Assembly: GCF_025499465.1 (NCBI RefSeq)
Contig: NZ_JAIMCA010000006.1
Span: forward strand, 496,001-560,000
DNA from: Allobosea sp. BH3
Lineage (GTDB): Bacteria > Pseudomonadota > Alphaproteobacteria > Rhizobiales > Beijerinckiaceae
DNA: 64,000 nucleotides
Direction: 5' to 3'
Position 1 is the stretch's first letter; every line of letters starts with the position of its first letter. Below, in pieces: positions 1-64,000 of this stretch. The notes beneath the pieces are model-generated. The model had not been told where the DNA came from, did not search any database, and saw only the letters and a list, made by a program, of their open reading frames with translations. A program made the translations under genes and the position numbers.

Positions 1-439
1 GCAGCTTCTGCTCGTCGGCGATGCGGAAGGCGATGTTCAGCACGCCCTCCTGCACGTCGTTCAGATCGAGCAGGCGCGCCAGCAGCAGCGGGCCCATCTC
101 CGAGATCGTGGCACGGACCGGGTGCCCCTGCTCGCCGAACACGTCCCAGAAGACGGTAGTGAACTGGTCGGGCTGGTATTCGACGCCGATTTCCTTGGCC
201 CGGTTGACGAAGGCGGGCTTGGAGTTGCCCGGCGCGACGATGCCGGAGAGATCGCCCTTGATGTCGGCGGCGAAGACCGGCACGCCGTTGCGGGCGAAGC
301 CCTCTGCCATCACCTGCAGGGTCACGGTCTTGCCGGTGCCGGTCGCGCCAGTGACCAGCCCATGGCGATTGGCCAGCTTGAGCAGAAGGTTCTCGGGCTT
401 GCCGCTCTTGCCGATCAGAATCGCGCCGTCATTCGCCAT
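1..439 (-). CDS. HerA-like helicase/ATPase (DUF853 family), partial
   Basis: N-terminal 146 residues of a protein that runs off the left edge of the window. It begins at ATG 439 (an ATG at 444 runs straight into a stop). A Walker A motif GATGTGKT sits at residues 31-38, followed by segments typical of the YjgR/DUF853 branch of HerA-like ATPases ([11 protein letters not shown], then a [11 protein letters not shown] stretch). Members of this family are hexameric P-loop ATPases whose cellular role is poorly defined; assignment to DNA translocation is by homology only. The gene is divergent from the small gene at 595. Family call is secure, function is not. Confidence 0.85.
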
Positions 440-519
440 CACATTCGCCCATCAGAATCCGGACATCCCGTTCCGTCAGGGTGTAACGAATGGACGCGGC
501 AGGCGGAAGCCCGGCGCGA

Positions 520-547
520 TTGGAATCAGATCGTAGATATGTAAACT
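520..547 (+). promoter_or_regulatory. Weak candidate promoter for the gene at 595
   Basis: TTGGAA at 520-525 and TAAACT at 542-547 are separated by 16 bp and each match 4 of 6 bases of the sigma-70 consensus. They lie about 50 bp before the ATG. A 10-bp palindrome CCTCGCGAGG follows at 560-569. This is pattern matching only. Confidence 0.25.
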
Positions 548-594
548 ATTTTCAGAAGGCCTCGCGAGGAGGCTGTTTCGAGGGATTTGGGTCC

Positions 595-981
595 ATGGAA
601 GAATTGATCACGCGGGTCGCGACGGCAGCCGGCCTCAATGAAGAGCTGGCCCGCAAGGCCGTCGGCATCATCCTCGCTTTCCTGCAGAAGGAAGGCCCCC
701 CAGCCGAGATCGGCCAGCTGATGGCGGCGCTGCCGGGCGCGCAGGAACTCGCGGACGCCGAAGGCGGCTCGAAGGGCGGGATGCTCGGCGCGATCGGCGG
801 GCTGATGGGCGGTGGCGGCGGCGTGATGGCGCTCGGCGGCCAGCTCATGGGCGCAGGCCTCTCGATGGGCCAGATCCAGACCGTCTCCAAGGAAATGTTC
901 GCGGTCGGCCGCGAGAAGGCCGGCGAGGACGCGATGGGCGCCATCGTCGGCGCGATCCCGGGCCTCGGCCAGTTCGTCTGA
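595..981 (+). CDS. Small helical Gly-rich protein (DUF2267/DUF2780-like)
   Basis: 128 residues from ATG 595. An N-terminal helical part (about residues 1-45; EELITRVATAAGLNEELARKA) is followed by a Gly/Met-rich central stretch (about 58-90) and a C-terminal amphipathic segment ending in GAIPGLGQFV. This architecture (short helical domain, glycine-rich linker, C-terminal helix) recalls the DUF2780 and DUF2267 families of unknown function. No signal peptide or catalytic motif is visible. An earlier in-frame start at 490 would add a tail with no matching features and is not preferred. The gene stands alone, between a divergent HerA-like gene and the mutase operon, with a hairpin element 12 nt after its stop. 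Confidence 0.6.
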   Translation: MEELITRVATAAGLNEELARKAVGIILAFLQKEGPPAEIGQLMAALPGAQELADAEGGSKGGMLGAIGGLMGGGGGVMALGGQLMGAGLSMGQIQTVSKEMFAVGREKAGEDAMGAIVGAIPGLGQFV

Positions 982-993
982 AAGCTTGAACAC

Positions 994-1038
994 CCGTCAT
1001 TCCGGGGCTTCGCGGCAGCGAAGAGCCCGGGATGACGG
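994..1038. repeat. Intergenic palindromic element (GTCATTCCGGG family)
   Basis: Arms CCGTCATTCCGGG (994-1006) and CCCGGGATGACGG (1026-1038) pair with one mismatch, and an inner CTTCGC/GCGAAG stem lies between them. It begins 12 nt after the stop of the 595 gene, so it could terminate or stabilise that transcript. Related elements occur at 20149 and 39939. Confidence 0.7.
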
Positions 1039-1155
1039 CGCGGCTCTCCGCAAAGCCAGCAAGGCTGAGGCCCTAAACCCGCATTCGCGCACCCCGTCCT
1101 ACGACGAAACGGGACTGGCGGTGCGTTCGCGCCCATGGCAATCAGCGCTCCACGG

Positions 1156-1170
1156 CTGCACATTGTGCAG
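1156..1170. promoter_or_regulatory. Perfect 15-bp palindrome just upstream of mutA (candidate operator)
   Basis: CTGCACA-T-TGTGCAG is a perfect dyad ending 2 nt before the AGGAG ribosome-binding site (1173-1177) of mutA. The position is ideal for a repressor or for translational control of the mutase operon. No regulator gene is adjacent, and the cognate protein is unknown. Confidence 0.45.
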
Positions 1171-1188
1171 AAAGGAGCATCGGCGCGC

Positions 1189-3066
1189 ATGAACTCGGCT
1201 GCCCCATCCGACCTGCCCTATCTCGACGCCTTTCCCGCGCCGTCGCATGACGCATGGCGCGCGGCGGTCGACAAGGTCCTAAAGGGCGGTGATTTCGAGA
1301 AGCGGCTGACCGGCCGCACCGCCGACGGCATCCGCATCGCGCCGCTTTATCCCGCCGCCTCGCCGCCCTCGCGAGCCTTGCGCAGCGAGACCGGACGCTG
1401 GCATGTCGCCGCCCGGCTCGACCATCCTGACCCGGCCGAGGCCAGTGTCCTGGCTCTGGCCGATCTCGAAGGCGGCGCAGACACACTCACCGTCAGTTTT
1501 GCCGGCGCGCGGGCAGCGCGAGGCTATGGCCTCGTCGCGGAGGATGTCGCCACGCTCGATGCCGCGCTCGACGGCGTGATGCTCGATCTCATCCGGCTCA
1601 GGCTGGACCCCGCCCCCCAGGGCCGGGTGAACGCGCTGCTGCTGGCAGGGCTGGTGGAGCAGCGCGGCCATGCGCCCACCGATCTCGCGGTCGAGTTCGG
1701 GCTCGATCCCATCGGCGTCCTCGCCAGCCATGGCTCGCTTGCAGCTTCCTGGCCGGAGATCGGACTGCGTCTGGCCGAGACGATCGGCACCTTGAAGGAA
1801 CGCGGTTACAAGGGTCCGTTCGTCGCCGCCGACACCCGCCCCTATCACGAGGCAGGCGCCAGTGAAGGCCAGGAACTCGGCGCTGCGCTTGCCACGGCGG
1901 TGGCTTATCTGCGCGCGCTCGAAGCGCAGGGCATGGCGCTCACCGAGGCGCGCGTCTCCCTCGCCTTCACCCTCGTCGCCGATACGGACGAGTTTGTGAC
2001 GGTGGCGAAGTTCCGCGCCGCAAGGCTGCTGTGGAACCGTGTGCAGCAGGCCTGCGGGCTCGAACCGAAGCCGGCAGCGATCCATGCGGAGACGGCCTGG
2101 CGCGCGCTGACGAAGCGCGACCCTCATGTCAACCTGCTGCGCGGCACCATCGCCGCCTTCTCGGCCGGCGTCGGCGGCGCGGATTCGCTCACTGTTCAGC
2201 CCTTCACGGCGGCACGCGGGCTGCCGGACGGTTTCGCGCGCCGCGTCGCCCGCAACACCCAGCTCATCCTGCTCGAAGAGGCCAATCTCTGGCGCGTGGC
2301 CGATCCGGCCGCGGGGGCCGGCGGCTTCGAGGCGCTGACGCAGGCGCTGTGTGAGCAGGGCTGGCAGGCCTTCCAGCAGATCGAGCAGCAGGGCGGCATG
2401 CTCGCCGCGCTGACCGAGGGCTATCTGCAGAAGACGCTGACCGAGCAGCGTGCGGCCCGTACCAAGGCCGTCGCCACGCGCCGTGAGCCGATCACCGGCA
2501 CGAGCGAGTTCCCGAATATCCGCGAGGTGGACGTCGCGGTGCTGGATGTGGCGCCGATGGCGCTTGCCAGTTCGCTCGCCACCGGCGCGGCGTTGCAGGC
2601 GGAGCCCTTGCCCTCCTTTAGAGTGGCCGAGCCCTTCGAAAACCTGCGCGACAAGGCCGATGCATTGCCGCAACGCCCCGTCGTCTTCCTGGCGACGCTC
2701 GGCTCCATCGCCGATTTCACAGCCCGCGCCGGCTTCGCGCGCAACCTGTTCGAGGCCGGCGGCTTCTCCGCGCCGAGCGGCGACGGCTTCGCCAAGGATG
2801 GCGCGACCGATCTCGACGCTCTGACCAACGCCTTCCGCTCCTCGGGCGCGAAGCTCGCCTGCCTTTGCGGCATGGACGACGCCTATGCCAGTGAAGGCGC
2901 GGCGGCAGCTGAGGCGTTGGCCGCAGCCGGCGCAACGATCTGGCTCGCAGGCCGGCCGGGCGAAAGCGAAGCGGCGCTGAACCAGGCGGGCGTCTCCTCG
3001 TTCATCTTCATGGGCTGCGACGTCGTCGAGACACTGGAACGCGCGCAGGCCCTCGCGACCGCCTGA
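1189..3066 (+). CDS. mutA: Methylmalonyl-CoA mutase, small (beta) subunit
   Basis: 625 residues. The ATG at 1189 is chosen over an in-frame ATG at 1135 because AGGAG lies at 1173-1177 and homology begins near there. The protein has the mutase-type TIM-barrel region and a C-terminal flavodoxin-like domain that resembles a cobalamin-binding domain but lacks the DxHxxG motif ([14 protein letters not shown] occupies that region). In the family the small subunit is a non-catalytic partner of the cobalamin-binding large subunit. The heterodimer interconverts methylmalonyl-CoA and succinyl-CoA in propionyl-CoA breakdown. First gene of an operon that also holds thiD, a membrane protein and mutB; the GTPase chaperone meaB is at 16186. 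Confidence 0.93.
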
Positions 3067-3080
3067 ACGGAGACGAAGCC

Positions 3081-3890
3081 TTGACCGCCATTGCGTTGAC
3101 CATCGCCGGTTCGGATTCCAGCGGCGGCGCCGGCATCCAGGCCGATCTGAAGACCTTCGCCGCGCATCAGGTCTATGGCGCGAGTGTCATCGTCGCGCTG
3201 ACCGCGCAGAACACGAAGGGCGTCAGCGGCATCCATGCCGTGCCGGCGGCTTTCGTGACGCAGCAGATGGACGCCGTCTTCGAGGATCTCGACATCGGCG
3301 CCGTCAAGATCGGCATGCTGGCGACGGCGGAGCTGATCGAGACGGTGGCGGCCGGCCTGGAGCGCCACCACGCGAAGAACATCGTGCTCGACCCCGTGAT
3401 GATCGCTGCATCGGGCGCAAGGCTGCTGGAGTCTGAGGCCGTCGCAGCGATCCGCAAGCATCTCTTCCCGCTGGCGACGCTGATCACGCCGAACCTGCCA
3501 GAAGCCGCGGCGCTGCTCGATTCCGCCATCGCTGAGACCGATCAGTCCGTGGATGAGCAGGCCGACGAACTCGCGGCACTCGGCGCGGCCAATGTCCTGA
3601 TCAAGGGCGGGCATGGCACCGGCGACATCAGCAGCGATCTGCTGCGGCTCAAGGGCGGCGCGCGCCAGCGCTTCAACGCGCTGCGCGTCGAGACCCGCAA
3701 CACCCATGGCACGGGCTGCACCCTCTCCTCCGCCATCGCCGCCAACCTCGCGAAGGGGCTGGAGCTGGCGGAGGCCGTCGGGCATGCCAAAACCTACATC
3801 TCCGCGGCCATAGCCGCCGCCGATCAGGTTCCGGTTGGCCACGGGCACGGACCGGTACATCATTTCCACCACTGGTGGGACAAGACGTGA
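3081..3890 (+). CDS. thiD: Hydroxymethylpyrimidine/phosphomethylpyrimidine kinase
   Basis: 269 residues starting at TTG 3081, 14 bp after the mutA stop. The ribokinase-fold signature [17 protein letters not shown] lies at the N-terminus and the catalytic loop [11 protein letters not shown] near residue 212, with the usual anion-hole GTGC. ThiD phosphorylates HMP and HMP-P for the pyrimidine half of thiamine diphosphate. It sits between the two mutase subunit genes, which is an unusual place, and I see no TPP riboswitch or other thiamine gene nearby. The TTG start implies modest translation, or coupling to mutA. Confidence 0.93.
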
Positions 3891-4339
3891 GCGCGATGGC
3901 GGCTTCATCCGGTTCTCCATCGCCGCTGCGCCAGCGCCGCGTCGAAAGACTACGGCGTGAGATTGCGCTGCTGGAGCATATGGATGGCGGGCTCTGGCGC
4001 CGGGCCGTCATCGACACGGTAGTCGCCGTGGGCCTCATCGCCCTCCTGCTGATCGCAGTCGCGGCCAAGCTGCACTATTTCATGTATCATCCGCTCGCCG
4101 TGACAGTGGCCTGCGTCGGCATCGCGGCGGTCGCCTGGTGGCTCGGCCGCTACACGCTCTGGATTCCGGTGATCCTGGTCGCGTTGCTGCTGGCGATCCT
4201 GTTCGAAGGCGAGGTCGGCGGGCTCGATTTCAGCGATAGCGACAGCCAGAGCCAGCGTCAGCCGGACGAGCGCCGCAAACTCGAAGCGACGCTGGCGAAG
4301 AGACGCCGGACGCTGGCGAAACTGGAGGGACGTTCATGA
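3887..4339 (+). CDS. Small two-segment membrane protein with basic coiled ends
   Basis: 150 residues from GTG 3887, whose GTGA overlaps the thiD stop; ATG 3896 is an alternative. An N-terminal basic helical part ([17 protein letters not shown]) is followed by two or three hydrophobic stretches ([54 protein letters not shown]). A charged C-terminal coil ([19 protein letters not shown]) follows. It is probably an inner-membrane protein with cytoplasmic coiled tails. No family recognised. Overlaps at both ends place it firmly within the mutA-thiD-mutB operon. Function unknown. Confidence 0.7.
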
Positions 4340-6498
4340 CCGCGATCCCGGACTTCACGAGACTCCCCTTCGCGGCGGATGCGGCCAGCAGCGCAGCGCT
4401 GCCTTCGGGCGAGCCCTGGGCCACGCCGGAAGGCATCCCGGTCAAGCCGGTCTATACGGCTGTCGACCGCGAGGGCCTGCCCTTCGTCGATACCCTGCCC
4501 GGTATCGCGCCCTATCTGCGCGGCCCCTACCCGACCATGTACGTCAACCAGCCCTGGACGATCCGGCAATATGCCGGCTTCTCCACGGCGGAGGATTCCA
4601 ACGCCTTCTATCGGCGCAATCTCGCCGCCGGGCAGAAAGGGCTTTCGGTCGCCTTCGATCTCGCCACCCATCGTGGCTACGACTCGGACCATCCGCGCGT
4701 CGGCGGCGATGTCGGCATGGCCGGCGTCGCGATCGACTCGATCTACGATATGCGCACGCTGTTCTCCGGCATCCCGCTCGACCAGATGAGCGTCTCGATG
4801 ACGATGAACGGCGCCGTTCTGCCGGTTCTGGCGCTCTACATCGTCGCGGCGGAAGAACAGGGTGTGCCGCAGTCCAAGCTCTCGGGGACCATCCAGAACG
4901 ACATCCTCAAGGAGTTCATGGTCCGGAACACCTATATCTATCCGCCCTCGCCCTCGATGCGGATCATCGGAGACATCTTCGCTTTCACATCGGCGAACAT
5001 GCCGAAATTCAATTCGATCTCGATTTCCGGCTATCACATGCAGGAAGCTGGGGCGACGCAGGATCTCGAGCTCGGCTACACGCTGGCCGACGGCGTCGAG
5101 TATATCCGCGCCGGACAGCGCGCGGGCCTGGGCGTCGACATCTTCGCGCCGCGCCTCTCTTTCTTCTGGGCGATCGGCATGAACTTCTTCATGGAAGTCG
5201 CCAAGATGCGCGCGGCCCGGCTGATCTGGGCGAAGCTGGTCAAGGATTTCGGCGCGCAGAACGAGAAGTCCCTCCCCCTGCGCACGCACAGCCAGACCTC
5301 CGGCTGGTCGCTGACGGCGCAGGACGTGTTCAACAATGTGCCGCGCACCATGATCGAGGCGATGGCGGCGACGCAGGGGCACACGCAGTCGCTGCACACC
5401 AACGCGCTCGACGAGGCGCTGGCACTGCCGACCGACTTTTCAGCCCGCATCGCGCGCAACACCCAGATCCTGCTGCAGCAGGAGAGCGGCACCACCCGGA
5501 TCATCGACCCCTGGGGCGGCTCCTATTATGTCGAGCGGCTCACCGCCGAGCTCGCCGCCAAGGCCTGGGAGCATATCCAGGAGGTCGAGAAGCTCGGCGG
5601 CATGGCCAAGGCGATCGAGGCCGGCATCCCGAAGCTCAGGATCGAGGAGGCCGCGGCGAAGACGCAGGCGCGCATCGACGCCGGGCAGCAGGCGATCATC
5701 GGCGTCAATCGCTACAAGCCCGACAACGAGGCGTTCATCGACGTCCTGAAGGTCGACAACGCCTCGGTGCGCGCACAGCAGCTCGACAAGTTGAGACGCC
5801 TCAAGGCCGAGCGCAACGAGGCCGAGGTCGAGAGCGCGCTGACGGCGCTCACCAACGGCGCCGCCGGCGACGGCAACCTGCTCGACCTCGCGGTGAAGGC
5901 CGCGCGGGCCAAGGCCACCGTCGGCGAGATCTCGATGGCGATGGAGCAGGTCTTCGGCCGCCACAGAGCCGAGATCAAGGCGATCTCTGGGGTCTACAAG
6001 CGGGAGGTCGGCGAGATGAACCCGGCGGTGACGCGCGTGCAGCTGATGTGCCAGGCCTTCGAGGAGGCGGATGGGCGCCGCCCGCGCATCCTCGTCGCCA
6101 AGATGGGGCAGGACGGGCACGACCGCGGCCAGAAGGTCATCGCCTCGGCCTTCGCCGATCTCGGCTTCGACGTCGATATCGGGCCGCTTTTCGCGACGCC
6201 GGACGAGGCGGCGCGGCAGGCGGTCGAGAACGACGTCCACATCGTCGGCGTCTCCTCGCTGGCGGCAGGCCACCTGACGCTGGTGCCGGAGCTCAAGGCC
6301 GCGCTCGCGAAGGCCGGCCGCCCCGACATCATGATCGTGGTCGGAGGCGTGATCCCGCCGCAGGATTTCGAGGCGCTGATCGAGGCCGGCGCCTCGGCGA
6401 TCTTCCCGCCCGGCACCGTCATCGCCGACGCCGCCGAGAAGCTGCTCGAAGAGCTTAACCGCCGGCTGGGCTATGTTCAGCGGACGGCGGCTGAGTAG
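4336..6498 (+). CDS. mutB: Methylmalonyl-CoA mutase, large (alpha, cobalamin-binding) subunit
   Basis: 720 residues; the ATG overlaps the previous stop by 4 bp. The N-terminal TIM barrel carries the [12 protein letters not shown] active-site stretch, including the conserved His. The C-terminal B12-binding domain has DGHDRG at residues 593-598 (base-off/His-on motif, His595), then VSSLAAGH and the VVGGVIPP loop. It catalyses the adenosylcobalamin-dependent rearrangement between (R)-methylmalonyl-CoA and succinyl-CoA and pairs with the MutA product. Length is normal (700-750). A 66-bp gap follows, with no clear T-rich terminator. Confidence 0.96.
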
Positions 6499-6564
6499 AA
6501 GGTCAAAAGCGGACGCGACATCACTGCCGCGCCCGCCTCCTGATCACAACCAACGTGGCGACAG

Positions 6565-6834
6565 TTAACGCCAGCCGTAACCATAGCCATAGCGCGGCGG
6601 GGGCGGCCGCATGCCGTAGCCATCGTGGTTGTAGCGGTGCCAACGGCGCTGGCCCCAGTAGCCATGGAAGGCCGGCGGCGGCGGGCGCCAGCCCTCAGAC
6701 TGATAGCCTGTGTAGCGCTCATATCGATCGCCGAAGGCCTGGGCGTCGCCGGAGGCGATAAAGGTGGAAGCTGCGAGCGCCACGCCGCCGATGACAAAGG
6801 CGGCGAAGCCGGTGCGGGCGCGATGGACAGACAT
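6565..6834 (-). CDS. Small secreted Arg/Tyr/Gly/Pro-rich protein
   Basis: 89 residues. An N-terminal signal peptide (hydrophobic GFAAFVIGGVALAASTFIASG, cleavage probably after AQA) is followed by a low-complexity tail rich in R, Y, G and P, with two PPPP tracts and a final RYGYGYGWR. Such small exported proteins are common in Rhizobiales and have no assigned function; the tail resembles BA14K/YXWGG-type low-complexity proteins only loosely. Its stop lies 66 bp from the mutB stop on the opposite strand. Reality of the gene is supported by the complete signal peptide and coherent composition. Confidence 0.6.
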   Translation of the reverse strand: MSVHRARTGFAAFVIGGVALAASTFIASGDAQAFGDRYERYTGYQSEGWRPPPPAFHGYWGQRRWHRYNHDGYGMRPPPPRYGYGYGWR

Positions 6835-6919
6835 GGTCCGTATCCTTTTCCAGCAGGGTCATCCCCGCCATGGATCGGACATTCGCAGATCGTGGCTGAA
6901 CGGCTTTTGAGGGCGCCGT

Positions 6920-7708
6920 TCAGCCGGCGTTTAGCTGCTCGCGCTTGAGCAGCAGCGAGGCTGCGATCACCACCCCGGCCACCACCGCGATCATGATTGT
7001 GCAGGCCGCGTTGATCTCGGGCGAGACGCCAAGCTTGACCGCCGAATAGAGGCGCATCGGCAAGGTGGTGGCGCCCGGCCCCGTCGTGAAGCTCGCGATG
7101 ACCAGATCGTCGAGCGAGAGCGTGAAGGCGAGCATCCAGGCCGCCGCCACCGCCGGCCAGATCAGCGGCAGGGTCACGGTCCAGAAGGTGACGAAGGGCG
7201 TGGCGCCCAAATCCTGCGCCGCCTCCTCCAGCGAACGGTCGAAGCCCGCCAGACGCGACTGCACGACAATGCAGGAAAAGCCGAGGCTGAAGGTGGCGTG
7301 AGCGATGGTCACAGTCCAGAAGCCGCGCTCGATATCGCTCGCCACGAAGAGCAACAGCAGCGAAAGCCCCGTAACCACCTCCGGCATGACGAGCGGGGCC
7401 AGCACCATGCCGGAGAACAAGGTTCGGCCGAAGAACCGGCCATGCCGCGCCAAGGCCAGCGCGGCCAGCGTGCCGAGAATGGTCGCCAGCGTCGCCGAGA
7501 CGAAGCCGAGGCGGATCGAGAGCCAGGCGGCATCAAGCAGCGGCTCATTCTTCAGCAGCGCCCCATACCAATGCGTCGAGAAGCCGCCCCAGACCGTGAC
7601 CAGCCGGGAGGCGTTGAAGGAATAGGTGATCAGCGTGAGGATCGGCAGATAGAGGAAGGCGAAGCCGAGGATCAGCGCCAGGATCTGGCCGGGACCGAGG
7701 CGTCTCAC
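6920..7708 (-). CDS. potI: Polyamine-type ABC transporter permease (PotI-like)
   Basis: 262 residues from GTG 7708, whose GTGA overlaps the upstream permease stop; in-frame sequence further upstream is a shadow of potH. Six hydrophobic segments are apparent, with the EAA loop typical of this family (LEEAAQDLGATPFVTFWTVTLPLIWPAV). In PotFGHI systems PotI is the second inner-membrane permease and forms the channel with PotH. Last gene of the operon. Homology alone cannot separate putrescine from spermidine or a related amine. Confidence 0.88.
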   Translation of the reverse strand: MRRLGPGQILALILGFAFLYLPILTLITYSFNASRLVTVWGGFSTHWYGALLKNEPLLDAAWLSIRLGFVSATLATILGTLAALALARHGRFFGRTLFSGMVLAPLVMPEVVTGLSLLLLFVASDIERGFWTVTIAHATFSLGFSCIVVQSRLAGFDRSLEEAAQDLGATPFVTFWTVTLPLIWPAVAAAWMLAFTLSLDDLVIASFTTGPGATTLPMRLYSAVKLGVSPEINAACTIMIAVVAGVVIAASLLLKREQLNAG

Positions 7709-8607
7709 GCCGCCATCTCCCGCCGCAGGCGCGCCCGCTGGAGCAGCACGAGCGGCAGCACCAGCACGACGAGAAGCACCACCGCCACTGCCGAGGCCAA
7801 CGGCCAGTCGCGGTTGGAGAAGAACTCGTTCCAGAGCACCTTGCCGATCATCACCGTATCGGGGCCGCCGAGCAGGTCCGGGATGACGAACTCGCCGACG
7901 GCCGGGATGAAGACCAGCGCGGAGCCGGCGAGGATTCCGGGCAGCGAGAGCGGCAAGGTCACCGTCAGGAAGGCTTTGAGCGGCGTTGCGCCGAGATCGG
8001 CGGCGGCTTCGAGCAGGCCGCGATCGAGCTTCTCCAGCGTGGCGAAGAGCGGCAGCACCATGAAGGGTAGGTAGGAATAGACCATGCCGAGCAGCACGGC
8101 CGTCTCGGTGTTGAGCAGGCGAAGCGGCTCGCCCTCGAAGCCCAGCAGGCTCAAGCCCGCATCGAGCAATCCTTGCGGCCTGAGGATGCCGATCCAGGCA
8201 TAGACGCGGATCAGGAAGGAGGTCCAGAACGGCAGGATCACGAAGACGAGCAGCAGGCCGCGCCAGCGCGGCGGAGCAGAGGCCATCGCATAGGCCAGCG
8301 GATAGCCGATCGCGAGGGCAAAGAGGGTCGTCAGCGCGGCGATGCGCAGCGAATAGAGATAGCTCTCCCAATAGAGCGCATCGTCCCCCAGCAGCCGGAA
8401 GTTCGCGGGATCAAGCTGCGAGAGGAAATCACCGAGTTGCGCGAGCCCCTCCCAATGTGGCGCATAGGGCGGCAGCGCCATCGCGGACTGCGAGAAGGCC
8501 ATGCGCAGGACGATGGCGAATGGCACGAGAAAGAAGAGCCCGAGCCAGAGATAGGGCACGGCCACCACGAGCCGACCGAGCCGCTTTGCGGGGCTGGCCA
8601 CGCTCAT
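7705..8607 (-). CDS. potH: Polyamine-type ABC transporter permease (PotH-like)
   Basis: 300 residues from ATG 8607, overlapping the ATPase stop by 4 bp. The N-terminus is short and basic, followed by about six membrane spans. The EAA motif is GLLEAAADLGATPLKAFLTVTLPLSLPG near residue 200, which contacts the ATPase. The protein forms the translocation pore with PotI. Gene order (binding protein, ATPase, PotH, PotI) matches the E. coli potFGHI order, and every junction overlaps by 4 bp, indicating translational coupling. Confidence 0.9.
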   Translation of the reverse strand: MSVASPAKRLGRLVVAVPYLWLGLFFLVPFAIVLRMAFSQSAMALPPYAPHWEGLAQLGDFLSQLDPANFRLLGDDALYWESYLYSLRIAALTTLFALAIGYPLAYAMASAPPRWRGLLLVFVILPFWTSFLIRVYAWIGILRPQGLLDAGLSLLGFEGEPLRLLNTETAVLLGMVYSYLPFMVLPLFATLEKLDRGLLEAAADLGATPLKAFLTVTLPLSLPGILAGSALVFIPAVGEFVIPDLLGGPDTVMIGKVLWNEFFSNRDWPLASAVAVVLLVVLVLPLVLLQRARLRREMAA

Positions 8608-9806
8608 GGCGGCAGCACCAGCCCGGCCTCGACATCCCAGGAAAGCCAGACCCTATCGTCCCAGGCGAAGGGCCGTGCCAGCCGGCGGGTGCGGTTGGCG
8701 AGAGCGACCTTGACGAGCTTGCCGCCCTCCCCTCCGACCATGACCTGGATCATGGTGAAATCGCCGAGATAGCCGATGTCCCAGATCTCGCCGGCGACCT
8801 TGTTGACCGGTTGCGCCGGCTCGTCGTGGCTGATCTCGATCTTCTCGGGCCGGATGCCGATGAGCAGCGCCTCGCCCGGCTTCAGCGTCGGCGCCTCCTC
8901 GTCGAGCTCCACAGCGCCGACCAGCGGCACCTGTGCACGGACGAGTTCACCCTCGACCGCCTCCGCATGCCCCTCGAAGATGTTGATGTCGCCGACGAAC
9001 TCGGCGACGTGGCGGCTCGCTGGCGCCTCGTAGATCACGTCCGGCGGGCCGATCTGCACGAGCTTGCCGTGATCCATCACCGCCATGCGGTCTGCCATCG
9101 TCATGGCCTCGTCCTGATCGTGCGTGACGACCATGAAGGTCAGGCCCAGCTCGCTCTGCAGGTCCATCAGTTCGAACTGGGTCTGCTCCCGCAGCTTCCT
9201 GTCGAGCGCCGCCATCGGCTCATCGAGCAGCAGGAGCTTGGGACGCTTGGCGAGCGAGCGGGCGAGCGCGACGCGCTGGCGCTGGCCGCCGGAGAGCTGG
9301 TGCGGCTTGCGCCCGCCGAGGCCGCCGAGCTTCACCAGTTCCAGCATCTCGGCGACGCGCCGGTCGATCTCGGCGCGCGGCAGCCCCTCGCGCTTCAGGC
9401 CATAGGCGATGTTGCCCGCGACGCTCAGATGCGGGAACAGCGCGTAGGACTGGAACATCATGTTGACCGGCCGCAGATGCGGCGGCACCGCCGTGATGTC
9501 CTGCCCGTCGAGCAGGATCGTGCCTTCATCCGGCGTCTCGAAGCCGGCGAGCATCCGCATCAGCGTGGTCTTGCCGCAGCCGGAGGGGCCGAGCAGCGCA
9601 AAGAACTCGCGCGGATAGAGCGCGAGCGAGAGGTCGCTAACGGCCGTCACCTCGCCGAAGCGCCGGGTCACGCCCCGAAACTCGACCAGCGGCTTCGCCG
9701 CCGGGTCGTTCCAGGGTTGGAAGGCCCGGCGCACGCTGCCGGGCGAACTCTTCCTCATGGCGGCTGCAACCTTATCGAAAGCACTCGCTTGGCCGGCCCC
9801 GCTCAC
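8604..9806 (-). CDS. potG: Polyamine-type ABC transporter ATP-binding protein (PotG/PotA-like)
   Basis: 400 residues from GTG 9806 (GTGA overlap with the potF stop); an internal ATG 16 codons later is an alternative. Walker A GPSGCGKTT, Q-loop FQSYALFPH, signature LSGGQRQRVALARSL, Walker B LLLLDEP and the His switch TVVTHD-like VVTHDQDEA are all present. A C-terminal TOBE-type domain follows (LLIGIRPEKIEI). The protein energises import through the PotH/PotI pore. Fully consistent with the PotA/PotG subfamily by length and TOBE domain. Confidence 0.93.
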   Translation of the reverse strand: MSGAGQASAFDKVAAAMRKSSPGSVRRAFQPWNDPAAKPLVEFRGVTRRFGEVTAVSDLSLALYPREFFALLGPSGCGKTTLMRMLAGFETPDEGTILLDGQDITAVPPHLRPVNMMFQSYALFPHLSVAGNIAYGLKREGLPRAEIDRRVAEMLELVKLGGLGGRKPHQLSGGQRQRVALARSLAKRPKLLLLDEPMAALDRKLREQTQFELMDLQSELGLTFMVVTHDQDEAMTMADRMAVMDHGKLVQIGPPDVIYEAPASRHVAEFVGDINIFEGHAEAVEGELVRAQVPLVGAVELDEEAPTLKPGEALLIGIRPEKIEISHDEPAQPVNKVAGEIWDIGYLGDFTMIQVMVGGEGGKLVKVALANRTRRLARPFAWDDRVWLSWDVEAGLVLPP

Positions 9807-10915
9807 TTGCCGGTCTTGACGCGCGTCCAGAGGCGGTTGACCACCCGCTGGGCCTTCTGGTCGTAGGGCGTGATCGTATAGAGCCGGCCCATCACCTCAT
9901 CCGAAGGGTAGATTCCCGGATTGTCTCGCACCGCGGGCGAAAGCAGCGGCTTCGAGGCGAGATTGCCGTTGGCATACTGGATGAAGTCCGAGTTCTTCGC
10001 CGCCATGGCGGGACGATTGACGAAATCGATGAACTTCAGCGCCGCATCGACATTGCCGGCATCCTTCGGGATCACGAAGGAATCAAACCACATCAACGCG
10101 CCCTCCTTCGGGATGGAATAGGCGATCTGGACGTTGTTCTTCGCTTCCTCGGCGCGCTTCTTGGCCTGGAGGATATCGCCCGAATAGCCGACGGCGAGGC
10201 AGATATCGCCATTCGCCAGCGCGTTAATGTATTCGGACGAATGGAATTTCTGGATGTGCGGGCGGATCTTGCGCAGCAGCTCCCCGGCCTTGTTGAGATC
10301 GGCCTCGTTCTTGGAGTCCGGGTTCAGGCCGAGATAGCGCAGCGCGGCCGGGAACATCTCCTCGACCGCATCGAGGACGTGGACTCCGCAGTTTGAGAGC
10401 TTTTTGAGCTGATCGGGCTCGAAGACGATCTTCCACGAATCGATCACCGCATCGGGGCCGAGCCGTTCCTTGATCTTCGCGACGTTGTAGCCGATCCCCG
10501 TCGTGCCCCACATGTAGTTCACGGCGTATTTGTTGCCGGGATCGTATTTGTCGAGGCGCTTCTGGATCTCGGGCCAGAGGTTCTTGAGGTTCGGCGCCTT
10601 GGCCGTGTCGACCGGCTGGTAGAGACCGAGCGGGATGTGGCGTGGCAGGAAGGAAGCCGTGACGACGATGAGGTCATAGCCGGTCTTGCCGGCGAGCAGC
10701 TTGGTCTCGACCGTCTCCATCTGGTCGAAGGTGTCGTAGACGACCGTGATGCCGGTTTCCTTCTTGAAGGCGTCGAGCACCTCCGGGTCGACATAGTCCG
10801 ACCAGTTGAAGATGCGCAGCTGCTTGTCCTGCGCGCTTGCCGGCGCCGCCAGCAGCCCAAGTCCGATCGCACAGGCCGCAAGGGCCCCGGCCAGTCGCGT
10901 CGTCGTCTTACCCAA
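9803..10915 (-). CDS. potF: Periplasmic polyamine-binding protein (PotF-like)
   Basis: 370 residues starting at TTG 10915, preceded by GGAGGGG about 4-10 nt upstream. The Sec signal peptide ends at ASAQD (about residue 28). The mature part starts KQLRIFNWSDYVDPEVLDAFKKETG, typical of PotF/PotD. Other family landmarks are MWGTTGIGYN, AVGYSGDI and WFDSFVIPKDA. It captures putrescine or a related amine in the periplasm for the PotGHI membrane complex. A TTG start for what is usually the most abundant component is unusual, but the strong Shine-Dalgarno may compensate. Confidence 0.92.
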   Translation of the reverse strand: MGKTTTRLAGALAACAIGLGLLAAPASAQDKQLRIFNWSDYVDPEVLDAFKKETGITVVYDTFDQMETVETKLLAGKTGYDLIVVTASFLPRHIPLGLYQPVDTAKAPNLKNLWPEIQKRLDKYDPGNKYAVNYMWGTTGIGYNVAKIKERLGPDAVIDSWKIVFEPDQLKKLSNCGVHVLDAVEEMFPAALRYLGLNPDSKNEADLNKAGELLRKIRPHIQKFHSSEYINALANGDICLAVGYSGDILQAKKRAEEAKNNVQIAYSIPKEGALMWFDSFVIPKDAGNVDAALKFIDFVNRPAMAAKNSDFIQYANGNLASKPLLSPAVRDNPGIYPSDEVMGRLYTITPYDQKAQRVVNRLWTRVKTGK

Positions 10916-11117
10916 TCTGCCCCTCCATCACGCTCAGGCGCGCGCACGCTACCAGCTTTCCCCCCGGCATCAACCGGCCGCGGGCGCGACGGAACTTCGC
11001 GTGTGGGCAACGCTGCCGAAATATGCGCCAGCGCCGATCACCGCTGGCCCGCTTGCTGACAGGAGCGTGATCGCCGGGGTCCTTGTCGCCCCGAAAGGCC
11101 CGCCGATATCGTAACGC

Positions 11118-11855
11118 ATGGGTTTCCTGCGTCGCTTCCTCGCGTTCTTCGCCCTCGCCTTCCTGCTGCCGGTCGCAAGCCATGCCGGCTGGTGGGTCTG
11201 GCAGACGCATGCGCCGGACTGGCGCGCCGCCGACTGGACGAGCGCGAAGCTGCTGCCCGCAGCGACTATCGAGCCCGAGGCGACGATTCATGTCTTCGCC
11301 GCGCGCGTCGGGCGCTGGCGCGGCATCTTCGCGCATCATTCCTGGGTGGTAGTGAAGGAGCGCGGCGCCAGCGCCTATACGCGCTTCGACGTCGTCGGCT
11401 GGGGCACGCCGGTGCGCGTCAACCACCGCGAGGCGGATGGCCGCTGGTATGGCAATATGCCGGAACCGGTCGCGGAGATTCGTGGCGAGGCGGCCGAACG
11501 GCTGATCCCGCAGATCCGCGCCGCAGTGGCGAGCTATGCCTATTCCAATCCCGGCAGCTATCTCGCCTGGCCGGGGCCGAACTCGAACAGCTTCGTCCAG
11601 CATGTACTGTCCGAGGTGCCGGAGCTTCGAGAGGCCCTGCCGCCCACAGCCATCGGCAAGGATTGGCGCGCGGACGGCGTCTTCGCGGGGCTGACCGCCA
11701 GCCGCACCGGCATCCAGGCCTCGCTCTTCGGGCTCGCCGGGGTGAGCGTCGGCTGGGTCGAGGGCATCGAGATCAACCTGCTCGGCCTCGTCGCGGGGCT
11801 GGACCTGCGCAGCCCGGCGCTAAAGCTGCCGGGCTGGGGAAGGGTCGGGGTTTAG
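11118..11855 (+). CDS. DUF3750 family protein with N-terminal signal/anchor
   Basis: 245 residues. A hydrophobic N-terminus (FLRRFLAFFALAFLLPVASHAGWW) suggests a signal anchor. The remainder shows family features such as the HSWVVVKE and YARFDVVGWG-like stretch (here AYTRFDVVGWG), AYSNPGSYLAWPGPNSNSFV and a C-terminal GVEGIEINLLGL-like segment (VGWVEGIEINLLGLV). The DUF3750 family is of unknown function; its conserved His and Ser/Asn residues hint at a papain- or NlpC-like fold, but that is inference. It is divergent from potF and convergent with the PLP enzyme at 11866 (10 bp between stops). Confidence 0.75.
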   Translation: MGFLRRFLAFFALAFLLPVASHAGWWVWQTHAPDWRAADWTSAKLLPAATIEPEATIHVFAARVGRWRGIFAHHSWVVVKERGASAYTRFDVVGWGTPVRVNHREADGRWYGNMPEPVAEIRGEAAERLIPQIRAAVASYAYSNPGSYLAWPGPNSNSFVQHVLSEVPELREALPPTAIGKDWRADGVFAGLTASRTGIQASLFGLAGVSVGWVEGIEINLLGLVAGLDLRSPALKLPGWGRVGV

Positions 11856-11865
11856 GGGGCCGCGC

Positions 11866-13149
11866 TCACACAGCTTCGAAAGCTTGCGCCAGATCCGAGA
11901 TCAGATCCTCGATGTTCTCGATGCCGACCGAAATGCGGATCAGCGCGTCGGTGAGGCCGATCTCCTCGCGCAGTTCCTTCGCGACGCCCGAATGCGTCAT
12001 CGCGGCTGGGTGCGAGACCAGCGTCTCCGTTCCGCCGAGGCTGACCGCGAGCTTCATGATCTGCAGGTTATCGAGCAGGGCGAAGGCTTCCTTCTCGCCG
12101 CCCTTGACGTCGAAGGCGAAGGTCGAGCCGGGCTCGACGCATTGCCGGTCGAACACCGCCTTGCGCGGGTCGCCCGCCTTCAGGTTGCCGAGATAATGCA
12201 CCTTGGCGACCTTCGGGTGCTTCTCCAGATATTCGGCCACGAGCCTTGCGTTCTCGTTGGCGCGGCTCATGCGAATGTCGAGCGTCTCCAGCGAGCGCAT
12301 CAGCATCCAGCAGGAATTCGGGTCCGCTTGCGTGCCCAGCGAGCCGCGCCAGCTCTTCACCTGCCGCACCAGCGCCTCGGAGCCGCTGATCGAGCCACCG
12401 ACGAGGTCGGAATGGCCGCCGACATATTTGGTCAGCGAGAGCAGGGTCAGGTCGGCGCCGAGGTTCAGCGGCTTCTGGTATTTCGGGCCGAGGAGCGTGT
12501 TGTCGACGACGACGGGCGGGCGATGGCCCTGCGACTTCTCCAGCTCGTCGGCGATCGCCTTGCAGGCGGCGAGGTCGACGAGGCCGTTCGTCGGATTGGC
12601 CGGCGTCTCGACCAGGATCATGCCGACGCGGCCCTTGGCGGCGGCTTCCTTGGCGACCTTGCGCATCTGCGCGATGTCGAGCCCGTCGGTGAAGCCGAAG
12701 GGCGTGATGCCGAAGGCGCCCATCTGGTTCTTGAGCAGCGTTTCCGTGCCGCCATAGAGCGGGCGGGAATGCAGGATCGTGTCACCCGGACGCAGGAAGG
12801 CGAAGCAGGTCGTCGCGACCGCGGCCATGCCGGAGGCGAAGACGGCGCATTTCTCGGCCTCGTCCCAGATCGCCAGGCGATCCTCGAGGATCTCCATATT
12901 GGGATGGTTGAAGCGCGAATAGACGAGACCCGGCTTCTCTCCGGGCTTCGGCTGGCGCCGGCCCGAGGTGAAATCGAAGAAGTCCTTGCCCTGCTGGGCG
13001 TTCTCGAAAACGAAGGTCGAGGTCAGGAAGACCGGCGGCTTGAGCGAGCCTTCCGACATCGCCGGCGAATAGCCGAAGCCCATCATCAGCGTCTCGGGAT
13101 GAAGCCGGCGATTGGCGATCCGGTCCTTGTGATAGCTGTCTTCGCTCAT
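11866..13149 (-). CDS. Cystathionine gamma-synthase family PLP enzyme (Cys/Met metabolism)
   Basis: 427 residues, ATG 13149 preceded by a strong AGGAGG. Fold type I PLP enzyme of the Cys/Met metabolism family: SLTKYVGGHSD places the Schiff-base lysine at K241, with ETPANPTNG at 181-189 and YSRFNHPN at 77-84 contributing to PLP and dimer contacts. At residues 131-135 it reads LYGGT; methionine gamma-lyases carry Cys in the fourth position (LYGCT), so a classical MGL is unlikely. Cystathionine gamma-synthase, gamma-lyase or O-acyl-homoserine sulfhydrylase activity is possible. Divergent from an Lrp-type regulator at 13296, which probably controls it. Confidence 0.88.
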   Translation of the reverse strand: MSEDSYHKDRIANRRLHPETLMMGFGYSPAMSEGSLKPPVFLTSTFVFENAQQGKDFFDFTSGRRQPKPGEKPGLVYSRFNHPNMEILEDRLAIWDEAEKCAVFASGMAAVATTCFAFLRPGDTILHSRPLYGGTETLLKNQMGAFGITPFGFTDGLDIAQMRKVAKEAAAKGRVGMILVETPANPTNGLVDLAACKAIADELEKSQGHRPPVVVDNTLLGPKYQKPLNLGADLTLLSLTKYVGGHSDLVGGSISGSEALVRQVKSWRGSLGTQADPNSCWMLMRSLETLDIRMSRANENARLVAEYLEKHPKVAKVHYLGNLKAGDPRKAVFDRQCVEPGSTFAFDVKGGEKEAFALLDNLQIMKLAVSLGGTETLVSHPAAMTHSGVAKELREEIGLTDALIRISVGIENIEDLISDLAQAFEAV

Positions 13150-13295
13150 GGACTTTTCCTCCTGTGCCGCGACGGGCGCGACGGCCTCTGCCGCTCAGAA
13201 TAATCTCGCAGGAACGCCATTGCTTGGTCGATCAGGCTCGCCTTAACATCCTCTCTGCAGCTTCCTGCTCATCCAAGGCCTACGGAGAGCATATC

Positions 13296-13754
13296 ATGCT
13301 CGATACAATCGACCGCCGAATCCTCGCCGTGCTGCGCGAGGACGGACGCATCACCAACCAGGACCTCTCGCAGCGCGTCGGCCTCTCGCCGACCCCCTGC
13401 CTGCGCCGCCTGAAGCGGCTGGAGGAAACCGGCGTCATCCAAGGCTATGCCGCGATCGTCGACCCCAAGGCCTATGGCCTGCCCTTCAGCGTCTTCGTCT
13501 CGGTGCGCCTGATCCAGCAGAACCAGGACCATATCACCGAGTTCGAGAAGGCGGTCGAGAGTTGGAGCGAGGTGGCCGAATGCTATCTGATGACCGGCTC
13601 GCAGGATTATCTGCTGCGCGTCGTCACAGACGGCATCGAGGGCTATGAGCGCTTCCTGAAGCAGAAGGTGACGAAGCTGAAATGCATCCAGTCGGTCGAA
13701 TCCAACTTCGCGCTGGCGACCATCAAGAAGCGTTCCGGCCTGCCGCCGATCTAG
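13296..13754 (+). CDS. Lrp/AsnC family transcriptional regulator
   Basis: 152 residues from ATG 13296 (an upstream in-frame extension to 13164 lacks homology). The N-terminal winged HTH is TIDRRILAVLREDGRITNQDLSQRVGLSPTPCLRRLKRLEETGVI (residues about 3-48), followed by a RAM ligand-binding domain (about 65-145) with the usual YLMTGSQDYLLRV core. Proteins of this type bind amino acids and regulate adjacent metabolic genes. It is divergent from the Cys/Met PLP enzyme across 146 bp, an arrangement like mdeR-mdeA in pseudomonads. Ligand unknown; methionine, cysteine or homoserine are reasonable guesses. Confidence 0.93.
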   Translation: MLDTIDRRILAVLREDGRITNQDLSQRVGLSPTPCLRRLKRLEETGVIQGYAAIVDPKAYGLPFSVFVSVRLIQQNQDHITEFEKAVESWSEVAECYLMTGSQDYLLRVVTDGIEGYERFLKQKVTKLKCIQSVESNFALATIKKRSGLPPI

Positions 13755-13763
13755 GGGCGGCCT

Positions 13764-14780
13764 TCAGAGGCCGCGATCCATCGCGCGGCGCACCACCTGC
13801 GTGACCTCGCTGTTGGACAGGAAGAGGTCGTGGCGCAGCATGCTCCAGCCGCGGCCAGAGGTGTCGGCGACGCGCACACCCAGAGATTCCAGCCGAGAGC
13901 GGTCGGCGGCGCCGGCCCGTGCCACGCCACCGGCGATGCGGGCCGAGAGCGCGAGCGCCCTGTCGCCCGGATCGATGATGACCGTCATGCGGCGAGCGAG
14001 CGGCCCGAGCTTCTTCACCGTCTGCTCGAAGGCGTCGATATCGACGTCCGGCGAGGCCAGCACGACCGAGCCGATCCGGGCGTAGACATCCTGCGAGTCG
14101 CGCAGCTCGCGCAGGCCTTCCAGCGTCAGGAACGTCCCCATCGAATGGGCGACGATGTGGATGCGCCCGACGGTCGGGTTGGCGACGAGCGCCTGGAGGG
14201 CCTGCACGAAGCCGTCTCGGGACCAGAGAGCGCTTTCCCGATCATAGGCGTAGTCGAAGAGCTTGCCGCCCGAGGGCCAGGTGAAGAGCGCCGTGCGTCC
14301 CTGGAATTCGAGCGCGTGCGAGAGCTGTCCGGCGCTACGCGCGGCCGATTCGAAACTCTCGTTGAAGCCGTGCACGTACAGCAGCACGTCGCGGCCGTTC
14401 GCAGCCTGGGCGAAGGCCCGCGTGGCGTCGCGGCTGGTCTCGCGCTCCGCGCCCAGCACCGCCCAGTCGCCGCTGACGGCGGAGGAAACGCGGCCAGCGA
14501 TGCCGCGGCCGGGCGGATCGAGCTTGATCTCCGCGAAGGTCAGCGGGCCGCGGTCGGTGCCGAAATAGGGCGCCGTGTTGCCCGTCGCATTGCGGGTGGT
14601 CATCACGAGCAGCCGCGGCTCCTTACCGAGCGACGAGGCATCCGCCCGCTCCGGCTCGGAGAAGGGCGAAACACTCGCCTCGCTCTGCGCACAGGCGGAA
14701 AGCCCCAGCGGCAGCAGAGCGGCCAGGACCAGCGAACGGCAGGAGAAATCGCGCCTCGTGACAGGCATGAGGTCAGGCAT
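13764..14780 (-). CDS. Alpha/beta hydrolase lipoprotein (DUF900), copy A
   Basis: 338 residues from ATG 14780 (MPVTRR at 14768 is an alternative start). The signal has a lipobox LSAC (Cys about residue 30), so it is probably a lipoprotein. The DUF900 hydrolase core has an oxyanion strand LLYVHGFNESFESA, nucleophile elbow AHSMGTFLTLEGL (Ser), acidic residue in SPDVDIDAF and a late His in RHDLFL. Substrate unknown. It lies next to a paralogue (14903-16066) of the same orientation that shares all these motifs, so it arose by tandem duplication. Confidence 0.85.
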   Translation of the reverse strand: MPDLMPVTRRDFSCRSLVLAALLPLGLSACAQSEASVSPFSEPERADASSLGKEPRLLVMTTRNATGNTAPYFGTDRGPLTFAEIKLDPPGRGIAGRVSSAVSGDWAVLGAERETSRDATRAFAQAANGRDVLLYVHGFNESFESAARSAGQLSHALEFQGRTALFTWPSGGKLFDYAYDRESALWSRDGFVQALQALVANPTVGRIHIVAHSMGTFLTLEGLRELRDSQDVYARIGSVVLASPDVDIDAFEQTVKKLGPLARRMTVIIDPGDRALALSARIAGGVARAGAADRSRLESLGVRVADTSGRGWSMLRHDLFLSNSEVTQVVRRAMDRGL

Positions 14781-14902
14781 CCGATGATTCGAGAGAGGCC
14801 GAAATTGGCCAGCCCCACCTTAAGGACAGGCCAACGCGGCCAGAATGCGGCAATCCCGCCGTCCGCTTCATGGAAAGACGCGAGCGTTGCACCAAGGCGA
14901 CA

Positions 14903-16066
14903 TCAGCGCGCGCCGGAGAGGATCGTGATCGGGGCGGTGACGACGAGCCCCACCGTGGAGCCGACCGTGCCGACCACGCCACCGGCGACATCACCGAGCC
15001 GGTCGCCGAACTGCGGCCCGGAGAAGCCGACGCCCTTGTCCTGCCTGAGCCGCTCGCCAATGAGCTGCACCACACGGGGAGACGAGGCGAACTTGCCATG
15101 GTTGAGGCCATCGCCGGACGAGATTTCAGAGAGGTCGATGAGCTTCACGCCGAGCTTCTCCAACTGGGCGATCGTCTCCGTATCCTTGCTCGAAACAGCC
15201 CCGAGCCGCTTCTTGTCGCCGGCGAAGCGGCGCGAAAAATCAAGTGCCCGGTCGTCGGCTGAGACGAAGACCGTGACGGGACGCCTGATCTCCCGCATCT
15301 GCGTCCTGAAGACGTCGAGATCGACATCCGGCGCCGCCAAGATCACGTCGCGCAGCTTGCCGCCGAAATCTCCGTCGCCGCGGATCGCGGCCTGCCGCAG
15401 CGCCTCGAGCGTCAGCATCGTCCCCATCGAATGGGCGAGGATGTCCATTTTCGTGGGGCCGAGGTCACGCGCGATCGCTCGCAGGTTGAGCTCCAGGAAA
15501 TCGCGCGAATAGAAGGCGCTCTCACGGTCATAAGGATAGGCCAGGAGCTCGCCGCGAGAGGGCCAGGTGAACAGGACCGCTATGCCCTTGAAGCCGGAAT
15601 CGTAGACGATCTGCGCGAAGCGATAGGCGGCGTCGGCGAAATTGGTGTTGTAGCCGTGGACGAAGACCAGCACGTCGCGCTGCGCGGCCGGCAGGCGTTG
15701 GATATCCCGCCGCACATCGGCCAGCACAGGGGCAAGGTCGAGCTTCTGGATCTGCGTCACCGTGAAATGTTTCGACGGATCGCCCGGCCCGGAGCTGGGC
15801 AGTTCCAGCTCGCCGGCCTTGTGGCTCAGCGGGACGGTGACGTCGAGCCGACCGAATGCAAGCCTCCGCCCGCGCTCACCGCTGAAATAGACCGGCTGCG
15901 CCGACGGCTCGCGGGTAGTCGCGACATAAATCTGGACCGTGCCCGCGACATCGGCCTTGGGTGCCTGGCTCAGCTCCAGCACACGCGGCGTGCCGCAGCC
16001 GGCGAGCACCACCGGCGCAAGCAGCACGAACATCAGGACACGAAGCCGCTTCGCAACGCACATCAT
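14903..16066 (-). CDS. Alpha/beta hydrolase lipoprotein (DUF900), copy B
   Basis: 387 residues from ATG 16066 (a second ATG is next to it at 16063). Lipobox LAGC with Cys about residue 24. Core motifs parallel copy A: LVFVHGYNTNFADA, LFTWPSRGELLAYPYDRESA, AHSMGTMLTLEAL and APDVDLDVF, with the His candidate in LNHGKF. The C-terminus extends about 50 residues beyond copy A and ends in a Gly/Val-rich segment (DVAGGVVGTVGSTVGLVV), which could be an amphipathic or membrane-associated helix. Role unknown; esterase or lipase-like at the envelope is inferred from fold and lipobox. Divergent from meaB. Confidence 0.85.
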   Translation of the reverse strand: MMCVAKRLRVLMFVLLAPVVLAGCGTPRVLELSQAPKADVAGTVQIYVATTREPSAQPVYFSGERGRRLAFGRLDVTVPLSHKAGELELPSSGPGDPSKHFTVTQIQKLDLAPVLADVRRDIQRLPAAQRDVLVFVHGYNTNFADAAYRFAQIVYDSGFKGIAVLFTWPSRGELLAYPYDRESAFYSRDFLELNLRAIARDLGPTKMDILAHSMGTMLTLEALRQAAIRGDGDFGGKLRDVILAAPDVDLDVFRTQMREIRRPVTVFVSADDRALDFSRRFAGDKKRLGAVSSKDTETIAQLEKLGVKLIDLSEISSGDGLNHGKFASSPRVVQLIGERLRQDKGVGFSGPQFGDRLGDVAGGVVGTVGSTVGLVVTAPITILSGAR

Positions 16067-16185
16067 CGTTCAGTCGTCCCACCACCGCGCCGAATCCTCA
16101 AGATGCGCGCATGACACAGTGATGAAGGATTGAGGATGCGCGGGGATAGCTTGTCGCCCGCGATGCCGCCTTGCTAACTGGCGCC

Positions 16186-17172
16186 ATGGCCGACCCGACC
16201 TCCCCTGCCGACTCGCTCGGCGACGCGATCCTCGCCGGCGAGCGAGCGGCGCTGGCACGCGCCATCACGCTGGCGGAATCCCGCCGGGCGGACCATCGCG
16301 CGCAGGCGCAGAAGCTGATCCAGCGGCTGCTGCCGCATACCGGGAAAGCGATCCGCGTCGGCATCACCGGCGTGCCGGGCGTCGGCAAGTCGACGACGAT
16401 CGATGCGCTGGGAACCTATCTGACGGGCAAGGGCCACAAGGTCGCGGTGCTCGCGGTCGATCCGTCCTCGACGCGGACCGGCGGCTCCATCCTCGGCGAC
16501 AAGACCCGCATGGCACGGCTCGCCGTCGACCCCAACGCCTATATCCGCCCCTCGCCTTCGTCTGGCACGCTGGGCGGCGTCGCGGCCAAGACCCGCGAGA
16601 CGATGCTGCTCTGCGAGGCGGCCGGCTTCGACGTGATCCTGGTCGAAACGGTCGGCGTCGGGCAGTCGGAGACGGCCGTCGCCGACCTCACCGACTTCTT
16701 CCTCGTCCTGATGCTGCCCAATGCCGGCGACGAGCTGCAAGGCATCAAGAAGGGCATCATCGAGCTCGCCGACATGATCGCGGTCAACAAGGCCGACGGT
16801 GCGGGGGCAACGCCCGCTCGCGTCGCGGCCGCGCAGTACAAGGCGGCGCTGCATATCCTTGCGCCGACCTCGTCGCTCTGGAGCACGCCGGCCGTCACCA
16901 TCTCGGGCCTGACCGGGGAAGGCCTCGATGCGCTCTGGGCCAAGGTCGAGGAGCATCGCGACCGGTTCGAGGCCAAGGGCCTGATCGCCGAGAAGCGCCG
17001 CCGGCAGGATGTGAAGTGGATGTGGACGATGGTCCAGGACCGGCTGCAGGCAAAGCTGCGGCACGATCCGGCGCTCAAGGCCCGCACGCCGGAGCTGGAA
17101 GCCTCCGTCGCATCGGGAGAGCTGGCGCCGACCCTGGCGGCCGAGGAAATCGCGAAGGCATTGGGACTATGA
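16186..17172 (+). CDS. meaB: Methylmalonyl-CoA mutase-associated GTPase MeaB
   Basis: 328 residues from ATG 16186. G3E-family GTPase with Walker A GVPGVGKS at residues 62-69, [21 protein letters not shown] following it, the Walker B/G3 region [10 protein letters not shown] and the base-recognition NKADG. MeaB protects methylmalonyl-CoA mutase and gates loading and removal of adenosylcobalamin. The mutase subunits are encoded 10-12 kb upstream at 1189-6498, so the system is complete but dispersed. A 4-bp ATGA overlap couples it to the next gene. Confidence 0.95.
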
Positions 17173-17804
17173 GCAGCAACCGGACGCTGGACCTTCTCGT
17201 CACCGGCTTCGGCCCTTTTCCGGGCGTCAGAATCAATCCCACGACGCGGCTGGCGAAACTCGTCGAGGCCCGCCTGCGGAATTCCGGCCTGCGGATCGGC
17301 TCCGCAATTCTTGAAACAAGCTATGCGGCGGGGCTGCCCACTCTGCGACGAGAGATCGACGCTGCCGCTCCCGGAGCGATCCTGCTGCTCGGGGTCGCGG
17401 CGCGCGCCCGCAATGTCCGTGTCGAGCTGTATGCGCGCGGCCGCTCGAACCCGCTGCATCCCGATGCGACCGGGCGCACGCCCAAAAGCACGAGCCGTGG
17501 GGGCGGTCTGCCGAAGCTGACCACGGGCCGGCCGCTCGGCGCGCTGTCGCATCTGCGCCGCCTCGGCATCGCCAGCCGCCTCTCGCCCTCGGCCGGGCGC
17601 TATCTCTGCGATGCAAGCTATGCGGCGGCGCTCAACCACCCCGCGATGGCCGGGCGGCCGGTGCTGTTCGTCCATGTGCCCTGGCTGAAGCCGGCGGCCG
17701 GCTCTAAGCCTGCGACACGGGTGAAAGCCTTCCGGCCGGGAACGGATCGCCTGTCGCGGGCGCTGGCCGCGATCGGCCTGAGCCTCGCTGTCGCGGGTCG
17801 CTGA
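17169..17804 (+). CDS. Pyroglutamyl-peptidase I-like (peptidase C15)
   Basis: 211 residues; ATG overlaps the meaB stop. The N-terminal [17 protein letters not shown] motif is the hallmark of peptidase C15. Candidate catalytic triad: Glu86 (VRVELYARG), Cys147 ([11 protein letters not shown]) and His169 (VLFVHVPW), in the expected order and spacing. The usual central sequence between Glu and Cys is shortened and diverged, with an odd basic stretch ([10 protein letters not shown]), so specificity for N-terminal pyroglutamate is uncertain. Cytosolic. Translational coupling to meaB has no obvious metabolic logic. Confidence 0.78.
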
Positions 17805-17810
17805 CTGCTC

Positions 17811-18809
17811 TCAGGCGGCCGGCGCGCGCACGCGGCCGACCTCGATGCCGTTCCAGTTTTTCAGCACGGCCTCGCGCAACGGCGCGAAATCGGCTGCTGT
17901 CGCCTCGTCCATCGGCAGGAAACGCGCAATGAGCGCGCCGAGCGCGACCTCGGCGGCGCGGCCGGCGCCGTCGTCGCATTTGAGCGCGATGCCGTAACCC
18001 AGATCCGGCAGGGCCGCGCAGTAGACGCCCTCGGCCCCGGTCTTGGTGAAGGCGCGTGCGCCGAGCAGGGTCATCAGCCGCGTGTCATAGCGGTCGGTGC
18101 CCGCGACCATGAAGGGATGCGCCGCGGCCGCCGCCCGGATGCGCGCCGCAGCCTTTGCCCGCTCTGGGCCGAAGCCGTGGCCGGTGCCGAGGCGGGCGAA
18201 GCCGAGCGCCAACGCGTTGAGCGGCACGGCATAGGAAGGGATCGAGCAGCCGTCGGTGCCCATGTGCTCGGAAGTATGGGCGGCGCCCGTCACCGCTTCC
18301 AGCGCGCCGCGCACGGCCTGCTGGACGGCGTGGCCAGCCTTCACATAGCCGGCCGGGTCCTCGTCGAGGCCGCAGGAGAGGCAGACGAAGCCGGCATGCT
18401 TGCCGGAGCAGTTGTTGTTGAGCGCGCTCGGTTCGGCGCCGGACTTGGCCAGCGCGCGGGCGGCCTTCTCGTTCATCGGCCAATGCGCCCCGCATTCGAG
18501 GCAGCCGGCTTCGCGGCCCGCCTTCCTCAACATGCCGAGTGAGGTTTCGGCATGGAGCGGCTCGCCGGAATGCGAGGAGACTGCGAGCGCGATCTCGGCC
18601 TCGGTCAGCCCATAGCGGTCGGCCGCGCCGCTCTCCAGCAGCGGCAGGGCCTGGATCGCCTTCACGGCCGAACGCGGGAAGACCGGCCGCTCGAGATCGC
18701 CGGCTGCGAAGACCACCGCGCCATCGGCATCGACCACGATCGCGGAGCCGCGATGGCGCGACTCGACGGTGTTGCCGCGCGTGACTTCGGCGAGAACGGG
18801 ATTTTCCAT
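17811..18809 (-). CDS. L-asparaginase, Rhizobium etli ReAV type (Asparaginase_II family)
   Basis: 332 residues from ATG 18809 with GGAGG upstream; the longer frame to 18881 is not needed. Residues known to matter in R. etli ReAV are present with an offset of one: the SxxK pair Ser47 and Lys50 (PRSAVK), the serine cluster SSHSGE at 78-83, and the zinc ligands Cys134, Lys137 (NCSGKH) and Cys188 (GTDGCS). Unrelated to the E. coli enzymes. It deaminates asparagine to aspartate and ammonia, probably in the cytosol as no signal peptide is seen. Divergent from the hydrolase at 18912. Confidence 0.9.
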   Translation of the reverse strand: MENPVLAEVTRGNTVESRHRGSAIVVDADGAVVFAAGDLERPVFPRSAVKAIQALPLLESGAADRYGLTEAEIALAVSSHSGEPLHAETSLGMLRKAGREAGCLECGAHWPMNEKAARALAKSGAEPSALNNNCSGKHAGFVCLSCGLDEDPAGYVKAGHAVQQAVRGALEAVTGAAHTSEHMGTDGCSIPSYAVPLNALALGFARLGTGHGFGPERAKAAARIRAAAAAHPFMVAGTDRYDTRLMTLLGARAFTKTGAEGVYCAALPDLGYGIALKCDDGAGRAAEVALGALIARFLPMDEATAADFAPLREAVLKNWNGIEVGRVRAPAA

Positions 18810-18911
18810 GGCGGCCTCCTTGTCCCACGCTCCGGCGGGTCGGCGCGTTTTGGCCGCAGGCGCGTGTCCTGTCAAAAGCATCGGCGGCGAAAGCGCTGGC
18901 GGAACGGCGCC

Positions 18912-19784
18912 ATGGCTGCCACGTTGGACCTGAAGATCGCCTTGGCGAGCAGGATGCCGATGTCACCCGACTACGAGACCGAGTACAACAACCGCGCCCG
19001 CGTGCCGGAGCATCCCGGCATCATCGCCGGCTGGCAGGCGGATGCCGAGGCCTATCGCTCCACGGCGCTCTGCGAGCTCGGCGTCTCCTATGGCGAGGGC
19101 GAGCGGCAGTTCTACGACCTGTTCAAGCCGGAGACCCAGCGCGGCAACGCGCTCGTCATGTTCATTCATGGCGGCTACTGGCAGGCGCTCGACCGCAGCT
19201 TCTTCTCGCATATGGCGCGCGGGCTGAACCGACTCGGCCTGCCCGTCGCTGTCATCGGCTACGACCTCTGCCCGCAGGTTTCGCTCGGCCATATCGTCTG
19301 GGAGGCACAGCATGCCGCGGCCGCGCTCTGGCAACGCTTCAACCTGCCGGTGATCGCGACCGGCCATTCCGCCGGCGGGCATCTCAGCGCCTGCGTGCTG
19401 GCGACGAACTGGAAGAATGTCGATCCCGACCTGCCGGAGCATGTCGTGCCGGCCGCCTATGGAATCTCCGGCCTCTACAACCTTAAGCCTCTGGTCGAGA
19501 CGAGCATCAACCAAGCGCTCGGCCTCACGCTGGAGGAGGCCGAGCGTGAAAGCCCGCTGTTCTGGCCGGCCCCGGCCTCGCTGACGATGGATGCCGTCGT
19601 CGGCGGCGCCGAGAGTGAGGAGTATCTCAGGCAGAGCCGCCGGCTTGTCGATGTGTGGGGGCTCGAAGGCGTGACGACGCGCTACGAGGAAATCCCCGAA
19701 GCGAACCATTTCACCATCGTCTCGGGCCTCACCGATCCGGATAATGCGATGACCAGACGCATCGCCGCGCTCGCCGGCGCTTGA
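18912..19784 (+). CDS. Alpha/beta hydrolase, kynurenine-formamidase-like
   Basis: 290 residues from ATG 18912; ATGs at 18954 and 18960 are alternatives, and the conserved region starts at DYETEYNNRARVPEHP. The oxyanion motif HGGYW is at residues 86-90 and the nucleophile GHSAGG at 151-156 (Ser153), with a late His in ANHFTIVSGL. This motif set is that of the BD-FAE/arylformamidase group, which cleaves N-formylkynurenine in tryptophan breakdown. No other kynurenine genes are nearby, so the substrate is unproven. Cytosolic. Confidence 0.82.
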   Translation: MAATLDLKIALASRMPMSPDYETEYNNRARVPEHPGIIAGWQADAEAYRSTALCELGVSYGEGERQFYDLFKPETQRGNALVMFIHGGYWQALDRSFFSHMARGLNRLGLPVAVIGYDLCPQVSLGHIVWEAQHAAAALWQRFNLPVIATGHSAGGHLSACVLATNWKNVDPDLPEHVVPAAYGISGLYNLKPLVETSINQALGLTLEEAERESPLFWPAPASLTMDAVVGGAESEEYLRQSRRLVDVWGLEGVTTRYEEIPEANHFTIVSGLTDPDNAMTRRIAALAGA

Positions 19785-19895
19785 TCTCACCACGTCCGGG
19801 GAAGCGTTGGTTTAGGCATCAACTCACCCGAAAACCGCATTCCACTTTTCGGGCCGATGCCTTATCCAGACCGCATCAGAGTTTCGGAGCGCGCG

Positions 19896-20132
19896 ATGCA
19901 GACCTTCTTCGTCGAGATCAAATGCAAGCTCGGCAAGACCTACGAGGTCGCCAGCGAACTGGCGGATCGCGAGATCGCCTCCGAGATCTACTCGACCGCC
20001 GGCAACTACGACATCCTGGCCAAGTTCCATGTCGCGGCCGATGTCGATATCGGCCATTTCGTAGCCCAGAAGGTGCAGTCGATCCCCGAGATCGCCGACA
20101 CGCACACGATCATCACGTTCAAGGCGTTCTGA
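19896..20132 (+). CDS. Stand-alone Lrp/AsnC ligand-binding (RAM) domain protein
   Basis: 78 residues from ATG 19896. It consists only of the RAM/ACT-like beta-alpha-beta domain of Lrp regulators (FFVEIKCKLGKTYEVASELAD, then AGNYDILAKFHV, then THTIITFKAF), with no HTH. Such stand-alone proteins form decamers or octamers that may bind amino acids and can mix with full Lrp proteins. An Lrp regulator is encoded at 13296, but nothing shows that the two interact. Preceded by a short 111-bp gap, followed by a palindromic element. Confidence 0.85.
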   Translation: MQTFFVEIKCKLGKTYEVASELADREIASEIYSTAGNYDILAKFHVAADVDIGHFVAQKVQSIPEIADTHTIITFKAF

Positions 20133-20148
20133 GCTCGCATCACCCTCT

Positions 20149-20254
20149 CCGTCATTCCGGGCAAGCGAAGCGCAGACCCGGAATCCATCGTGGAGCGTGG
20201 CGCCTTCCATGGCTTCCGGATCGGCGCGGCTACGCCGCTTGTCCGGAATGACGG
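20149..20254. repeat. Intergenic palindromic element (GTCATTCCGGG family)
   Basis: Perfect 12-bp outer arms CCGTCATTCCGG (20149-20160) and CCGGAATGACGG (20243-20254), with internal fragments GACCCGGAATCC and a GGCTTCCGGA segment. Same family as 994-1038. Confidence 0.75.
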
Positions 20255-20315
20255 TGGAGCTCGCGTCGATTTTCCTGAGTCATTTCCACCGATTGCGTCC
20301 CAATGCTCGCAATCC

Positions 20316-20363
20316 GATTCATCACGTTAACAGCTTGATTCACCTTGTTGAGAACGTGATTCA
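20316..20363. promoter_or_regulatory. Three GATTCA motifs at exact 21-bp spacing (candidate operator array)
   Basis: GATTCA occurs at 20316, 20337 and 20358, in phase with two helical turns. The 8-bp dyad ATCACGTT (20321-20328) / AACGTGAT (20353-20360) is superimposed. The array ends 134 bp before the maeB ATG. Likely a binding array for a dimeric regulator on one DNA face; the regulator is unknown. Confidence 0.45.
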
Positions 20364-20496
20364 ACAGGCGATGCCGCTCCCGATCGCCGCCCGACATTTG
20401 CCCGGCTCTGCGGTCGATTGAGGCATCCTTCCGGCTTGACGGCGCATGGCCTTTCGCGCGACCAGCAGCGTTCGGACTGCGGGGAAGACAGGCGCC

Positions 20497-22797
20497 ATGA
20501 AAAGCACTCTCTCGAACGATCTGCGCTCGGGCGCGCTCGTCTATCACCGCCAGCCACGCCCGGGTAAGCTCGAGATCCAGGCGACCAAGCCGCTCGGCAA
20601 CCAGCGCGACCTCGCGCTCGCCTATTCGCCCGGTGTCGCCGCCGCCTGCGAGGCGATCGTCGACGATCCCGCGGAAGCCGCCGAACTCACCTCCCGCCAG
20701 AACCTCGTCGCCGTCGTCACCAACGGCACGGCGGTGCTCGGCCTCGGCGACATCGGCCCGCTGGCCTCCAAGCCGGTGATGGAGGGCAAGGCGGTCCTCT
20801 TCAAGAAATTCGCCGGCATCGACTGCTTCGACATCGAGGTCGAGCAGAAGAACATCGAGAAGTTCGTCGACGTCGTCGCGGCGTTGGAGCCGACCTTCGG
20901 CGGCATCAACCTCGAAGACATCAAGGGTCCGGAGTGCTTCGAGATCGAGGAGCAGCTCAAGGCCCGGATGAAGATCCCGGTCTTCCATGACGACCAGCAC
21001 GGCACGGCGATCATCGTCTCGGCCGCGGTGCTGAATGGACTCGACCTCGCGGGCAAGAAGATCGCCGACGTCAAGATCGTGGTCTCGGGCGCCGGCGCTG
21101 CGGCGCTGGCCTGCCTCAACCTGCTGGTCGAGATCGGCGCGCAGCGCAAGAATATCTGGGTCAGCGATATCGACGGCGTGGTCTACAAGGGCCGCAACAC
21201 GCTGATGGACCGCTGGAAGGAGGTCTATGCGCAGGAGACCGACGCCCGCACCCTCTCCGATGTCATCGGCGACGCCGACGTCTTCCTCGGCCTCTCGGCC
21301 GCAGGCGTGCTGAAGCCCGAGATGGCCAAGCGCATGGGCCCGAAGCCGCTGATCCTGGCGCTGGCCAATCCCAACCCCGAGATCACGCCTGAGGATGCGC
21401 TGGCGGCACGGCCCGACGCGATGATCTGCACCGGCCGCTCGGACTATCCGAACCAGGTCAACAACGTCCTCTGCTTCCCCTACATCTTCCGCGGCGCGCT
21501 CGACGTGCAGGCGACGACGATCAATGAGGCGATGAAGCTCGCCGCCGTGCGCGCCATCGCCTCGCTCGCCCGCGAGGCGACCTCGGACGTCGCGGCGCGC
21601 GCCTATGGCGGCGAAGCCTCGACCTTCGGCGCGACCTCGCTGATCCCGAACCCCTTCGACCCGCGCCTGATCATGCGCATCGCTCCGGCCGTGGCCGAGG
21701 CGGCCATGGCGACCGGCGTGGCGCGCAAGCCGCTCATCGACGTCGAGGCCTATCGCGAGCAGCTCTCGCGCTTCGTCTTCCGTTCCGGCTTCCTGATGAA
21801 GCCGCTGTTCCAGAAGGCCAAGGCCGATCCCAAGCGCGTGATCTATGCCGAGGGCGAGGATGAGCGCGTGCTGCGCGCGGCGCAGGTCGCGCTGGAGGAA
21901 GGGCTCGCCATCCCGATCCTGATCGGCCGCCCGAGCGTGATCGAGAGCCGCATCCAGCGCTTCGGACTGTCCCTCAAGCCCGGCATCGACTTCCAGGTGG
22001 TCAATCCGGAGGACGATCCGCGCTATCGCGACTACGTCCAGACCTATCTCGACATCGCCGGCCGGCGCGGCATCACGCCAGAGGCGGCGCGGGCGCTGGT
22101 GCGCACCAACAACACCGTGATCGCGGCGCTGGCCGTGGCGCGCGGCGAGGCGGATGCGATGATCTCCGGCCTCGAGGGCCGCTTCATGTCGCGGCTCAGG
22201 CACATCCGGGACATCATCGGGCTGGCGCCGGGCGTCTGCGACCTCGCGGCGATGACGCTCATCATCACCAACAAGGGCGCCTTCTTCCTCTCCGACACGC
22301 ATGTGAAGCACGATCCCACGGCCGAGGAGATCGCGGACATGACGCTGCTGACAGCGAACCATGTCGAGCGTTTCGGCCTCACGCCCAAGGTCGCCCTGCT
22401 CTCGCATTCGGATTTCGGCGCGGCGGACACCCCGACCTCGCTCAAGATGCGCAAGGCGCTCTCTCTGATCCGCGAGCGCGCACCGCAGCTCGAATGCGAC
22501 GGCGAGATGGAAGCCGACACGGCGATGCTGCCGCTGACGCGCGAGCGCGTCCTGCCCTCGTCGACCCTGAAGGATGTCGCGAACGTCCTGATCTTCCCGA
22601 ATCTCGACGCCGCCAACATCGCCTACCAGTTCGCCAAGGTGCTGGCGGACGCCCTGCCGGTGGGGCCGATCCTGATCGGCACCGCCAAGCCCGCCCATAT
22701 CCTCACGGGCTCGGTGACGGCACGCGGCGTCGTCAACATGACGGCGGTGGCGGTGGTCGAGGCGCAGGAAAGCGCGGCGGCGACAGCGGCGCGTTGA
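20497..22797 (+). CDS. maeB: NADP-dependent malic enzyme with C-terminal phosphotransacetylase-like domain
   Basis: 766 residues from ATG 20497. Residues about 1-430 form the malic enzyme (malic N and NAD-binding domains: [38 protein letters not shown]). Residues about 440-766 form a phosphotransacetylase-like domain ([30 protein letters not shown]). This is the usual MaeB architecture of proteobacteria. It oxidatively decarboxylates malate to pyruvate, supplying pyruvate and NADPH during growth on C4 acids. The C-terminal domain is regulatory in characterised members. It is followed 8 bp later by a secreted hydrolase gene that may be co-transcribed. Confidence 0.95.
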
Positions 22798-22805
22798 TCC
22801 GCGTC

Positions 22806-23903
22806 ATGGCCTTGCTGCGCCTGCTGGCCGCTTTTGTCGTCGGCCTCGCCGCAACGGCGGCAGAGGCGCAGGAGCCGTTGCGGGAGGAGCCCGGCTTCCT
22901 ACGCGTTCAGATCGACGGGCGCGGGACTCGCCTCGAAACACTGATCGTCCGCCCCGACCATGCCTCGGGCCGGCGGCCGCTCGCGTTGATCACGCATGGC
23001 AAGGCGCCGAGCCATGCGAAGATGAGTGACCTGCGCGCTGTCGACTATGCCGGCGTCGCGCGCGACCTCGCCCGCCGCGGCTGGATCGCCGCGGTCGTCG
23101 TCCGGCGTGGCTTCGGACAGTCGGACGGCCCCTTCTCCGCGGAAGGAGCGGGCTGCGGTCTGCCCAACATGGTGCAGCGCTTCGAGAACGAGGCGAAGGA
23201 ACTCGAAGCCGCACTCAAGGCCCTGACCGAGCGACCCGATGTCGATCCCGATCGCATCATCGCGCTCGGCCAATCGGCAGGCGGGGCTGCGGTCATGGCG
23301 CTCGCCCAGCGCAAGCCGCCGGGCTTGAAGGCCGTCATCAACCTCGCCGGCGGCCTCGACTTCGGCGACTGCGTCGAGAAGGGCCGCGATGCGCTCGTCG
23401 CGACCGTCCGGCACTGGCCCTGGAAGGACACGATCCCTCAGCTCTGGGTCTATGCCGGCAACGACGAGCTTTTCCCGCCGCCGGTGGTCGACCGCATGCG
23501 AGCAGCGGCTCTCGATCGCGGCGGCGATGTGCGTTTCATCGCGTTGCCGGAGATCAAGCCGAGCGGCCACGCAGTCTTGCTGAACACCAGAGCCCGCTTC
23601 GTCTGGCTGCCGGAGATGGACACTTCGCTGCGTGCCTGGAAGCTGCCGACCCTTCCCGCCGAGCGGCCCCAATCGGAGTTCGAGCGCCTTGGGCTCCAGG
23701 GCCGGGCTTCCGTATTCGAGGGTTATTTCAGCGCCCCCGGCGAAAAGGTAATGGCCGTCAGCCGAACGGCCAAGGCCTTCTCCTACCGGTACGGCACGAA
23801 GGATCTCGAAACGGCCCGCCGGAACGCTCTGTCCGAATGCGGCAAGAAGGCCGCGGATTGCCGGACGGCGTTCGAAAACGACCGCGCCATCGTGGCACCA
23901 TAG
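22806..23903 (+). CDS. Secreted alpha/beta hydrolase with DUF4189-like C-terminal tail
   Basis: 365 residues from ATG 22806. The Sec signal peptide ends AEAQ (about residue 22). The hydrolase core carries ALITHGKAP, VVVRRGFGQSDGP, the nucleophile elbow ALGQSAGGAAV (Ser) and a His in PSGHAVL, as in dienelactone-hydrolase-like proteins. The last 60 residues (VMAVSRTAKAFSYRYGTKDLE, then two Cys in ALSECGKKAADC) look like a compact DUF4189-type module. The combination suggests a periplasmic hydrolase with an accessory disulfide domain. Substrate unknown. It probably shares transcription with maeB. Confidence 0.75.
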   Translation: MALLRLLAAFVVGLAATAAEAQEPLREEPGFLRVQIDGRGTRLETLIVRPDHASGRRPLALITHGKAPSHAKMSDLRAVDYAGVARDLARRGWIAAVVVRRGFGQSDGPFSAEGAGCGLPNMVQRFENEAKELEAALKALTERPDVDPDRIIALGQSAGGAAVMALAQRKPPGLKAVINLAGGLDFGDCVEKGRDALVATVRHWPWKDTIPQLWVYAGNDELFPPPVVDRMRAAALDRGGDVRFIALPEIKPSGHAVLLNTRARFVWLPEMDTSLRAWKLPTLPAERPQSEFERLGLQGRASVFEGYFSAPGEKVMAVSRTAKAFSYRYGTKDLETARRNALSECGKKAADCRTAFENDRAIVAP

Positions 23904-24005
23904 CGCAGGCTCGCTTTTTCCGACTTGGCAGACTCAAGCGGACGGGTTCTACTCCCTTGAAGTCGGGCACCGCTCGCAACGGCGCCCGCCTGAGGGGAGG
24001 TCGCC

Positions 24006-25607
24006 ATGCTCGACGTCACGCGCCGCCAGGCGCCCCTGGCTCTCGCGGCCATGCTGGCCGCGGCCCGCGCCGCTTCGGCGCAAAGCAAGATCGTCTTCCA
24101 CCGCGGCAATGACGGCGACCCCGAGACGCTCGATCCGCACCGCACCTCGACCGTAGCCGAAGCCCATCTGCTGCGCGACCTGCGCGAAGGGCTCGTCATC
24201 CACAACATGAGGGGCGAGGTCGTCCCCGGCGTCGCCGAGAGCTGGACGATGAGCCCGGATGGCAGGCTCTGGCGCTTCAAGCTGCGTGCCGAAGCCAGAT
24301 GGTCCAATGGCGAGCCGTTCAAGGCCTCTGATTTCGTCTACTCCTTCAGGCGCATCATCAACCCGGAGACCGGCGCGAAATACGCCAACCTGCTCTTCCC
24401 GATCCGCAACGCCGAGGCGATCCACAAAGCGGTGCCAGGCTCCTCGCTCGAAGAGCTGGGCGTTAGCGCACCCGACGAGCAGACGCTGGAGCTCGTGCTG
24501 GAGCGGCCGACGCCCTATCTGCTCGAACTCCTGACCCATCAGAGCGCACTGCCGGTCCACCCCGCCACCATCGATCGCGCGGCGCAGGAACCGGGACGCC
24601 CGGAAAACTGGATCACCAACGGCGCCTATGCGCTCAAGGAGCTCGCACCGAACTCGCATATCCGGCTCGACCGCAACCCGCATTTCCACGACGCAGCCCA
24701 TGTGAAGATCGACACGGTGATCTTCTACCCGGCTTCAGACCTGCTGGCGGCCGCGCGGCGCTTCCAGGCGGGCGAGCTTCATCTCACCACGGACATCCCG
24801 GCAGACCAGTTCAAGCAGTTGCGCGGGAAGCTTGGCGAGCAGGTCCGGATCGGCCCCTATCTCGCGACCTATTTCCTGATCCTCAATTCGGCCAAGGCGC
24901 CCTTCGACGATCCGCGCGTGCGCCGGGCGCTCTCGCTGCAGATCGACCGCGAATTCATCGCGGACCGGGTCTGGGGCGGCACGATGCTGCCGGCCTATGG
25001 CGTGATCCCGCCCCATATTCGCAATTATGGGGAGCGCGCCGAGCTCGACTTCCGCCATCAGTCGATGCTGGAGCGCGAGGACGAGGCCAGACGCCTGCTC
25101 GCCGCGGCCGGCTTCGGCAACGGCATACCGCTCGAGATCGAATTCCGCTTCAACACCACCGACAACAACCGTAACACCGCGCTGGCCATCGCCGAGCAGT
25201 GGCGCGGCATCGGCGTCGAGACCCGCTTCGTCGAGACCGACTTCCGCACGCATTTCGCCTATCTGCGCGAGGGTGGCGACTTCGACGTCGCCCGCTATGG
25301 CTGGATTGGCGATTATTCCGATCCGCAGAACTTCCTCTTCCTGTTCCAGAGCGACAATGCGGGCTTCAACATCGGCAAATACGCCAGTTCGCAGTTCGAC
25401 GCGCTGATGAAGCTCGCCGCGGACGAACTCGACATCGCGAGGCGCGCGGCCGTCCTGCGCGAAGCGGACAGCATCGTCATCACCGAGCAGCCCTGGATCC
25501 CGGTGCTGCACTATTCGACCAAGAACCTCGTCTCGCCGAAACTCGCCGGCTTCGAGCAGAACCTGCGCGGCGCGATCCCGACCCGGTTCTTGAATTTGAG
25601 GGCGTGA
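24006..25607 (+). CDS. Oligopeptide-binding periplasmic protein (OppA-like), orphan
   Basis: 533 residues. A Tat- or Sec-type N-terminus (MLDVTRRQAPLALAAMLAAARAASA; the RRQ pair is suggestive of Tat) precedes family 5 solute-binding protein features: ETLDPHRTSTVAEAHLLRDLREGL, SPDGRLWRFKLR, NPHFHDAAHVKIDTV and YVGLNS-like YFLILNSAKAPFDDPRVRRALSL. Binds peptides or similar substrates for an ABC importer. No permease or ATPase genes adjoin, so it must use a system encoded elsewhere; a second complete binding protein is at 58145. Confidence 0.9.
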   Translation: MLDVTRRQAPLALAAMLAAARAASAQSKIVFHRGNDGDPETLDPHRTSTVAEAHLLRDLREGLVIHNMRGEVVPGVAESWTMSPDGRLWRFKLRAEARWSNGEPFKASDFVYSFRRIINPETGAKYANLLFPIRNAEAIHKAVPGSSLEELGVSAPDEQTLELVLERPTPYLLELLTHQSALPVHPATIDRAAQEPGRPENWITNGAYALKELAPNSHIRLDRNPHFHDAAHVKIDTVIFYPASDLLAAARRFQAGELHLTTDIPADQFKQLRGKLGEQVRIGPYLATYFLILNSAKAPFDDPRVRRALSLQIDREFIADRVWGGTMLPAYGVIPPHIRNYGERAELDFRHQSMLEREDEARRLLAAAGFGNGIPLEIEFRFNTTDNNRNTALAIAEQWRGIGVETRFVETDFRTHFAYLREGGDFDVARYGWIGDYSDPQNFLFLFQSDNAGFNIGKYASSQFDALMKLAADELDIARRAAVLREADSIVITEQPWIPVLHYSTKNLVSPKLAGFEQNLRGAIPTRFLNLRA

Positions 25608-25759
25608 GCGCTCTATCGGTCTTTCCTGGAAAAATGCCGTGCCCCCAAAGCCGGCCCTTCGCTGCGCGAAGCCCTGGAATGACGCGGGGGCGTTTCCATC
25701 CGGGCGCAGCATGATCTAGGAAGGAAAGCCTTCCTTCTTACGCAAGCGAGCCTCCCCCG

Positions 25760-26617
25760 ATGAGCCGTATCGTCTATGTCAATGGCGCCTATCTCCCCGA
25801 GGAGGAGGCGAAGATTTCCGTGTTCGACCGCGGCTTCATCTTCGGTGACGGCATCTACGAGGTTTCGGCCGTGATCGGCGGCAAGCTGGTCGATTGCGAG
25901 GCGCATCTGGCCCGCCTCGAACGCTCCTGCGGCGAGATCCGGCTCGCACTGCCCTGGTCGAAGGCCGAGCTCGTCGCGATCCACGAGGAGCTGATCAAGC
26001 GCAACAGCCTCGACGAGGGCGGCATCTACCTGCAGGTCTCGCGCGGCGCGGCCGATCGCGACTTCCCCTTCCCGAAGGATGTGGCGCCCACGCTGGTGAT
26101 GTTCACCCAGGCCCGCAACTTCGTGAACGCGCCGACGGCAAAGACCGGCATCAAGGTAGTCTCGACGCCGGATCTGCGCTGGGCGCGCCGCGACATCAAG
26201 AGCGTCAACCTGCTCGCTCCGGTGCTCGCCAAGCAGTTCGCGCTGGAGAACGGCGCGCAGGAAGCCTGGCTGACCGAGGACGGCGTGGTGACCGAGGGCG
26301 CCTCGTCGACCGCCTGGATCGTCAAGAACAAGACGCTGATCTCGCGCCCGCTCTCCAACAAGGTGCTGCCGGGCATCACCCGCAAGGCCGTGCTCGCCTA
26401 TCTGGCGGAGTCGGGCTTCTCCTTCGAGGAGCGCGAGTTCACGCTAGAAGAGGCGCTCGATGCCGAGGAGGCCTTCATCACCTCCGCGACCAGCCTCGTC
26501 ATGCCGGTGACCACGATCGACGGCCACACGATCCACAACGGCGCCCCCGGCCCGACCGCGCTGCGCCTGCGCGAGATCTATGTCGACTACGCCCGCAAGG
26601 GCGGCGTGCTGGGCTGA
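25760..26617 (+). CDS. dat: D-amino-acid aminotransferase
   Basis: 285 residues. Fold type IV PLP aminotransferase: ISVFDRGFIFGDGIYEVSAV at residues 19-40, the catalytic lysine in RRDIKSVNLLAPVLAK (about residue 147) and EGASSTAWIVKN in the PLP-phosphate region. FDRGFIFGDGIYE is typical of D-alanine aminotransferases, which differ from branched-chain enzymes at the equivalent stretch. It interconverts D-alanine and D-glutamate with keto acids, supplying peptidoglycan precursors or breaking down D-amino acids. It stands alone, convergent with guaD; a palindromic element separates them. Confidence 0.9.
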   Translation: MSRIVYVNGAYLPEEEAKISVFDRGFIFGDGIYEVSAVIGGKLVDCEAHLARLERSCGEIRLALPWSKAELVAIHEELIKRNSLDEGGIYLQVSRGAADRDFPFPKDVAPTLVMFTQARNFVNAPTAKTGIKVVSTPDLRWARRDIKSVNLLAPVLAKQFALENGAQEAWLTEDGVVTEGASSTAWIVKNKTLISRPLSNKVLPGITRKAVLAYLAESGFSFEEREFTLEEALDAEEAFITSATSLVMPVTTIDGHTIHNGAPGPTALRLREIYVDYARKGGVLG

Positions 26618-26624
26618 CCATAGC

Positions 26625-26716
26625 CGTCATGGTCGGGCTTGACCCGACCGTCTCGGAAACCAGCTTTTTCGTCCTGAGATTCTCGGGTCGGCGCTAGGCG
26701 CCGCCCGAGAACGACG
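26625..26716. repeat. Intergenic palindromic element (GTCATGCTCGGGCTTG family), overlapping guaD 3' end
   Basis: Outer arms CGTCATGGTCGGG (26625-26637) and CCCGAGAACGACG (26704-26716) with an internal GATTCTCGGGTCGG segment. Same family as 38071 and 56461. The last codons of guaD (from 26694) lie inside the right arm. Confidence 0.72.
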
Positions 26717-28019
26717 ATGCGCTAGCCAGTTCCCCCATCACATAAGTCGCGACGACATTGCGCTCGTCGCCGAGCGTGACGAGCACGAAAAGCTCCTCCG
26801 CCAGATCGCGCACCGTCTCCAGCCGGTGCGCCATCGCCCGCGTCGCGCCCGTGTCGAGCACCACCGCATCCGCCTCGCGGCCGGGCTCGAAGGAGCCGAT
26901 CAGGTGGTCGAGGCCGAGTGCCGCCGCGTTGCCGAGCGTGATCGCATGCAGCGCCGCGAAGGCCGGCAGCGACTGGCCCTGAAGCTGCAGCACCTTGTAG
27001 GCCTCGGCCATGGTCCGCAGCATCGAATAGGAGGTGCCGCCGCCGATATCCGTCGCGACGGCGACCTTCACGCCCAGCGTCCGGGCATGGGCCCAGTCGA
27101 ACAGGCCTGAGCCGAGGAAGAGGTTCGAGGTCGGGCAGAACACGGCGACGGCGCCGGCCTCGGCGAAGGCGCGCCATTCGTTGTGGAGCATGTGGATGCT
27201 GTGGCCCATCAGGCTCTTCGAGCCCAGCAGCCCGTATCGCGCATAGATGTCCGCATAGTCGGCGGCCTGCGGATAAAGCTCGCGGGCGAAGGCGATCTCG
27301 GCGCGGTTCTCGTTGATATGGGTCTGGATGTGGCAGTCCTGATGCTCGGCGGCGAGGCGGCCGGCCGCCGCCAGCTGCTCCGGCGTCGAGGTTAGGGCGA
27401 AGCGCGGGGTGATGGCATAAAGCTGCCGGCCCCTGCCGTGCCAGCGCGCGATCAGGTCCTTGGAGTCGCGATAGCTGCTTTCGGCCGTGTCGGTGAGGGC
27501 CTCGGGGGCGTTGCGGTCCATCATCACCTTGCCGGCGATCATGCGGGTGTTGCGGCGGTCGGATTCCGTAAAGAATGCCTCCGCCGATTGCGGATGGACC
27601 GAGCAGTAGACGGCTGCCGTCGTGGTGCCGCTCGCCAGAAGCTCGTCGAGGAAGAAGCGCGAGAGCTTCTCGGCATGGCCCTGCTGGCCGAGTTTCTGCT
27701 CCTCGACGAAGGTGTATTTGTTCAGCCACTCGATGAGCTGCGCGCCATAGGAGGCGACAACCTGTGTCTGCGGCATGTGGATATGGGCGTCGATGAAGCC
27801 CGGCATGATCAGATGCGGGCGATGGTCGACGACCTCGGCATCGGCCGGCAGCGTGGACAGCAGCGCCTTGGCCTCGCCCGCCGCCTTCACCAGCCCGCTT
27901 TCGATGACCAGCAGACCGTCCTCGACGAAGCGATGCGCGCGCTCGCCCGCGTCGTGCGGATCAGCCGTGAACCAGAGCAGGCGGCCGCGCAGGGCGCGGA
28001 TGGCGGTGGTTGCAGTCAC
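26694..28019 (-). CDS. guaD: Guanine deaminase
   Basis: 441 residues from GTG 28019. Amidohydrolase family: metal-binding PGFIDAHIHMPQ near residue 75, HINENRAEIAFARELYP, GHSIHMLHNEW and the catalytic Asp in VATDIGGGTSYSMLRTM. These are the guanine-deaminase-specific forms. Converts guanine to xanthine, the substrate of the divergently encoded xanthine dehydrogenase. The 116-bp intergenic region with a clear dyad suggests shared control. The extreme C-terminus (SSFSGGA) is encoded inside a dispersed palindromic element. Confidence 0.95.
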   Translation of the reverse strand: MTATTAIRALRGRLLWFTADPHDAGERAHRFVEDGLLVIESGLVKAAGEAKALLSTLPADAEVVDHRPHLIMPGFIDAHIHMPQTQVVASYGAQLIEWLNKYTFVEEQKLGQQGHAEKLSRFFLDELLASGTTTAAVYCSVHPQSAEAFFTESDRRNTRMIAGKVMMDRNAPEALTDTAESSYRDSKDLIARWHGRGRQLYAITPRFALTSTPEQLAAAGRLAAEHQDCHIQTHINENRAEIAFARELYPQAADYADIYARYGLLGSKSLMGHSIHMLHNEWRAFAEAGAVAVFCPTSNLFLGSGLFDWAHARTLGVKVAVATDIGGGTSYSMLRTMAEAYKVLQLQGQSLPAFAALHAITLGNAAALGLDHLIGSFEPGREADAVVLDTGATRAMAHRLETVRDLAEELFVLVTLGDERNVVATYVMGELASASSFSGGA

Positions 28020-28085
28020 GGTCAGCAGCTCCGGCCCAAATCCACATCACATCTGCACCAAATCAAAGCTTCCGGCCAAGCAGGA

Positions 28086-28108
28086 TCATGCCTAATCTGA
28101 GGGCATGA
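28086..28108. promoter_or_regulatory. Dyad TCATGCC-N9-GGCATGA between guaD and xdhA (candidate operator)
   Basis: Perfect 7-bp arms (28086-28092 and 28102-28108) with a 9-bp spacer. It lies 27 bp upstream of the xdhA ATG and 66 bp upstream of the guaD GTG, so one dimeric regulator could control both directions of the purine module. A poor -10-like TAATCT lies inside the spacer. Confidence 0.5.
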
Positions 28109-28135
28109 GAAGACGACGCGAGCGGAGCGAGCGGA

Positions 28136-29629
28136 ATGCGTAAGACGCTGCGCTTCCTCCTCGGCGACGAGCCGGTCGAGATCGACGCCTGTAATCCGAC
28201 GCTGACGGTGCTCGACTGGCTGCGCCTCGAACGGCGGATGACCGGCAGCAAGGAAGGCTGCGCCGAGGGCGATTGCGGCGCCTGCACGGTCGTGGTCGGC
28301 CACCTCGACCGGGGCCTGCTGCGCTATGAGGCGATCAACGCCTGCATCCGCTTCCTGCCGACGCTGGACGGCTGCCAGCTTCTCACCGTCGAGCATCTCA
28401 AGGCCGAGGATGGCGGCCTGCATCCAGTCCAGCAGGCGATGGTGGAGTGCCATGGCTCGCAATGCGGGTTCTGCACGCCGGGCTTCGTGATGTCGCTGCT
28501 CGCGCTGAGACTGAACGAGACGGAACCCTCCATCGGGCGGATCGAGGACGCGCTCGCGGGCAATCTTTGCCGCTGCACCGGCTACGAGCCGATCATCGCC
28601 GCCGGCCGGCGCATGGACGAGATCGCGCCGCCCGAGACGGACCCCTTCCTGAAGCAGCGTGTGGCGACTGCCGCCAAGCTCTCGGCCTTGCAGGATAGCA
28701 AAACGTTGGCGCTCGAAGGACAGGGCCGCCGCTTCTATGCGCCCGCGACGCTCTCCGCGCTGGCCGAACTCGTGGCCGCCCATCCGCAGGCGACGCTGGT
28801 CGCGGGTGCGACCGATGTCGGGCTCTGGGTGACGAAAGGGATGAAGCGGCTCGACCCCGTCATCTATCTCGGGCGGGTCGAAGAGCTGCGCGCGATCAGC
28901 GACGAGGGCGAGCACCTCCGCTTCGGCGCCATGGCGACGCATGTAGATGTCCGTGAGGCGGCGGCCGGGCTTTCTCCGCAGCTCGACGAGCTGATGCGCC
29001 GCTTCGGCGGCGAGCAGGTGCGCAATGCCGGCACGATCGGCGGCAACATCGCCAATGGCTCGCCGATCGGGGATCTGCCGCCGGCCCTGATCGCGCTCGA
29101 TGCGACGCTGCTACTGGCCCGCCGCGTGGATGGCGGCGAAATCGAGCGCCGAGCCCTCCCGCTCGAAAGCTTCTTCCTCGACTACCGCAAGCAGGACCGG
29201 CGGCCGGGCGAGTTCGTCGAGGCCGTGCTGGTGCCGAAGCTGCCTGACGGCGCCCTGTTCCATGTCTCGAAGGTGTCGAAGCGCTTCGACGAGGACATCT
29301 CGGCCGTCTGCGGCGCCTTCCGGCTGCGGCTCGGCCCCGATGGGCGTGTGAGCGAGGCAAGGCTCGCCTATGGCGGCATGGCCGGCATCCCGAAACGGGC
29401 CAAGGCCGCGGAGGCCGCGCTGATCAGCCAGCCATGGGGCGAGGAGGCGGTCGCGGCCGCCATTTCCGCCCTGCCTCGCGATTTCACGCCACTCGACGAC
29501 ATGCGCGCCTCGGCGCAGTATCGACTGAGGATTGCCGGTAACCTGCTGCGCCGTTTCCTGATCGAGACGACGCAAGCCGACACGCAGACGCGGGTCGCCG
29601 GATTGCTGGCGGAGGCCGCCCATGGCTGA
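28136..29629 (+). CDS. xdhA: Xanthine dehydrogenase small subunit (2Fe-2S/FAD)
   Basis: 497 residues. An N-terminal plant-type 2Fe-2S domain (GCAEGDCGACTVVV) is followed by the second cluster domain (CGFCTPGFVMS and NLCRCTGYEPI). The FAD-binding domain follows from about residue 195 (LVAGATDVGLWVTK, AGTIGGNIANGSPIGD). This is the standard XdhA arrangement. It passes electrons from the molybdenum centre in XdhB to NAD+. It overlaps xdhB by 8 bp and is the first gene of a seven-gene run ending with the BMP-binding protein. Confidence 0.97.
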   Translation: MRKTLRFLLGDEPVEIDACNPTLTVLDWLRLERRMTGSKEGCAEGDCGACTVVVGHLDRGLLRYEAINACIRFLPTLDGCQLLTVEHLKAEDGGLHPVQQAMVECHGSQCGFCTPGFVMSLLALRLNETEPSIGRIEDALAGNLCRCTGYEPIIAAGRRMDEIAPPETDPFLKQRVATAAKLSALQDSKTLALEGQGRRFYAPATLSALAELVAAHPQATLVAGATDVGLWVTKGMKRLDPVIYLGRVEELRAISDEGEHLRFGAMATHVDVREAAAGLSPQLDELMRRFGGEQVRNAGTIGGNIANGSPIGDLPPALIALDATLLLARRVDGGEIERRALPLESFFLDYRKQDRRPGEFVEAVLVPKLPDGALFHVSKVSKRFDEDISAVCGAFRLRLGPDGRVSEARLAYGGMAGIPKRAKAAEAALISQPWGEEAVAAAISALPRDFTPLDDMRASAQYRLRIAGNLLRRFLIETTQADTQTRVAGLLAEAAHG

Positions 29630-31964
29630 CGCACGCCGCAAACTCGACATCGCCACGGAATCCGGCCCGGTCGGCGGCTCGCTGGCGCATGATTCCGCAG
29701 CCAAGCACGTCGCCGGCGAAGCGGTGTATATCGATGACATCGCCGCACCCGAAGGCATGCTCCATGCCTATCTCGGCTTGAGCACCATCGCGCATGGCAG
29801 GCTGATCTCGCTCGATCTCGCATCGGTCCGTGCCGCGCCGGGCGTCGTCGCCGTGCTGACGGCGCAGGATGTTCCGGGCGTCAACGACATCTCCTCGACG
29901 CATCGGCATGACGAGCCACTCTTCGCCACGGATCGCATCCTGTTCCACGGCCAGCCGCTTTTCGCCGTGGTGGCGGAGACGCGCGAGCAGGCGCGCCATG
30001 CCGCGACGCTCGCCGAAGCGGACTATGCCGAGGACGCTCCGGTGATCGACATCGCGGCGGCGCGGGCGGCGGGGGGAGCGCTCGTCACCGATCCGCTGAA
30101 GCTCGAGCGCGGCGATGTCGCAGAGGCGCTGGCGGCGAGCCCGCGTCGGCTCAAGGGCTCGATGGCGATCGGCGGGCAGGAGCATTTCTACCTCGAAAGC
30201 CAGATCGCTCTCGCCGTGCCGGGGGAGGATGAAGACATGCACGTCTTCGTCTCGACCCAGCATCCGAGCGAGGTGCAGCACATGGTCTCCGCCGTGCTCG
30301 GCGTCGGTTCGCATGCGGTGACGATCGAGGTCCGGCGCATGGGCGGCGGCTTCGGCGGCAAGGAGACGCAAGCCAATCTCTTCGCCTGCGTCGCGGCGGT
30401 CGCAGCCCGCGGGCTGAAGCGTCCAGTGAAGCTGCGGCCCGACCGCGACGATGACATGGCGATCACGGGAAAGCGCCACGACTTCGTCTGCGACTACGAG
30501 ATAGGCTTCGACGAGGACGGCCGCATTCATGCGGTCGATGCCACTTACGCAGCGCGCTGCGGCTGGAACGCCGATCTCTCCGGCCCGGTGACGGACCGTG
30601 CGCTGTTCCACATGGACAACTGCTATTTCTACCCGGCGGTGCGCGCCCGCTCGGAACCACTCTTCACCAACACCTGCTCGAACACCGCGTTCCGCGGCTT
30701 CGGCGGGCCGCAGGGGATGGTCGGCGCCGAGCGCTTCATCGAGGAAGTCGCCTACGCCACCGGGCTCGACCCGCTGGAGGTGCGCAAGCGCAACTTCTAT
30801 GGCGAGCCGGGTCGGGACGTCACGCCCTATCACCAGACGGTCGAGGACAACATCGCCGGCCATGTCATCGCGGAACTGGAACGGCGCTGCGACTATCAGG
30901 CAAGGCGGGCGGCCATCCGCGAGGCTAATGCGAAGAGCGCCATCATCAAGCGCGGTATCGCGCTGACGCCGGTGAAGTTCGGCATCTCCTTCACCGCGAC
31001 CTGGTTCAACCAGGCGGGCGCGCTGGTGCATGTCTATACGGACGGGACGGTGGCGCTGAATCATGGCGGCACCGAGATGGGGCAAGGGCTCTACATCAAG
31101 GTCGCGCAGGTGGTGGCGCAGGCCTTCGGCATCGGGCTCGAACAGGTCAAGATCACCGCAACGACCACCGGCAAGGTGCCGAACACCTCGGCCACCGCAG
31201 CCTCCTCCGGCTCCGATCTCAACGGCATGGCGGCGCTCGACGCCTGCGAGACGATCAAGAAGCGACTGACGGAATTCGCCGCGAAGCACTGGCAGGAGCG
31301 GCCGGAGGACATCGCCTTCCTGCAGGGCCGGGTTCGGATCGGCACGCGCGAAATCGCATTCCGGGAGCTTGTCCAGGCGGCCCATATCGCGCGCATCCAG
31401 CTTTCGGCGACGGGCTTCTACGCCACGCCGAAGATCCATTGGGATCGCAAGGCCGGGCGGGGCCACCCCTTCTACTATTTCGCCTATGGCGCGGCTGCCG
31501 CCGAAGTCGCCATCGACACGCTGACCGGGGAATACAAGGTCGAGCGCGTCGACATCCTGCATGATTGCGGCCAGTCGCTGAACCCCGCCATCGACAAGGG
31601 GCAGATCGAGGGCGGCTTTGTGCAGGGCATGGGCTGGCTGACCACCGAGGAACTGGTCTGGGACGAGAAGGGGCGGCTCTCGACCCACGCGCCCTCGACC
31701 TACAAGATCCCCGTCGCCTCCGACCGGCCGCGTATCTTCAATGTCGAGCTGCTGGAGAACGCCCCCAACCGCGAGCCGACGATCCATCGCTCGAAGGCGG
31801 TGGGCGAGCCGCCGCTGATGCTGGCGATCTCTGTGCTGCACGCGCTGTCGGATGCGGTGGCGAGCGTGGGCGATTACCGGGTCTGCCCGCGCCTCGATGC
31901 GCCGGCGACGCCGGAGCGCGTGCTGGACGCGGTGGAGCGTGTCAGGGCGGGGGTGGCATCATGA
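29622..31964 (+). CDS. xdhB: Xanthine dehydrogenase molybdenum-binding subunit
   Basis: 780 residues. Landmarks of the molybdopterin subunit are visible: GGQEHFYLESQIALAVP, RMGGGFGGKE, TNTCSNTAFRGFGGPQGM and the C-terminal KAVGEPPLMLA, where the Glu is the family's catalytic base. It oxidises hypoxanthine and xanthine to urate at the Mo centre. Length fits family norms. It overlaps xdhA at its start and xdhC at its end (4 bp), so the three are translationally coupled. Confidence 0.97.
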   Translation: MADARRKLDIATESGPVGGSLAHDSAAKHVAGEAVYIDDIAAPEGMLHAYLGLSTIAHGRLISLDLASVRAAPGVVAVLTAQDVPGVNDISSTHRHDEPLFATDRILFHGQPLFAVVAETREQARHAATLAEADYAEDAPVIDIAAARAAGGALVTDPLKLERGDVAEALAASPRRLKGSMAIGGQEHFYLESQIALAVPGEDEDMHVFVSTQHPSEVQHMVSAVLGVGSHAVTIEVRRMGGGFGGKETQANLFACVAAVAARGLKRPVKLRPDRDDDMAITGKRHDFVCDYEIGFDEDGRIHAVDATYAARCGWNADLSGPVTDRALFHMDNCYFYPAVRARSEPLFTNTCSNTAFRGFGGPQGMVGAERFIEEVAYATGLDPLEVRKRNFYGEPGRDVTPYHQTVEDNIAGHVIAELERRCDYQARRAAIREANAKSAIIKRGIALTPVKFGISFTATWFNQAGALVHVYTDGTVALNHGGTEMGQGLYIKVAQVVAQAFGIGLEQVKITATTTGKVPNTSATAASSGSDLNGMAALDACETIKKRLTEFAAKHWQERPEDIAFLQGRVRIGTREIAFRELVQAAHIARIQLSATGFYATPKIHWDRKAGRGHPFYYFAYGAAAAEVAIDTLTGEYKVERVDILHDCGQSLNPAIDKGQIEGGFVQGMGWLTTEELVWDEKGRLSTHAPSTYKIPVASDRPRIFNVELLENAPNREPTIHRSKAVGEPPLMLAISVLHALSDAVASVGDYRVCPRLDAPATPERVLDAVERVRAGVAS

Positions 31965-32803
31965 GCCTCTCCACCTTCCTCGCCGCCCATCGCCGCGAGG
32001 GCATCGTGCTGGTGCGGATCGAAACAGCAGAGGGCTCCACCCCGCGCGAGGCTGGTGCGACGATGGCCGTGGGCGCGCGCGCCATCGCCGGGACGATCGG
32101 CGGCGGTCAGCTCGAATTCCATTGCATCGACTTCGCCCGGCAGATGCTCGCGACCGGCGCCACCGACCAGCGGCTCGACATCCCGCTCGGGCCGCAGATG
32201 GGCCAGTGCTGCGGCGGGCGGGTGCGGGTTTCGCTCAGCCACGCCACCGCAGCCGAGATCGCCCTGATTGCCGCCAGCGAGAAGGCGGAGGCCCTGGCCC
32301 GGCCGCCGGTGCTGATCTTCGGCGCGGGCCATACCGGCCGAGCGCTGGCGCAGGCGCTGGCGCCCCTGCCCTTCGCCGTCTCGCTGATCGACGACCGCGA
32401 CGACGTGATGAGCGGGCTGCCGGCCTGCGTCACCTGCATCCGCATGGCCGATCCCGTCGATGCGGCGACCAGCGCGCCGGAAGGCAGCGCCTTCGTCGTG
32501 CTCTCGCACAGCCATGCGCTGGACTACCGGCTGGCCGAGGCGGCGCTGGCGCGAGGCGATGCGGCCTATGTCGGGATGATCGGCTCCGCCACCAAGCGCG
32601 CCCGCTTCGAAGCGAGCTTCCTGCGCGCGGGCGGCCGGCGCGAGGCGCTAGCCCGCTTCACCTGCCCAATCGGCGGAGCGGATGTGGACGACAAGCGCCC
32701 GGAGGTGATCGCGGCCTTGACGGCGGGGGAGCTGGTGCGTTGCTTGCTTGGCAGCAGGCAGCCGGCGAAGGGGAGACGGTCGAGACATGAATCAGCCGCG
32801 TGA
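31961..32803 (+). CDS. xdhC: Xanthine dehydrogenase accessory protein XdhC
   Basis: 280 residues, ATG overlapping the xdhB stop. The N-terminal XdhC/CoxI domain has STPREAGATMAVG and IGGGQLEFHCI and the conserved QCCGG segment. The C-terminal Rossmann-type domain has VLIFGAGHTGRALAQAL and the YVGMIGSATKRARF motif. XdhC binds molybdenum cofactor, promotes its sulfuration and inserts it into XdhB. Its 3' end overlaps the ABC ATPase gene by 17 bp. Confidence 0.95.
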   Translation: MSLSTFLAAHRREGIVLVRIETAEGSTPREAGATMAVGARAIAGTIGGGQLEFHCIDFARQMLATGATDQRLDIPLGPQMGQCCGGRVRVSLSHATAAEIALIAASEKAEALARPPVLIFGAGHTGRALAQALAPLPFAVSLIDDRDDVMSGLPACVTCIRMADPVDAATSAPEGSAFVVLSHSHALDYRLAEAALARGDAAYVGMIGSATKRARFEASFLRAGGRREALARFTCPIGGADVDDKRPEVIAALTAGELVRCLLGSRQPAKGRRSRHESAA

Positions 32804-34334
32804 GCAGACCGTGCCGCCGCGGCTGGCGCTCGCCCATATCTCCAAGAGCTTCCCGGGCGTGAAGGCCAATGAGGACATCAGCCTCAGCGTCGCGCCGGGC
32901 GAGATTCACGCGCTTCTCGGCGAAAACGGCGCCGGCAAGTCCACGCTGGTGAAGATCATCTACGGCGTTCAGCAGGCCGACGAGGGCACGATCTCGTGGA
33001 ACGGCGCGCCCGTCGCGATCCCTTCGCCGAAGGCGGCGCGCAAGCTCGGCATCGGCATGGTCTTCCAGCATTTCTCGCTGTTCGACGCGATGACAGTGAT
33101 CGAGAACATCGCGCTCGGGCTCGACGAGGCGGTGGATCGTGAGGCGCTGAAGGCCCAGGTCGCAGCGATCCTCGAATCCTATTCGTTGCCGCTCGACCCC
33201 GACCGTGAGGTGCATACGCTCTCCGTCGGCGAGCGGCAGCGCATAGAGATCGTGCGCTGCCTGCTGCAGAAGCCGAAGCTCCTGATCATGGACGAGCCGA
33301 CCTCGGTGCTGACGCCGCAGGAGGTCGAGCGGCTGTTCGCGACGCTGCGCCAGATCGCACTGGGCGGCTGCTCGATCCTCTACATTTCGCACAAGCTCTC
33401 CGAGATCAAAGCGCTCTGCGACGGCGCCACCATCCTGCGCGGCGGGCGCGTCGTGGCGAGCTGCGACCCCAAGGTCGAGACGACCAAGCGCATGGCCGAG
33501 CTGATGATCGGCGCCGAGCTGCGCAAGATCGAGCATGGCAACGCGGCCGAGGCGGGAGTCGTGCGGCTCAGCGTGAGCGGGCTTTCCCTGCCGGGCGAGC
33601 CGCCCTTCGGCACGGACCTCGAAGAGATTTCCTTCGACGCGCGGGCCGGCGAGATCCTCGGCATCGCCGGCGTTGCCGGCAACGGACAGGCGGAATTGCT
33701 GACGGCGCTCTCGGGCGAGCGGCTGGCGGCGAAAGCCGAGGCGATCAGTCTCGACGGCAAACCGATCGGGCTGGAAGGCGCGGGTGCGCGACGGGCAGCC
33801 GGGCTGGCTTGTGTGCCGGAAGAGCGCAACGGCCACGCGGCCGTGCCAGATTTCTCGCTGGCCGAGAACGCCATCCTGACGGCGCGCCACCGCCTGCCGC
33901 TGGCGCCGCTCGGCCTCATCAGCCGGGGCATGGTGCAGCGCTTTGCAGACGACGTGATCAGGCGCTTCGACGTGCGCACCACCGGCAACGGCGCGCTCGC
34001 CCGCTCGCTCTCGGGCGGCAATCTGCAGAAGTTCATCATGGGCCGCGAGATCGGCCAGCAGCCGGCCGTGCTGGTCGTCTCGCAGCCGACCTGGGGCGTC
34101 GATGCGGGCGCGGCAGCCGCGATCCGGCAGGAGCTCGTCGACCTCGCCGCCAAAGGCTCGGCGGTCGTGGTCATCTCCCAGGACCTCGACGAACTGCTGG
34201 AGCTGGCCAACCGGCTCTGCGTCATCAACGAGGGGCGATTGTCGGCGCCACGCCCGGTCGCGAGCCTCGGCATCGACGAGATCGGCCTGATGATGGGCGG
34301 CATCCACGGCGCGGAGACGGCCGCCCATGCTTGA
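32787..34334 (+). CDS. Nucleoside/purine-type ABC transporter ATPase (two NBDs)
   Basis: 515 residues from ATG 32787. Tandem ATP-binding domains. The first has Walker A GENGAGKST near residue 50, signature SVGERQRIEIVRCL and Walker B LLIMDEPTSVLTPQE. The second (from about 275) has a degenerate Walker A (GVAGNGQAELL) and a sound signature LSGGNLQKFIMGREI, the usual asymmetry of this sugar/nucleoside subfamily (YufO, RbsA-like). It powers import through the two permeases that follow. Location inside the xdh operon suggests purine bases or nucleosides as substrate. Confidence 0.92.
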   Translation: MNQPREQTVPPRLALAHISKSFPGVKANEDISLSVAPGEIHALLGENGAGKSTLVKIIYGVQQADEGTISWNGAPVAIPSPKAARKLGIGMVFQHFSLFDAMTVIENIALGLDEAVDREALKAQVAAILESYSLPLDPDREVHTLSVGERQRIEIVRCLLQKPKLLIMDEPTSVLTPQEVERLFATLRQIALGGCSILYISHKLSEIKALCDGATILRGGRVVASCDPKVETTKRMAELMIGAELRKIEHGNAAEAGVVRLSVSGLSLPGEPPFGTDLEEISFDARAGEILGIAGVAGNGQAELLTALSGERLAAKAEAISLDGKPIGLEGAGARRAAGLACVPEERNGHAAVPDFSLAENAILTARHRLPLAPLGLISRGMVQRFADDVIRRFDVRTTGNGALARSLSGGNLQKFIMGREIGQQPAVLVVSQPTWGVDAGAAAAIRQELVDLAAKGSAVVVISQDLDELLELANRLCVINEGRLSAPRPVASLGIDEIGLMMGGIHGAETAAHA

Positions 34335-35391
34335 ATGGCGCCGCCGGCGCGAGCCGAGCACCCTGATGCTGTGGCTGAGCCCGCTGATCGCGATCGCGCT
34401 CACCATGCTGCTCGGCATGATCGTCTTCACCGCCATGGGCTATGACGGCTGCCACGCGGTCGAGAGCATCTTCCTGACGCCCTTCCTCGAGCCGCAACGC
34501 TGGGCGGATATCGGCGTGAAGGCCGCGCCGCTGGTCATGATCGCTCTCGGCCTCGCCATCGGCTTCCGCGCCAATGTCTGGAACATCGGCGCCGAGGGGC
34601 AATACATCATGGGCGCCATCGCCGGCACCGGCGTCGCGCTCCTGACCTACGAGATGACCGGCTGGTGGATCCTGCCCGCCATGGTGCTGGCCGGCATCCT
34701 CGGCGGCATGGCCTGGGCGGCGATCCCCGCCTTCCTGCGCGTGAAGCTGCAGGTCAGCGAGATCCTGACCAGCCTGATGCTGACCTATGTCGCAGTGCAG
34801 TTCCTCTATTACCTAGTGCGCGGCCCCTGGAAGGATCCGGACGGCTTCAACTTCCCGCAGACACGCATGTTCACGGCCGACCAGACGCTGCCGATCATGC
34901 TGGAGGGTTCGCTCGTCCATCTCGGCATCCCGGCCGCACTGCTGCTCGCCGTCGTCGCCTGGCTGACGATGGAGAAGACGATCGCTGGCTATGCGGTGAA
35001 GGTCGTCGGGCTCGCGCCGGCGGCGGCGCGCCATGGCGGCTTCAGCGCGGGGCGCACCACCTGGGCGACACTCCTGTTGAGCGGAGCGCTCGCGGGGCTC
35101 GCGGGGCTGTTCGAGGCGGCCGGCCCCTTCGGGCAGCTGACGCCGCAATTCCCGGTCGGCTACGGCTTCACCGCAATCATCGTCGCCTTTCTCGGGCGGC
35201 TGCATCCGCTGGGCATCGTGTTTGGCGGCATCGTGCTGGCGGGAACCTATGTCGGCGGCGAGATCGCACAATCCACGGTGAGGCTGCCGCAGGCCGCGAC
35301 TGGGCTGTTCCAGGCGCTGCTGCTCTTCATGCTGCTGGCGACCGACGTGCTGGTGCGCTGGCGGATCGCCTTCAAGTGGAGGGCCGCATGA
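34327..35391 (+). CDS. Nucleoside/purine-type ABC permease (YufP-like)
   Basis: 354 residues, overlapping the ATPase gene by 8 bp. About eight to ten hydrophobic spans. Family motif GFRANVWNIGAEGQYIMGAIAGTGVAL at about 75-100 and a second conserved loop AARHGGFSAGRTTWATLLLSGALAGLAG near 235-265. Members of the BPD_transp_2 family form the inner-membrane channel with a partner (here 35388-36311). Substrate inferred from context with guanine deaminase and xanthine dehydrogenase. Confidence 0.9.
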   Translation: MLEWRRRREPSTLMLWLSPLIAIALTMLLGMIVFTAMGYDGCHAVESIFLTPFLEPQRWADIGVKAAPLVMIALGLAIGFRANVWNIGAEGQYIMGAIAGTGVALLTYEMTGWWILPAMVLAGILGGMAWAAIPAFLRVKLQVSEILTSLMLTYVAVQFLYYLVRGPWKDPDGFNFPQTRMFTADQTLPIMLEGSLVHLGIPAALLLAVVAWLTMEKTIAGYAVKVVGLAPAAARHGGFSAGRTTWATLLLSGALAGLAGLFEAAGPFGQLTPQFPVGYGFTAIIVAFLGRLHPLGIVFGGIVLAGTYVGGEIAQSTVRLPQAATGLFQALLLFMLLATDVLVRWRIAFKWRAA

Positions 35392-36311
35392 CCACCGCCA
35401 TCCTCGTCTCGATCCTGATGACGCTGGTCGCGGCTTCGACGCCGATCCTGCTCGCGGCGCTGGGCGAGCTGGTCGCGGAGAAGGCGGGCGTGCTCAATCT
35501 CGGCGTCGAGGGCATGATGCTCTGCGGCGCGGTCGCGGGCTTCGCCGTCGCCTTCTCCAGCGGCAGCACGACGCTTGGCCTCCTCGCCGCACTTCTTGCA
35601 GGCGTCGCCGCGGCGATGGTTTTTGCGGTGCTGGCGCTCTCGCTCAACGCCAACCAGGTCGCGACGGGGCTCGCGCTGACGATCTTCGGCATCGGCGCCT
35701 CGTCGCTGATTGGAGCAGGCTTCGTCGGGCGCACCATTCCGCGCCTGGGGCCGATCTTTCCGGCCGGCCTGTCGGAGCATCCCTGGCTGCGCGCCATTTT
35801 CGGGCACGACATCCTCGTCTATCTCTCGCTCGCGCTCATCATCGGCGTCGGCTACTTCCTACGCCGGACGCGATCCGGCCTGATCCTGCGCGCAGTGGGC
35901 GAGAACGATGCCTCCGCTCATGCCATCGGCTATCCGGTCATCGCCATCCGCTATGCGGCGGTCGCCTTCGGCGGGGCGCTGGCCGGGCTGGGCGGAGCCT
36001 ATTTCTCGCTGGCGCTGACCCCGATGTGGGCCGAGCGGCTGACCGCGGGCAGAGGCTGGATCGCGCTGGCCCTCGTGGTCTTCTCTGCTTGGAAGCCCGG
36101 CAGGCTGCTCGTCGGCGCCTATCTCTTCGGCGCCGTGATGACGCTCGAGCTCCAGGCCAAGGCGGCGGGCGTGAACTGGCTGGCGCCGGAAGTGCTGGCG
36201 ATGACCCCCTACCTTGCGACGATTGCGGTTCTGACCATGATGTCGATAGGACGAAGGACCGGCCGGCTCGACGCACCGGCCTGCCTCGGCAAGCCTTTCT
36301 CGGCGACGTGA
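35388..36311 (+). CDS. Nucleoside/purine-type ABC permease (YufQ-like)
   Basis: 307 residues; ATG overlaps the previous stop by 4 bp. Hydrophobic throughout, with the partner-permease signature EKAGVLNLGVEGMMLCGAVAGF near residue 35 and a second loop YPVIAIRYAAVAFGGALAGLGGAYFSLALTP. It forms the heterodimeric pore with the YufP-like subunit. Only 30 bp separate it from the BMP gene. Confidence 0.9.
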   Translation: MTTAILVSILMTLVAASTPILLAALGELVAEKAGVLNLGVEGMMLCGAVAGFAVAFSSGSTTLGLLAALLAGVAAAMVFAVLALSLNANQVATGLALTIFGIGASSLIGAGFVGRTIPRLGPIFPAGLSEHPWLRAIFGHDILVYLSLALIIGVGYFLRRTRSGLILRAVGENDASAHAIGYPVIAIRYAAVAFGGALAGLGGAYFSLALTPMWAERLTAGRGWIALALVVFSAWKPGRLLVGAYLFGAVMTLELQAKAAGVNWLAPEVLAMTPYLATIAVLTMMSIGRRTGRLDAPACLGKPFSAT

Positions 36312-36341
36312 CGGCCGAACTGAACAACAGGAGTTGTACCC

Positions 36342-37421
36342 ATGACCAGCATCATCACCCGCCGCAGGCTGACCTTCGGCGCGGCCGCTGCCTCGACCCT
36401 GCCGCTCGTGGGCCGCGGCGCTCAGGCGCAGGCCCCGCTCGGCGTCGGCTTCATCTATGTCGGGCCGATCGGCGACCATGGCTGGAGCTGGACGCACGAC
36501 CAGGGCCGGCTCGCGGTCGAAAAGGAATTCGGCGGCAAGGTGAAGACCAGCTTCCTTGAGAACGTCGCCGAAGGGCCGGACGCCGCGCGCGCCATCCGTC
36601 AACTCGCCCAGGCCGGCAACCAGCTGATCTTCACCACCTCCTTCGGCTTCATGAACCCGACCATCCAGGTGGCCAAGCAGTTCCCGAAGGCGAAGTTCGA
36701 GCACGCCACCGGCTATCAGCGCGCCGAGAACGTCGCGACCTACAATGCCCGCTTCTATGAGGGCCGCGCCGTGATCGGCACGATCGCCGGGCATATGTCG
36801 AAGTCGGGCCAGGCGGGCTACATCGCCTCCTTCCCGATCCCGGAGGTGGTGATGGGCATCAACGCCTTCCACCTCGCTGCGAAGAAGGTGAACCCCAACT
36901 TCAAGACCAAGGTGATCTGGGCCTCGACCTGGTACGACCCCGCCAAGGAGGCCGACGCCGCCAAGGCGCTGATCGACCAGGGCGCCGACATGATCACCCA
37001 GCACACCGACTCCGCCGCGGCCCTGCAGGCGGCCGAGCAGCGCGGCGTCTTCGCCTTTGGCCAGGCTTCGGACATGAGGGCCTTCGCGCCCAAGGCGCAT
37101 CTCTCGGCCATCGTCGACGACTGGTCCGGCTACTACATCAAGCGCGTCAAGGAGGTCATGGACGGCAGCTGGAAGTCCGGCGACGTCTGGGGCGGGATCA
37201 AGGACGGCTTCGTCAAGATCGCGCCCTATAACGACGCGGTGACGCCGGCGGCGCGCGCCGCGGCGGACGAAGTCCAGAAGGGCATCGTCGCCGGCACGCT
37301 CCACCCCTTCACCGGCGAGCTCAAGGACCAGAAGGGCGAAGTGCGGATCAAGGCCGGCGAGAAGGCCTCCGACGAGATCCTCTCCAAGATGGACTGGTAC
37401 GTCGACGGCGTTCAAGCCTGA
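36342..37421 (+). CDS. BMP-family substrate-binding protein (nucleoside/purine importer)
   Basis: 359 residues. The N-terminus carries a twin-arginine-like motif (TRRRLTFGAAAA) and a signal region ending near QAQA. The mature part has features of basic membrane protein (PnrA/BmpA) family receptors: GFIYVGPIGDHGWSWTHDQGR, FTTSFGFMNPTIQVA, AHLSAIVDDWSGYY. These receptors bind purine nucleosides in the characterised cases. It is last in the xdhABC-transporter run, so imported purine can be deaminated and oxidised. A strong GC hairpin starts 16 nt after its stop. Confidence 0.92.
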   Translation: MTSIITRRRLTFGAAAASTLPLVGRGAQAQAPLGVGFIYVGPIGDHGWSWTHDQGRLAVEKEFGGKVKTSFLENVAEGPDAARAIRQLAQAGNQLIFTTSFGFMNPTIQVAKQFPKAKFEHATGYQRAENVATYNARFYEGRAVIGTIAGHMSKSGQAGYIASFPIPEVVMGINAFHLAAKKVNPNFKTKVIWASTWYDPAKEADAAKALIDQGADMITQHTDSAAALQAAEQRGVFAFGQASDMRAFAPKAHLSAIVDDWSGYYIKRVKEVMDGSWKSGDVWGGIKDGFVKIAPYNDAVTPAARAAADEVQKGIVAGTLHPFTGELKDQKGEVRIKAGEKASDEILSKMDWYVDGVQA

Positions 37422-37738
37422 TCGGACCCCGACCCGGGCGGTGGCGGGCTCGCCCGTCGCCGCCAAGATGCGCGAATCATCGCGCCGCCGTTAAGTCGGC
37501 GTTCTCCAAAATGCCGGCTTCTCGCCGCCAATAAGGCGGCCATCTCATCAAAACCGCCGGAACGAAGCCGTTTTCTGTGCGTATCTACCGCCGCGGGCAT
37601 CGTATTTCTGCGGTAACCATGGCAACTGCGAGCCTGCGCGCCGCGGATTTGGAGCGTTGCGGCCGCCTTTCCCGCAAAGGGGTGACGGCCGTAGTCGTGC
37701 GCGACGCCTGAAAAAAGCACCTTCTCAAGGAGGCACCA
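37422..37738. other. 317-bp intergenic region before the HU gene
   Basis: No gene seen. It contains the GC hairpin after the BMP gene (37437-37464), a second dyad GCCGCC-AATAA-GGCGGC (37524-37540) and a strong AAGGAGG ribosome-binding site (37727-37733) five nt before the HU ATG. The HU promoter must lie here, but I could not identify -35/-10 boxes with confidence. Confidence 0.7.
37437..37464 (+). terminator. GC-rich hairpin after the purine operon (terminator-like, no T-run)
   Basis: GGCGGTGGCGGGC (37437-37449) pairs with GCCCGTCGCCGCC (37452-37464) over 13 bp with two G-U pairs. It lies 16 nt after the BMP stop. No T-tract follows, so it may stabilise mRNA or act with Rho. Confidence 0.5.
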
Positions 37739-38011
37739 ATGACGAAGAACGAACTGATTGCCGCCATCGCGGAAGAGACCGGCAAGACCAAGGCGGACGT
37801 CTCCGCCATCTTGGCTTCCCTCGGCACCACCGTTGCCAAGACCCTGAAGAAGGGCGACGACATCACGCTCGGCGGCATCGGCAAGCTCTCCGCCGCCAAG
37901 CGCGAGGCTCGCGAGGCCCGCAATCCCTCGACCGGCGCCACCATCAAGGTGCCGGCCAAGACCGTCGTGAAGTTCAAGGTCACCAAGGACCTCGCCGACG
38001 CCGTGGCGTAA
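37739..38011 (+). CDS. hup: HU family DNA-binding protein
   Basis: 90 residues, ATG 37739 with AAGGAGG five nt upstream. TKNELIAAIAEETGKTKADVSAIL (helical dimer part) and the DNA-binding arm around ARNPSTGATIKVPAK, in which the intercalating proline-type RNPSTG tip is intact. HU bends and compacts DNA as a dimer. The preceding segment REAREARNP differs slightly from the common RxGRNP form, but all core positions are kept. Strong ribosome-binding site, consistent with abundant expression. Confidence 0.95.
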   Translation: MTKNELIAAIAEETGKTKADVSAILASLGTTVAKTLKKGDDITLGGIGKLSAAKREAREARNPSTGATIKVPAKTVVKFKVTKDLADAVA

Positions 38012-38070
38012 GCCCACGATCGGGATCAGGCAGCGTTCGCTCATGAAATGCGGACGCTGCTTGCCCCCAT

Positions 38071-38147
38071 CGTCATGCTCGGGCTTGACCCGAGCATCTC
38101 TTCGACGAGATTCTCGGGTCCACGCTACGCTCCGCCCGAGAATGACG
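38071..38147. repeat. Intergenic palindromic element (GTCATGCTCGGGCTTG family)
   Basis: Outer arms CGTCATGCTCGGG (38071-38083) and CCCGAGAATGACG (38135-38147) with one mismatch. An inner hairpin GCTCGGG-CTTGA-CCCGAGC sits at 38077-38095, and a second TTCTCGGG/CCCGAGAA pairing is possible. It lies between the HU stop and the VWA start. Confidence 0.75.
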
Positions 38148-38154
38148 CGCCCGC

Positions 38155-39330
38155 ATGTTCCTTCGCCTCTTCACCGATCTGCGCGCAGCCAAGGTCCCCG
38201 TGACCTTGCGGGAATATCTGACGCTGCTCGAAGGGGTGGAAGCCGATCTCGCCGAGCACCGGGTCGATGAGTTCTACTATCTCGCCCGCGCCACGCTGGT
38301 GAAGGACGAGCGCCATCTCGACAAGTTCGACCAGGTCTTCGCCGAGGTGTTCAGGGGGCTGGAGACGCTCGGACAGGCGATCGAGCAGGCCGGCATCCCC
38401 GAGGAATGGCTGCGCAAGCTCGCCGAGAAATTCCTGACCGACGAGGAGAAGGCCCAGATCGACGCGCTCGGCTGGGACAAGCTCTGGGAGACGCTGAAGC
38501 AGCGGCTCGAAGAGCAGAAGGGCCGCCACCAGGGCGGCAGCAAATGGATCGGCACGGCCGGCACCTCGCCCTATGGCGCCTATGGCTACAACCCCGAGGG
38601 CGTCCGCATCGGCCAGGACAAGAACCGCAACTTCAGGGCGGTGAAGGTCTGGGACAAGCGGGAGTTCAAGGATTTCGATGACACGCGCGAACTCGGCGTG
38701 CGCAATATGCGCATCGCGCTGAGGCGCCTGCGCCGCTTCGCCCGCACCGGCGCGGCCGAGGAACTCGATCTCGACAACACCATCTCGGAGACGGCCCGCC
38801 ACGGCTATCTCGATGTGAAGCTACGCCCCGAGCGGCGCAACGCTGTGAAGGTGCTGCTCTTCCTCGATGTCGGCGGCTCGATGGACTGGCATATCGAGCT
38901 GGCCGAGGAGCTGTTCTCGGCGGCGCGGGCCGAGTTCAAGCATTTCGAGCATTTCTACTTCCACAACTGCCCCTATGAGCGGGTCTGGAAGGAGAACCGG
39001 CGCCGCCAGGAGCAGCAGATCCCGACCTGGGACGTGCTGCGGACCTACCCGGCCGACTACCGGCTCGTCTTCGTCGGCGACGCCTCGATGAGCCCCTACG
39101 AGATCGGTATGCCCGGCGGCTCGGTCGAGCACTGGAACGAGGAGGCCGGCCAGGTCTGGATGGAGCGGCTGACCGCAAAATTCCCGAAGTCGGTCTGGCT
39201 CAATCCGGTCCAGCAGCATCTCTGGAACTATACCCAGTCGATCCGGCAGATCGGCGGACTGATGGGCGGACGGATGTTCCCGCTGACCCTGGACGGGCTC
39301 GACGGCGCGATGAAGGTTCTGGCACGCTGA
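38155..39330 (+). CDS. CoxE-like VWA domain protein
   Basis: 391 residues from ATG 38155. Helical N-terminal part (about 1-200, VTLREYLTLLEGVEADLAEH), then a von Willebrand A domain with the MIDAS motif as LFLDVGGSMDWHIELAEELFSAA near residue 240 (DxGGS instead of DxSxS, a variant I recall in this CoxE group), and VFVGDASMSPYEI later. Relatives usually work with a MoxR-type AAA+ ATPase to load metal centres or remodel complexes. No such ATPase is adjacent here. Cytosolic. The next gene starts 3 bp after its stop. Confidence 0.85.
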   Translation: MFLRLFTDLRAAKVPVTLREYLTLLEGVEADLAEHRVDEFYYLARATLVKDERHLDKFDQVFAEVFRGLETLGQAIEQAGIPEEWLRKLAEKFLTDEEKAQIDALGWDKLWETLKQRLEEQKGRHQGGSKWIGTAGTSPYGAYGYNPEGVRIGQDKNRNFRAVKVWDKREFKDFDDTRELGVRNMRIALRRLRRFARTGAAEELDLDNTISETARHGYLDVKLRPERRNAVKVLLFLDVGGSMDWHIELAEELFSAARAEFKHFEHFYFHNCPYERVWKENRRRQEQQIPTWDVLRTYPADYRLVFVGDASMSPYEIGMPGGSVEHWNEEAGQVWMERLTAKFPKSVWLNPVQQHLWNYTQSIRQIGGLMGGRMFPLTLDGLDGAMKVLAR

Positions 39331-39332
39331 CA

Positions 39333-39932
39333 ATGGCTGATATGGACAACGACGAAGACGGCGCCCCGAGCTGGCGCCAGAGGCCGCGGCCGGTCGGCAT
39401 GGAGATCGGCTACAAGCTCGACGGAGACAGGCTGCAGGTCGATCGCACGCGCCGGGTCGACAACGTCGATCTGAGGGCGGTCGAGCAGGTGCGCTTCCTC
39501 TATGCGCCTAGCAACGTCTCGTCGAAGGGTTTCAGGACGCAGCTCCGACTAAGCGACGGCAAGACCGTGACCTTCGGCAACCTGTCATGGCGCTCGCTCA
39601 CCGATCTCGATCGGGACGACGCGCGCTATCACCGCTTCGTCACCGCGCTTTCGGCCGCGATCGCGCGGGCCAATCCCCGAGCCCGCTTCGTCGCGGGCAG
39701 GCCGCGGGCGATCTGGATCGCCACCGCGCTGGTCGGCGCTCTGTGCTTCGCGATGCTGGCGGTCTTCACGCTGCGCGCCTTGCATCAGGGCCTGACCAAC
39801 GCCGCGCTGCTCGGCGTTCTTCTGGTCGCCGTCGCGTTCTGGCAGGTCTGGCCGCTCGTCAGCCTCAACCGGCCTCGGGAATTGAAGACCGGCGAGGTTC
39901 CCGACGAGCTGGTGCCCGGGCGCGAGGGCTGA
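39333..39932 (+). CDS. Hypothetical protein with beta-rich domain and two membrane spans
   Basis: 199 residues, starting 3 bp after the VWA stop. A soluble N-terminal part (about 1-125) contains alternating strand-like sequence (GYKLDGDRLQVDRTRRVDNVDLRAVEQVRFLYAP, a PH-like pattern). Two hydrophobic spans follow (IWIATALVGALCFAMLAVFTL; AALLGVLLVAVAFWQVWPLV), and then a short charged tail. No family recognised. Tight coupling to the VWA gene suggests a joint function at the membrane. Confidence 0.65.
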   Translation: MADMDNDEDGAPSWRQRPRPVGMEIGYKLDGDRLQVDRTRRVDNVDLRAVEQVRFLYAPSNVSSKGFRTQLRLSDGKTVTFGNLSWRSLTDLDRDDARYHRFVTALSAAIARANPRARFVAGRPRAIWIATALVGALCFAMLAVFTLRALHQGLTNAALLGVLLVAVAFWQVWPLVSLNRPRELKTGEVPDELVPGREG

Positions 39933-39938
39933 CGCTCA

Positions 39939-40052
39939 CCGTCATTCCCGGGCGGAGCAAAGCGGCCTTTCCTTCTCCCCTTGCGGTAGAAGGTGGCAGC
40001 CGAAGCGCTAACGGATGAGTCCGTCATGCCCGGGGCAAGCCCGAATATGACG
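39939..40052. repeat. Intergenic palindromic elements, two GTCATnCCCGGG-type units
   Basis: CCGTCATTCCCGGG (39939-39952) begins six nt after the previous stop. A second hairpin CGTCATGCCCGGGGC...CCCGAATATGACG ends at 40052, 12 nt from the uspA stop. Between convergent genes, so possibly a bidirectional terminator. Confidence 0.6.
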
Positions 40053-40064
40053 CAGAAAGAGGCC

Positions 40065-40487
40065 TCAGCGCACCACCAGCACCGAGCAATGCGCGCGCCG
40101 CACGATGGCCGAGGCGTTCGAGCCGAGCACGAAGGCCAGCATGCCCGGCTCATGCGAGGCAATGACGACGAGGTCGGCGCCGCTGGCATCGGCCTCGGCG
40201 AGAACCTCGCCATGCACCGAGCCGATCAGAACCTTGGCGGAAACCTGCTCCGGCGGCAGATCGACCTTGGCCGCGATCTCGGCGAGCTTCGCCTCGGCGT
40301 CCTGCTGCTGCTCGGCATCGAAGTCGGCCGGCACGAATTCCATGTAGGTGACCGGGATCAGCGAACGGACATAGACGAGCCGCACGGTGCCGCCCGAGAT
40401 CTTGGCGAAGGACACCGCGGCTTCAATGGCCGGCTGTGCCAGTTCGGGTTCCGCCAGATCGACGGGAACCATGATTGACTTGTACAT
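40065..40487 (-). CDS. Universal stress protein (UspA family)
   Basis: 140 residues from ATG 40487 with CAGGAG upstream; the longer frame is not needed. UspA fold: MVPVDLAEPELAQPAIEAA at the N-terminus and the C-terminal nucleotide-binding G-x2-x-G motif as GMLAFVLGSNASAIVRRAHCSVLVVR, which keeps glycines but replaces the typical small-residue run (usually GSVAxxV). ATP binding is therefore uncertain. Probably cytosolic and stress-responsive. Monocistronic. Confidence 0.9.
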   Translation of the reverse strand: MYKSIMVPVDLAEPELAQPAIEAAVSFAKISGGTVRLVYVRSLIPVTYMEFVPADFDAEQQQDAEAKLAEIAAKVDLPPEQVSAKVLIGSVHGEVLAEADASGADLVVIASHEPGMLAFVLGSNASAIVRRAHCSVLVVR

Positions 40488-40604
40488 CGCAAGCTCCTGG
40501 GCTGGTTGTGCAACCATTCTGGAGTTTGGCAGCGCCAGCGCCATGATCCAGCGCAAAATGCAAATGGGGCGCTGCGGCACGCGCAGGTCTGGGGTCTTTC
40601 CCCC

Positions 40605-40925
40605 TTAGCCCTGGCGCGCCGGGGTGCGCACGACGAGGCCGTCGAGATCGTCCCTGACCCTGATCTGGCAGGAGAGGCGCGACGTCGGGCGGACATCGAA
40701 GGCGAAGTCGAGCATGTCCTGCTCCATCGGCTCAGGCCCGCCGACGGCTTCCACCCAGGCCTCGTCGACATAGACGTGGCAGGTGGCGCAGGCACAGGCG
40801 CCGCCGCATTCGGCCTCGATGCCCGGCACGCCGTTGCGGATCGCCGTCTCCATCACGGTGGAACCGGCGTCCGCCGCGACGGTGCGGCTCTCGCCGTGAG
40901 CGTCAATGTAGGTGATGTTCGGCAT
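40605..40925 (-). CDS. 2Fe-2S ferredoxin, adrenodoxin/FdxB type
   Basis: 106 residues. The four cluster ligands are Cys40, Cys46, Cys49 and Cys86, exactly the CX5CX2CX36C spacing of adrenodoxin-type ferredoxins. N-terminal beta strands ([19 protein letters not shown]) and the C-terminal [15 protein letters not shown] region complete the fold. It shuttles electrons, for instance to a P450, in iron-sulfur cluster assembly or heme A synthesis. No isc genes or P450 are adjacent, so its partner is unknown. An additional Cys44 sits between two ligands. Confidence 0.95.
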
Positions 40926-41021
40926 GGAGGACTCCGGCGGGGCGTTCAGAGCTCCGCTTAGAGGATTTCAAAGCGGCGCGGAACGGCATTTGGCGCCGCA
41001 GCGCCCCTCAGCGCCTGAAGG

Positions 41022-41360
41022 TCAGGCCGCGCAATCGAAGCGGGCAACGACCGCCCTCGCCTCGGCCGCCGCCAGCGCCAGGGCGTCCATGGCGCTGTCC
41101 GCGAGGGACTGGCCGGGCTCCGCCAGGCTGAGCTCGATGCGGTCCGCCGCCTCCGCGACCTGCCAGGCGCCGACGGCCAGCGCCGCGCCCTTGAGCGTAT
41201 GGGCCGCATCCATCCGGGCCTGCCGGTCGGCGCTGCCGTGGATCGTGCGCAGATGGGCGGCGCATTGTTGGACGAAGAGCGTCAGCAACTCACGCTCCAG
41301 TTCGTGGTCGCCGCCGGTTTGGCGGGAAAGATGCGCGGTATCGATAGCCTGCTGGGTCAT
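41022..41360 (-). CDS. Stand-alone histidine phosphotransfer (Hpt) protein
   Basis: 112 residues. The Hpt motif AAHTLKGAALAVGAWQVAEAADRIEL contains the phospho-accepting His at about residue 53. The helical pattern on both sides fits a four-helix bundle. Such proteins relay phosphate between hybrid kinases and response regulators; ChpT-like roles in cell-cycle signalling belong to a different family. It lies divergent from the giant repeat protein at 41684 with a 323-bp region between. Partner kinase not in the window. Confidence 0.85.
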   Translation of the reverse strand: MTQQAIDTAHLSRQTGGDHELERELLTLFVQQCAAHLRTIHGSADRQARMDAAHTLKGAALAVGAWQVAEAADRIELSLAEPGQSLADSAMDALALAAAEARAVVARFDCAA

Positions 41361-41683
41361 GCGAGAACTCGTGAAGCGAACTCTAGAAATGAAACATCCG
41401 AAAGCCCTCGAACCTGCCCCTTCGGCTGGCGTCCTAGGCCGGACATATCGGGCGGCTGCAAGAGCCGTTCCTCGCCCTCAAACAAGCGCTTCCATGGTGA
41501 ACGAGGCGTTAACGACGTTTGTGAATCGCGCGCTTAAATGGGTTTCCAAGGGTCCGGGGCTCCACTACCCTTTCATTTGGTAAATGATGGGTGCAGTGTT
41601 TCCGTTCAACCCGGCCAGAGGCGGCAGGGGCGACCGGGCGTTTGCGTCGTGCCCATCATCAGTAGCGTGGCGAGGCGGCAACC
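41361..41683. other. 323-bp divergent control region between the Hpt gene and the giant repeat gene
   Basis: No gene seen. It contains a perfect small dyad TCATTT-GGT-AAATGA (41573-41587) and a distant pair ATGATGGG (41584-41591) / CCCATCAT (41652-41659). A TTAAC at 41509-41513 is not part of a full TTAA-N7-TTAA CtrA site. Promoter elements were not identified with confidence. Confidence 0.55.
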
Positions 41684-44600
41684 ATGAATCGACCCAAGAA
41701 GCTCCAGGACCCCACTGAAGCTGCGATGTCGGCGATCGAGGAGGCACTGCGGCTCGACCAGCCCCAGGCCGAGCCTGCCACGGACGAGGCGGAGACGCCC
41801 GTCAACGCCGAACCGCGCCTGCCCTCCACCAGCGAGAACGACCTCAAGCTCGAGCTGCCTCGCGTCGAGCCTGCCGCTCCCGTGATCGCGCCGCCGGTTG
41901 CGCCTGTCGCTCCGCCCTCGCAACAGACCCAGCAGGCATCCCCCCGCGCGAGCGCAGCGCTCGCGCCCGACGCCAGCCGCGTCGCCAATGACGACCGCCG
42001 GGATTCCAGCTCGCTGGTCCATGCCTTCTCTGCCCGCACCTCGCGCAAGCCCTATGTCTTTGCAGCGCTCGCCTCGCTGACCTGGCTCGGCGGCGCCGCC
42101 TTCGTGCTGTTCGGCCGCTTCGGCTCCTTCACCAACGGCCTGCCCGAGCCGGTCGCCAATTTTGGCGTCGGCGAATGGACGCTGCTGGCGCTGTCCATCG
42201 GCGCGCCGATCGTATTCTTCTTCGTCCTGGCGGCGCTCTATCGGCGCACGCAGGAAATGCGCCTGATCTCCCGCGCCATGACCGAAGTGGCGCTGAGGCT
42301 CGCCGAGCCGGAGGTGGCTGGCGCCGACACCGTGCTGTCGCTCAGCCAGACGATCCGCCGCGAGGTCGCCGCCATGGGCGACGGCATCGAGCGCGCCGTG
42401 GCGCGCGCCGGCGAACTCGAGACCATCGTGCGCGGCGAGATCTCGACGCTCGAGCGCGCCTATGCCGACAACGAGATCCGACTGCGCTCGCTGATTGACG
42501 AACTCGTCACCCAGCGCGAGGCCGTCGTCGGCAATGCCGAGCGCGTGAAGCTCGCCATCAGCGGCGCGCATGAAGGCCTGTCCAAGGACCTCGACGGCGC
42601 CAGCCGCGCCATCGCCGACGCCGTCGCGCAGGCCGGAGACCGCGTCACCGGCTCACTCGGCGCCAAGGGCGACCAGATCACCCTGGCGCTCGGTCGCGCC
42701 GGCGAGCGCATGATCGAGGAGATCGGCGGGCGGAGCCACGAGCTGGTCGAACGGCTGCAGATCTCGTCGGGCGAACTGTCCCAACGGCTGGCCGGGGCGA
42801 GCGACAACCTCTCGACGATGCTGGACGGCCGCGCGCAGGAGATCGCTGGCTCGCTGGAACGCACCGGCACCGCGCTGAGTGAGAACCTCGCCAATGGTGC
42901 GCAGGAGGCCACGCGCGCCATCAACGAGACCGGCATGCAGGTGGCCCAGACGCTGACCTCGCGCATCGAGAGCGTCAACGAGACGCTGAAGGCCACGGGC
43001 GAGACGCTCTCCCAGGACATTTCGGCGCGCGGCACGGAAGCTGCCGAGCGCTTCGAGGTGAGCGGCCGCAGCATGATCTCGCTGATCGAGACGCAGGGCG
43101 TCGATCTGCAGAAGCGACTGTCGGAATCGGGCGAGGCCCTGCGCAGCACGCTCGCCGAAGAAGGCGAGAGCGTCACCACCCGGCTCGCCGAGGTCGGCCG
43201 CGGCGTCAACGGGCTGCTCAGCCGCCAGAACGAGGCGATCGCCACCCGGCTCACCGAGGTCGGCGACAGCGTCCATGCCCTCATCGGCAACCATGGTGAT
43301 GCGCTGGTCGGCCGCCTCAGCGAGGTCGGCACGAACATCGAGACCCTCATCGGTAGCCAGGGCGACACGCTCGTCGGCCGCCTCAGTGAGGCCGGCAGCA
43401 GCATCCACAACCTCATCGGCAGCCAGGGCGATACTCTGGTCGGCCGGATCACCGAGGCCGGCGAAAGTGTCCAGAATCTCATGGGCACCCATGGTGAAAC
43501 CCTGGTCAGCCGCATCACCGAGGTCGGCGAGAGCGTCCAGAACCTCATGGGCACGCATGGCGACACGCTGGTGAGCCGCATCACCGAAGTCGCCGGCCAG
43601 GTGCACGGCCTATTCACCGAGCAGGGCGGCCAGCTGGTCGATCGCCTCGGCGAGACCGGCGAGACGGTCCACGGCCTGCTCGATCAGCAGACCGAGAGGC
43701 TGATCGGCCGCGTTTCGGACGCCGGCCGCGAGCTCGCCGCTCTCGTCGGCGACCAGAGCGAAGCCCTCGTCTCCAGTGTTGCGGGCGCCGTCGACACCGT
43801 CGAGGCCCGACTGCGCGGCGAAGGCGAGCGCCTGACCTCTGGCCTTTCCGAGACCGGCATGCGCGTCAGCGCCCTTCTGGAAGAGCAGGCCGGCGCGATG
43901 ACCGTCAAGGTTTCGCAGGCCGGGCTCGAGATCAAGGATCTGCTCGGCAACGAGAGCCAGGCGCTGGCGAGCCGCGTCGCCGATGTCGGCCGCTCGGTGC
44001 ACGGCATCCTGTCCGAGCGCAGCAACGCGCTCATCTCCCGCCTCGCCGAGACGGGCGACAGCATCGACCAGCGGCTGGACGAACGCGGCCTGGCGCTCGC
44101 TACCCGCATCACCGAGAGCGTCGAAGCTGCGCAGGGCGCACTGGAGCAGCAGCAGGCCGGCTTCCTCTCCAGCGTCAGCGGGCAGAGCGAGGAGCTGGCG
44201 CGCCGCCTGGGCGACGCTACCCGCAACCTCACCGAGACCATCAATGTCGATGGCCGCGACATCGCCGACCGTGTCACCGCCGCGACGCAGGGGCTGCGCG
44301 AGACCTTCACCGTCCATGCCGACGAGGCGCGCGGCCTGCTCGCCGACACGGGCCGGGACATCGTGAAGGCGCTGACCCAGCAGGGCGGGCGCGTCAACGA
44401 GGCGCTGGCGGCCAATGCCGAGTCGATGCTGCGCTCGGTCGAGGGCCGCGCCCAGGCGCTGAACGAGTCGCTGGCCGGCCATCACGATGCGCTGACCAAG
44501 CTCTTCGACGAGCGCGGCCACGAGGTTGAGGCAGCGCTCAGCGAGCGGCTGCGCAGCTTCGAGGGCCTCATCCTCCAGCAAGGCGGCGCGCTGACCACCA

Positions 44601-47170
44601 AGATCGCCCGCGACGCGGCGCTGCTAACGCAGGCGCTGAACGCCTCCATGGCGCAGGTCGAGAAGCTGATCGCCGAGGACGGTGCCTCGCTCGCCAACAA
44701 GGCCGGCGCCCGCGCGCTGGAGGCCGCCCAGCTCCTCGCCGACCGCACACGCGAGGCGGCCGACGCGATGGAAGCGCAGATCACGCTGTTCGAGGACCGC
44801 TCGGGCGCCAAGAGCGCCGAGATCGCCGGCACGCTCGACAGCCTGATCGCGCGCATCGACGGCAGCCTCGGCTCCCGCGCCACGGCGCTGAACGAGGCGC
44901 TGGTCGAGCGCACGGTCGACATCGCCCGCGTGCTGGCCGAGGGCGGCCGCGAGGTCACCCGCGCTCTCGCCGCCAAGGCCGACGAGATCGGCGCAGCCGT
45001 CACCTCCAAGAGCGAGTCGCTCACGCGCACGCTCAGCGACAAGGCCGACACGATCAACGCCACGCTCGGCGGCCGCGCCCTGCAGATCGCCGACACGCTC
45101 GACCAGAGCGTGGCGCGCTTCGAGGAGCGCGTGGTCAACCGGCTCGACACCGTCTCCAACACGCTCGACACGCGTGGCAACGAGATCGCCACCGCGCTGC
45201 AGGGACGCTCCGAAACGATCTCCGCGGCGCTGTCCGAGCGGACGCAGGAACTGCGCAGCCTGTTCGACGACAAGGGCGGCGGCCTGATCACCGCGCTGAA
45301 CCAGCGCGGCGAGGCGCTCGCGAGCGAGTTCGCCACGGTCGGCGACACGGTCGTGAAGGCTCTGCAGAACCGCGGCGATGCCATCATCCTCGGCCTGCGC
45401 GACCGCGGCACCGCGATCGCCAACGCCGTCGAGGCTTCGACCAACTCGCTGCGCCAGACGCTCGAAAACGGCTCGCGGCAGTCCATCGATGCGCTGGTCG
45501 GCACCAACGAGCAGCTTCGCGACGAGCTGGGCGGCATGCTCGGCCGCCTCGACGAGGCGAACGCGATGATGCAGCAGGTCGTCAGCGGCACGAACAAGAG
45601 CCTCCACGCCGTCGAGAACAGCCTGTCGCTGCGCGTCGGCGAGCTGCAGAACGTGCTGCGCGGCGTGATGACGGAGGCTTCCAACGCCTCGCGCCACGTC
45701 ACCTCGCAGATCGCCGAGCTCAAGGACTTCTCGGAAGGCACGCTGAGCGAGACGGCCGCGCTGATCGGCCGGCTCGACGACCGCGGCGGCTCGCTGCACG
45801 AGGCGACCGAGGCCAGCGCCGCCGCGCTTTCGGCCGTGGTTGGCCGTCTGGAGCAGATCGAGGGCCGTGTCGGCCGGGCGCTCGCCGAGCGTCGCGACTC
45901 GCTGGAGCAGCTCCACGGCCTGATCGCCCATCGCACCGAAGACGTCGAAGCGATCACCCGCTCCTTCGCGGCCTTGATCGACGAGTCTCTCGGCGGCGCC
46001 GAGGAACGGGCCCGCCAGATCAGCGCCGTGCTCTCCGACTCGGCCGACCAGACGACGCGTGCCATTGCGCAGCAGTACGAGACCATCAAGACCGCATCGG
46101 GCAAGGAGCGGGAGCGCACGGCCGAGGCGCTGCGTGCAGCCTACTCGCAGGTCTCGAGCGAGATCGGCGGCGAGCTCGCCAAGGTAACGGAGCGCTTCCA
46201 GAAGGCGGCGCAGGACATGCGCGGCGTGACCACGGAAATCCAGCGAGAGCTGGAGGCGACCCGCTCCGAGCTGAAGCGCGGCGTCATCGAGCTGCCGCAG
46301 GAGGCCCAGGAATCGACCTCGCAGATGCGCCGGGTCGTGGCCGAGCAGATCAAGGCGCTGAACGACCTCACGGAGATCGTGACGCGGGCCGGCCGGCGCG
46401 GCGACGTCTCGCTGCCGCTCGACCAGATGGCGACGACAACCACGACGACCAGCCGCCGGAACACGACGGCAGCCGTCGCCGCGGCCGTGGCTTCCCCTGC
46501 CCCGGCGCAGCAGCCGTCCTTCATCCCGCCGCTGCCGCTGCCGCGTTCCAAGGCTGCAGCCACCGAAGAGCCCGCCCTGCGGCCGTCGCTCGATGCCGGC
46601 GAACCCGCGCCGCGCAGCCCGGCGCCCCGGCCCGAGGCGCGGCAGGAGCCGGCACCGGCCCCGGCGCGGGCAGCCCCTGCTCCCGCCCCGGAGAAGCCCC
46701 GCGACGCTGCGCGCCGCCAGCCGGACAATGCGCCGCAGCAGCCCGCCAAGGCAGGCTGGCTCTCCGACCTGCTGACCCGCGCCTCGCGCGAGGACGGCAC
46801 GCCCGAGCTGAGCAAGCCGACGACGCATGCCATCGAGAAGCTGGACTCGCTGTCGGTCGACATCGCGCGGATGATCGACCACGACGCCGCCGTCGAGCTC
46901 TGGGACCGCTACAAGCGCGGGGAGCGCAACGTCTTCACCCGCAGGCTCTACACGCTGCAGGGCCAGCAGACCTTCGACGAAATGCGCCGGAAGTATCGGC
47001 GTGATGCGGAGTTCAAGGAGACGGTGGACCGCTACATCGACGAGTTCGAGCGCCTGCTCGGCGAAGCGGCCAAGGACGACCGCGACTCGATGGTGGCGAA
47101 GACCTACCTGACCTCGGAAACCGGCAAGGTCTACACGATGCTGGCCCATGCCAGCGGGCGGTTCGAGTAA
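41684..47170 (+). CDS. Giant repeat membrane scaffold, growth-pole-ring (GPR/RgsE)-like
   Basis: 1828 residues. Residues 1-120 are an acidic, Pro/Ala-rich cytosolic part. Two membrane spans follow (about 124-144 and 165-188). Residues about 295-1310 form a continuous array of 22-residue units with the pattern GDTLVGRLSEAGSSIHNLIGSQ. Further helical sequence leads to a Pro/Ala-rich linker (about 1590-1690) and a conserved C-terminal domain (from WLSDLLTRAS, about 1693, to 1828). I recall that Agrobacterium GPR and Sinorhizobium RgsE, large two-span proteins with apolipoprotein-like helical repeats, form a ring at the growing pole in polar-growing Rhizobiales; this is most likely the counterpart. 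The second half of the repeats is rich in SET/DALT/RG motifs. A perfect intrinsic terminator follows. Confidence 0.8.
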   Translation: MNRPKKLQDPTEAAMSAIEEALRLDQPQAEPATDEAETPVNAEPRLPSTSENDLKLELPRVEPAAPVIAPPVAPVAPPSQQTQQASPRASAALAPDASRVANDDRRDSSSLVHAFSARTSRKPYVFAALASLTWLGGAAFVLFGRFGSFTNGLPEPVANFGVGEWTLLALSIGAPIVFFFVLAALYRRTQEMRLISRAMTEVALRLAEPEVAGADTVLSLSQTIRREVAAMGDGIERAVARAGELETIVRGEISTLERAYADNEIRLRSLIDELVTQREAVVGNAERVKLAISGAHEGLSKDLDGASRAIADAVAQAGDRVTGSLGAKGDQITLALGRAGERMIEEIGGRSHELVERLQISSGELSQRLAGASDNLSTMLDGRAQEIAGSLERTGTALSENLANGAQEATRAINETGMQVAQTLTSRIESVNETLKATGETLSQDISARGTEAAERFEVSGRSMISLIETQGVDLQKRLSESGEALRSTLAEEGESVTTRLAEVGRGVNGLLSRQNEAIATRLTEVGDSVHALIGNHGDALVGRLSEVGTNIETLIGSQGDTLVGRLSEAGSSIHNLIGSQGDTLVGRITEAGESVQNLMGTHGETLVSRITEVGESVQNLMGTHGDTLVSRITEVAGQVHGLFTEQGGQLVDRLGETGETVHGLLDQQTERLIGRVSDAGRELAALVGDQSEALVSSVAGAVDTVEARLRGEGERLTSGLSETGMRVSALLEEQAGAMTVKVSQAGLEIKDLLGNESQALASRVADVGRSVHGILSERSNALISRLAETGDSIDQRLDERGLALATRITESVEAAQGALEQQQAGFLSSVSGQSEELARRLGDATRNLTETINVDGRDIADRVTAATQGLRETFTVHADEARGLLADTGRDIVKALTQQGGRVNEALAANAESMLRSVEGRAQALNESLAGHHDALTKLFDERGHEVEAALSERLRSFEGLILQQGGALTTKIARDAALLTQALNASMAQVEKLIAEDGASLANKAGARALEAAQLLADRTREAADAMEAQITLFEDRSGAKSAEIAGTLDSLIARIDGSLGSRATALNEALVERTVDIARVLAEGGREVTRALAAKADEIGAAVTSKSESLTRTLSDKADTINATLGGRALQIADTLDQSVARFEERVVNRLDTVSNTLDTRGNEIATALQGRSETISAALSERTQELRSLFDDKGGGLITALNQRGEALASEFATVGDTVVKALQNRGDAIILGLRDRGTAIANAVEASTNSLRQTLENGSRQSIDALVGTNEQLRDELGGMLGRLDEANAMMQQVVSGTNKSLHAVENSLSLRVGELQNVLRGVMTEASNASRHVTSQIAELKDFSEGTLSETAALIGRLDDRGGSLHEATEASAAALSAVVGRLEQIEGRVGRALAERRDSLEQLHGLIAHRTEDVEAITRSFAALIDESLGGAEERARQISAVLSDSADQTTRAIAQQYETIKTASGKERERTAEALRAAYSQVSSEIGGELAKVTERFQKAAQDMRGVTTEIQRELEATRSELKRGVIELPQEAQESTSQMRRVVAEQIKALNDLTEIVTRAGRRGDVSLPLDQMATTTTTTSRRNTTAAVAAAVASPAPAQQPSFIPPLPLPRSKAAATEEPALRPSLDAGEPAPRSPAPRPEARQEPAPAPARAAPAPAPEKPRDAARRQPDNAPQQPAKAGWLSDLLTRASREDGTPELSKPTTHAIEKLDSLSVDIARMIDHDAAVELWDRYKRGERNVFTRRLYTLQGQQTFDEMRRKYRRDAEFKETVDRYIDEFERLLGEAAKDDRDSMVAKTYLTSETGKVYTMLAHASGRFE
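42578..45613 (+). repeat. About 46 tandem 66-bp (22-codon) units inside the giant scaffold gene
   Basis: Stepping exactly 66 nt from 42578 to 45548 (46 positions), the codon encodes a large hydrophobic residue (L, I, V, M or F) at all but four positions: Ala at 42908, 43040 and 44756, Ser at 45482. No indel interrupts the register. Units at 43304-43700 are also similar at the DNA level (CTGGTCGGCCG... starts at 43304, 43370, 43436, 43502, 43568, 43634, 43700). Confidence 0.9.
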
Positions 47171-47194
47171 GCCGAAGAGGCTTCATCCAAATGC

Positions 47195-47224
47195 AAAGGC
47201 CGCCCGAGAGGGCGGCCTTTTTTT
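47195..47224 (+). terminator. Intrinsic terminator after the giant scaffold gene
   Basis: Perfect 11-bp stem AAAGGCCGCCC (47195-47205) / GGGCGGCCTTT (47210-47220), GAGA loop and a T-run through 47224. It starts 25 nt after the stop codon. The A-run/T-run symmetry allows it also to serve the convergent mla lipoprotein gene. Confidence 0.92.
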
Positions 47225-47254
47225 GGCTCTGAACCGCAAGAAGTCAGCGAGGGC

Positions 47255-47926
47255 CTACCGCGCCCAGCGCACGATCTCGATCAGCACCTGCGAGAGCGCC
47301 CGGTCGAGGGCCTGGGCCGCGCCCGGCCCGTCGACGGAGCTTGCCGGAACGCGGGCGGAGAACAGGCGCGCGCGCTGAATCTGCCCGGTCCGGTCTCCGA
47401 CGACCTTGGCGGTCATCTCGACCACCGCCGCGCCGCTCGCCGCGTCGATGTTGAAGCTGCGGATATCGGTATTGAGCTGCACGTCGGGGGAGATGCGCTG
47501 CCCCGGCCCGGAGACCGAGCCGATGCGGCTGGCGTTCTCGAAGGTCTGGATCAGGCGAGCCTGCACCAGCGCCGGAATACGGTCCGCCCATTGCGCACCG
47601 CCGACGAAGGAGAGCGCACCGCTCGAATCCTTGACGATGACTCGATCGGAATCGAGCGCCTGCACCGTCGTCGGCTGGGCCACGACCATGACGGCACGCG
47701 AGCCCCCTACCCGGCCGAAGCCGCTGGGTGCCGAGAGATCGAAAGTCGTCGGCGAAGGACTGCTGCAACCTGCCAGGAACAGGCAGCCGGCCAGGGTCGC
47801 GATCCCCAGCCTGGCGCGGCGGACCGGCGAAGGCGGCACCTGCATCGTCTGCGGCCCAGTTGCCTTGGCCTCGGTAGTCTTGGCCTCGGTCGTCTTGGAC
47901 CCGGTCGTCTTGGCCTCGAAGATCAT
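47255..47926 (-). CDS. ABC-type transport auxiliary lipoprotein (PqiC/MlaB-like partner of Mla system)
   Basis: 223 residues if started at ATG 47926, three nt after the mlaD stop; starting at ATG 47845 (196 residues) gives a normal signal with lipobox LAGC (FLAGCSS). The long version adds a five-residue repeat KTTEA, encoded by a 15-bp minisatellite. The mature part matches the ABC_trans_aux family: TFDLSAPSGFG, DRVIVKDSSGALSFVGGAQWADRIPALVQARLIQTFENA and the C-terminal VLIEIVRW. In the family it is an outer-membrane-associated lipoprotein that works with MCE proteins in lipid transport. The shorter start is more likely. Confidence 0.82.
   Translation of the reverse strand: MIFEAKTTGSKTTEAKTTEAKATGPQTMQVPPSPVRRARLGIATLAGCLFLAGCSSPSPTTFDLSAPSGFGRVGGSRAVMVVAQPTTVQALDSDRVIVKDSSGALSFVGGAQWADRIPALVQARLIQTFENASRIGSVSGPGQRISPDVQLNTDIRSFNIDAASGAAVVEMTAKVVGDRTGQIQRARLFSARVPASSVDGPGAAQALDRALSQVLIEIVRWAR
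47865..47924. repeat. 15-bp minisatellite (four units) at the mlaD/lipoprotein junction
   Basis: Four units of 15 bp on the plus strand, all starting TTGG: TTGGCCTCGGTAGTC, TTGGCCTCGGTCGTC, TTGGACCCGGTCGTC and TTGGCCTCGAAGATC. On the minus strand they are in frame and would encode KTTEA/KTTGS-like units upstream of the lipoprotein signal peptide. Confidence 0.85.
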
Positions 47927-47929
47927 GGG

Positions 47930-49051
47930 CTAGCGGGATCCGTTATATTGCGGGAGGGGAGCTCTGCCGCCGAAGATGAACTGCTGCGGGTTACGCTCGA
48001 AATTCCGCAGCGTCCTGTTGAGTTCCGACAAGGTGCGCTTACCATCCGAGGCCAGGCTTTCGACATCGCGCAGGCCAGGGCCCGTGAAGCGATTGATGCC
48101 AGCGGTGATCTCTGCGGTGCGCTTGTCCAGATTGTCGGCGAGCAAGCGAATCGATTTCGCGGCGTCGGCGACCTCCTGGAACGCACTGCGGCCCTCGGTG
48201 CCGGCGGCCGTGTTGAGGAAGGTCTGGGCTGCCTTGAGCACGCCCTCGACCTGGTCGGCCGCCCGGTTGAGCTTGTCCGTGATCGAGGCGGCATCCTTGA
48301 CCACCTTCTCGACCTCGACGCTGGAGCCGCCGAGCGCGCCAGTGAACTTGTCGACATTCTCGACAATGGCGGCGATCCTCTGCCGGTCGACCGCGCGCAC
48401 CACCTCCGTCAACTCCTTGGCCAGCGGCTGAAGCGTGTCGGCGATGGTGCCGAAGCTGGCGAGCAGCTTGTCGAGCCCGTCGGCATTGTTGCCCAGAGCC
48501 TGCGAGAACTTCTCGACATTGCGGACGGTGTTGTTGATCGGCTGGGTGTTCTGCTTGATCAGCCCGTCCAGCGAGGTCAGCGCCGTATCCGCCTTCTGGG
48601 CGACGTTGCGCACCGTCTCGAGGATGTCCTGCAATTCGGAGCGCTCGGCGATGATCGTGGGCAGCGGCTCGCCCGGCTTGGCTTTCAGGACAGCGGAGTC
48701 CGAGGCGCCGCCGATGAGCTGCAGCGCGACGACGCCGGCAAGCCCCTGCGCCTCGATGCGGGCACGGGTGTCCTCGCGCAGCGGCGTCGTGTTGGTGACC
48801 TGGATGACGGCATAGATGCGGCGCGGATCGTCCGGCTGAAGCTCGATATTCGTCACCTCGCCGACGCGAAGGCCGTTGAACAGCACGCTGGAGCCGCGGC
48901 CGAGCCCGGTCACGGAGCCGGTGAAGATGACGCGCACGCTCTCCTTGCGCCCGGCGCCGCCGCTGTTGAACCAGTAGACGAAGCCGAACGCCGCCGCGAG
49001 CACCGCGAGCGTGAACAGACCGACCAGAGCATAGTTTGCGCGGGATTCCAT
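47930..49051 (-). CDS. mlaD: MlaD-like MCE domain protein (lipid ABC transporter)
   Basis: 373 residues. A single N-terminal membrane anchor (ALVGLFTLAVLAAAFGFVYWF) is followed by an MCE domain at about 39-120 (VRVIFTGSVTGLGRGSSVLFNGLRVGEVTNIEL). A long helical C-terminal part with coiled character runs from about 130 to 355. MCE proteins form periplasmic hexamers that carry phospholipids between membranes. Start codon ATG 49051 is four nt from the mlaF stop. Order mlaE-mlaF-mlaD-lipoprotein is typical for alphaproteobacteria. Confidence 0.93.
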   Translation of the reverse strand: MESRANYALVGLFTLAVLAAAFGFVYWFNSGGAGRKESVRVIFTGSVTGLGRGSSVLFNGLRVGEVTNIELQPDDPRRIYAVIQVTNTTPLREDTRARIEAQGLAGVVALQLIGGASDSAVLKAKPGEPLPTIIAERSELQDILETVRNVAQKADTALTSLDGLIKQNTQPINNTVRNVEKFSQALGNNADGLDKLLASFGTIADTLQPLAKELTEVVRAVDRQRIAAIVENVDKFTGALGGSSVEVEKVVKDAASITDKLNRAADQVEGVLKAAQTFLNTAAGTEGRSAFQEVADAAKSIRLLADNLDKRTAEITAGINRFTGPGLRDVESLASDGKRTLSELNRTLRNFERNPQQFIFGGRAPLPQYNGSR

Positions 49052-49054
49052 GGT

Positions 49055-49900
49055 CTAGGTTTGTAATCCCTGCTCCCCGGCCGACAACCGGGCCATGGCA
49101 CGCTCTCCGCCAAAATACGCCTTCAGCCATGGATGGTCGGAAGCGAGCATCGTCTCCAGCGGACCGGCGGCGATGACCTTCCTGTCCGCCAGGGCGGCGA
49201 TTCGGTCGCAGGCATGATACAGGCTGTCGAGATCGTGGGTCACCATGAAGACGGTGAGCCCGAGCGTCTGTTTCAGCGTCATGATGAGGTCGTCGAACTC
49301 GGCGGCGCCGATCGGGTCCAGACCCGATGTCGGTTCGTCGAGGAAGACGATGTCGGGATCGAGCGCCAGCGCGCGGGCGAGCGCGGCGCGCTTGATCATG
49401 CCGCCCGAGAGTTCCGAAGGCGCCTTGTCGGCCGCGTCGGGTGGGAGGCCCACGAGATCGAGCTTCACCATCGCCAGTTCGTCGAGCAGATCCGGCGACA
49501 GATCCAGATATTCGCGCATCGGCACCTGGATATTCTGCTTCACCGACAGCGCCGAGAAGAGCGCGCCCTGTTGGAACATCACGCCGAAGCGCCGCTCCAG
49601 CGCGCGCCGCTGCGGAGGCGTCAGCGTATCGACGTTCTCGCCGAAGACCTCGATCGTGCCCCGCGATTTGCGCACGAGACCGAGGATGGTGCGGGTCAGC
49701 ACCGACTTGCCCTGCCCCGAACCGCCGACGAAGCCCAGGATCTCGCCGCGCATCACGTCGAGGTCGAGCCCGTCCATGATGACCTTGTCACCGAAGGCCA
49801 CCTTCAGGTCGCGGACCTTGATGACCGCTTCGGGGGCTTTCGCCGGGGCTGCTGCTGCCGGGCGCTCATGAGCGAGAGTGTTCTGCGTCACCATCGTCAC
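49055..49900 (-). CDS. mlaF: MlaF-like ABC ATPase (lipid transport)
   Basis: 281 residues from GTG 49900 (overlapping the mlaE stop) or ATG 49894. Walker A GGSGQGKSVLTR, Q-loop MFQQGALFSALSV, signature LSGGMIKRAALARAL with Walker B IVFLDEPTSGLDP and His switch FMVTHDLDSLYHA. SGGM in the signature and the QQGALFS Q-loop are hallmarks of MlaF/Ttg2A ATPases. It couples ATP hydrolysis to lipid transfer by MlaE and MlaD. An Ala/Pro-rich N-terminus of about 25 residues precedes the core. Confidence 0.95.
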   Translation of the reverse strand: MTMVTQNTLAHERPAAAAPAKAPEAVIKVRDLKVAFGDKVIMDGLDLDVMRGEILGFVGGSGQGKSVLTRTILGLVRKSRGTIEVFGENVDTLTPPQRRALERRFGVMFQQGALFSALSVKQNIQVPMREYLDLSPDLLDELAMVKLDLVGLPPDAADKAPSELSGGMIKRAALARALALDPDIVFLDEPTSGLDPIGAAEFDDLIMTLKQTLGLTVFMVTHDLDSLYHACDRIAALADRKVIAAGPLETMLASDHPWLKAYFGGERAMARLSAGEQGLQT

Positions 49901-51036
49901 ATCTCGATCGAGGCGAAGAACATGGCGAAGAGGCCGTCGACGACGATCACCATGAAGATCGCCTTCACCACCGAGGCCGTGACCTGCCGGCCGAGCGATT
50001 CAGCCGAGCCTTTGACAGCCAGCCCCTCGATAGAGGCGATGAGGCCAATGACGAAGGCCATGAAAGGCGCCTTGATCAGCCCGACGGCAAAATGCTTCCA
50101 GGTGATGACCGACTGCAGCCGGGCGAGGAAGGTGTCGACGCCGATGCCGCCATAGAGCCAGGTCACCAGCCCCGCCCCGACGAGGCCAGCCATCGCCGAG
50201 ATGAAAGTCAGGATCGGCAGCGAGATGATCAGCGCCAGTATGCGCGGCACGACCAGCACCTCGATCGGATCGAGCCCCATCACGCGCAGCGCATCGATCT
50301 CCTCCCGCATCTTCATCGACCCGATCTCGGCCGTGAAGGCGGAGCCGGAGCGGCCGGCGATCATGATCGAGGTCAGCAGCACCGCGAGTTCGCGCAGGAT
50401 CAGGATGCCGGTCAGGTTCACCACGAAGACCGTCGCGCCGAACTGCTCGAGCTGGAAGATTCCCTGCTGGGCGACGATGCAGCCGACGAGGAACGAGATC
50501 AGCATGATGATCGGAGCGCCGTCGAAGGCGATCATCTCGACCTGGTTGACGAGCGAAGGGCCGCGGAACTTGCGGGGGCCGAGCACCACCCCCGCCGAGC
50601 CGACGATGACCTCGCCCAGGAACATCGCGCCGCCCACCATGTCGCGACCGAAGCCGACGACGCTCTCGCCGATGTTCACGAGGACGTCGATGATACGGAT
50701 CTGCCGGTGTGGCGCCGGCTTCTCGCCCTCATGAATCTTGACCTCGGCGAGCAGGATGCCGTGCTCTGGCCGGCTGCTGACGAGTTCGACGTCGCAGCCC
50801 TCGCGCTCGCGGCGCGCCTTCAGCCGGTTTAGGACATAGGCGCCGAGCGTATCGAGCCGCGTGACGGCCGAGAGATCGATCCTCGCCCGGCTCGGCAGGC
50901 GGTCGCCGATCTCCTCGATCAGCTCTTCGACGCGCGGAGCGCGGTCCGCGCTCCAGGAGCCCGCCAGCGCCACCGCGAGGGTCCCGGCATCGTCACGGAA
51001 GATCGCCTGCGGTTCGGCGGTATCGACGCTCGCCAT
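49897..51036 (-). CDS. mlaE: MlaE-like permease with N-terminal STAS domain
   Basis: 379 residues from ATG 51036; ATG 51105 and the longer frame at 51192 are weaker alternatives with no clear ribosome site. Residues about 10-100 form a STAS-like domain (LAVALAGSWSADRAPRVEELIEE; IDLSAVTRLDTLGAYVLNRL), equivalent to the separate MlaB of E. coli. The MlaE permease fold follows from about 135, with FLVGCIVAQQGIFQLEQFG, RSGSAFTAEIGSMKMREEIDALRVMG and the C-terminal KAPFMAFVIGLIASIEGLAVKG. It is the inner-membrane lipid permease. The fused STAS domain explains the absence of an mlaB gene. Confidence 0.93.
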   Translation of the reverse strand: MASVDTAEPQAIFRDDAGTLAVALAGSWSADRAPRVEELIEEIGDRLPSRARIDLSAVTRLDTLGAYVLNRLKARREREGCDVELVSSRPEHGILLAEVKIHEGEKPAPHRQIRIIDVLVNIGESVVGFGRDMVGGAMFLGEVIVGSAGVVLGPRKFRGPSLVNQVEMIAFDGAPIIMLISFLVGCIVAQQGIFQLEQFGATVFVVNLTGILILRELAVLLTSIMIAGRSGSAFTAEIGSMKMREEIDALRVMGLDPIEVLVVPRILALIISLPILTFISAMAGLVGAGLVTWLYGGIGVDTFLARLQSVITWKHFAVGLIKAPFMAFVIGLIASIEGLAVKGSAESLGRQVTASVVKAIFMVIVVDGLFAMFFASIEM

Positions 51037-51231
51037 GTCGCTACGACGTCCCTCACCGCCCGAAAAGCCTCGCGGCTCCGGCTCGTCGCCCCGAATTGCC
51101 CCCATGTCCCTGTATTGCCGTGGCGAGGCCGCTTTGCAAGCGCGCGGCGCGGTGTCGGACACTTCCGTTCCGAAGCGTTGCCGCGGTGCCATGGTTTGCA
51201 GGCCGGAGGAACGGCCGAATGTCCCGAAGAC

Positions 51232-51261
51232 CTCGGCAGCAATTCCTTAAGCAATGCCGAG
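51232..51261. promoter_or_regulatory. 30-bp dyad CTCGGCA...TGCCGAG in the mlaE/51330 divergent region
   Basis: Perfect 7-bp arms at 51232-51238 and 51255-51261 flank a 16-bp spacer containing CTTAAG. It lies 196 bp from the mlaE start and 69 bp from the start at 51330. Operator-like by position only. Confidence 0.35.
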
Positions 51262-51329
51262 CAACATCGAGCGCGAAACCTCACGACCGCCATGGCTGAT
51301 TCGGCCGGTCTATCAAAGGCAGAACCGTC

Positions 51330-52193
51330 ATGGGCGACGCGCGCTCGCTGACACCGCTGAGCCAAGCCGACTACGAGGCGATCGAAGCCGCGGTGCTGGA
51401 GACGTCGCGCGGCCGCTGGTTCATGGCCGAGTACGCCAAGCGGAACCGCCAGGCCGACACGCTGCAGCTTCTGGATTCGATCCAGCGGATCGAACGGGTC
51501 GTCGGCCTCAGCGCGCAGGAGACGGGCCGCGACGACAACCTGATCGAGGCAGCCGAGCTGATCGGAGATCTGCGCGCCGATCTCGAACGCGTCAGCGGCA
51601 AGGCGGACCCGCAGGGCTCCGGCCTCGCCGTCCAGATCGCGAACGCGGCCGACAGCATCGTCGCCGCGACCGAAAATATCCAGGAGGCTGCCTGGGAGCT
51701 GCGGGAAGCCGGCGCGGCGGAGGCGCTCTGCGACCGGCTCGACCGGCGCTCCACGGAAATCTCGGCCGCGGCGGGCATCGTGGACGGGCTGGTGCAGCGC
51801 ATCGACAAGATCGCCGACACCATCGCCATGCTCGATACCAGCCTGCGGGCCTTCGGCGATCTCTCCCGTGAGCCCGGCCCGATCCTCGAAGCCATCGAGA
51901 CCCCGGCGGACGAAGGCGGCGCGCGCGCTTTGGCGGCAGCGGCCAGCCATGCCGCTGAGGATTCCGATCGCGTCCCGTTCTCCCTGCCGGAAAGCGGCGG
52001 CTCGCTGCACATCAACGACCACGCCCCGCGCGAAAGCCGCATCGCGAGCGTCCACCTGCTCGACGACGACATCGTCTTCGACGACGACGCCCCAGCGATG
52101 CCAAGGCCTCTCACGGCCGCCGCAACTTCGGAAGCCGGACTGCGCGAGATCGATTCCCTCCCCGCCGACCGCAAGCTGGCCTATTTCGTCTGA
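51330..52193 (+). CDS. CheZ-like helical protein
   Basis: 287 residues. An N-terminal motif LTPLSQADYEAIEAAVLETSRGRWFMAEYAKRNRQADT (about 7-46) recurs in several Rhizobiales proteins as I recall. A long helical region follows (about 50-175), including AADSIVAATENIQEAAWELREAGA and DKIADTIAMLDTSLRAFG, which recall the helical hairpin of the CheZ phosphatase family. The C-terminal third is acidic and low-complexity (LLDDDIVFDDDAPAM), ending KLAYFV. No chemotaxis genes are near. Call is tentative. A terminator-like hairpin follows directly. Confidence 0.55.
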   Translation: MGDARSLTPLSQADYEAIEAAVLETSRGRWFMAEYAKRNRQADTLQLLDSIQRIERVVGLSAQETGRDDNLIEAAELIGDLRADLERVSGKADPQGSGLAVQIANAADSIVAATENIQEAAWELREAGAAEALCDRLDRRSTEISAAAGIVDGLVQRIDKIADTIAMLDTSLRAFGDLSREPGPILEAIETPADEGGARALAAAASHAAEDSDRVPFSLPESGGSLHINDHAPRESRIASVHLLDDDIVFDDDAPAMPRPLTAAATSEAGLREIDSLPADRKLAYFV

Positions 52194-52195
52194 CC

Positions 52196-52218
52196 GAGAC
52201 GGCACATTGGGCCGTTTC
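52196..52218 (+). terminator. Hairpin after the 51330 gene
   Basis: GAGACGGC (52196-52203) pairs with GCCGTTTC (52211-52218) across a 7-nt loop with one G-U pair, two nt after the stop. Only a short T-tract (TTTC) lies within the arm, so termination would be weak. Confidence 0.45.
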
Positions 52219-52426
52219 GGCGCCATCAGCTTAACACCTGCGCACTCGGATCGGCGGCGAGAAGATCCCGGCGCGCGCGATCGAGACCAGCGCAAGCGCG
52301 GCGAACGCGCGGGACCTTGAGCCCGGATACGCCACGCGCACGTTGCGGTGCCTTCACAAATCCGAACTGGTCTTGCCGCGGTAGCGGCGGAAGAATGGCC
52401 GCCTCGAAGACGAGGACCGGACGGAC

Positions 52427-53191
52427 ATGAAGCTCAAACTTCTCCGCAACGCGACGTTGAAACTGGAGTACGGCGGCAGGACCTTCCTGATCGACCCGGA
52501 TTTTGGCCCGCGCCACAGCCGTCGTTCCTTCACCGGCCGCTCGCAGAACCCGATGGTCGACCTGCCCGAGCCGATCGAGGACATCCTTGCGGGCGTCGAT
52601 ACCGTGATCGTCTCCCATCTCCACGCCGATCATTTCGACGAGGTCGCCAAGGAGCGCGTGCCGAAAGACCTGCCGGTGATCTGCCGACCCGGCGACGAAG
52701 AGGCCATCGCGGAGGCGGGTTTCACCTCGATCACCCCTGTCGAATGCTTCGTGCGGCTCGGGTCCATCGTGCTGAAGCGGCACCCGGCCCAGCACGGAAC
52801 CGGCGCCGTCGTCGAGAAGATGGGACCGGTCATGGGGCTCAGCTTCGAGGCGCCGGGCGAGCCGACGCTCTACTGGTGCGGCGACAGCGTGCTCTACGAA
52901 CCCCTGAGCGACGCCGTCGCGGCGACCGATCCCGACGTGATCGTCACCCATTCCTGCGGCGCGCGCTGGGACGACACGCTGATCGTGATGGACGACGCGC
53001 AGACGCTCGATCTCGCGGAAGCACAGCCGCGCGCCACCGTGATCGCGACGCATATGGAAGCGCTCGACCACGCTACGATCAGCCGCGCGGCGCTCCGGGG
53101 TGCCGCGGAGAAACGGGGCATCTCCCCGCAACGCCTGCACATCCCGGCCGACGGCGAGACGATCGAGATCAAGGCGCCAGCGCTGGTGTAA
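52427..53191 (+). CDS. MBL-fold metallo-hydrolase
   Basis: 254 residues. Metal-binding motif SHLHADHFDEV (HxHxDH) near residue 65, preceded by FLIDPDFGPRHSRRSF; the third-ligand region is KRHPAQHGTGAVVEKM, with GDSVLYEPLSD (Asp ligand) and VIATHMEALDH later. This places it among UPF0173/UlaG-like beta-lactamase-superfamily hydrolases of cytosolic type. No signal peptide. Substrate unknown; RNA, lactone and organophosphate substrates all occur in the superfamily. Convergent with matB across a strong hairpin. Confidence 0.88.
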   Translation: MKLKLLRNATLKLEYGGRTFLIDPDFGPRHSRRSFTGRSQNPMVDLPEPIEDILAGVDTVIVSHLHADHFDEVAKERVPKDLPVICRPGDEEAIAEAGFTSITPVECFVRLGSIVLKRHPAQHGTGAVVEKMGPVMGLSFEAPGEPTLYWCGDSVLYEPLSDAVAATDPDVIVTHSCGARWDDTLIVMDDAQTLDLAEAQPRATVIATHMEALDHATISRAALRGAAEKRGISPQRLHIPADGETIEIKAPALV

Positions 53192-53240
53192 CTAAGCACT
53201 CCACCGCCATGCTCGGGCCAACCGTAGGTAAACTCGGACA

Positions 53241-53282
53241 GCGCGGGGAAAACTCTCCCGGAGGGAGAGGGGTTCCCCGCGC
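53241..53282. terminator. Strong two-part hairpin between the MBL gene and matB
   Basis: Outer 10-bp stem GCGCGGGGAA (53241-53250) / TTCCCCGCGC (53273-53282) and inner 7-bp stem CTCTCCC/GGGAGAG (53253-53259/53263-53269) with GGA loop. It lies between convergent stops at 53191 and 53327, so it could terminate both. No long T-run. Confidence 0.6.
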
Positions 53283-53326
53283 CCGAATCTCATTCTCATG
53301 CGGGCGATCAGCGACGCGGAATCTGT

Positions 53327-54874
53327 CTACTCGCCCGCCTTCAGCGCCTTGGCGTAGATGTCCTTGTACTGCTCGCGCAGCAGGTTCTTCTGGACCTTGC
53401 CCATGGTGTTGCGCGGCAGATCGGCCACGACGAAGACCTGCTTGGGCTGCTTGAACTTGGCGAGGCGCTGCTCCAGCGCGGCCGCGATCGACTTGGCGGT
53501 GATCGTCGCGCCGGGCTTCAGGACGACGACAGCCGTCACGCCCTCGCCGAAATCGGGATGTGGCACGCCGATGACGGCGCTCTCGATCACGCCCGGCATC
53601 TCGTCGATCTCGGTCTCGACCTCCTTGGGATAGACGTTGTAGCCGCCCGTGATGATGAGGTCCTTGCCGCGCCCGACGATGTGGACATAGCCGGCGGGAT
53701 CGATCTTGCCGAGGTCCCCGGTGATGAAGAAGCCGTCCGGCTTGAACTCGGCGGCGGTCTTCTCGGGGTTGCGCCAGTAGCCCTTGAAGACGTTCGGACC
53801 CTTGACCTCGATCATGCCGATCTCGTCGGCGCCGAGCCCCTTGCCCGTCTCGGGATCGACCACACGCGTCGAGACGCCCGGCAGCGGATAGCCGACCGTG
53901 CCGGCGACGCGATCCCCGTCATAGGGATTCGAGGTGTTCATGTTGGTCTCGGTCATGCCGTAGCGCTCGAGGATGGCGTGGCCGGTGCGCTCGCGCCATT
54001 CGCGATGCGTGTCGGCCAGCAGCGGCGCCGAGCCGGAGACGAAGAGGCGCATATGGCTGGTCGATGCGGGGGTCAGCCTGTCATCCTGCAGCAGCCGCAC
54101 ATAGAAGGTCGGCACGCCCATCATGCTCGTCGCCTGCGGCAGGTGCTTGAAGACCTGATCGGGATCGAACTTCGGCAGCAGGATCATCGAAGCGCCGGCG
54201 AGGAGGATCGTGTTGGTCGCAACGAAGAGGCCATGCGTGTGGAAGATCGGCAGCGCGTGCAGCAGCACGTCGTCCTTGGTGAAACGCCAGTAATCGACCA
54301 GCGAGAGCGCGTTGGAAGCCAGGTTGTCGTGGCTCAGCATCGCGCCCTTGGAGCGGCCGGTGGTGCCGGAGGTGTAGAGGATGGCGGCGAGATCGTCCGG
54401 CCCGCGGTCGATATCCGTGAAGCTCGCCGAGGCGCTGAGCGCCTTGTCGGAGAGCGTGCCGGCCGAGATGTCCGGCGAGCGCCAGACGCCGAGCGTCTCC
54501 AGCTTCGCGCCGGCCTTTTCGGCGAACGGCTTCAGCGCTTCGGCCTTGGCAAGGTCGCAGACGAAGACGGCGGGCTCGGCATCGCCGAGGAAGTACTCGA
54601 TCTCGGCCGGGGTGTAGGCCGTGTTGAGCGGAAGGAAGATCGCCCCGGCGCGGACCGTGCCGAGATAGAGCATCAGCGCCTCGATGCTCTTCTCGACCTG
54701 GACCGCGACGCGATCGCCCGGCTTCACGCCGAGCGAGACCAGCGTGTTGGCGAAGCGGGCCGAAACGTCGAGCACGTCCTGATAGCTGTAGCGGCGACCG
54801 TCATCGATGAGCGCGAAGGGCGCCTCCGGCCCCGGCATGCGCGACCGGATCAGGTCGAAGAGATGATTGCCCAT
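53327..54874 (-). CDS. matB: Malonyl-CoA synthetase
   Basis: 515 residues from ATG 54874, with AAGGA upstream; the longer frame is not needed. AMP-forming acyl-CoA synthetase: P-loop ILYTSGTTGRSKGAMLSHDNL near residue 160, ERYGMTETNMNTSNPYDGDRVAGTVG (A5 region), the TGDLGKIDPAGY hinge and the C-terminal catalytic lysine in PRNTMGKVQKNLLR. The family is known for MatB of rhizobia. It converts malonate, CoA and ATP to malonyl-CoA. Transcribed after matA, with a 184-bp gap holding a palindromic element. Confidence 0.93.
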   Translation of the reverse strand: MGNHLFDLIRSRMPGPEAPFALIDDGRRYSYQDVLDVSARFANTLVSLGVKPGDRVAVQVEKSIEALMLYLGTVRAGAIFLPLNTAYTPAEIEYFLGDAEPAVFVCDLAKAEALKPFAEKAGAKLETLGVWRSPDISAGTLSDKALSASASFTDIDRGPDDLAAILYTSGTTGRSKGAMLSHDNLASNALSLVDYWRFTKDDVLLHALPIFHTHGLFVATNTILLAGASMILLPKFDPDQVFKHLPQATSMMGVPTFYVRLLQDDRLTPASTSHMRLFVSGSAPLLADTHREWRERTGHAILERYGMTETNMNTSNPYDGDRVAGTVGYPLPGVSTRVVDPETGKGLGADEIGMIEVKGPNVFKGYWRNPEKTAAEFKPDGFFITGDLGKIDPAGYVHIVGRGKDLIITGGYNVYPKEVETEIDEMPGVIESAVIGVPHPDFGEGVTAVVVLKPGATITAKSIAAALEQRLAKFKQPKQVFVVADLPRNTMGKVQKNLLREQYKDIYAKALKAGE

Positions 54875-54924
54875 GATTTCGGGTCCTTTCAGGCGTTTCC
54901 GTCGCAAAGCAGCTTGGAGAATAT

Positions 54925-55039
54925 AGCCCTCATCCTGAGGAGCCGCGTCAGCGGCGTCTCGAAGGATGCTCCAGGAGGCTCCGCAACCATCTGGAGCATC
55001 CTTCGAGACGGCCCTGCGGGCCTCCTCAGGACGAGGGCT
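54925..55039. repeat. 115-bp intergenic palindromic element (CTCATCCTGAGGAG family)
   Basis: Outer arms AGCCCTCATCCTGAGGAG (54925-54942) and CTCCTCAGGACGAGGGCT (55022-55039) differ at one position. Inside is a perfect 19-bp inverted repeat GTCTCGAAGGATGCTCCAG (54956-54974) / CTGGAGCATCCTTCGAGAC (54991-55009). It lies between matA (upstream on the minus strand) and matB. Confidence 0.85.
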
Positions 55040-55058
55040 GGAGGGGTCATCAAGGCCT

Positions 55059-56393
55059 TCAACCCGCCGCCGGCCGCAGCAGCTTGCGCACGCTGGATGA
55101 GGCCACGACCGTGTTTCGGGTGGCGAAGGCTTCGTGGTTGGTCTCGATGTCGTCGAGGTCGTAGCGGTAGTTCACCATCACGCCATGCGACTCGCGCAGG
55201 CCGCGCGCCGAGAGGTTGCCGCCGACATTGATGCGCTCCAGCCGCGCGCCATTGCCGAGGTGGAAGCGCGCGACGGGGTCGATGACGCGGCCCGACGTCG
55301 TGCGCGCCCGCAGCATGTATTCCGCCGTCATCTGGCCGAGCAGCTTGTCGCGGCGCGCCTTCGCCGGATCGTCGAGCGAGATGGCTTCCACGGCCGGGCG
55401 AGCAAGCTCGGAGCGCTCCTCATTGGTCAGCGCGACCTCCCCCCCCTCCGCAACAGCCGCGGAGAGCCAGCGGGCAAGGCCCGGCACCGGCGAGAGCGTG
55501 ACGAAGGTGTCGAGCCCCGGCAGCTCGCGCTTCAAATCCTCGGCGACCTGCTTGATCAGGAAATTGCCGAAGGAGATGCCGCGCAGGCCCTCCTGGCAGT
55601 TCGAGATCGAATAGAACACCGCCGTCGTCGCCTCCTGGGCAGGCAGGACCGTGCGTTCGGGCTCCAGCAATTCGCCGATCGAGCGCGGAATCTCGGTCGT
55701 CAGCGCGACCTCGACGAAGATCAGCGGCTCGTCGACGAGCTGGGGATGGAAGAAGGCGAAGCAGCGCCGGTCCGCCGGCTCGAGCCTGCGCCTGAGATCG
55801 TCCCAGCCCTGGATCTCGTGAACCGCTTCGTAGCGGATGATCTTCTCCAGCACATTGGCCGGGCTGCGCCAGTCGATGCGGCGCAGGACGAGGAAGCCGC
55901 GATTGAACCAGGAGCCGAACAGGTGGCGAAAATCGTCGTCGATGGCCTTGAGCTCCGGCTCGGCCGCGATCGCCTCGAAGAGCGCCTCGCGCATCCTGAC
56001 CAGCACATGCGTGCCCTCGGGCGCGAGGTTGAGGCGGCGCAGCAGCTCCTGCCGGCGCGGCTCGGCCGCCAGATGCAGCGCCGAGATCGCCGCCGCGTTC
56101 GGATTCTCGCGATAGGCCTCGATAGCAGCGTCGAGCCCGGCCTGATCCGGCCCGAACCGCTCCTTCAGCAGATTGAAGAAGGCGAGCCGGCCGGGCTTGT
56201 CGAGCTGCTCCCACGCATCCAGCACGGCCTGCGCCAGCGCCATGCCCGAGGCCTCTCCGCGGCCCGAGAGCAGATCCTCGCAAAGCCGGTCGATCGGCCG
56301 GGCACGATTGCCGATGAAGCGCTCGAAACCGATCAGCGCGCGGCCGCGATCGGCCACGCTGGTGAGCAATTCGCCGAGAAACGCCATGTCCAT
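55059..56393 (-). CDS. matA: Malonyl-CoA decarboxylase
   Basis: 444 residues, ATG 56393. Matches the malonyl-CoA decarboxylase family throughout: helical N-terminal domain (about 1-150) then a GNAT-like catalytic domain. HEIQGWDDLRRRLEPADRRCFAFFHPQLVDEPLIFVEVALT and QKGLRGISFGNFLIKQV-like CQEGLRGISFGNFLIKQ and LSPVPGLARWL are diagnostic, as are the conserved Ser-His (LARWLS, NGARLER) near the C-terminus. Converts malonyl-CoA to acetyl-CoA. With MatB it gives a two-step route from malonate to acetyl-CoA. No matC transporter or matR regulator is in the window. Confidence 0.95.
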   Translation of the reverse strand: MDMAFLGELLTSVADRGRALIGFERFIGNRARPIDRLCEDLLSGRGEASGMALAQAVLDAWEQLDKPGRLAFFNLLKERFGPDQAGLDAAIEAYRENPNAAAISALHLAAEPRRQELLRRLNLAPEGTHVLVRMREALFEAIAAEPELKAIDDDFRHLFGSWFNRGFLVLRRIDWRSPANVLEKIIRYEAVHEIQGWDDLRRRLEPADRRCFAFFHPQLVDEPLIFVEVALTTEIPRSIGELLEPERTVLPAQEATTAVFYSISNCQEGLRGISFGNFLIKQVAEDLKRELPGLDTFVTLSPVPGLARWLSAAVAEGGEVALTNEERSELARPAVEAISLDDPAKARRDKLLGQMTAEYMLRARTTSGRVIDPVARFHLGNGARLERINVGGNLSARGLRESHGVMVNYRYDLDDIETNHEAFATRNTVVASSSVRKLLRPAAG

Positions 56394-56460
56394 CCGGCCT
56401 CCCCTAGTTATCCTGCGATCCTAGAGCGGGCCGCGCCCTTGCGGAAGCGGCAGCAACGCA

Positions 56461-56564
56461 CGTCATGCTCGGGCTTGCCCAGAGCATCTCGGAAACCAGT
56501 GTCTTCTGGTCAGGAGATTCCCGGGTCGAAGCTGCGCTTCGCCCGAGAATGACGCCATCCTGCC
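56461..56564. repeat. Intergenic palindromic element (GTCATGCTCGGGCTTG family)
   Basis: Outer arms CGTCATGCTCGGG (56461-56473) and CCCGAGAATGACG (56552-56564) with one mismatch; a second segment ACCAGTGTCTTCTGGT forms a small stem. It abuts the otnK-like stop at 56566. Confidence 0.75.
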
Positions 56565-56565
56565 G

Positions 56566-57831
56566 TCAACGCAGCAGCTTCCAGGCCTTCAGGAAGAAGT
56601 CCGGCGTGCCGAAATTGCCGGATTTGAGCGCCACGACCATCTCAGGCCCGTCGACCACGCGGGTCCAGGGCACGCCTGGGTCGATCTCTGGACCGATCTC
56701 CAGCGTCCGGATGCCGAGCCCCAGCACGGTCGCGCCGGAGGTTTCGCCACCTGCGACCAGAAGCCGCGTCACGCCGCCTTCCGAGAGGCGACGCGCCACC
56801 TCGGCGAAGGCGTCCTCGACGATAGCTCCCGCCTTCTCGCGGCCGAGCCTCTGCTGAACGGAGGCGACTTCCGCAGGGTCATCGCTGGAATAGAGCAGGA
56901 AGGGCTTGTCGGCAGGCTGAGAAAGCGCCCAAGCGGCGAGCCCGGCAGCGTCCTGGCTGCCGTCGGCGAGCGCCAGCGGATCGACCTTGAGCGCCGGCAG
57001 GCCTGCCGCCAGCGCCGCGGCGATCTGGCCGCGCGTCGCCGTCGAGCAACTGCCGGAGATGATGCCGGCGCGGCCGGCGGGCGCCGCCAGTTCCTTCGGG
57101 CCCGGGCGTTCCGGCAGCAGCCCCGCCTTGCGGAAGTTCTGGGGCAGGCCCATCGCGATGCCAGAGCCGCCGGTGAGCAGGACATGCTCGGAAACCGCCG
57201 CGCCCAACGTCATCAGGTCTTCGTTGGTGACGGCGTCAGTCACGACGTAGCGGACGCCCTCGGCCTGCAGCTTGGCCAGACGCGCCTTCACTGCGGCGGG
57301 ACCGGACAGCACGGCGGCATAATCGACGAGGCCGACATCGGTCTTCGCCTGCGCCGCCATCAGCCGCATGAGGTTGGAATCCCGCATCGGCGTCAGCGGG
57401 TGGTCCTTCATCGAGCTTTCATGCAGCGGCACGGCCCCGACGAAGAGATAGCCCTGGTAGATCGAGCGGCCATTGGCCGGGAAGGCTGGGCAGACGATGG
57501 CCTGCCTGGCGCCCAGCCGCTCGGCCAGCGCGTTCGCGACCGGGCCGATATTGCCTTCCGCCGTCGAATCGAAGGTGGAGCAGTATTTGAAGAGGATCTG
57601 GCGCGCGCCGGCCTTCAGCAGCGCCTCGCAGGCAGCCAGCGAATCCGCCACAGCCTCCGCCACCGGGTTGGTCCGCGACTTCAGCGCGACGACGACCGCA
57701 TCGGCCTCCGGCAAGGCGCTGCCGACCGGGGGCACGCCGATGACCTGGACGGTGCGCATGCCAGCGCGGTTCAGCATCAGGGCGACATCCGTCGCACCCG
57801 TCATGTCGTCGGCGATCACGCCCAGCAGCAT
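56566..57831 (-). CDS. otnK: Four-carbon acid sugar kinase (DUF1537, OtnK-like)
   Basis: 421 residues from ATG 57831 with GGGAGA upstream; the longer frame to 57999 is not needed. N-terminal motif LLGVIADDMTGATDVALMLNRAGM is the family hallmark, followed by the sugar-binding CSTFDSTAEGNIGPV and the C-terminal nucleotide-binding part (GSCSTATRGQI, LLVAGGETSGATVLGLGI). OtnK phosphorylates 3-oxotetronates (from threonate or erythronate). Its usual partners OtnC, OtnI and a tetronate dehydrogenase are not in this window, so it is either an orphan or acts on another acid. Divergent from the ABC system at 58145. Confidence 0.88.
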   Translation of the reverse strand: MLLGVIADDMTGATDVALMLNRAGMRTVQVIGVPPVGSALPEADAVVVALKSRTNPVAEAVADSLAACEALLKAGARQILFKYCSTFDSTAEGNIGPVANALAERLGARQAIVCPAFPANGRSIYQGYLFVGAVPLHESSMKDHPLTPMRDSNLMRLMAAQAKTDVGLVDYAAVLSGPAAVKARLAKLQAEGVRYVVTDAVTNEDLMTLGAAVSEHVLLTGGSGIAMGLPQNFRKAGLLPERPGPKELAAPAGRAGIISGSCSTATRGQIAAALAAGLPALKVDPLALADGSQDAAGLAAWALSQPADKPFLLYSSDDPAEVASVQQRLGREKAGAIVEDAFAEVARRLSEGGVTRLLVAGGETSGATVLGLGIRTLEIGPEIDPGVPWTRVVDGPEMVVALKSGNFGTPDFFLKAWKLLR

Positions 57832-58144
57832 GCAAACTCTCCCTTGATCCTTAGTCTTGTTCTGCGAGGTTCGTTCTAGCGGCACGCCGCCACCGAAGCG
57901 ACAGCCATCGCCGCATCGGGCGGTCCTGCATACGGCATGCCGGGGCCATTGCAGCTGCCGGACTGCCTTTCCGTAAGGCATCGCTGCCTGCGAATTCATG
58001 CGCCCCCCGGATCGACGGCAGCGCTGCTTTGAGTCAGGTTAGTGCCACGGGGAACAAAATCCGGAGGGTCGGCACACCGCCGGCTTATCCGGATGTCTCA
58101 CAGCAAGACCAACGGGCAAGGCCATTCGCCACAGGGGGAGAATC
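57832..58144. other. 313-bp divergent region between otnK and the dipeptide-type ABC system
   Basis: No gene seen. It holds a 10-bp palindrome CGGCATGCCG (57933-57942) and a 6-bp dyad TGCCTT/AAGGCA (57964-57969/57975-57980). Both could be operators. A GGGGGAG ribosome-binding site precedes the ATG at 58145. Confidence 0.5.
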
Positions 58145-59650
58145 ATGAAGCTGTTGAAGGTTGCAATCTCGGCCGCGGCGCTCGCGCTCGCCACGCTTCC
58201 GGCGCTGGCGCAGGCACCCTCCACCCTGCGGATCGGCCTGCAGGAAGACCCGGACATGCTGGACCCGCACAAGGCGCGCACCTTCGTCGGCCGCATCGTC
58301 TTCATGGGCCTCTGCGACAAGCTGCTCGACATCGACCCCAGCCTGAAGCTGGTGCCGCAGCTCGCGACCGAGTGGAGCTTCTCGCCCGATGGGCTGACGC
58401 TGACGATGAAGCTGCGCAGCGACGCCAAGTTCCATGACGGCGAGCCCTTCAACGCGGAGGCGGCCAAGACCAATCTCGAGCGCGCGATGACGATGCCGGA
58501 TTCGCTGCGCAAGTCCGAACTCGCCTCGGTGGGCAGCGTCGAGGCGCCGGATGCCACGACGCTGGTGCTCAAGCTCAAGCGGCCCGACGCGACGCTGCTC
58601 GCCCAGCTCACCGACCGTGCCGGCATGATGCTGGCGCCGAAGAGCCTCGGCGGCGACGTCGCCGCCAAGCCGGTCTGCTCCGGCCCCTACAAATTCGTCG
58701 AGCGCGTCCAGAACGACCGCATTGTGCTGGAGAAATTCAAGGAGCACTGGAACGCGGCGCAGTACGGCTTCGACCGCATCGTCTACCGCGCCATCCCCGA
58801 CACCACGGTGCGCCTCGCCAATCTGCGCTCCGGCGAGCTCGACATGCTGGAACGGCTCGCGCCGACGGACGTGAAATCGGCGCAGGGCGACAAGTCGCTC
58901 AAGGTCGCGAGCATGCCCAATCTCGGCTACCAGGGCATCACCATCAACACCAACAACGGCGAGGCCTCCAAGCAGCCGGTGGGGCAGGACAAGCGCGTGC
59001 GCCAGGCGCTCTCGCTCTCCATCGACCGCAAGGTGCTGAGCCAGGTGGTGTTCGAGGGGCTCTATGCGCCGATGAACCAGCCGTTCAACCCCGGCAATTT
59101 CTATGTGAACGCCGATCTGCCGTTGCCTGAACGCGATGTCACCAAGGCCAAGGCGCTTCTGAAGGAAGCCGGGCTCTCCAAGGTCTCTGTCGAGCTCTTC
59201 GTCACCAACAACCCGGTCGACGCCCAGCTCGGACAGGTGCTGCAGGCGATGGCGCAGGAAGCCGGCATCGACATCCAGATCCGCGCCACGGAATTCGCCA
59301 GCCAGCTGCGCGACCAGCAGCAGGGCAAGTTCCAGATGAGCCGCATCGGCTGGTCCGGCCGCATCGACCCGGATGGCAACATCCACCAGTTCGTCACCTC
59401 GAAGGGCAACCAGAACGACGGCAAGTATTCGAACGCCGAAGTCGACAAACTGCTCGACGAGGCCCGCACGGTCTACGAGCCGGCCGAGCGCAAGAAGCGT
59501 TACGATGCGGCGCAGAAGATCCTGCAGGACGAGCTGCCGCTCATCTATCTCTACAACCAGACGGTGTTTTTCGCTCTGCGCTCCAATATCGAGGGCTTCG
59601 TGATCAACCCGGACGGCATGATCCGCCTGGCAGGGCTGAAGCGCTCGTGA
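58145..59650 (+). CDS. Peptide/dipeptide-binding protein of ABC importer (DppA family)
   Basis: 501 residues. Sec signal (LLKVAISAAALALATLPALAQA, cleavage near ALAQA) then family 5 binding-protein core: DPDMLDPHKARTFVGRIVFMGLCDKLLDIDPSLKL, FSPDGLTLTMKLRSDAKFHDGEPF and KRVRQALSLSIDRKVL. It is the receptor of the importer whose permeases follow. Adjacent ggt and DUF1028 genes suggest a gamma-glutamyl peptide or glutathione-like ligand. Two hairpins follow the gene, which may protect its transcript. Confidence 0.92.
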   Translation: MKLLKVAISAAALALATLPALAQAPSTLRIGLQEDPDMLDPHKARTFVGRIVFMGLCDKLLDIDPSLKLVPQLATEWSFSPDGLTLTMKLRSDAKFHDGEPFNAEAAKTNLERAMTMPDSLRKSELASVGSVEAPDATTLVLKLKRPDATLLAQLTDRAGMMLAPKSLGGDVAAKPVCSGPYKFVERVQNDRIVLEKFKEHWNAAQYGFDRIVYRAIPDTTVRLANLRSGELDMLERLAPTDVKSAQGDKSLKVASMPNLGYQGITINTNNGEASKQPVGQDKRVRQALSLSIDRKVLSQVVFEGLYAPMNQPFNPGNFYVNADLPLPERDVTKAKALLKEAGLSKVSVELFVTNNPVDAQLGQVLQAMAQEAGIDIQIRATEFASQLRDQQQGKFQMSRIGWSGRIDPDGNIHQFVTSKGNQNDGKYSNAEVDKLLDEARTVYEPAERKKRYDAAQKILQDELPLIYLYNQTVFFALRSNIEGFVINPDGMIRLAGLKRS

Positions 59651-59667
59651 GAGCTCGCAAATCGGCT

Positions 59668-59779
59668 GGCCATGGCGATACCGCCATGGCCGTCATTGCG
59701 AGAAGCGTAGCGACGAAGCAATCCGAGGGGGCGTGGAGCTCTGCCGCCCCTGGATTGCTTTGCTACGATCGCAATGACG
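59668..59779. repeat. Intergenic palindromic element (GTCATTGCGAG family) inside the peptide-importer operon
   Basis: Begins with a perfect 10-bp hairpin GGCCATGGCG/CGCCATGGCC (59668-59677/59682-59691), then 11-bp outer arms CGTCATTGCGA (59691-59701) and TCGCAATGACG (59769-59779), with GAAGCAATCC and GGATTGCTTT inside. It lies between the binding protein and permease genes. Confidence 0.85.
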
Positions 59780-59792
59780 GTGGGAGCGGCCA

Positions 59793-60737
59793 ATGGCGAC
59801 CCTGATCATCCGCCGCTTCCTGATCGCGATACCGACGCTCTTCCTGGTCTCGCTCTTCGTGTTCGCCCTGCAGCGCGCGCTGCCGGGCGACCCCTTTCTC
59901 GTGATCGCGGGAGAGGAGCGCGACCCGGAGGTGATCGCGCGGCTGCGCGAGATCTACCGGATGGACGATCCCATCATCGTGCAGTTCTTCGCCTGGCTGG
60001 GCCAGGTGATGCAGGGCGATTTCGGCCGCTCGTTGCGGACCGGCGAGCCGGTGCTCGGGCTCATCCTGCAAAAGCTGCCGGTGACGATCCAGCTCGCCAC
60101 CGCCTCAATCCTGGTGGCGGTCGCCATCGGCATTCCGATCGGGATACTGGCAGCGCGGCACAAGGGCACCGTCGTCGACTATTCCGCGAGCGCCGTCGCT
60201 CTCTCGGGGCTGTCGATCCCGAATTTCTGGTTCGGAATCATGCTGATCCTGCTCGTCTCGGTGCATCTGAAATGGCTGCCGGCCTCCGGCTATGAATCGA
60301 TCTTCGTCCACCCCTGGGAGGCGATCCAGCGGCTGATCATGCCGGCCTTCGTGCTCGGCAACGGGCTCGCCGCCTTCCTGATGCGGCATACGCGTTCCGC
60401 CATGCTGGAAGTGCTGCGCTCGGACTATGTCCGCACCGCCCGCGCCAAGGGGCTCGACGAGGACACGGTCGTGCACCGCCATGCGCTGCGCAACGCGCTG
60501 GTGCCGATCATCACGCTGACGACGCTGCTCTTCGGCGAGCTGCTGGCGGGCGCGGTGCTCACCGAGCAGGTCTTCACCATTCCCGGCTTCGGCAAGCTGA
60601 TCGTGGATGCGGTTTTCACCCGCGACTATGGCGTCGTACAGGGCGTGGTGCTGTGCACGGCCATCGGCTTCATCCTGATGAACCTGCTGGCCGATGTGCT
60701 CTACATCCTCGTCAATCCGCGATTGAGGACCGGCTGA
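59793..60737 (+). CDS. Dipeptide-type ABC transporter permease (DppB family)
   Basis: 314 residues from ATG 59793, 142 bp after the binding-protein stop. About six spans. The first span region is FLIAIPTLFLVSLFVFAL, as in DppB; the EAA loop is YVRTARAKGLDEDTVVHRHALRNALVPIITL near 215-240. Forms the pore with the DppC-type subunit encoded next, which overlaps it by one base. No ATPase genes (DppD/F) occur in the window; they could be beyond the right edge or encoded elsewhere. Confidence 0.92.
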   Translation: MATLIIRRFLIAIPTLFLVSLFVFALQRALPGDPFLVIAGEERDPEVIARLREIYRMDDPIIVQFFAWLGQVMQGDFGRSLRTGEPVLGLILQKLPVTIQLATASILVAVAIGIPIGILAARHKGTVVDYSASAVALSGLSIPNFWFGIMLILLVSVHLKWLPASGYESIFVHPWEAIQRLIMPAFVLGNGLAAFLMRHTRSAMLEVLRSDYVRTARAKGLDEDTVVHRHALRNALVPIITLTTLLFGELLAGAVLTEQVFTIPGFGKLIVDAVFTRDYGVVQGVVLCTAIGFILMNLLADVLYILVNPRLRTG

Positions 60738-61618
60738 TGGCGTCGCTGGATTCAGTTTCAGCCGCCGGTGCGGCCGGCGGCATGAAGGCGCGGCCCGGCG
60801 TGCTCGCACGACTGATCCGCAACCGCTCGGCGCTGATCGGCGGCTCCATCGTGCTCGTCTTCGTGCTGATGGCAGTGCTGGCGCCGGTGCTGCCGATTGC
60901 CGACCCGTTCAAGTCGAACTTCCTCGCCATCCGCAAGCCGCCCTCCGAACTCTACTGGTTCGGGACGGACGAGCTCGGGCGCGATCAGGTTTCGCGGCTG
61001 TTCTACGGCGCGCAGGCCTCGCTGCTCGCCGGTATCGTCTCGGTGCTGATCGCGGTGGCCATCGGCCTTCCCTTCGGCCTTCTGGCCGGCTGGTATGGCG
61101 GCTGGGTCGACATCGTGATCTCGCGCGTCACCGAGGCGCTGCTGGCCTGCCCCTTCCTGATCCTCGCCATCGCGTTCGCAGCGGTGCTCGGGCCATCGCT
61201 GACCAATGCGATGATCGCGATCGGCCTGTCCGCCGTGCCGATCTTCATCCGGCTGGTGCGCGGCCAGGTGATGAGCGTGAAGGCGGAGGATTTCGTCGAG
61301 GGCGCGCGGGCGGTGGGGGCGCGGGATCTGCGGCTGATGTTCCGCCATGTCCTGCCGAACACCCTGTCCCCCATCGTGGTGCAGTCGACTTTGTTCATGG
61401 CGCAGGCCATCATCCTCGAAGCAGCGCTCTCCTTCCTCGGCCTCGGCCAGCAACCGCCCTCCCCCTCCTGGGGCCAGATGCTCAACGTCGCCAAGAACTT
61501 CATGGAGCAGGCGCCCTGGATGTCGGTCGCGCCCGGCATCTGCATCTTCCTCGCCGTGCTCGGCTTCAACCTGCTCGGCGACGGCCTGCGCGACGCGCTC
61601 GATCCAAAAGAAAACTAG
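60737..61618 (+). CDS. Dipeptide-type ABC transporter permease (DppC family)
   Basis: 293 residues from ATG 60737, whose A is shared with the upstream TGA. An N-terminal cytosolic stretch (about 25 residues), then the first span (LIGGSIVLVFVLMAVLAPVLPI), the LYWFGTDELGRDQVSRLFYGAQASLLAG loop that identifies DppC, and the EAA motif DFVEGARAVGARDLRLMFRHVLPNTLSPIVV. Paired with the DppB-type permease. Followed 18 bp later by the gamma-glutamyltransferase gene, so probably co-transcribed. Confidence 0.93.
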   Translation: MASLDSVSAAGAAGGMKARPGVLARLIRNRSALIGGSIVLVFVLMAVLAPVLPIADPFKSNFLAIRKPPSELYWFGTDELGRDQVSRLFYGAQASLLAGIVSVLIAVAIGLPFGLLAGWYGGWVDIVISRVTEALLACPFLILAIAFAAVLGPSLTNAMIAIGLSAVPIFIRLVRGQVMSVKAEDFVEGARAVGARDLRLMFRHVLPNTLSPIVVQSTLFMAQAIILEAALSFLGLGQQPPSPSWGQMLNVAKNFMEQAPWMSVAPGICIFLAVLGFNLLGDGLRDALDPKEN

Positions 61619-61636
61619 GCTTTCAGGAATACGCCC

Positions 61637-63436
61637 ATGTTCACGACCCGCCCCGAAATCCTCGGCACCTTCGGCGTCTGCACGTCGACGCACTGGCTCG
61701 CAACCGCCTCCGGCATGGCGATGCTGGAAAAGGGCGGCAACGCCTTCGACGCCTGCGCGGCAGCCGCCTTCGTGCTGCAGGTCGTGGAGCCCCATCTCGT
61801 CGGCCCGGCCGGCGAGGTACCGGCCATCTTCTATTCGGCCACGTCGAAGAAGGTCGAGGTGCTTTGCGGGCAAGGCACGGCGCCCGCCGCCGCGACCATC
61901 CCCGCCTTCAAGGCGCTGGGGCTCGATCTCGTCCCCGGCTCCGGCCTGCTCGCGACCGTGGTGCCCGGAGCCTTCGGCGCCTGGATGACGCTGCTGCGCG
62001 ACCATGGCCGCCTGCCGCTGCGCGACGTGCTGGAGCCGGCGATCGGCTATTTCGAGAACGGGCACCCGATGCTGCCGCGCGTCTCGAACTCCATCGCCGA
62101 GCTGACCGATCTCTTCACCGGCGAATGGCCGACATCGGGCGCGGTCTATCTGCCGGGCGGCAAGGTTCCGGAAGCACGCAAGCTCTTCCGCAACCCAGCC
62201 GCGGCCGAGACCTACAAGCGCATCCTGGCTGAATCGGAATCCGCCGGCGGCAACCGCGAAAAGCAGATCCAGGCGGCCTACGACGCCTGGTACAAGGGCT
62301 TCGTCGCCGAGGCGATGGATCGCTTCTGCCGCGAGAACGAGGTGATGGATTCCTCAGGGCGGCGCCACAAGGGCTTCCTCACCGCCGACGACATGGCGCG
62401 CTGGCAGCCGAACTACGAGGCGCCGGCCTCGGTCGACTATCACGGCTGGGAGGTGTTCAAGATCGGCCCCTGGGGTCAGGGTCCGGTCTTCCTGCAGACG
62501 CTGAAAATCCTCGAAGGCATCGACCTTGCGGCGATGGGGCCGGACAGCGCGGCCTTCGTCCACACCGTCGCGGAAGCGATGAAGCTCGCCTTCGCCGACC
62601 GCGAGGCCTATTACGGCGACCCCGATTTCGTGAAGGTGCCGCTGGCGACGCTGCTCTCCGCGGACTATGCCGCCGGCCGCCGGAAGCTGATCGGTGAGAC
62701 CGCGTCGCGCGAACTGCGCCCCGGCAGCATTCCCGGATTCGAGCAGCAGGTCGCCCAGGCCATGGCGGCGCTCGGCGCCATCGGCGGGACGGCGGGCGGC
62801 GGCGCGACCGTCGGCGAGCCAACCATGGCCTCGATGGTCGCGGCCGGCCGGCGCGGCGACACCGTCCATATCGACGTCATCGACAAATGGGGCAACATGA
62901 TCTCGGCCACGCCGTCGGGCGGCTGGCTGCAATCCTCGCCCGTCATCCCGGATCTCGGCTTCGGCCTCAACACCCGCGCGCAGATGTTCTGGCTCGAAGA
63001 GGGGCTGCCTGCCTCGCTCGCCCCGGGCAAGCGGCCGCGCACCACGCTCACGCCGACGCTCGCCTTCGAGAAGGGCGAGCCACGCCTCGCCTTCGGCACG
63101 CCGGGTGGCGACCAGCAGGAGCAATGGCAGCTCGGGCTCTTCCTGCGCCGCGTCCATCACGGCCTCAATCTGCAGGAGGCGATCGACCTGCCGCTCTTCC
63201 ACACCCAGCATTTCCCCTCCTCGTTCTATCCCCGCGGTTCGCGACCCGGCCATCTGGCGGTGGAGGAGAGCATCGGCGAGGCGGCGCTGGCGGAACTCGA
63301 GAAGCGTGGCCACGATCTCGAACGCTCTCCGGCCTGGACCATCGGCCGGCTGACCGCGGCCGAGAAGAGCGCGGACGGGCTCTTGCGCGCGGCGGCGACG
63401 CCGCGTCTGATGCAGGCCTATGCTGCGGGCCGCTGA
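61637..63436 (+). CDS. ggt: Gamma-glutamyltransferase family protein, no signal peptide
   Basis: 599 residues. Ntn-hydrolase of the GGT family: N-terminal GMAMLEKGGNAFDACAAAAFVLQVVEPHLVG, the nucleophile Thr409 at the start of the small subunit in DTVHIDVIDKWGNMISATPSGG, then LNTRAQMFWLEEG and PRTTLTPTLAFEKGEPRLAFGTPGGDQQEQW. A signal peptide is not seen; the N-terminus begins MFTTRPEILGTFGVC. So the enzyme should act in the cytoplasm after import. It hydrolyses or transfers the gamma-glutamyl group of glutathione-like peptides after autoprocessing. Confidence 0.93.
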   Translation: MFTTRPEILGTFGVCTSTHWLATASGMAMLEKGGNAFDACAAAAFVLQVVEPHLVGPAGEVPAIFYSATSKKVEVLCGQGTAPAAATIPAFKALGLDLVPGSGLLATVVPGAFGAWMTLLRDHGRLPLRDVLEPAIGYFENGHPMLPRVSNSIAELTDLFTGEWPTSGAVYLPGGKVPEARKLFRNPAAAETYKRILAESESAGGNREKQIQAAYDAWYKGFVAEAMDRFCRENEVMDSSGRRHKGFLTADDMARWQPNYEAPASVDYHGWEVFKIGPWGQGPVFLQTLKILEGIDLAAMGPDSAAFVHTVAEAMKLAFADREAYYGDPDFVKVPLATLLSADYAAGRRKLIGETASRELRPGSIPGFEQQVAQAMAALGAIGGTAGGGATVGEPTMASMVAAGRRGDTVHIDVIDKWGNMISATPSGGWLQSSPVIPDLGFGLNTRAQMFWLEEGLPASLAPGKRPRTTLTPTLAFEKGEPRLAFGTPGGDQQEQWQLGLFLRRVHHGLNLQEAIDLPLFHTQHFPSSFYPRGSRPGHLAVEESIGEAALAELEKRGHDLERSPAWTIGRLTAAEKSADGLLRAAATPRLMQAYAAGR

Positions 63437-63448
63437 GGGAGCGAGCGC

Positions 63449-64000
63449 ATGACCTGGTCCATCGTCGCCCGCGATGCCGCGACCGGAGCCTTCGGCGTCG
63501 CGGTCTCGACCTGCGCCTTCGCCGTGGGTTCGCGCGTGCCCTATGGCGGCGGGCGCGTGGGCGCCATCGCGACGCAGGCCTTCGTCAATCCGCTCTACGG
63601 CGTCGATGGCCTGAAACTCCTTCAGGAAGGCCGCCCGGCCGTCGAGATCGTCGCGACGCTGACCGCCGCCGACGAGGGCCGTGCCCATCGCCAGCTCCAT
63701 GTCATCGACCGCGACGGTAAGATCGCGGCCTATACGGGCGCGGCCTGCATCGACTGGTGCGGGGCGGTCGACGGTCCGCAGGTCTCGGTCGCGGGCAACA
63801 TGCTGGCCGGGCCGCAGGTCATCCAGGAGACGCTGAAGGCCTATATCGCGGCCTCGGCGCTGGACTTCGACGAGCGGCTGCTGGTGGCGCTGGAGGCCGG
63901 CGAGAAGGCCGGCGGGGATAAGCGTGGCAAGCAATCGGCCGCGATCCGCATCTGGAACGGCGAGCCGGTGGCGAGCTTCGATATCCGCGTCGACGACAAC
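63449..64000 (+). CDS. DUF1028 family Ntn-hydrolase-like protein, partial
   Basis: First 184 residues from ATG 63449; the gene runs off the right edge. The start MTWSIVARDAATGAFGVAVSTCAFAVGSRVPYGGGRVGAIATQAFVNPLYGVDGL is characteristic of DUF1028, followed by IAAYTGAACIDWCG and VAGNMLAGPQVI. Members have an Ntn-hydrolase-like core whose second residue can act as nucleophile; here it is Thr2. It lies 13 bp after ggt, and the pair plus peptide importer suggests a role in peptide degradation. Substrate unknown. Confidence 0.9.
   Translation, partial: MTWSIVARDAATGAFGVAVSTCAFAVGSRVPYGGGRVGAIATQAFVNPLYGVDGLKLLQEGRPAVEIVATLTAADEGRAHRQLHVIDRDGKIAAYTGAACIDWCGAVDGPQVSVAGNMLAGPQVIQETLKAYIAASALDFDERLLVALEAGEKAGGDKRGKQSAAIRIWNGEPVASFDIRVDDN

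Follow-up and report, generated by a model that had tools for sequence, protein, structure and literature searches.

The window (the whole 64,000-nucleotide stretch of Allobosea sp. BH3 DNA that was analysed) contains one very large open reading frame, encoding a counterpart of the polar scaffold proteins GPR and RgsE. The features recognized within the gene and around it are listed in Table 1. From the N-terminus onwards, the protein is made of a Pro-rich tail, two membrane spans, a neck, a long rod, a second helical stretch, a Pro/Ala linker and a C-terminal domain. The two spans, already noticed in the preliminary description, were recovered by a Kyte-Doolittle scan.

Table 1. Features of the gpr locus (window positions; residue numbers refer to the 1828-aa protein)
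Feature	Residues	Position	Strand	Remarks
GPR/RgsE orthologue (gpr)		41684-47170	+	ATG start; ORF of 1828 aa
Transmembrane span 1	124-144	42053-42115	+	Kyte-Doolittle scan
Transmembrane span 2	162-187	42167-42244	+	Kyte-Doolittle scan
Conserved helical neck	191-278	42254-42517	+	spans and neck: 0 indels in 42 congeneric pair alignments
Hendecad rod	279-1303	42518-45592	+	single unbroken register
About 5 units of 66 bp, still alike in DNA		43251-43592	+	79% matches
Second helical stretch, less regular	1311-1570	45614-46393	+	best period 3.605; 0 indels in 42 pairs
Pro/Ala-rich linker	1571-1700	46394-46783	+	25 Pro; 89 indels in 42 congeneric pairs
Conserved all-helical C-terminal domain	1714-1828	46823-47167	+	no Pfam or NCBIfam match
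Hpt phosphotransfer protein, 112 aa, divergent neighbour		41022-41360	-	PF01627, E 2e-10; phospho-acceptor His present
2Fe-2S ferredoxin, adjoining Hpt		40605-40925	-	PF00111; order as in S. meliloti
Mla-type lipid transport genes (auxiliary lipoprotein, MlaD, ATPase, MlaE with STAS)		47255-51192	-	convergent with gpr

The 66-bp units that are still alike in DNA are probably the youngest duplications of the array. An 841-aa open frame lies antisense to gpr (44624-47149, minus strand) and probably just reflects the GC-rich codons of that gene. The mla operon was rejected as a functional neighbour, since S. meliloti RgsE has a transposase and cytochrome bc1 genes downstream.

Identity of the encoded protein

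Judged from its sequence, the protein is an ordinary member of the GPR/RgsE family, as the preliminary description had correctly guessed: C-terminal domain, spans, apolipoprotein-type repeats and gene neighbours all match those of S. meliloti RgsE. A search with the C-terminal 139 aa returned S. meliloti CP090106.1 (58.4% identity over 138 aa, E 1e-52) and no match to an unrelated family. The S. meliloti match sits in a 2089-aa ORF annotated as 'kinesin', with spans at 117-143 and 152-186; given organism and length, this ORF would be SMc00190, the 2,089-aa RgsE (PMC7327166). In both organisms the divergent Hpt gene and then the 2Fe-2S ferredoxin gene are found upstream, in the same order. The C-terminal match was present in 41 genomes out of 41, from 17 families (own included), as one copy in 40 of them and as two in the remaining one, where the second copy is a weak match; within the genus, it was carried by all of 67 genomes. 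CP090106.1 (L074) is labelled as plasmid pSymB, yet it is 3.7 Mb long and holds rgsE, folP and cytochrome bc1 genes, and is therefore probably the chromosome.

Two N-terminal spans, a cytoplasmic bulk, apolipoprotein-type repeats, a Pro-rich linker and the C-terminal domain are common to RgsE/GPR and to the protein described here, whereas S. meliloti RgsE (2089 aa, PMC7327166) and A. tumefaciens GPR (Atu1348, 2115 aa, PMC8262873) are both longer than its 1828 aa. The symbiont S. meliloti can do without rgsE under laboratory conditions (PMC7327166).

MreB and Rgs proteins have been described as mutually exclusive (PMC7327166). Two matches to the MreB model, at 60.8 and 39.3 bits, exceed the Pfam cut-off in this genome; they lie in frames of 756 and 566 aa and cover positions 93-317 and 130-301 of the 327 in the model (about two thirds and about half). 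Both appear to be proteins of the Hsp70 type, which would agree with the exclusion described; were either truly MreB, purely polar growth would become less likely. The control was C. glutamicum, which lacks MreB according to a title cited by PMC7327166, and it too exceeds the cut-off.

Register and composition of the rod

The preliminary description had placed 46 units of 66 bp at 42578-45548 and had counted L, I, V, M or F at 42 of the 46 register codons. The codon count (column 0, units from 42578) was reproduced exactly and the number of units was confirmed; the span requires correction, since its two ends are the first and the last of the register codons, whereas the full units end at 45613. 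The same residues occupy column 4 in 44 units, column 11 in 43 and column 15 in 44, and the best column obtained in 20,000 shuffles reached 26. The register kept its hydrophobic periodicity in this comparison, none of the 20,000 shuffles being as high.

The 22-residue repeat stands as a unit of sequence, not as the hydrophobic period, which is 11. Hydrophobic spectral power is 147 at 11/3 residues per turn, 32 at 11 and 0.2 at 22; the stripe period of 11 corresponds to 3.667 residues per turn. A heptad coiled coil was rejected, power at 3.5 residues per turn being as low as 0.9 (0.2 at 3.6). The mean residue identity of 57 congeneric arrays is highest at lag 22 (0.25); it falls to 0.16 at lag 11 and to 0.08 at lags which are not multiples of 11. 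The repeating unit of sequence is accordingly made of two 11-mers that differ from each other.

A phase parse assigned the whole rod to one register, while five out of five shuffled copies gave none; the parsing profile was built from this same array, and the anchors and alignments used below are independent of it. The coherent moment of the whole rod amounts to 95% of the mean local moment (46 units), which is 0.36 at the 11/3 periodicity. The three core columns contain no K, R, D or E in 276 positions. Two of them are aliphatic (LIVMF at 85/92 and 88/92 positions) and the third is rich in Gly (44/92). Basic residues cluster on one flank (25/92 and 27/92 in two columns) and acidic residues on the far face. 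By composition count, the 1012-aa repeat block has a net charge of -51, includes 18 Lys, and is devoid of Pro, Trp, Tyr and Cys.

The apolipoprotein-type pattern, proposed beforehand, was borne out by Pfam: PF01442 matches 9 stretches with an E of 3.4e-59 (200 bits, cut-off 90). Among PDB chains, the rod matches apolipoprotein A-IV (9hx4_F and 3s84_A, E 5.5e-6 and 7.7e-6), which has 11/22-residue amphipathic repeats of the same kind. The protein described here differs from it in being 1828 aa long, in its membrane hairpin, in the about 1000 Pro-free residues of its rod, and in being acidic and Gly-rich; the likeness is likely to be one of pattern, rather than of common descent. A small secreted apolipoprotein acting as a lipid carrier was rejected in view of size and N-terminal hairpin. 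A ZorA (Zorya)-like tail was also rejected (29.7 bits, NCBIfam cut-off 190), the match being treated as a shared coil pattern. Structure prediction, suggested for the repeat block, was obtained for aa 110-560: single-sequence AlphaFold2 returned long helices at a low confidence (pLDDT 58), in a model which cannot show oligomers.

Giant 11-mer helices coat lipid in perilipins and synuclein. The rod may, by analogy, be one giant amphipathic 11/3 helix that lies flat against the inner membrane, or against stores of lipid at the pole, and organizes lipid there; this we regard as possible but rather unlikely. Phase would then be kept so that the hydrophobic face stays in one plane, a reading to which we give the same limited credit. 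The matches to PF01442 and apolipoprotein A-IV and the local moment at 11/3 periodicity are in its favour, as is the lipid role proposed for GPR in PMC8262873, where lipid handling is favoured for the apolipoprotein-like parts and the question is raised whether the helices mediate protein or lipid interactions. On the other side, an anionic membrane is disfavoured by the acidity and the few Lys of the block; the hydrophobic face is also narrow, with Gly filling nearly half of its third column, and basic residues are concentrated on a single flank. Core columns and charge pattern taken together would suggest tight packing of rod against rod, in preference to the coating of an anionic membrane.

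Length and phase of the rod among relatives

Rod length was measured as the distance between two non-repeat anchors, located at aa 256 and 1391 of the protein described here. A further 59 congeneric loci were taken from 66 other genomes of the genus. Three of them with broken or truncated frames (L106, L113 and L114) were dropped, and G004, G015, G019, G051, G052, G069 and G070 were left out of the 67 congeners, their frame being short or at a contig end. In L106 (G082, a two-contig assembly) gpr is interrupted close to its C-terminal end, with a 131-aa frame, by a real change or by a sequencing error.

The 57 proteins obtained, own included, show 31 different anchor distances, ranging between 816 and 1586 aa. 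The distance in the protein described here is exceeded by at most 451 aa and undercut by at most 319 aa, and 53 of the other 56 proteins differ from it by exact multiples of 11. Two of the three exceptions deviate by 7 (modulo 11); alignments show 4-residue deletions in both; 4 residues correspond to 1.09 helical turns, a small phase error. The third, L109, is off by 9 and has an unparsed stretch inside its rod.

Indels were counted in 42 nearest-neighbour pair alignments; pairs share proteins, and the counts are not those of independent events. Within the array, 55 out of 58 indels are multiples of 11, against 2 out of 142 elsewhere in the protein (0/50 in the N-tail, 2/89 in the linker, 0/3 in the C-terminal domain). 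Their sizes are 22 (17 cases), 33 (15), 44 (10), 66 (7), 88 (3), 154 (2) and 220 (1), while those off the lattice are 4 (2 cases) and 251 (1). No indels were found in these pairs within spans and neck, or within the second helix. Within the genus, helical phase is thus kept and rod length is not: it is twist that evolution seems to have preserved.

The preliminary description had taken the rod as free of indels and had suggested repeat number as the measure of a physical dimension, such as rod length or ring radius. Neither idea agrees with these counts: length varies, and the near-constant property is phase. The very long rod in a single register counts in favour of a molecular ruler, but the spread of lengths within one genus, with differences as large as 264 aa, on the lattice, between nearest neighbours, makes any such ruler highly improbable; in the form of a fixed ruler, it was rejected.

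The lattice might also arise with no selection on phase, from recombination or slippage between repeat units. Unequal recombination between repeats is by itself sufficient to give whole-unit length changes; some 66-bp units are alike at the DNA level, and changes of 22 and 33 residues make up 32 of the 58 array indels, a single 11 being never seen. Most units have however diverged, with the mean identity of 25% at lag 22 given above, and small indels are distributed very differently along the protein. Changes of 1-10 residues account for 49/50 indels in the N-tail and 85/89 in the linker; the array, with 53,294 residues compared, has just 2, each of 4 residues. The adjoining helix, which is not a repeat, has 0 indels in 10,038 residues, which makes selection against small shifts the simpler explanation. 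We consider recombination or slippage alone an improbable explanation.

Outside the genus, the lattice was sought in two other genera, one represented by a single genome and the other by three (59% identity). Array indels were 55, 11, 14, 19, 11, 22 and 22 between L052 and L251, and 11, 44, 25, 19, 11, 22 and 22 between L052 and L252; the odd ones in these pairs lie 12-15 residues apart and add up to 33 and 44, respectively. S. meliloti and Shinella differ by array indels of 33, 51, 55, 15, 15, 7, 11 and 62, so that the lattice is not clean. The pair alignment of S. meliloti with Sinorhizobium sp. K101 (97%) contains no array indels. At 15 loci of other families, anchor distances did not fall, as a set, on the lattice of the protein described here.

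The phase parse found a single register in L052, L054 and L057. In S. meliloti, Shinella, L059, L060, L061 and L066, register shifts were observed. Where two registers adjoin directly, the shift is of 4 columns in 14 cases out of 15; across unparsed gaps it varies. S. meliloti RgsE itself has three adjacent 4-column shifts in its rod, besides unparsed gaps, where the protein described here has one register. Strict phase is therefore not universal, and the strict lattice is shown for the own genus alone, distant pairs giving no clean one. In L055 (G034), a 2618-aa open frame, two rod stretches in the same register are separated by a gap of 162 residues.

The reading that we favour, and hold to be fairly probable, is that the protein is a GPR/RgsE scaffold organizing polar growth, in which rods associate with one another through the in-phase stripe. 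The N-terminal hairpin would anchor it to the inner membrane, leaving nearly the whole scaffold in the cytoplasm, where it would mark the growing pole and gather the wall-building machinery. With 0.15 nm per residue, a rod folded as a single alpha-helix would measure about 154 nm. Rods may associate side to side along the continuous three-column stripe, which presents, every 11 residues, one small column, often Gly, and two large aliphatic ones, forming a right-handed coiled coil of the hendecad type; polar foci would be bundles of such rods, with the C-terminal domain docking or capping at the end of its flexible linker. In a scaffold of this kind any length would work, provided that the stripe is in phase, and whole units would therefore be gained and lost freely, while shifts of 1-3 residues would be purged. 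With rods varying in length nearly two-fold on an 11-residue lattice, natural variants are at hand that separate 'length matters' from 'phase matters'.

An extension of 600 nm is printed in PMC8262873 for the 1,700-aa helical domain; by our arithmetic, an alpha-helix of 1,700 aa at 0.15 nm per residue is about 255 nm long.

The new and testable part is the phase-locked variation in length. No mention of the 11-residue lattice or of the Hpt neighbour was found in the available portions of PMC8262873, PMC7327166, PMC13170164 and PMC8546619, nor in those of PMC9731437, PMC9239152, PMC7403779, PMC4460556 and PMC10127582; the apolipoprotein likeness of GPR is already published (PMC8262873).

C-terminal domain, TipN and the Hpt neighbour

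For the C-terminal domain of the protein, neither NCBIfam (at E up to 1) nor Pfam (at E up to 0.01) returned a match, and that of one relative gave a match to LRIM1_dimer below the cut-off (E 0.003, 17.9 bits against 35). A model built from a 21-row alignment (pLDDT 74.5, pTM 0.66) gave no PDB match at E <=0.001 in a fold search, the best being 1.1, and the C-terminal profile reached a best E of only 0.061 against PDB sequences. A profile of the domain matched 107 of 289 genomes of the class Alphaproteobacteria; 103 of these, labelled as 'same class', belong to families other than the own. One of the matching families was taken to be Caulobacteraceae on the basis of a flagellin sequence, and a scan of named genomes confirmed the label (32 loci, 25 of them from Brevundimonas).

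A full-length Brevundimonas profile matched 132 of 149 Caulobacteraceae genomes, 14 of which were examined at the locus level. The GPR profile A1 hit all 14 proteins, when run within the locus ORFs (E 8.4e-13 to 2.8e-5), and two Brevundimonas proteins (5.6e-7 and 1e-8). By hhalign against 16 Caulobacteraceae proteins, the C-terminal domain of GPR aligned at 97.5% (E 6.7e-12), while 16 other windows of the TipN-type alignment reached at most 1.5% with the C-terminal profile. Spans and neck together aligned at 97.2% (E 3.2e-11) and the neck alone at 58.8%; other TipN-type windows, some of which may overlap the neck, scored up to 23.6% against it.

In two Caulobacteraceae genomes, both matched at 99% by the flagellin sequence just mentioned, the ATG-initiated ORF is exactly 882 aa long (an upstream TTG would give 888). 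This is the length of TipN from Caulobacter crescentus (PMC13170164), a scaffold of the new pole. The 882-aa-type proteins are alike to the protein described here in C-terminal domain, and may be so in N-terminal hairpin and neck; they are less than half as long, and no Hpt gene adjoins theirs in 16 of 16 Caulobacteraceae loci, whereas one adjoins gpr here. The 'similarity' between GPR and TipN has been noted before (PMC8546619), so that the link is not new and is only delimited here; TipN is called 'analogous' in PMC13170164, and a 2019 PNAS paper on GPR may say more.

GPR/RgsE, TipN and the uncatalogued alphaproteobacterial homologues could well be one ancient polar scaffold, although we would stop short of calling this probable. 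Its ends would be constant and its rod variable in length, with selection for phase rather than length, and the neighbouring Hpt protein would be its phosphorelay partner.

The conserved Hpt neighbour, a putative partner which may couple the scaffold to a phosphorelay, is a regulatory lead. A divergent Hpt gene was found upstream in 56 of 59 congeneric loci, the other three holding 0-1 bases upstream, and in 13 of 15 loci from other families of the order, where the two misses hold 379 and 1357 bases. Among 20 loci labelled as same class only, Hpt was present in 10 (5 families with it, 9 without). In a further set of 14 Caulobacteraceae loci it was found in none. Of 10 additional loci, six had no Hpt beside the gpr-like gene and three had it upstream (L168, L169 and L170, L169 being the same place as L153). 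In L172 (G164), the 905-aa frame immediately upstream of the gpr-like gene, which runs in the same direction, includes an Hpt-like stretch. Of 84 aligned Hpt sequences, 79 retain the phospho-acceptor His, the exceptions being four of Sphingomonas type and L060.
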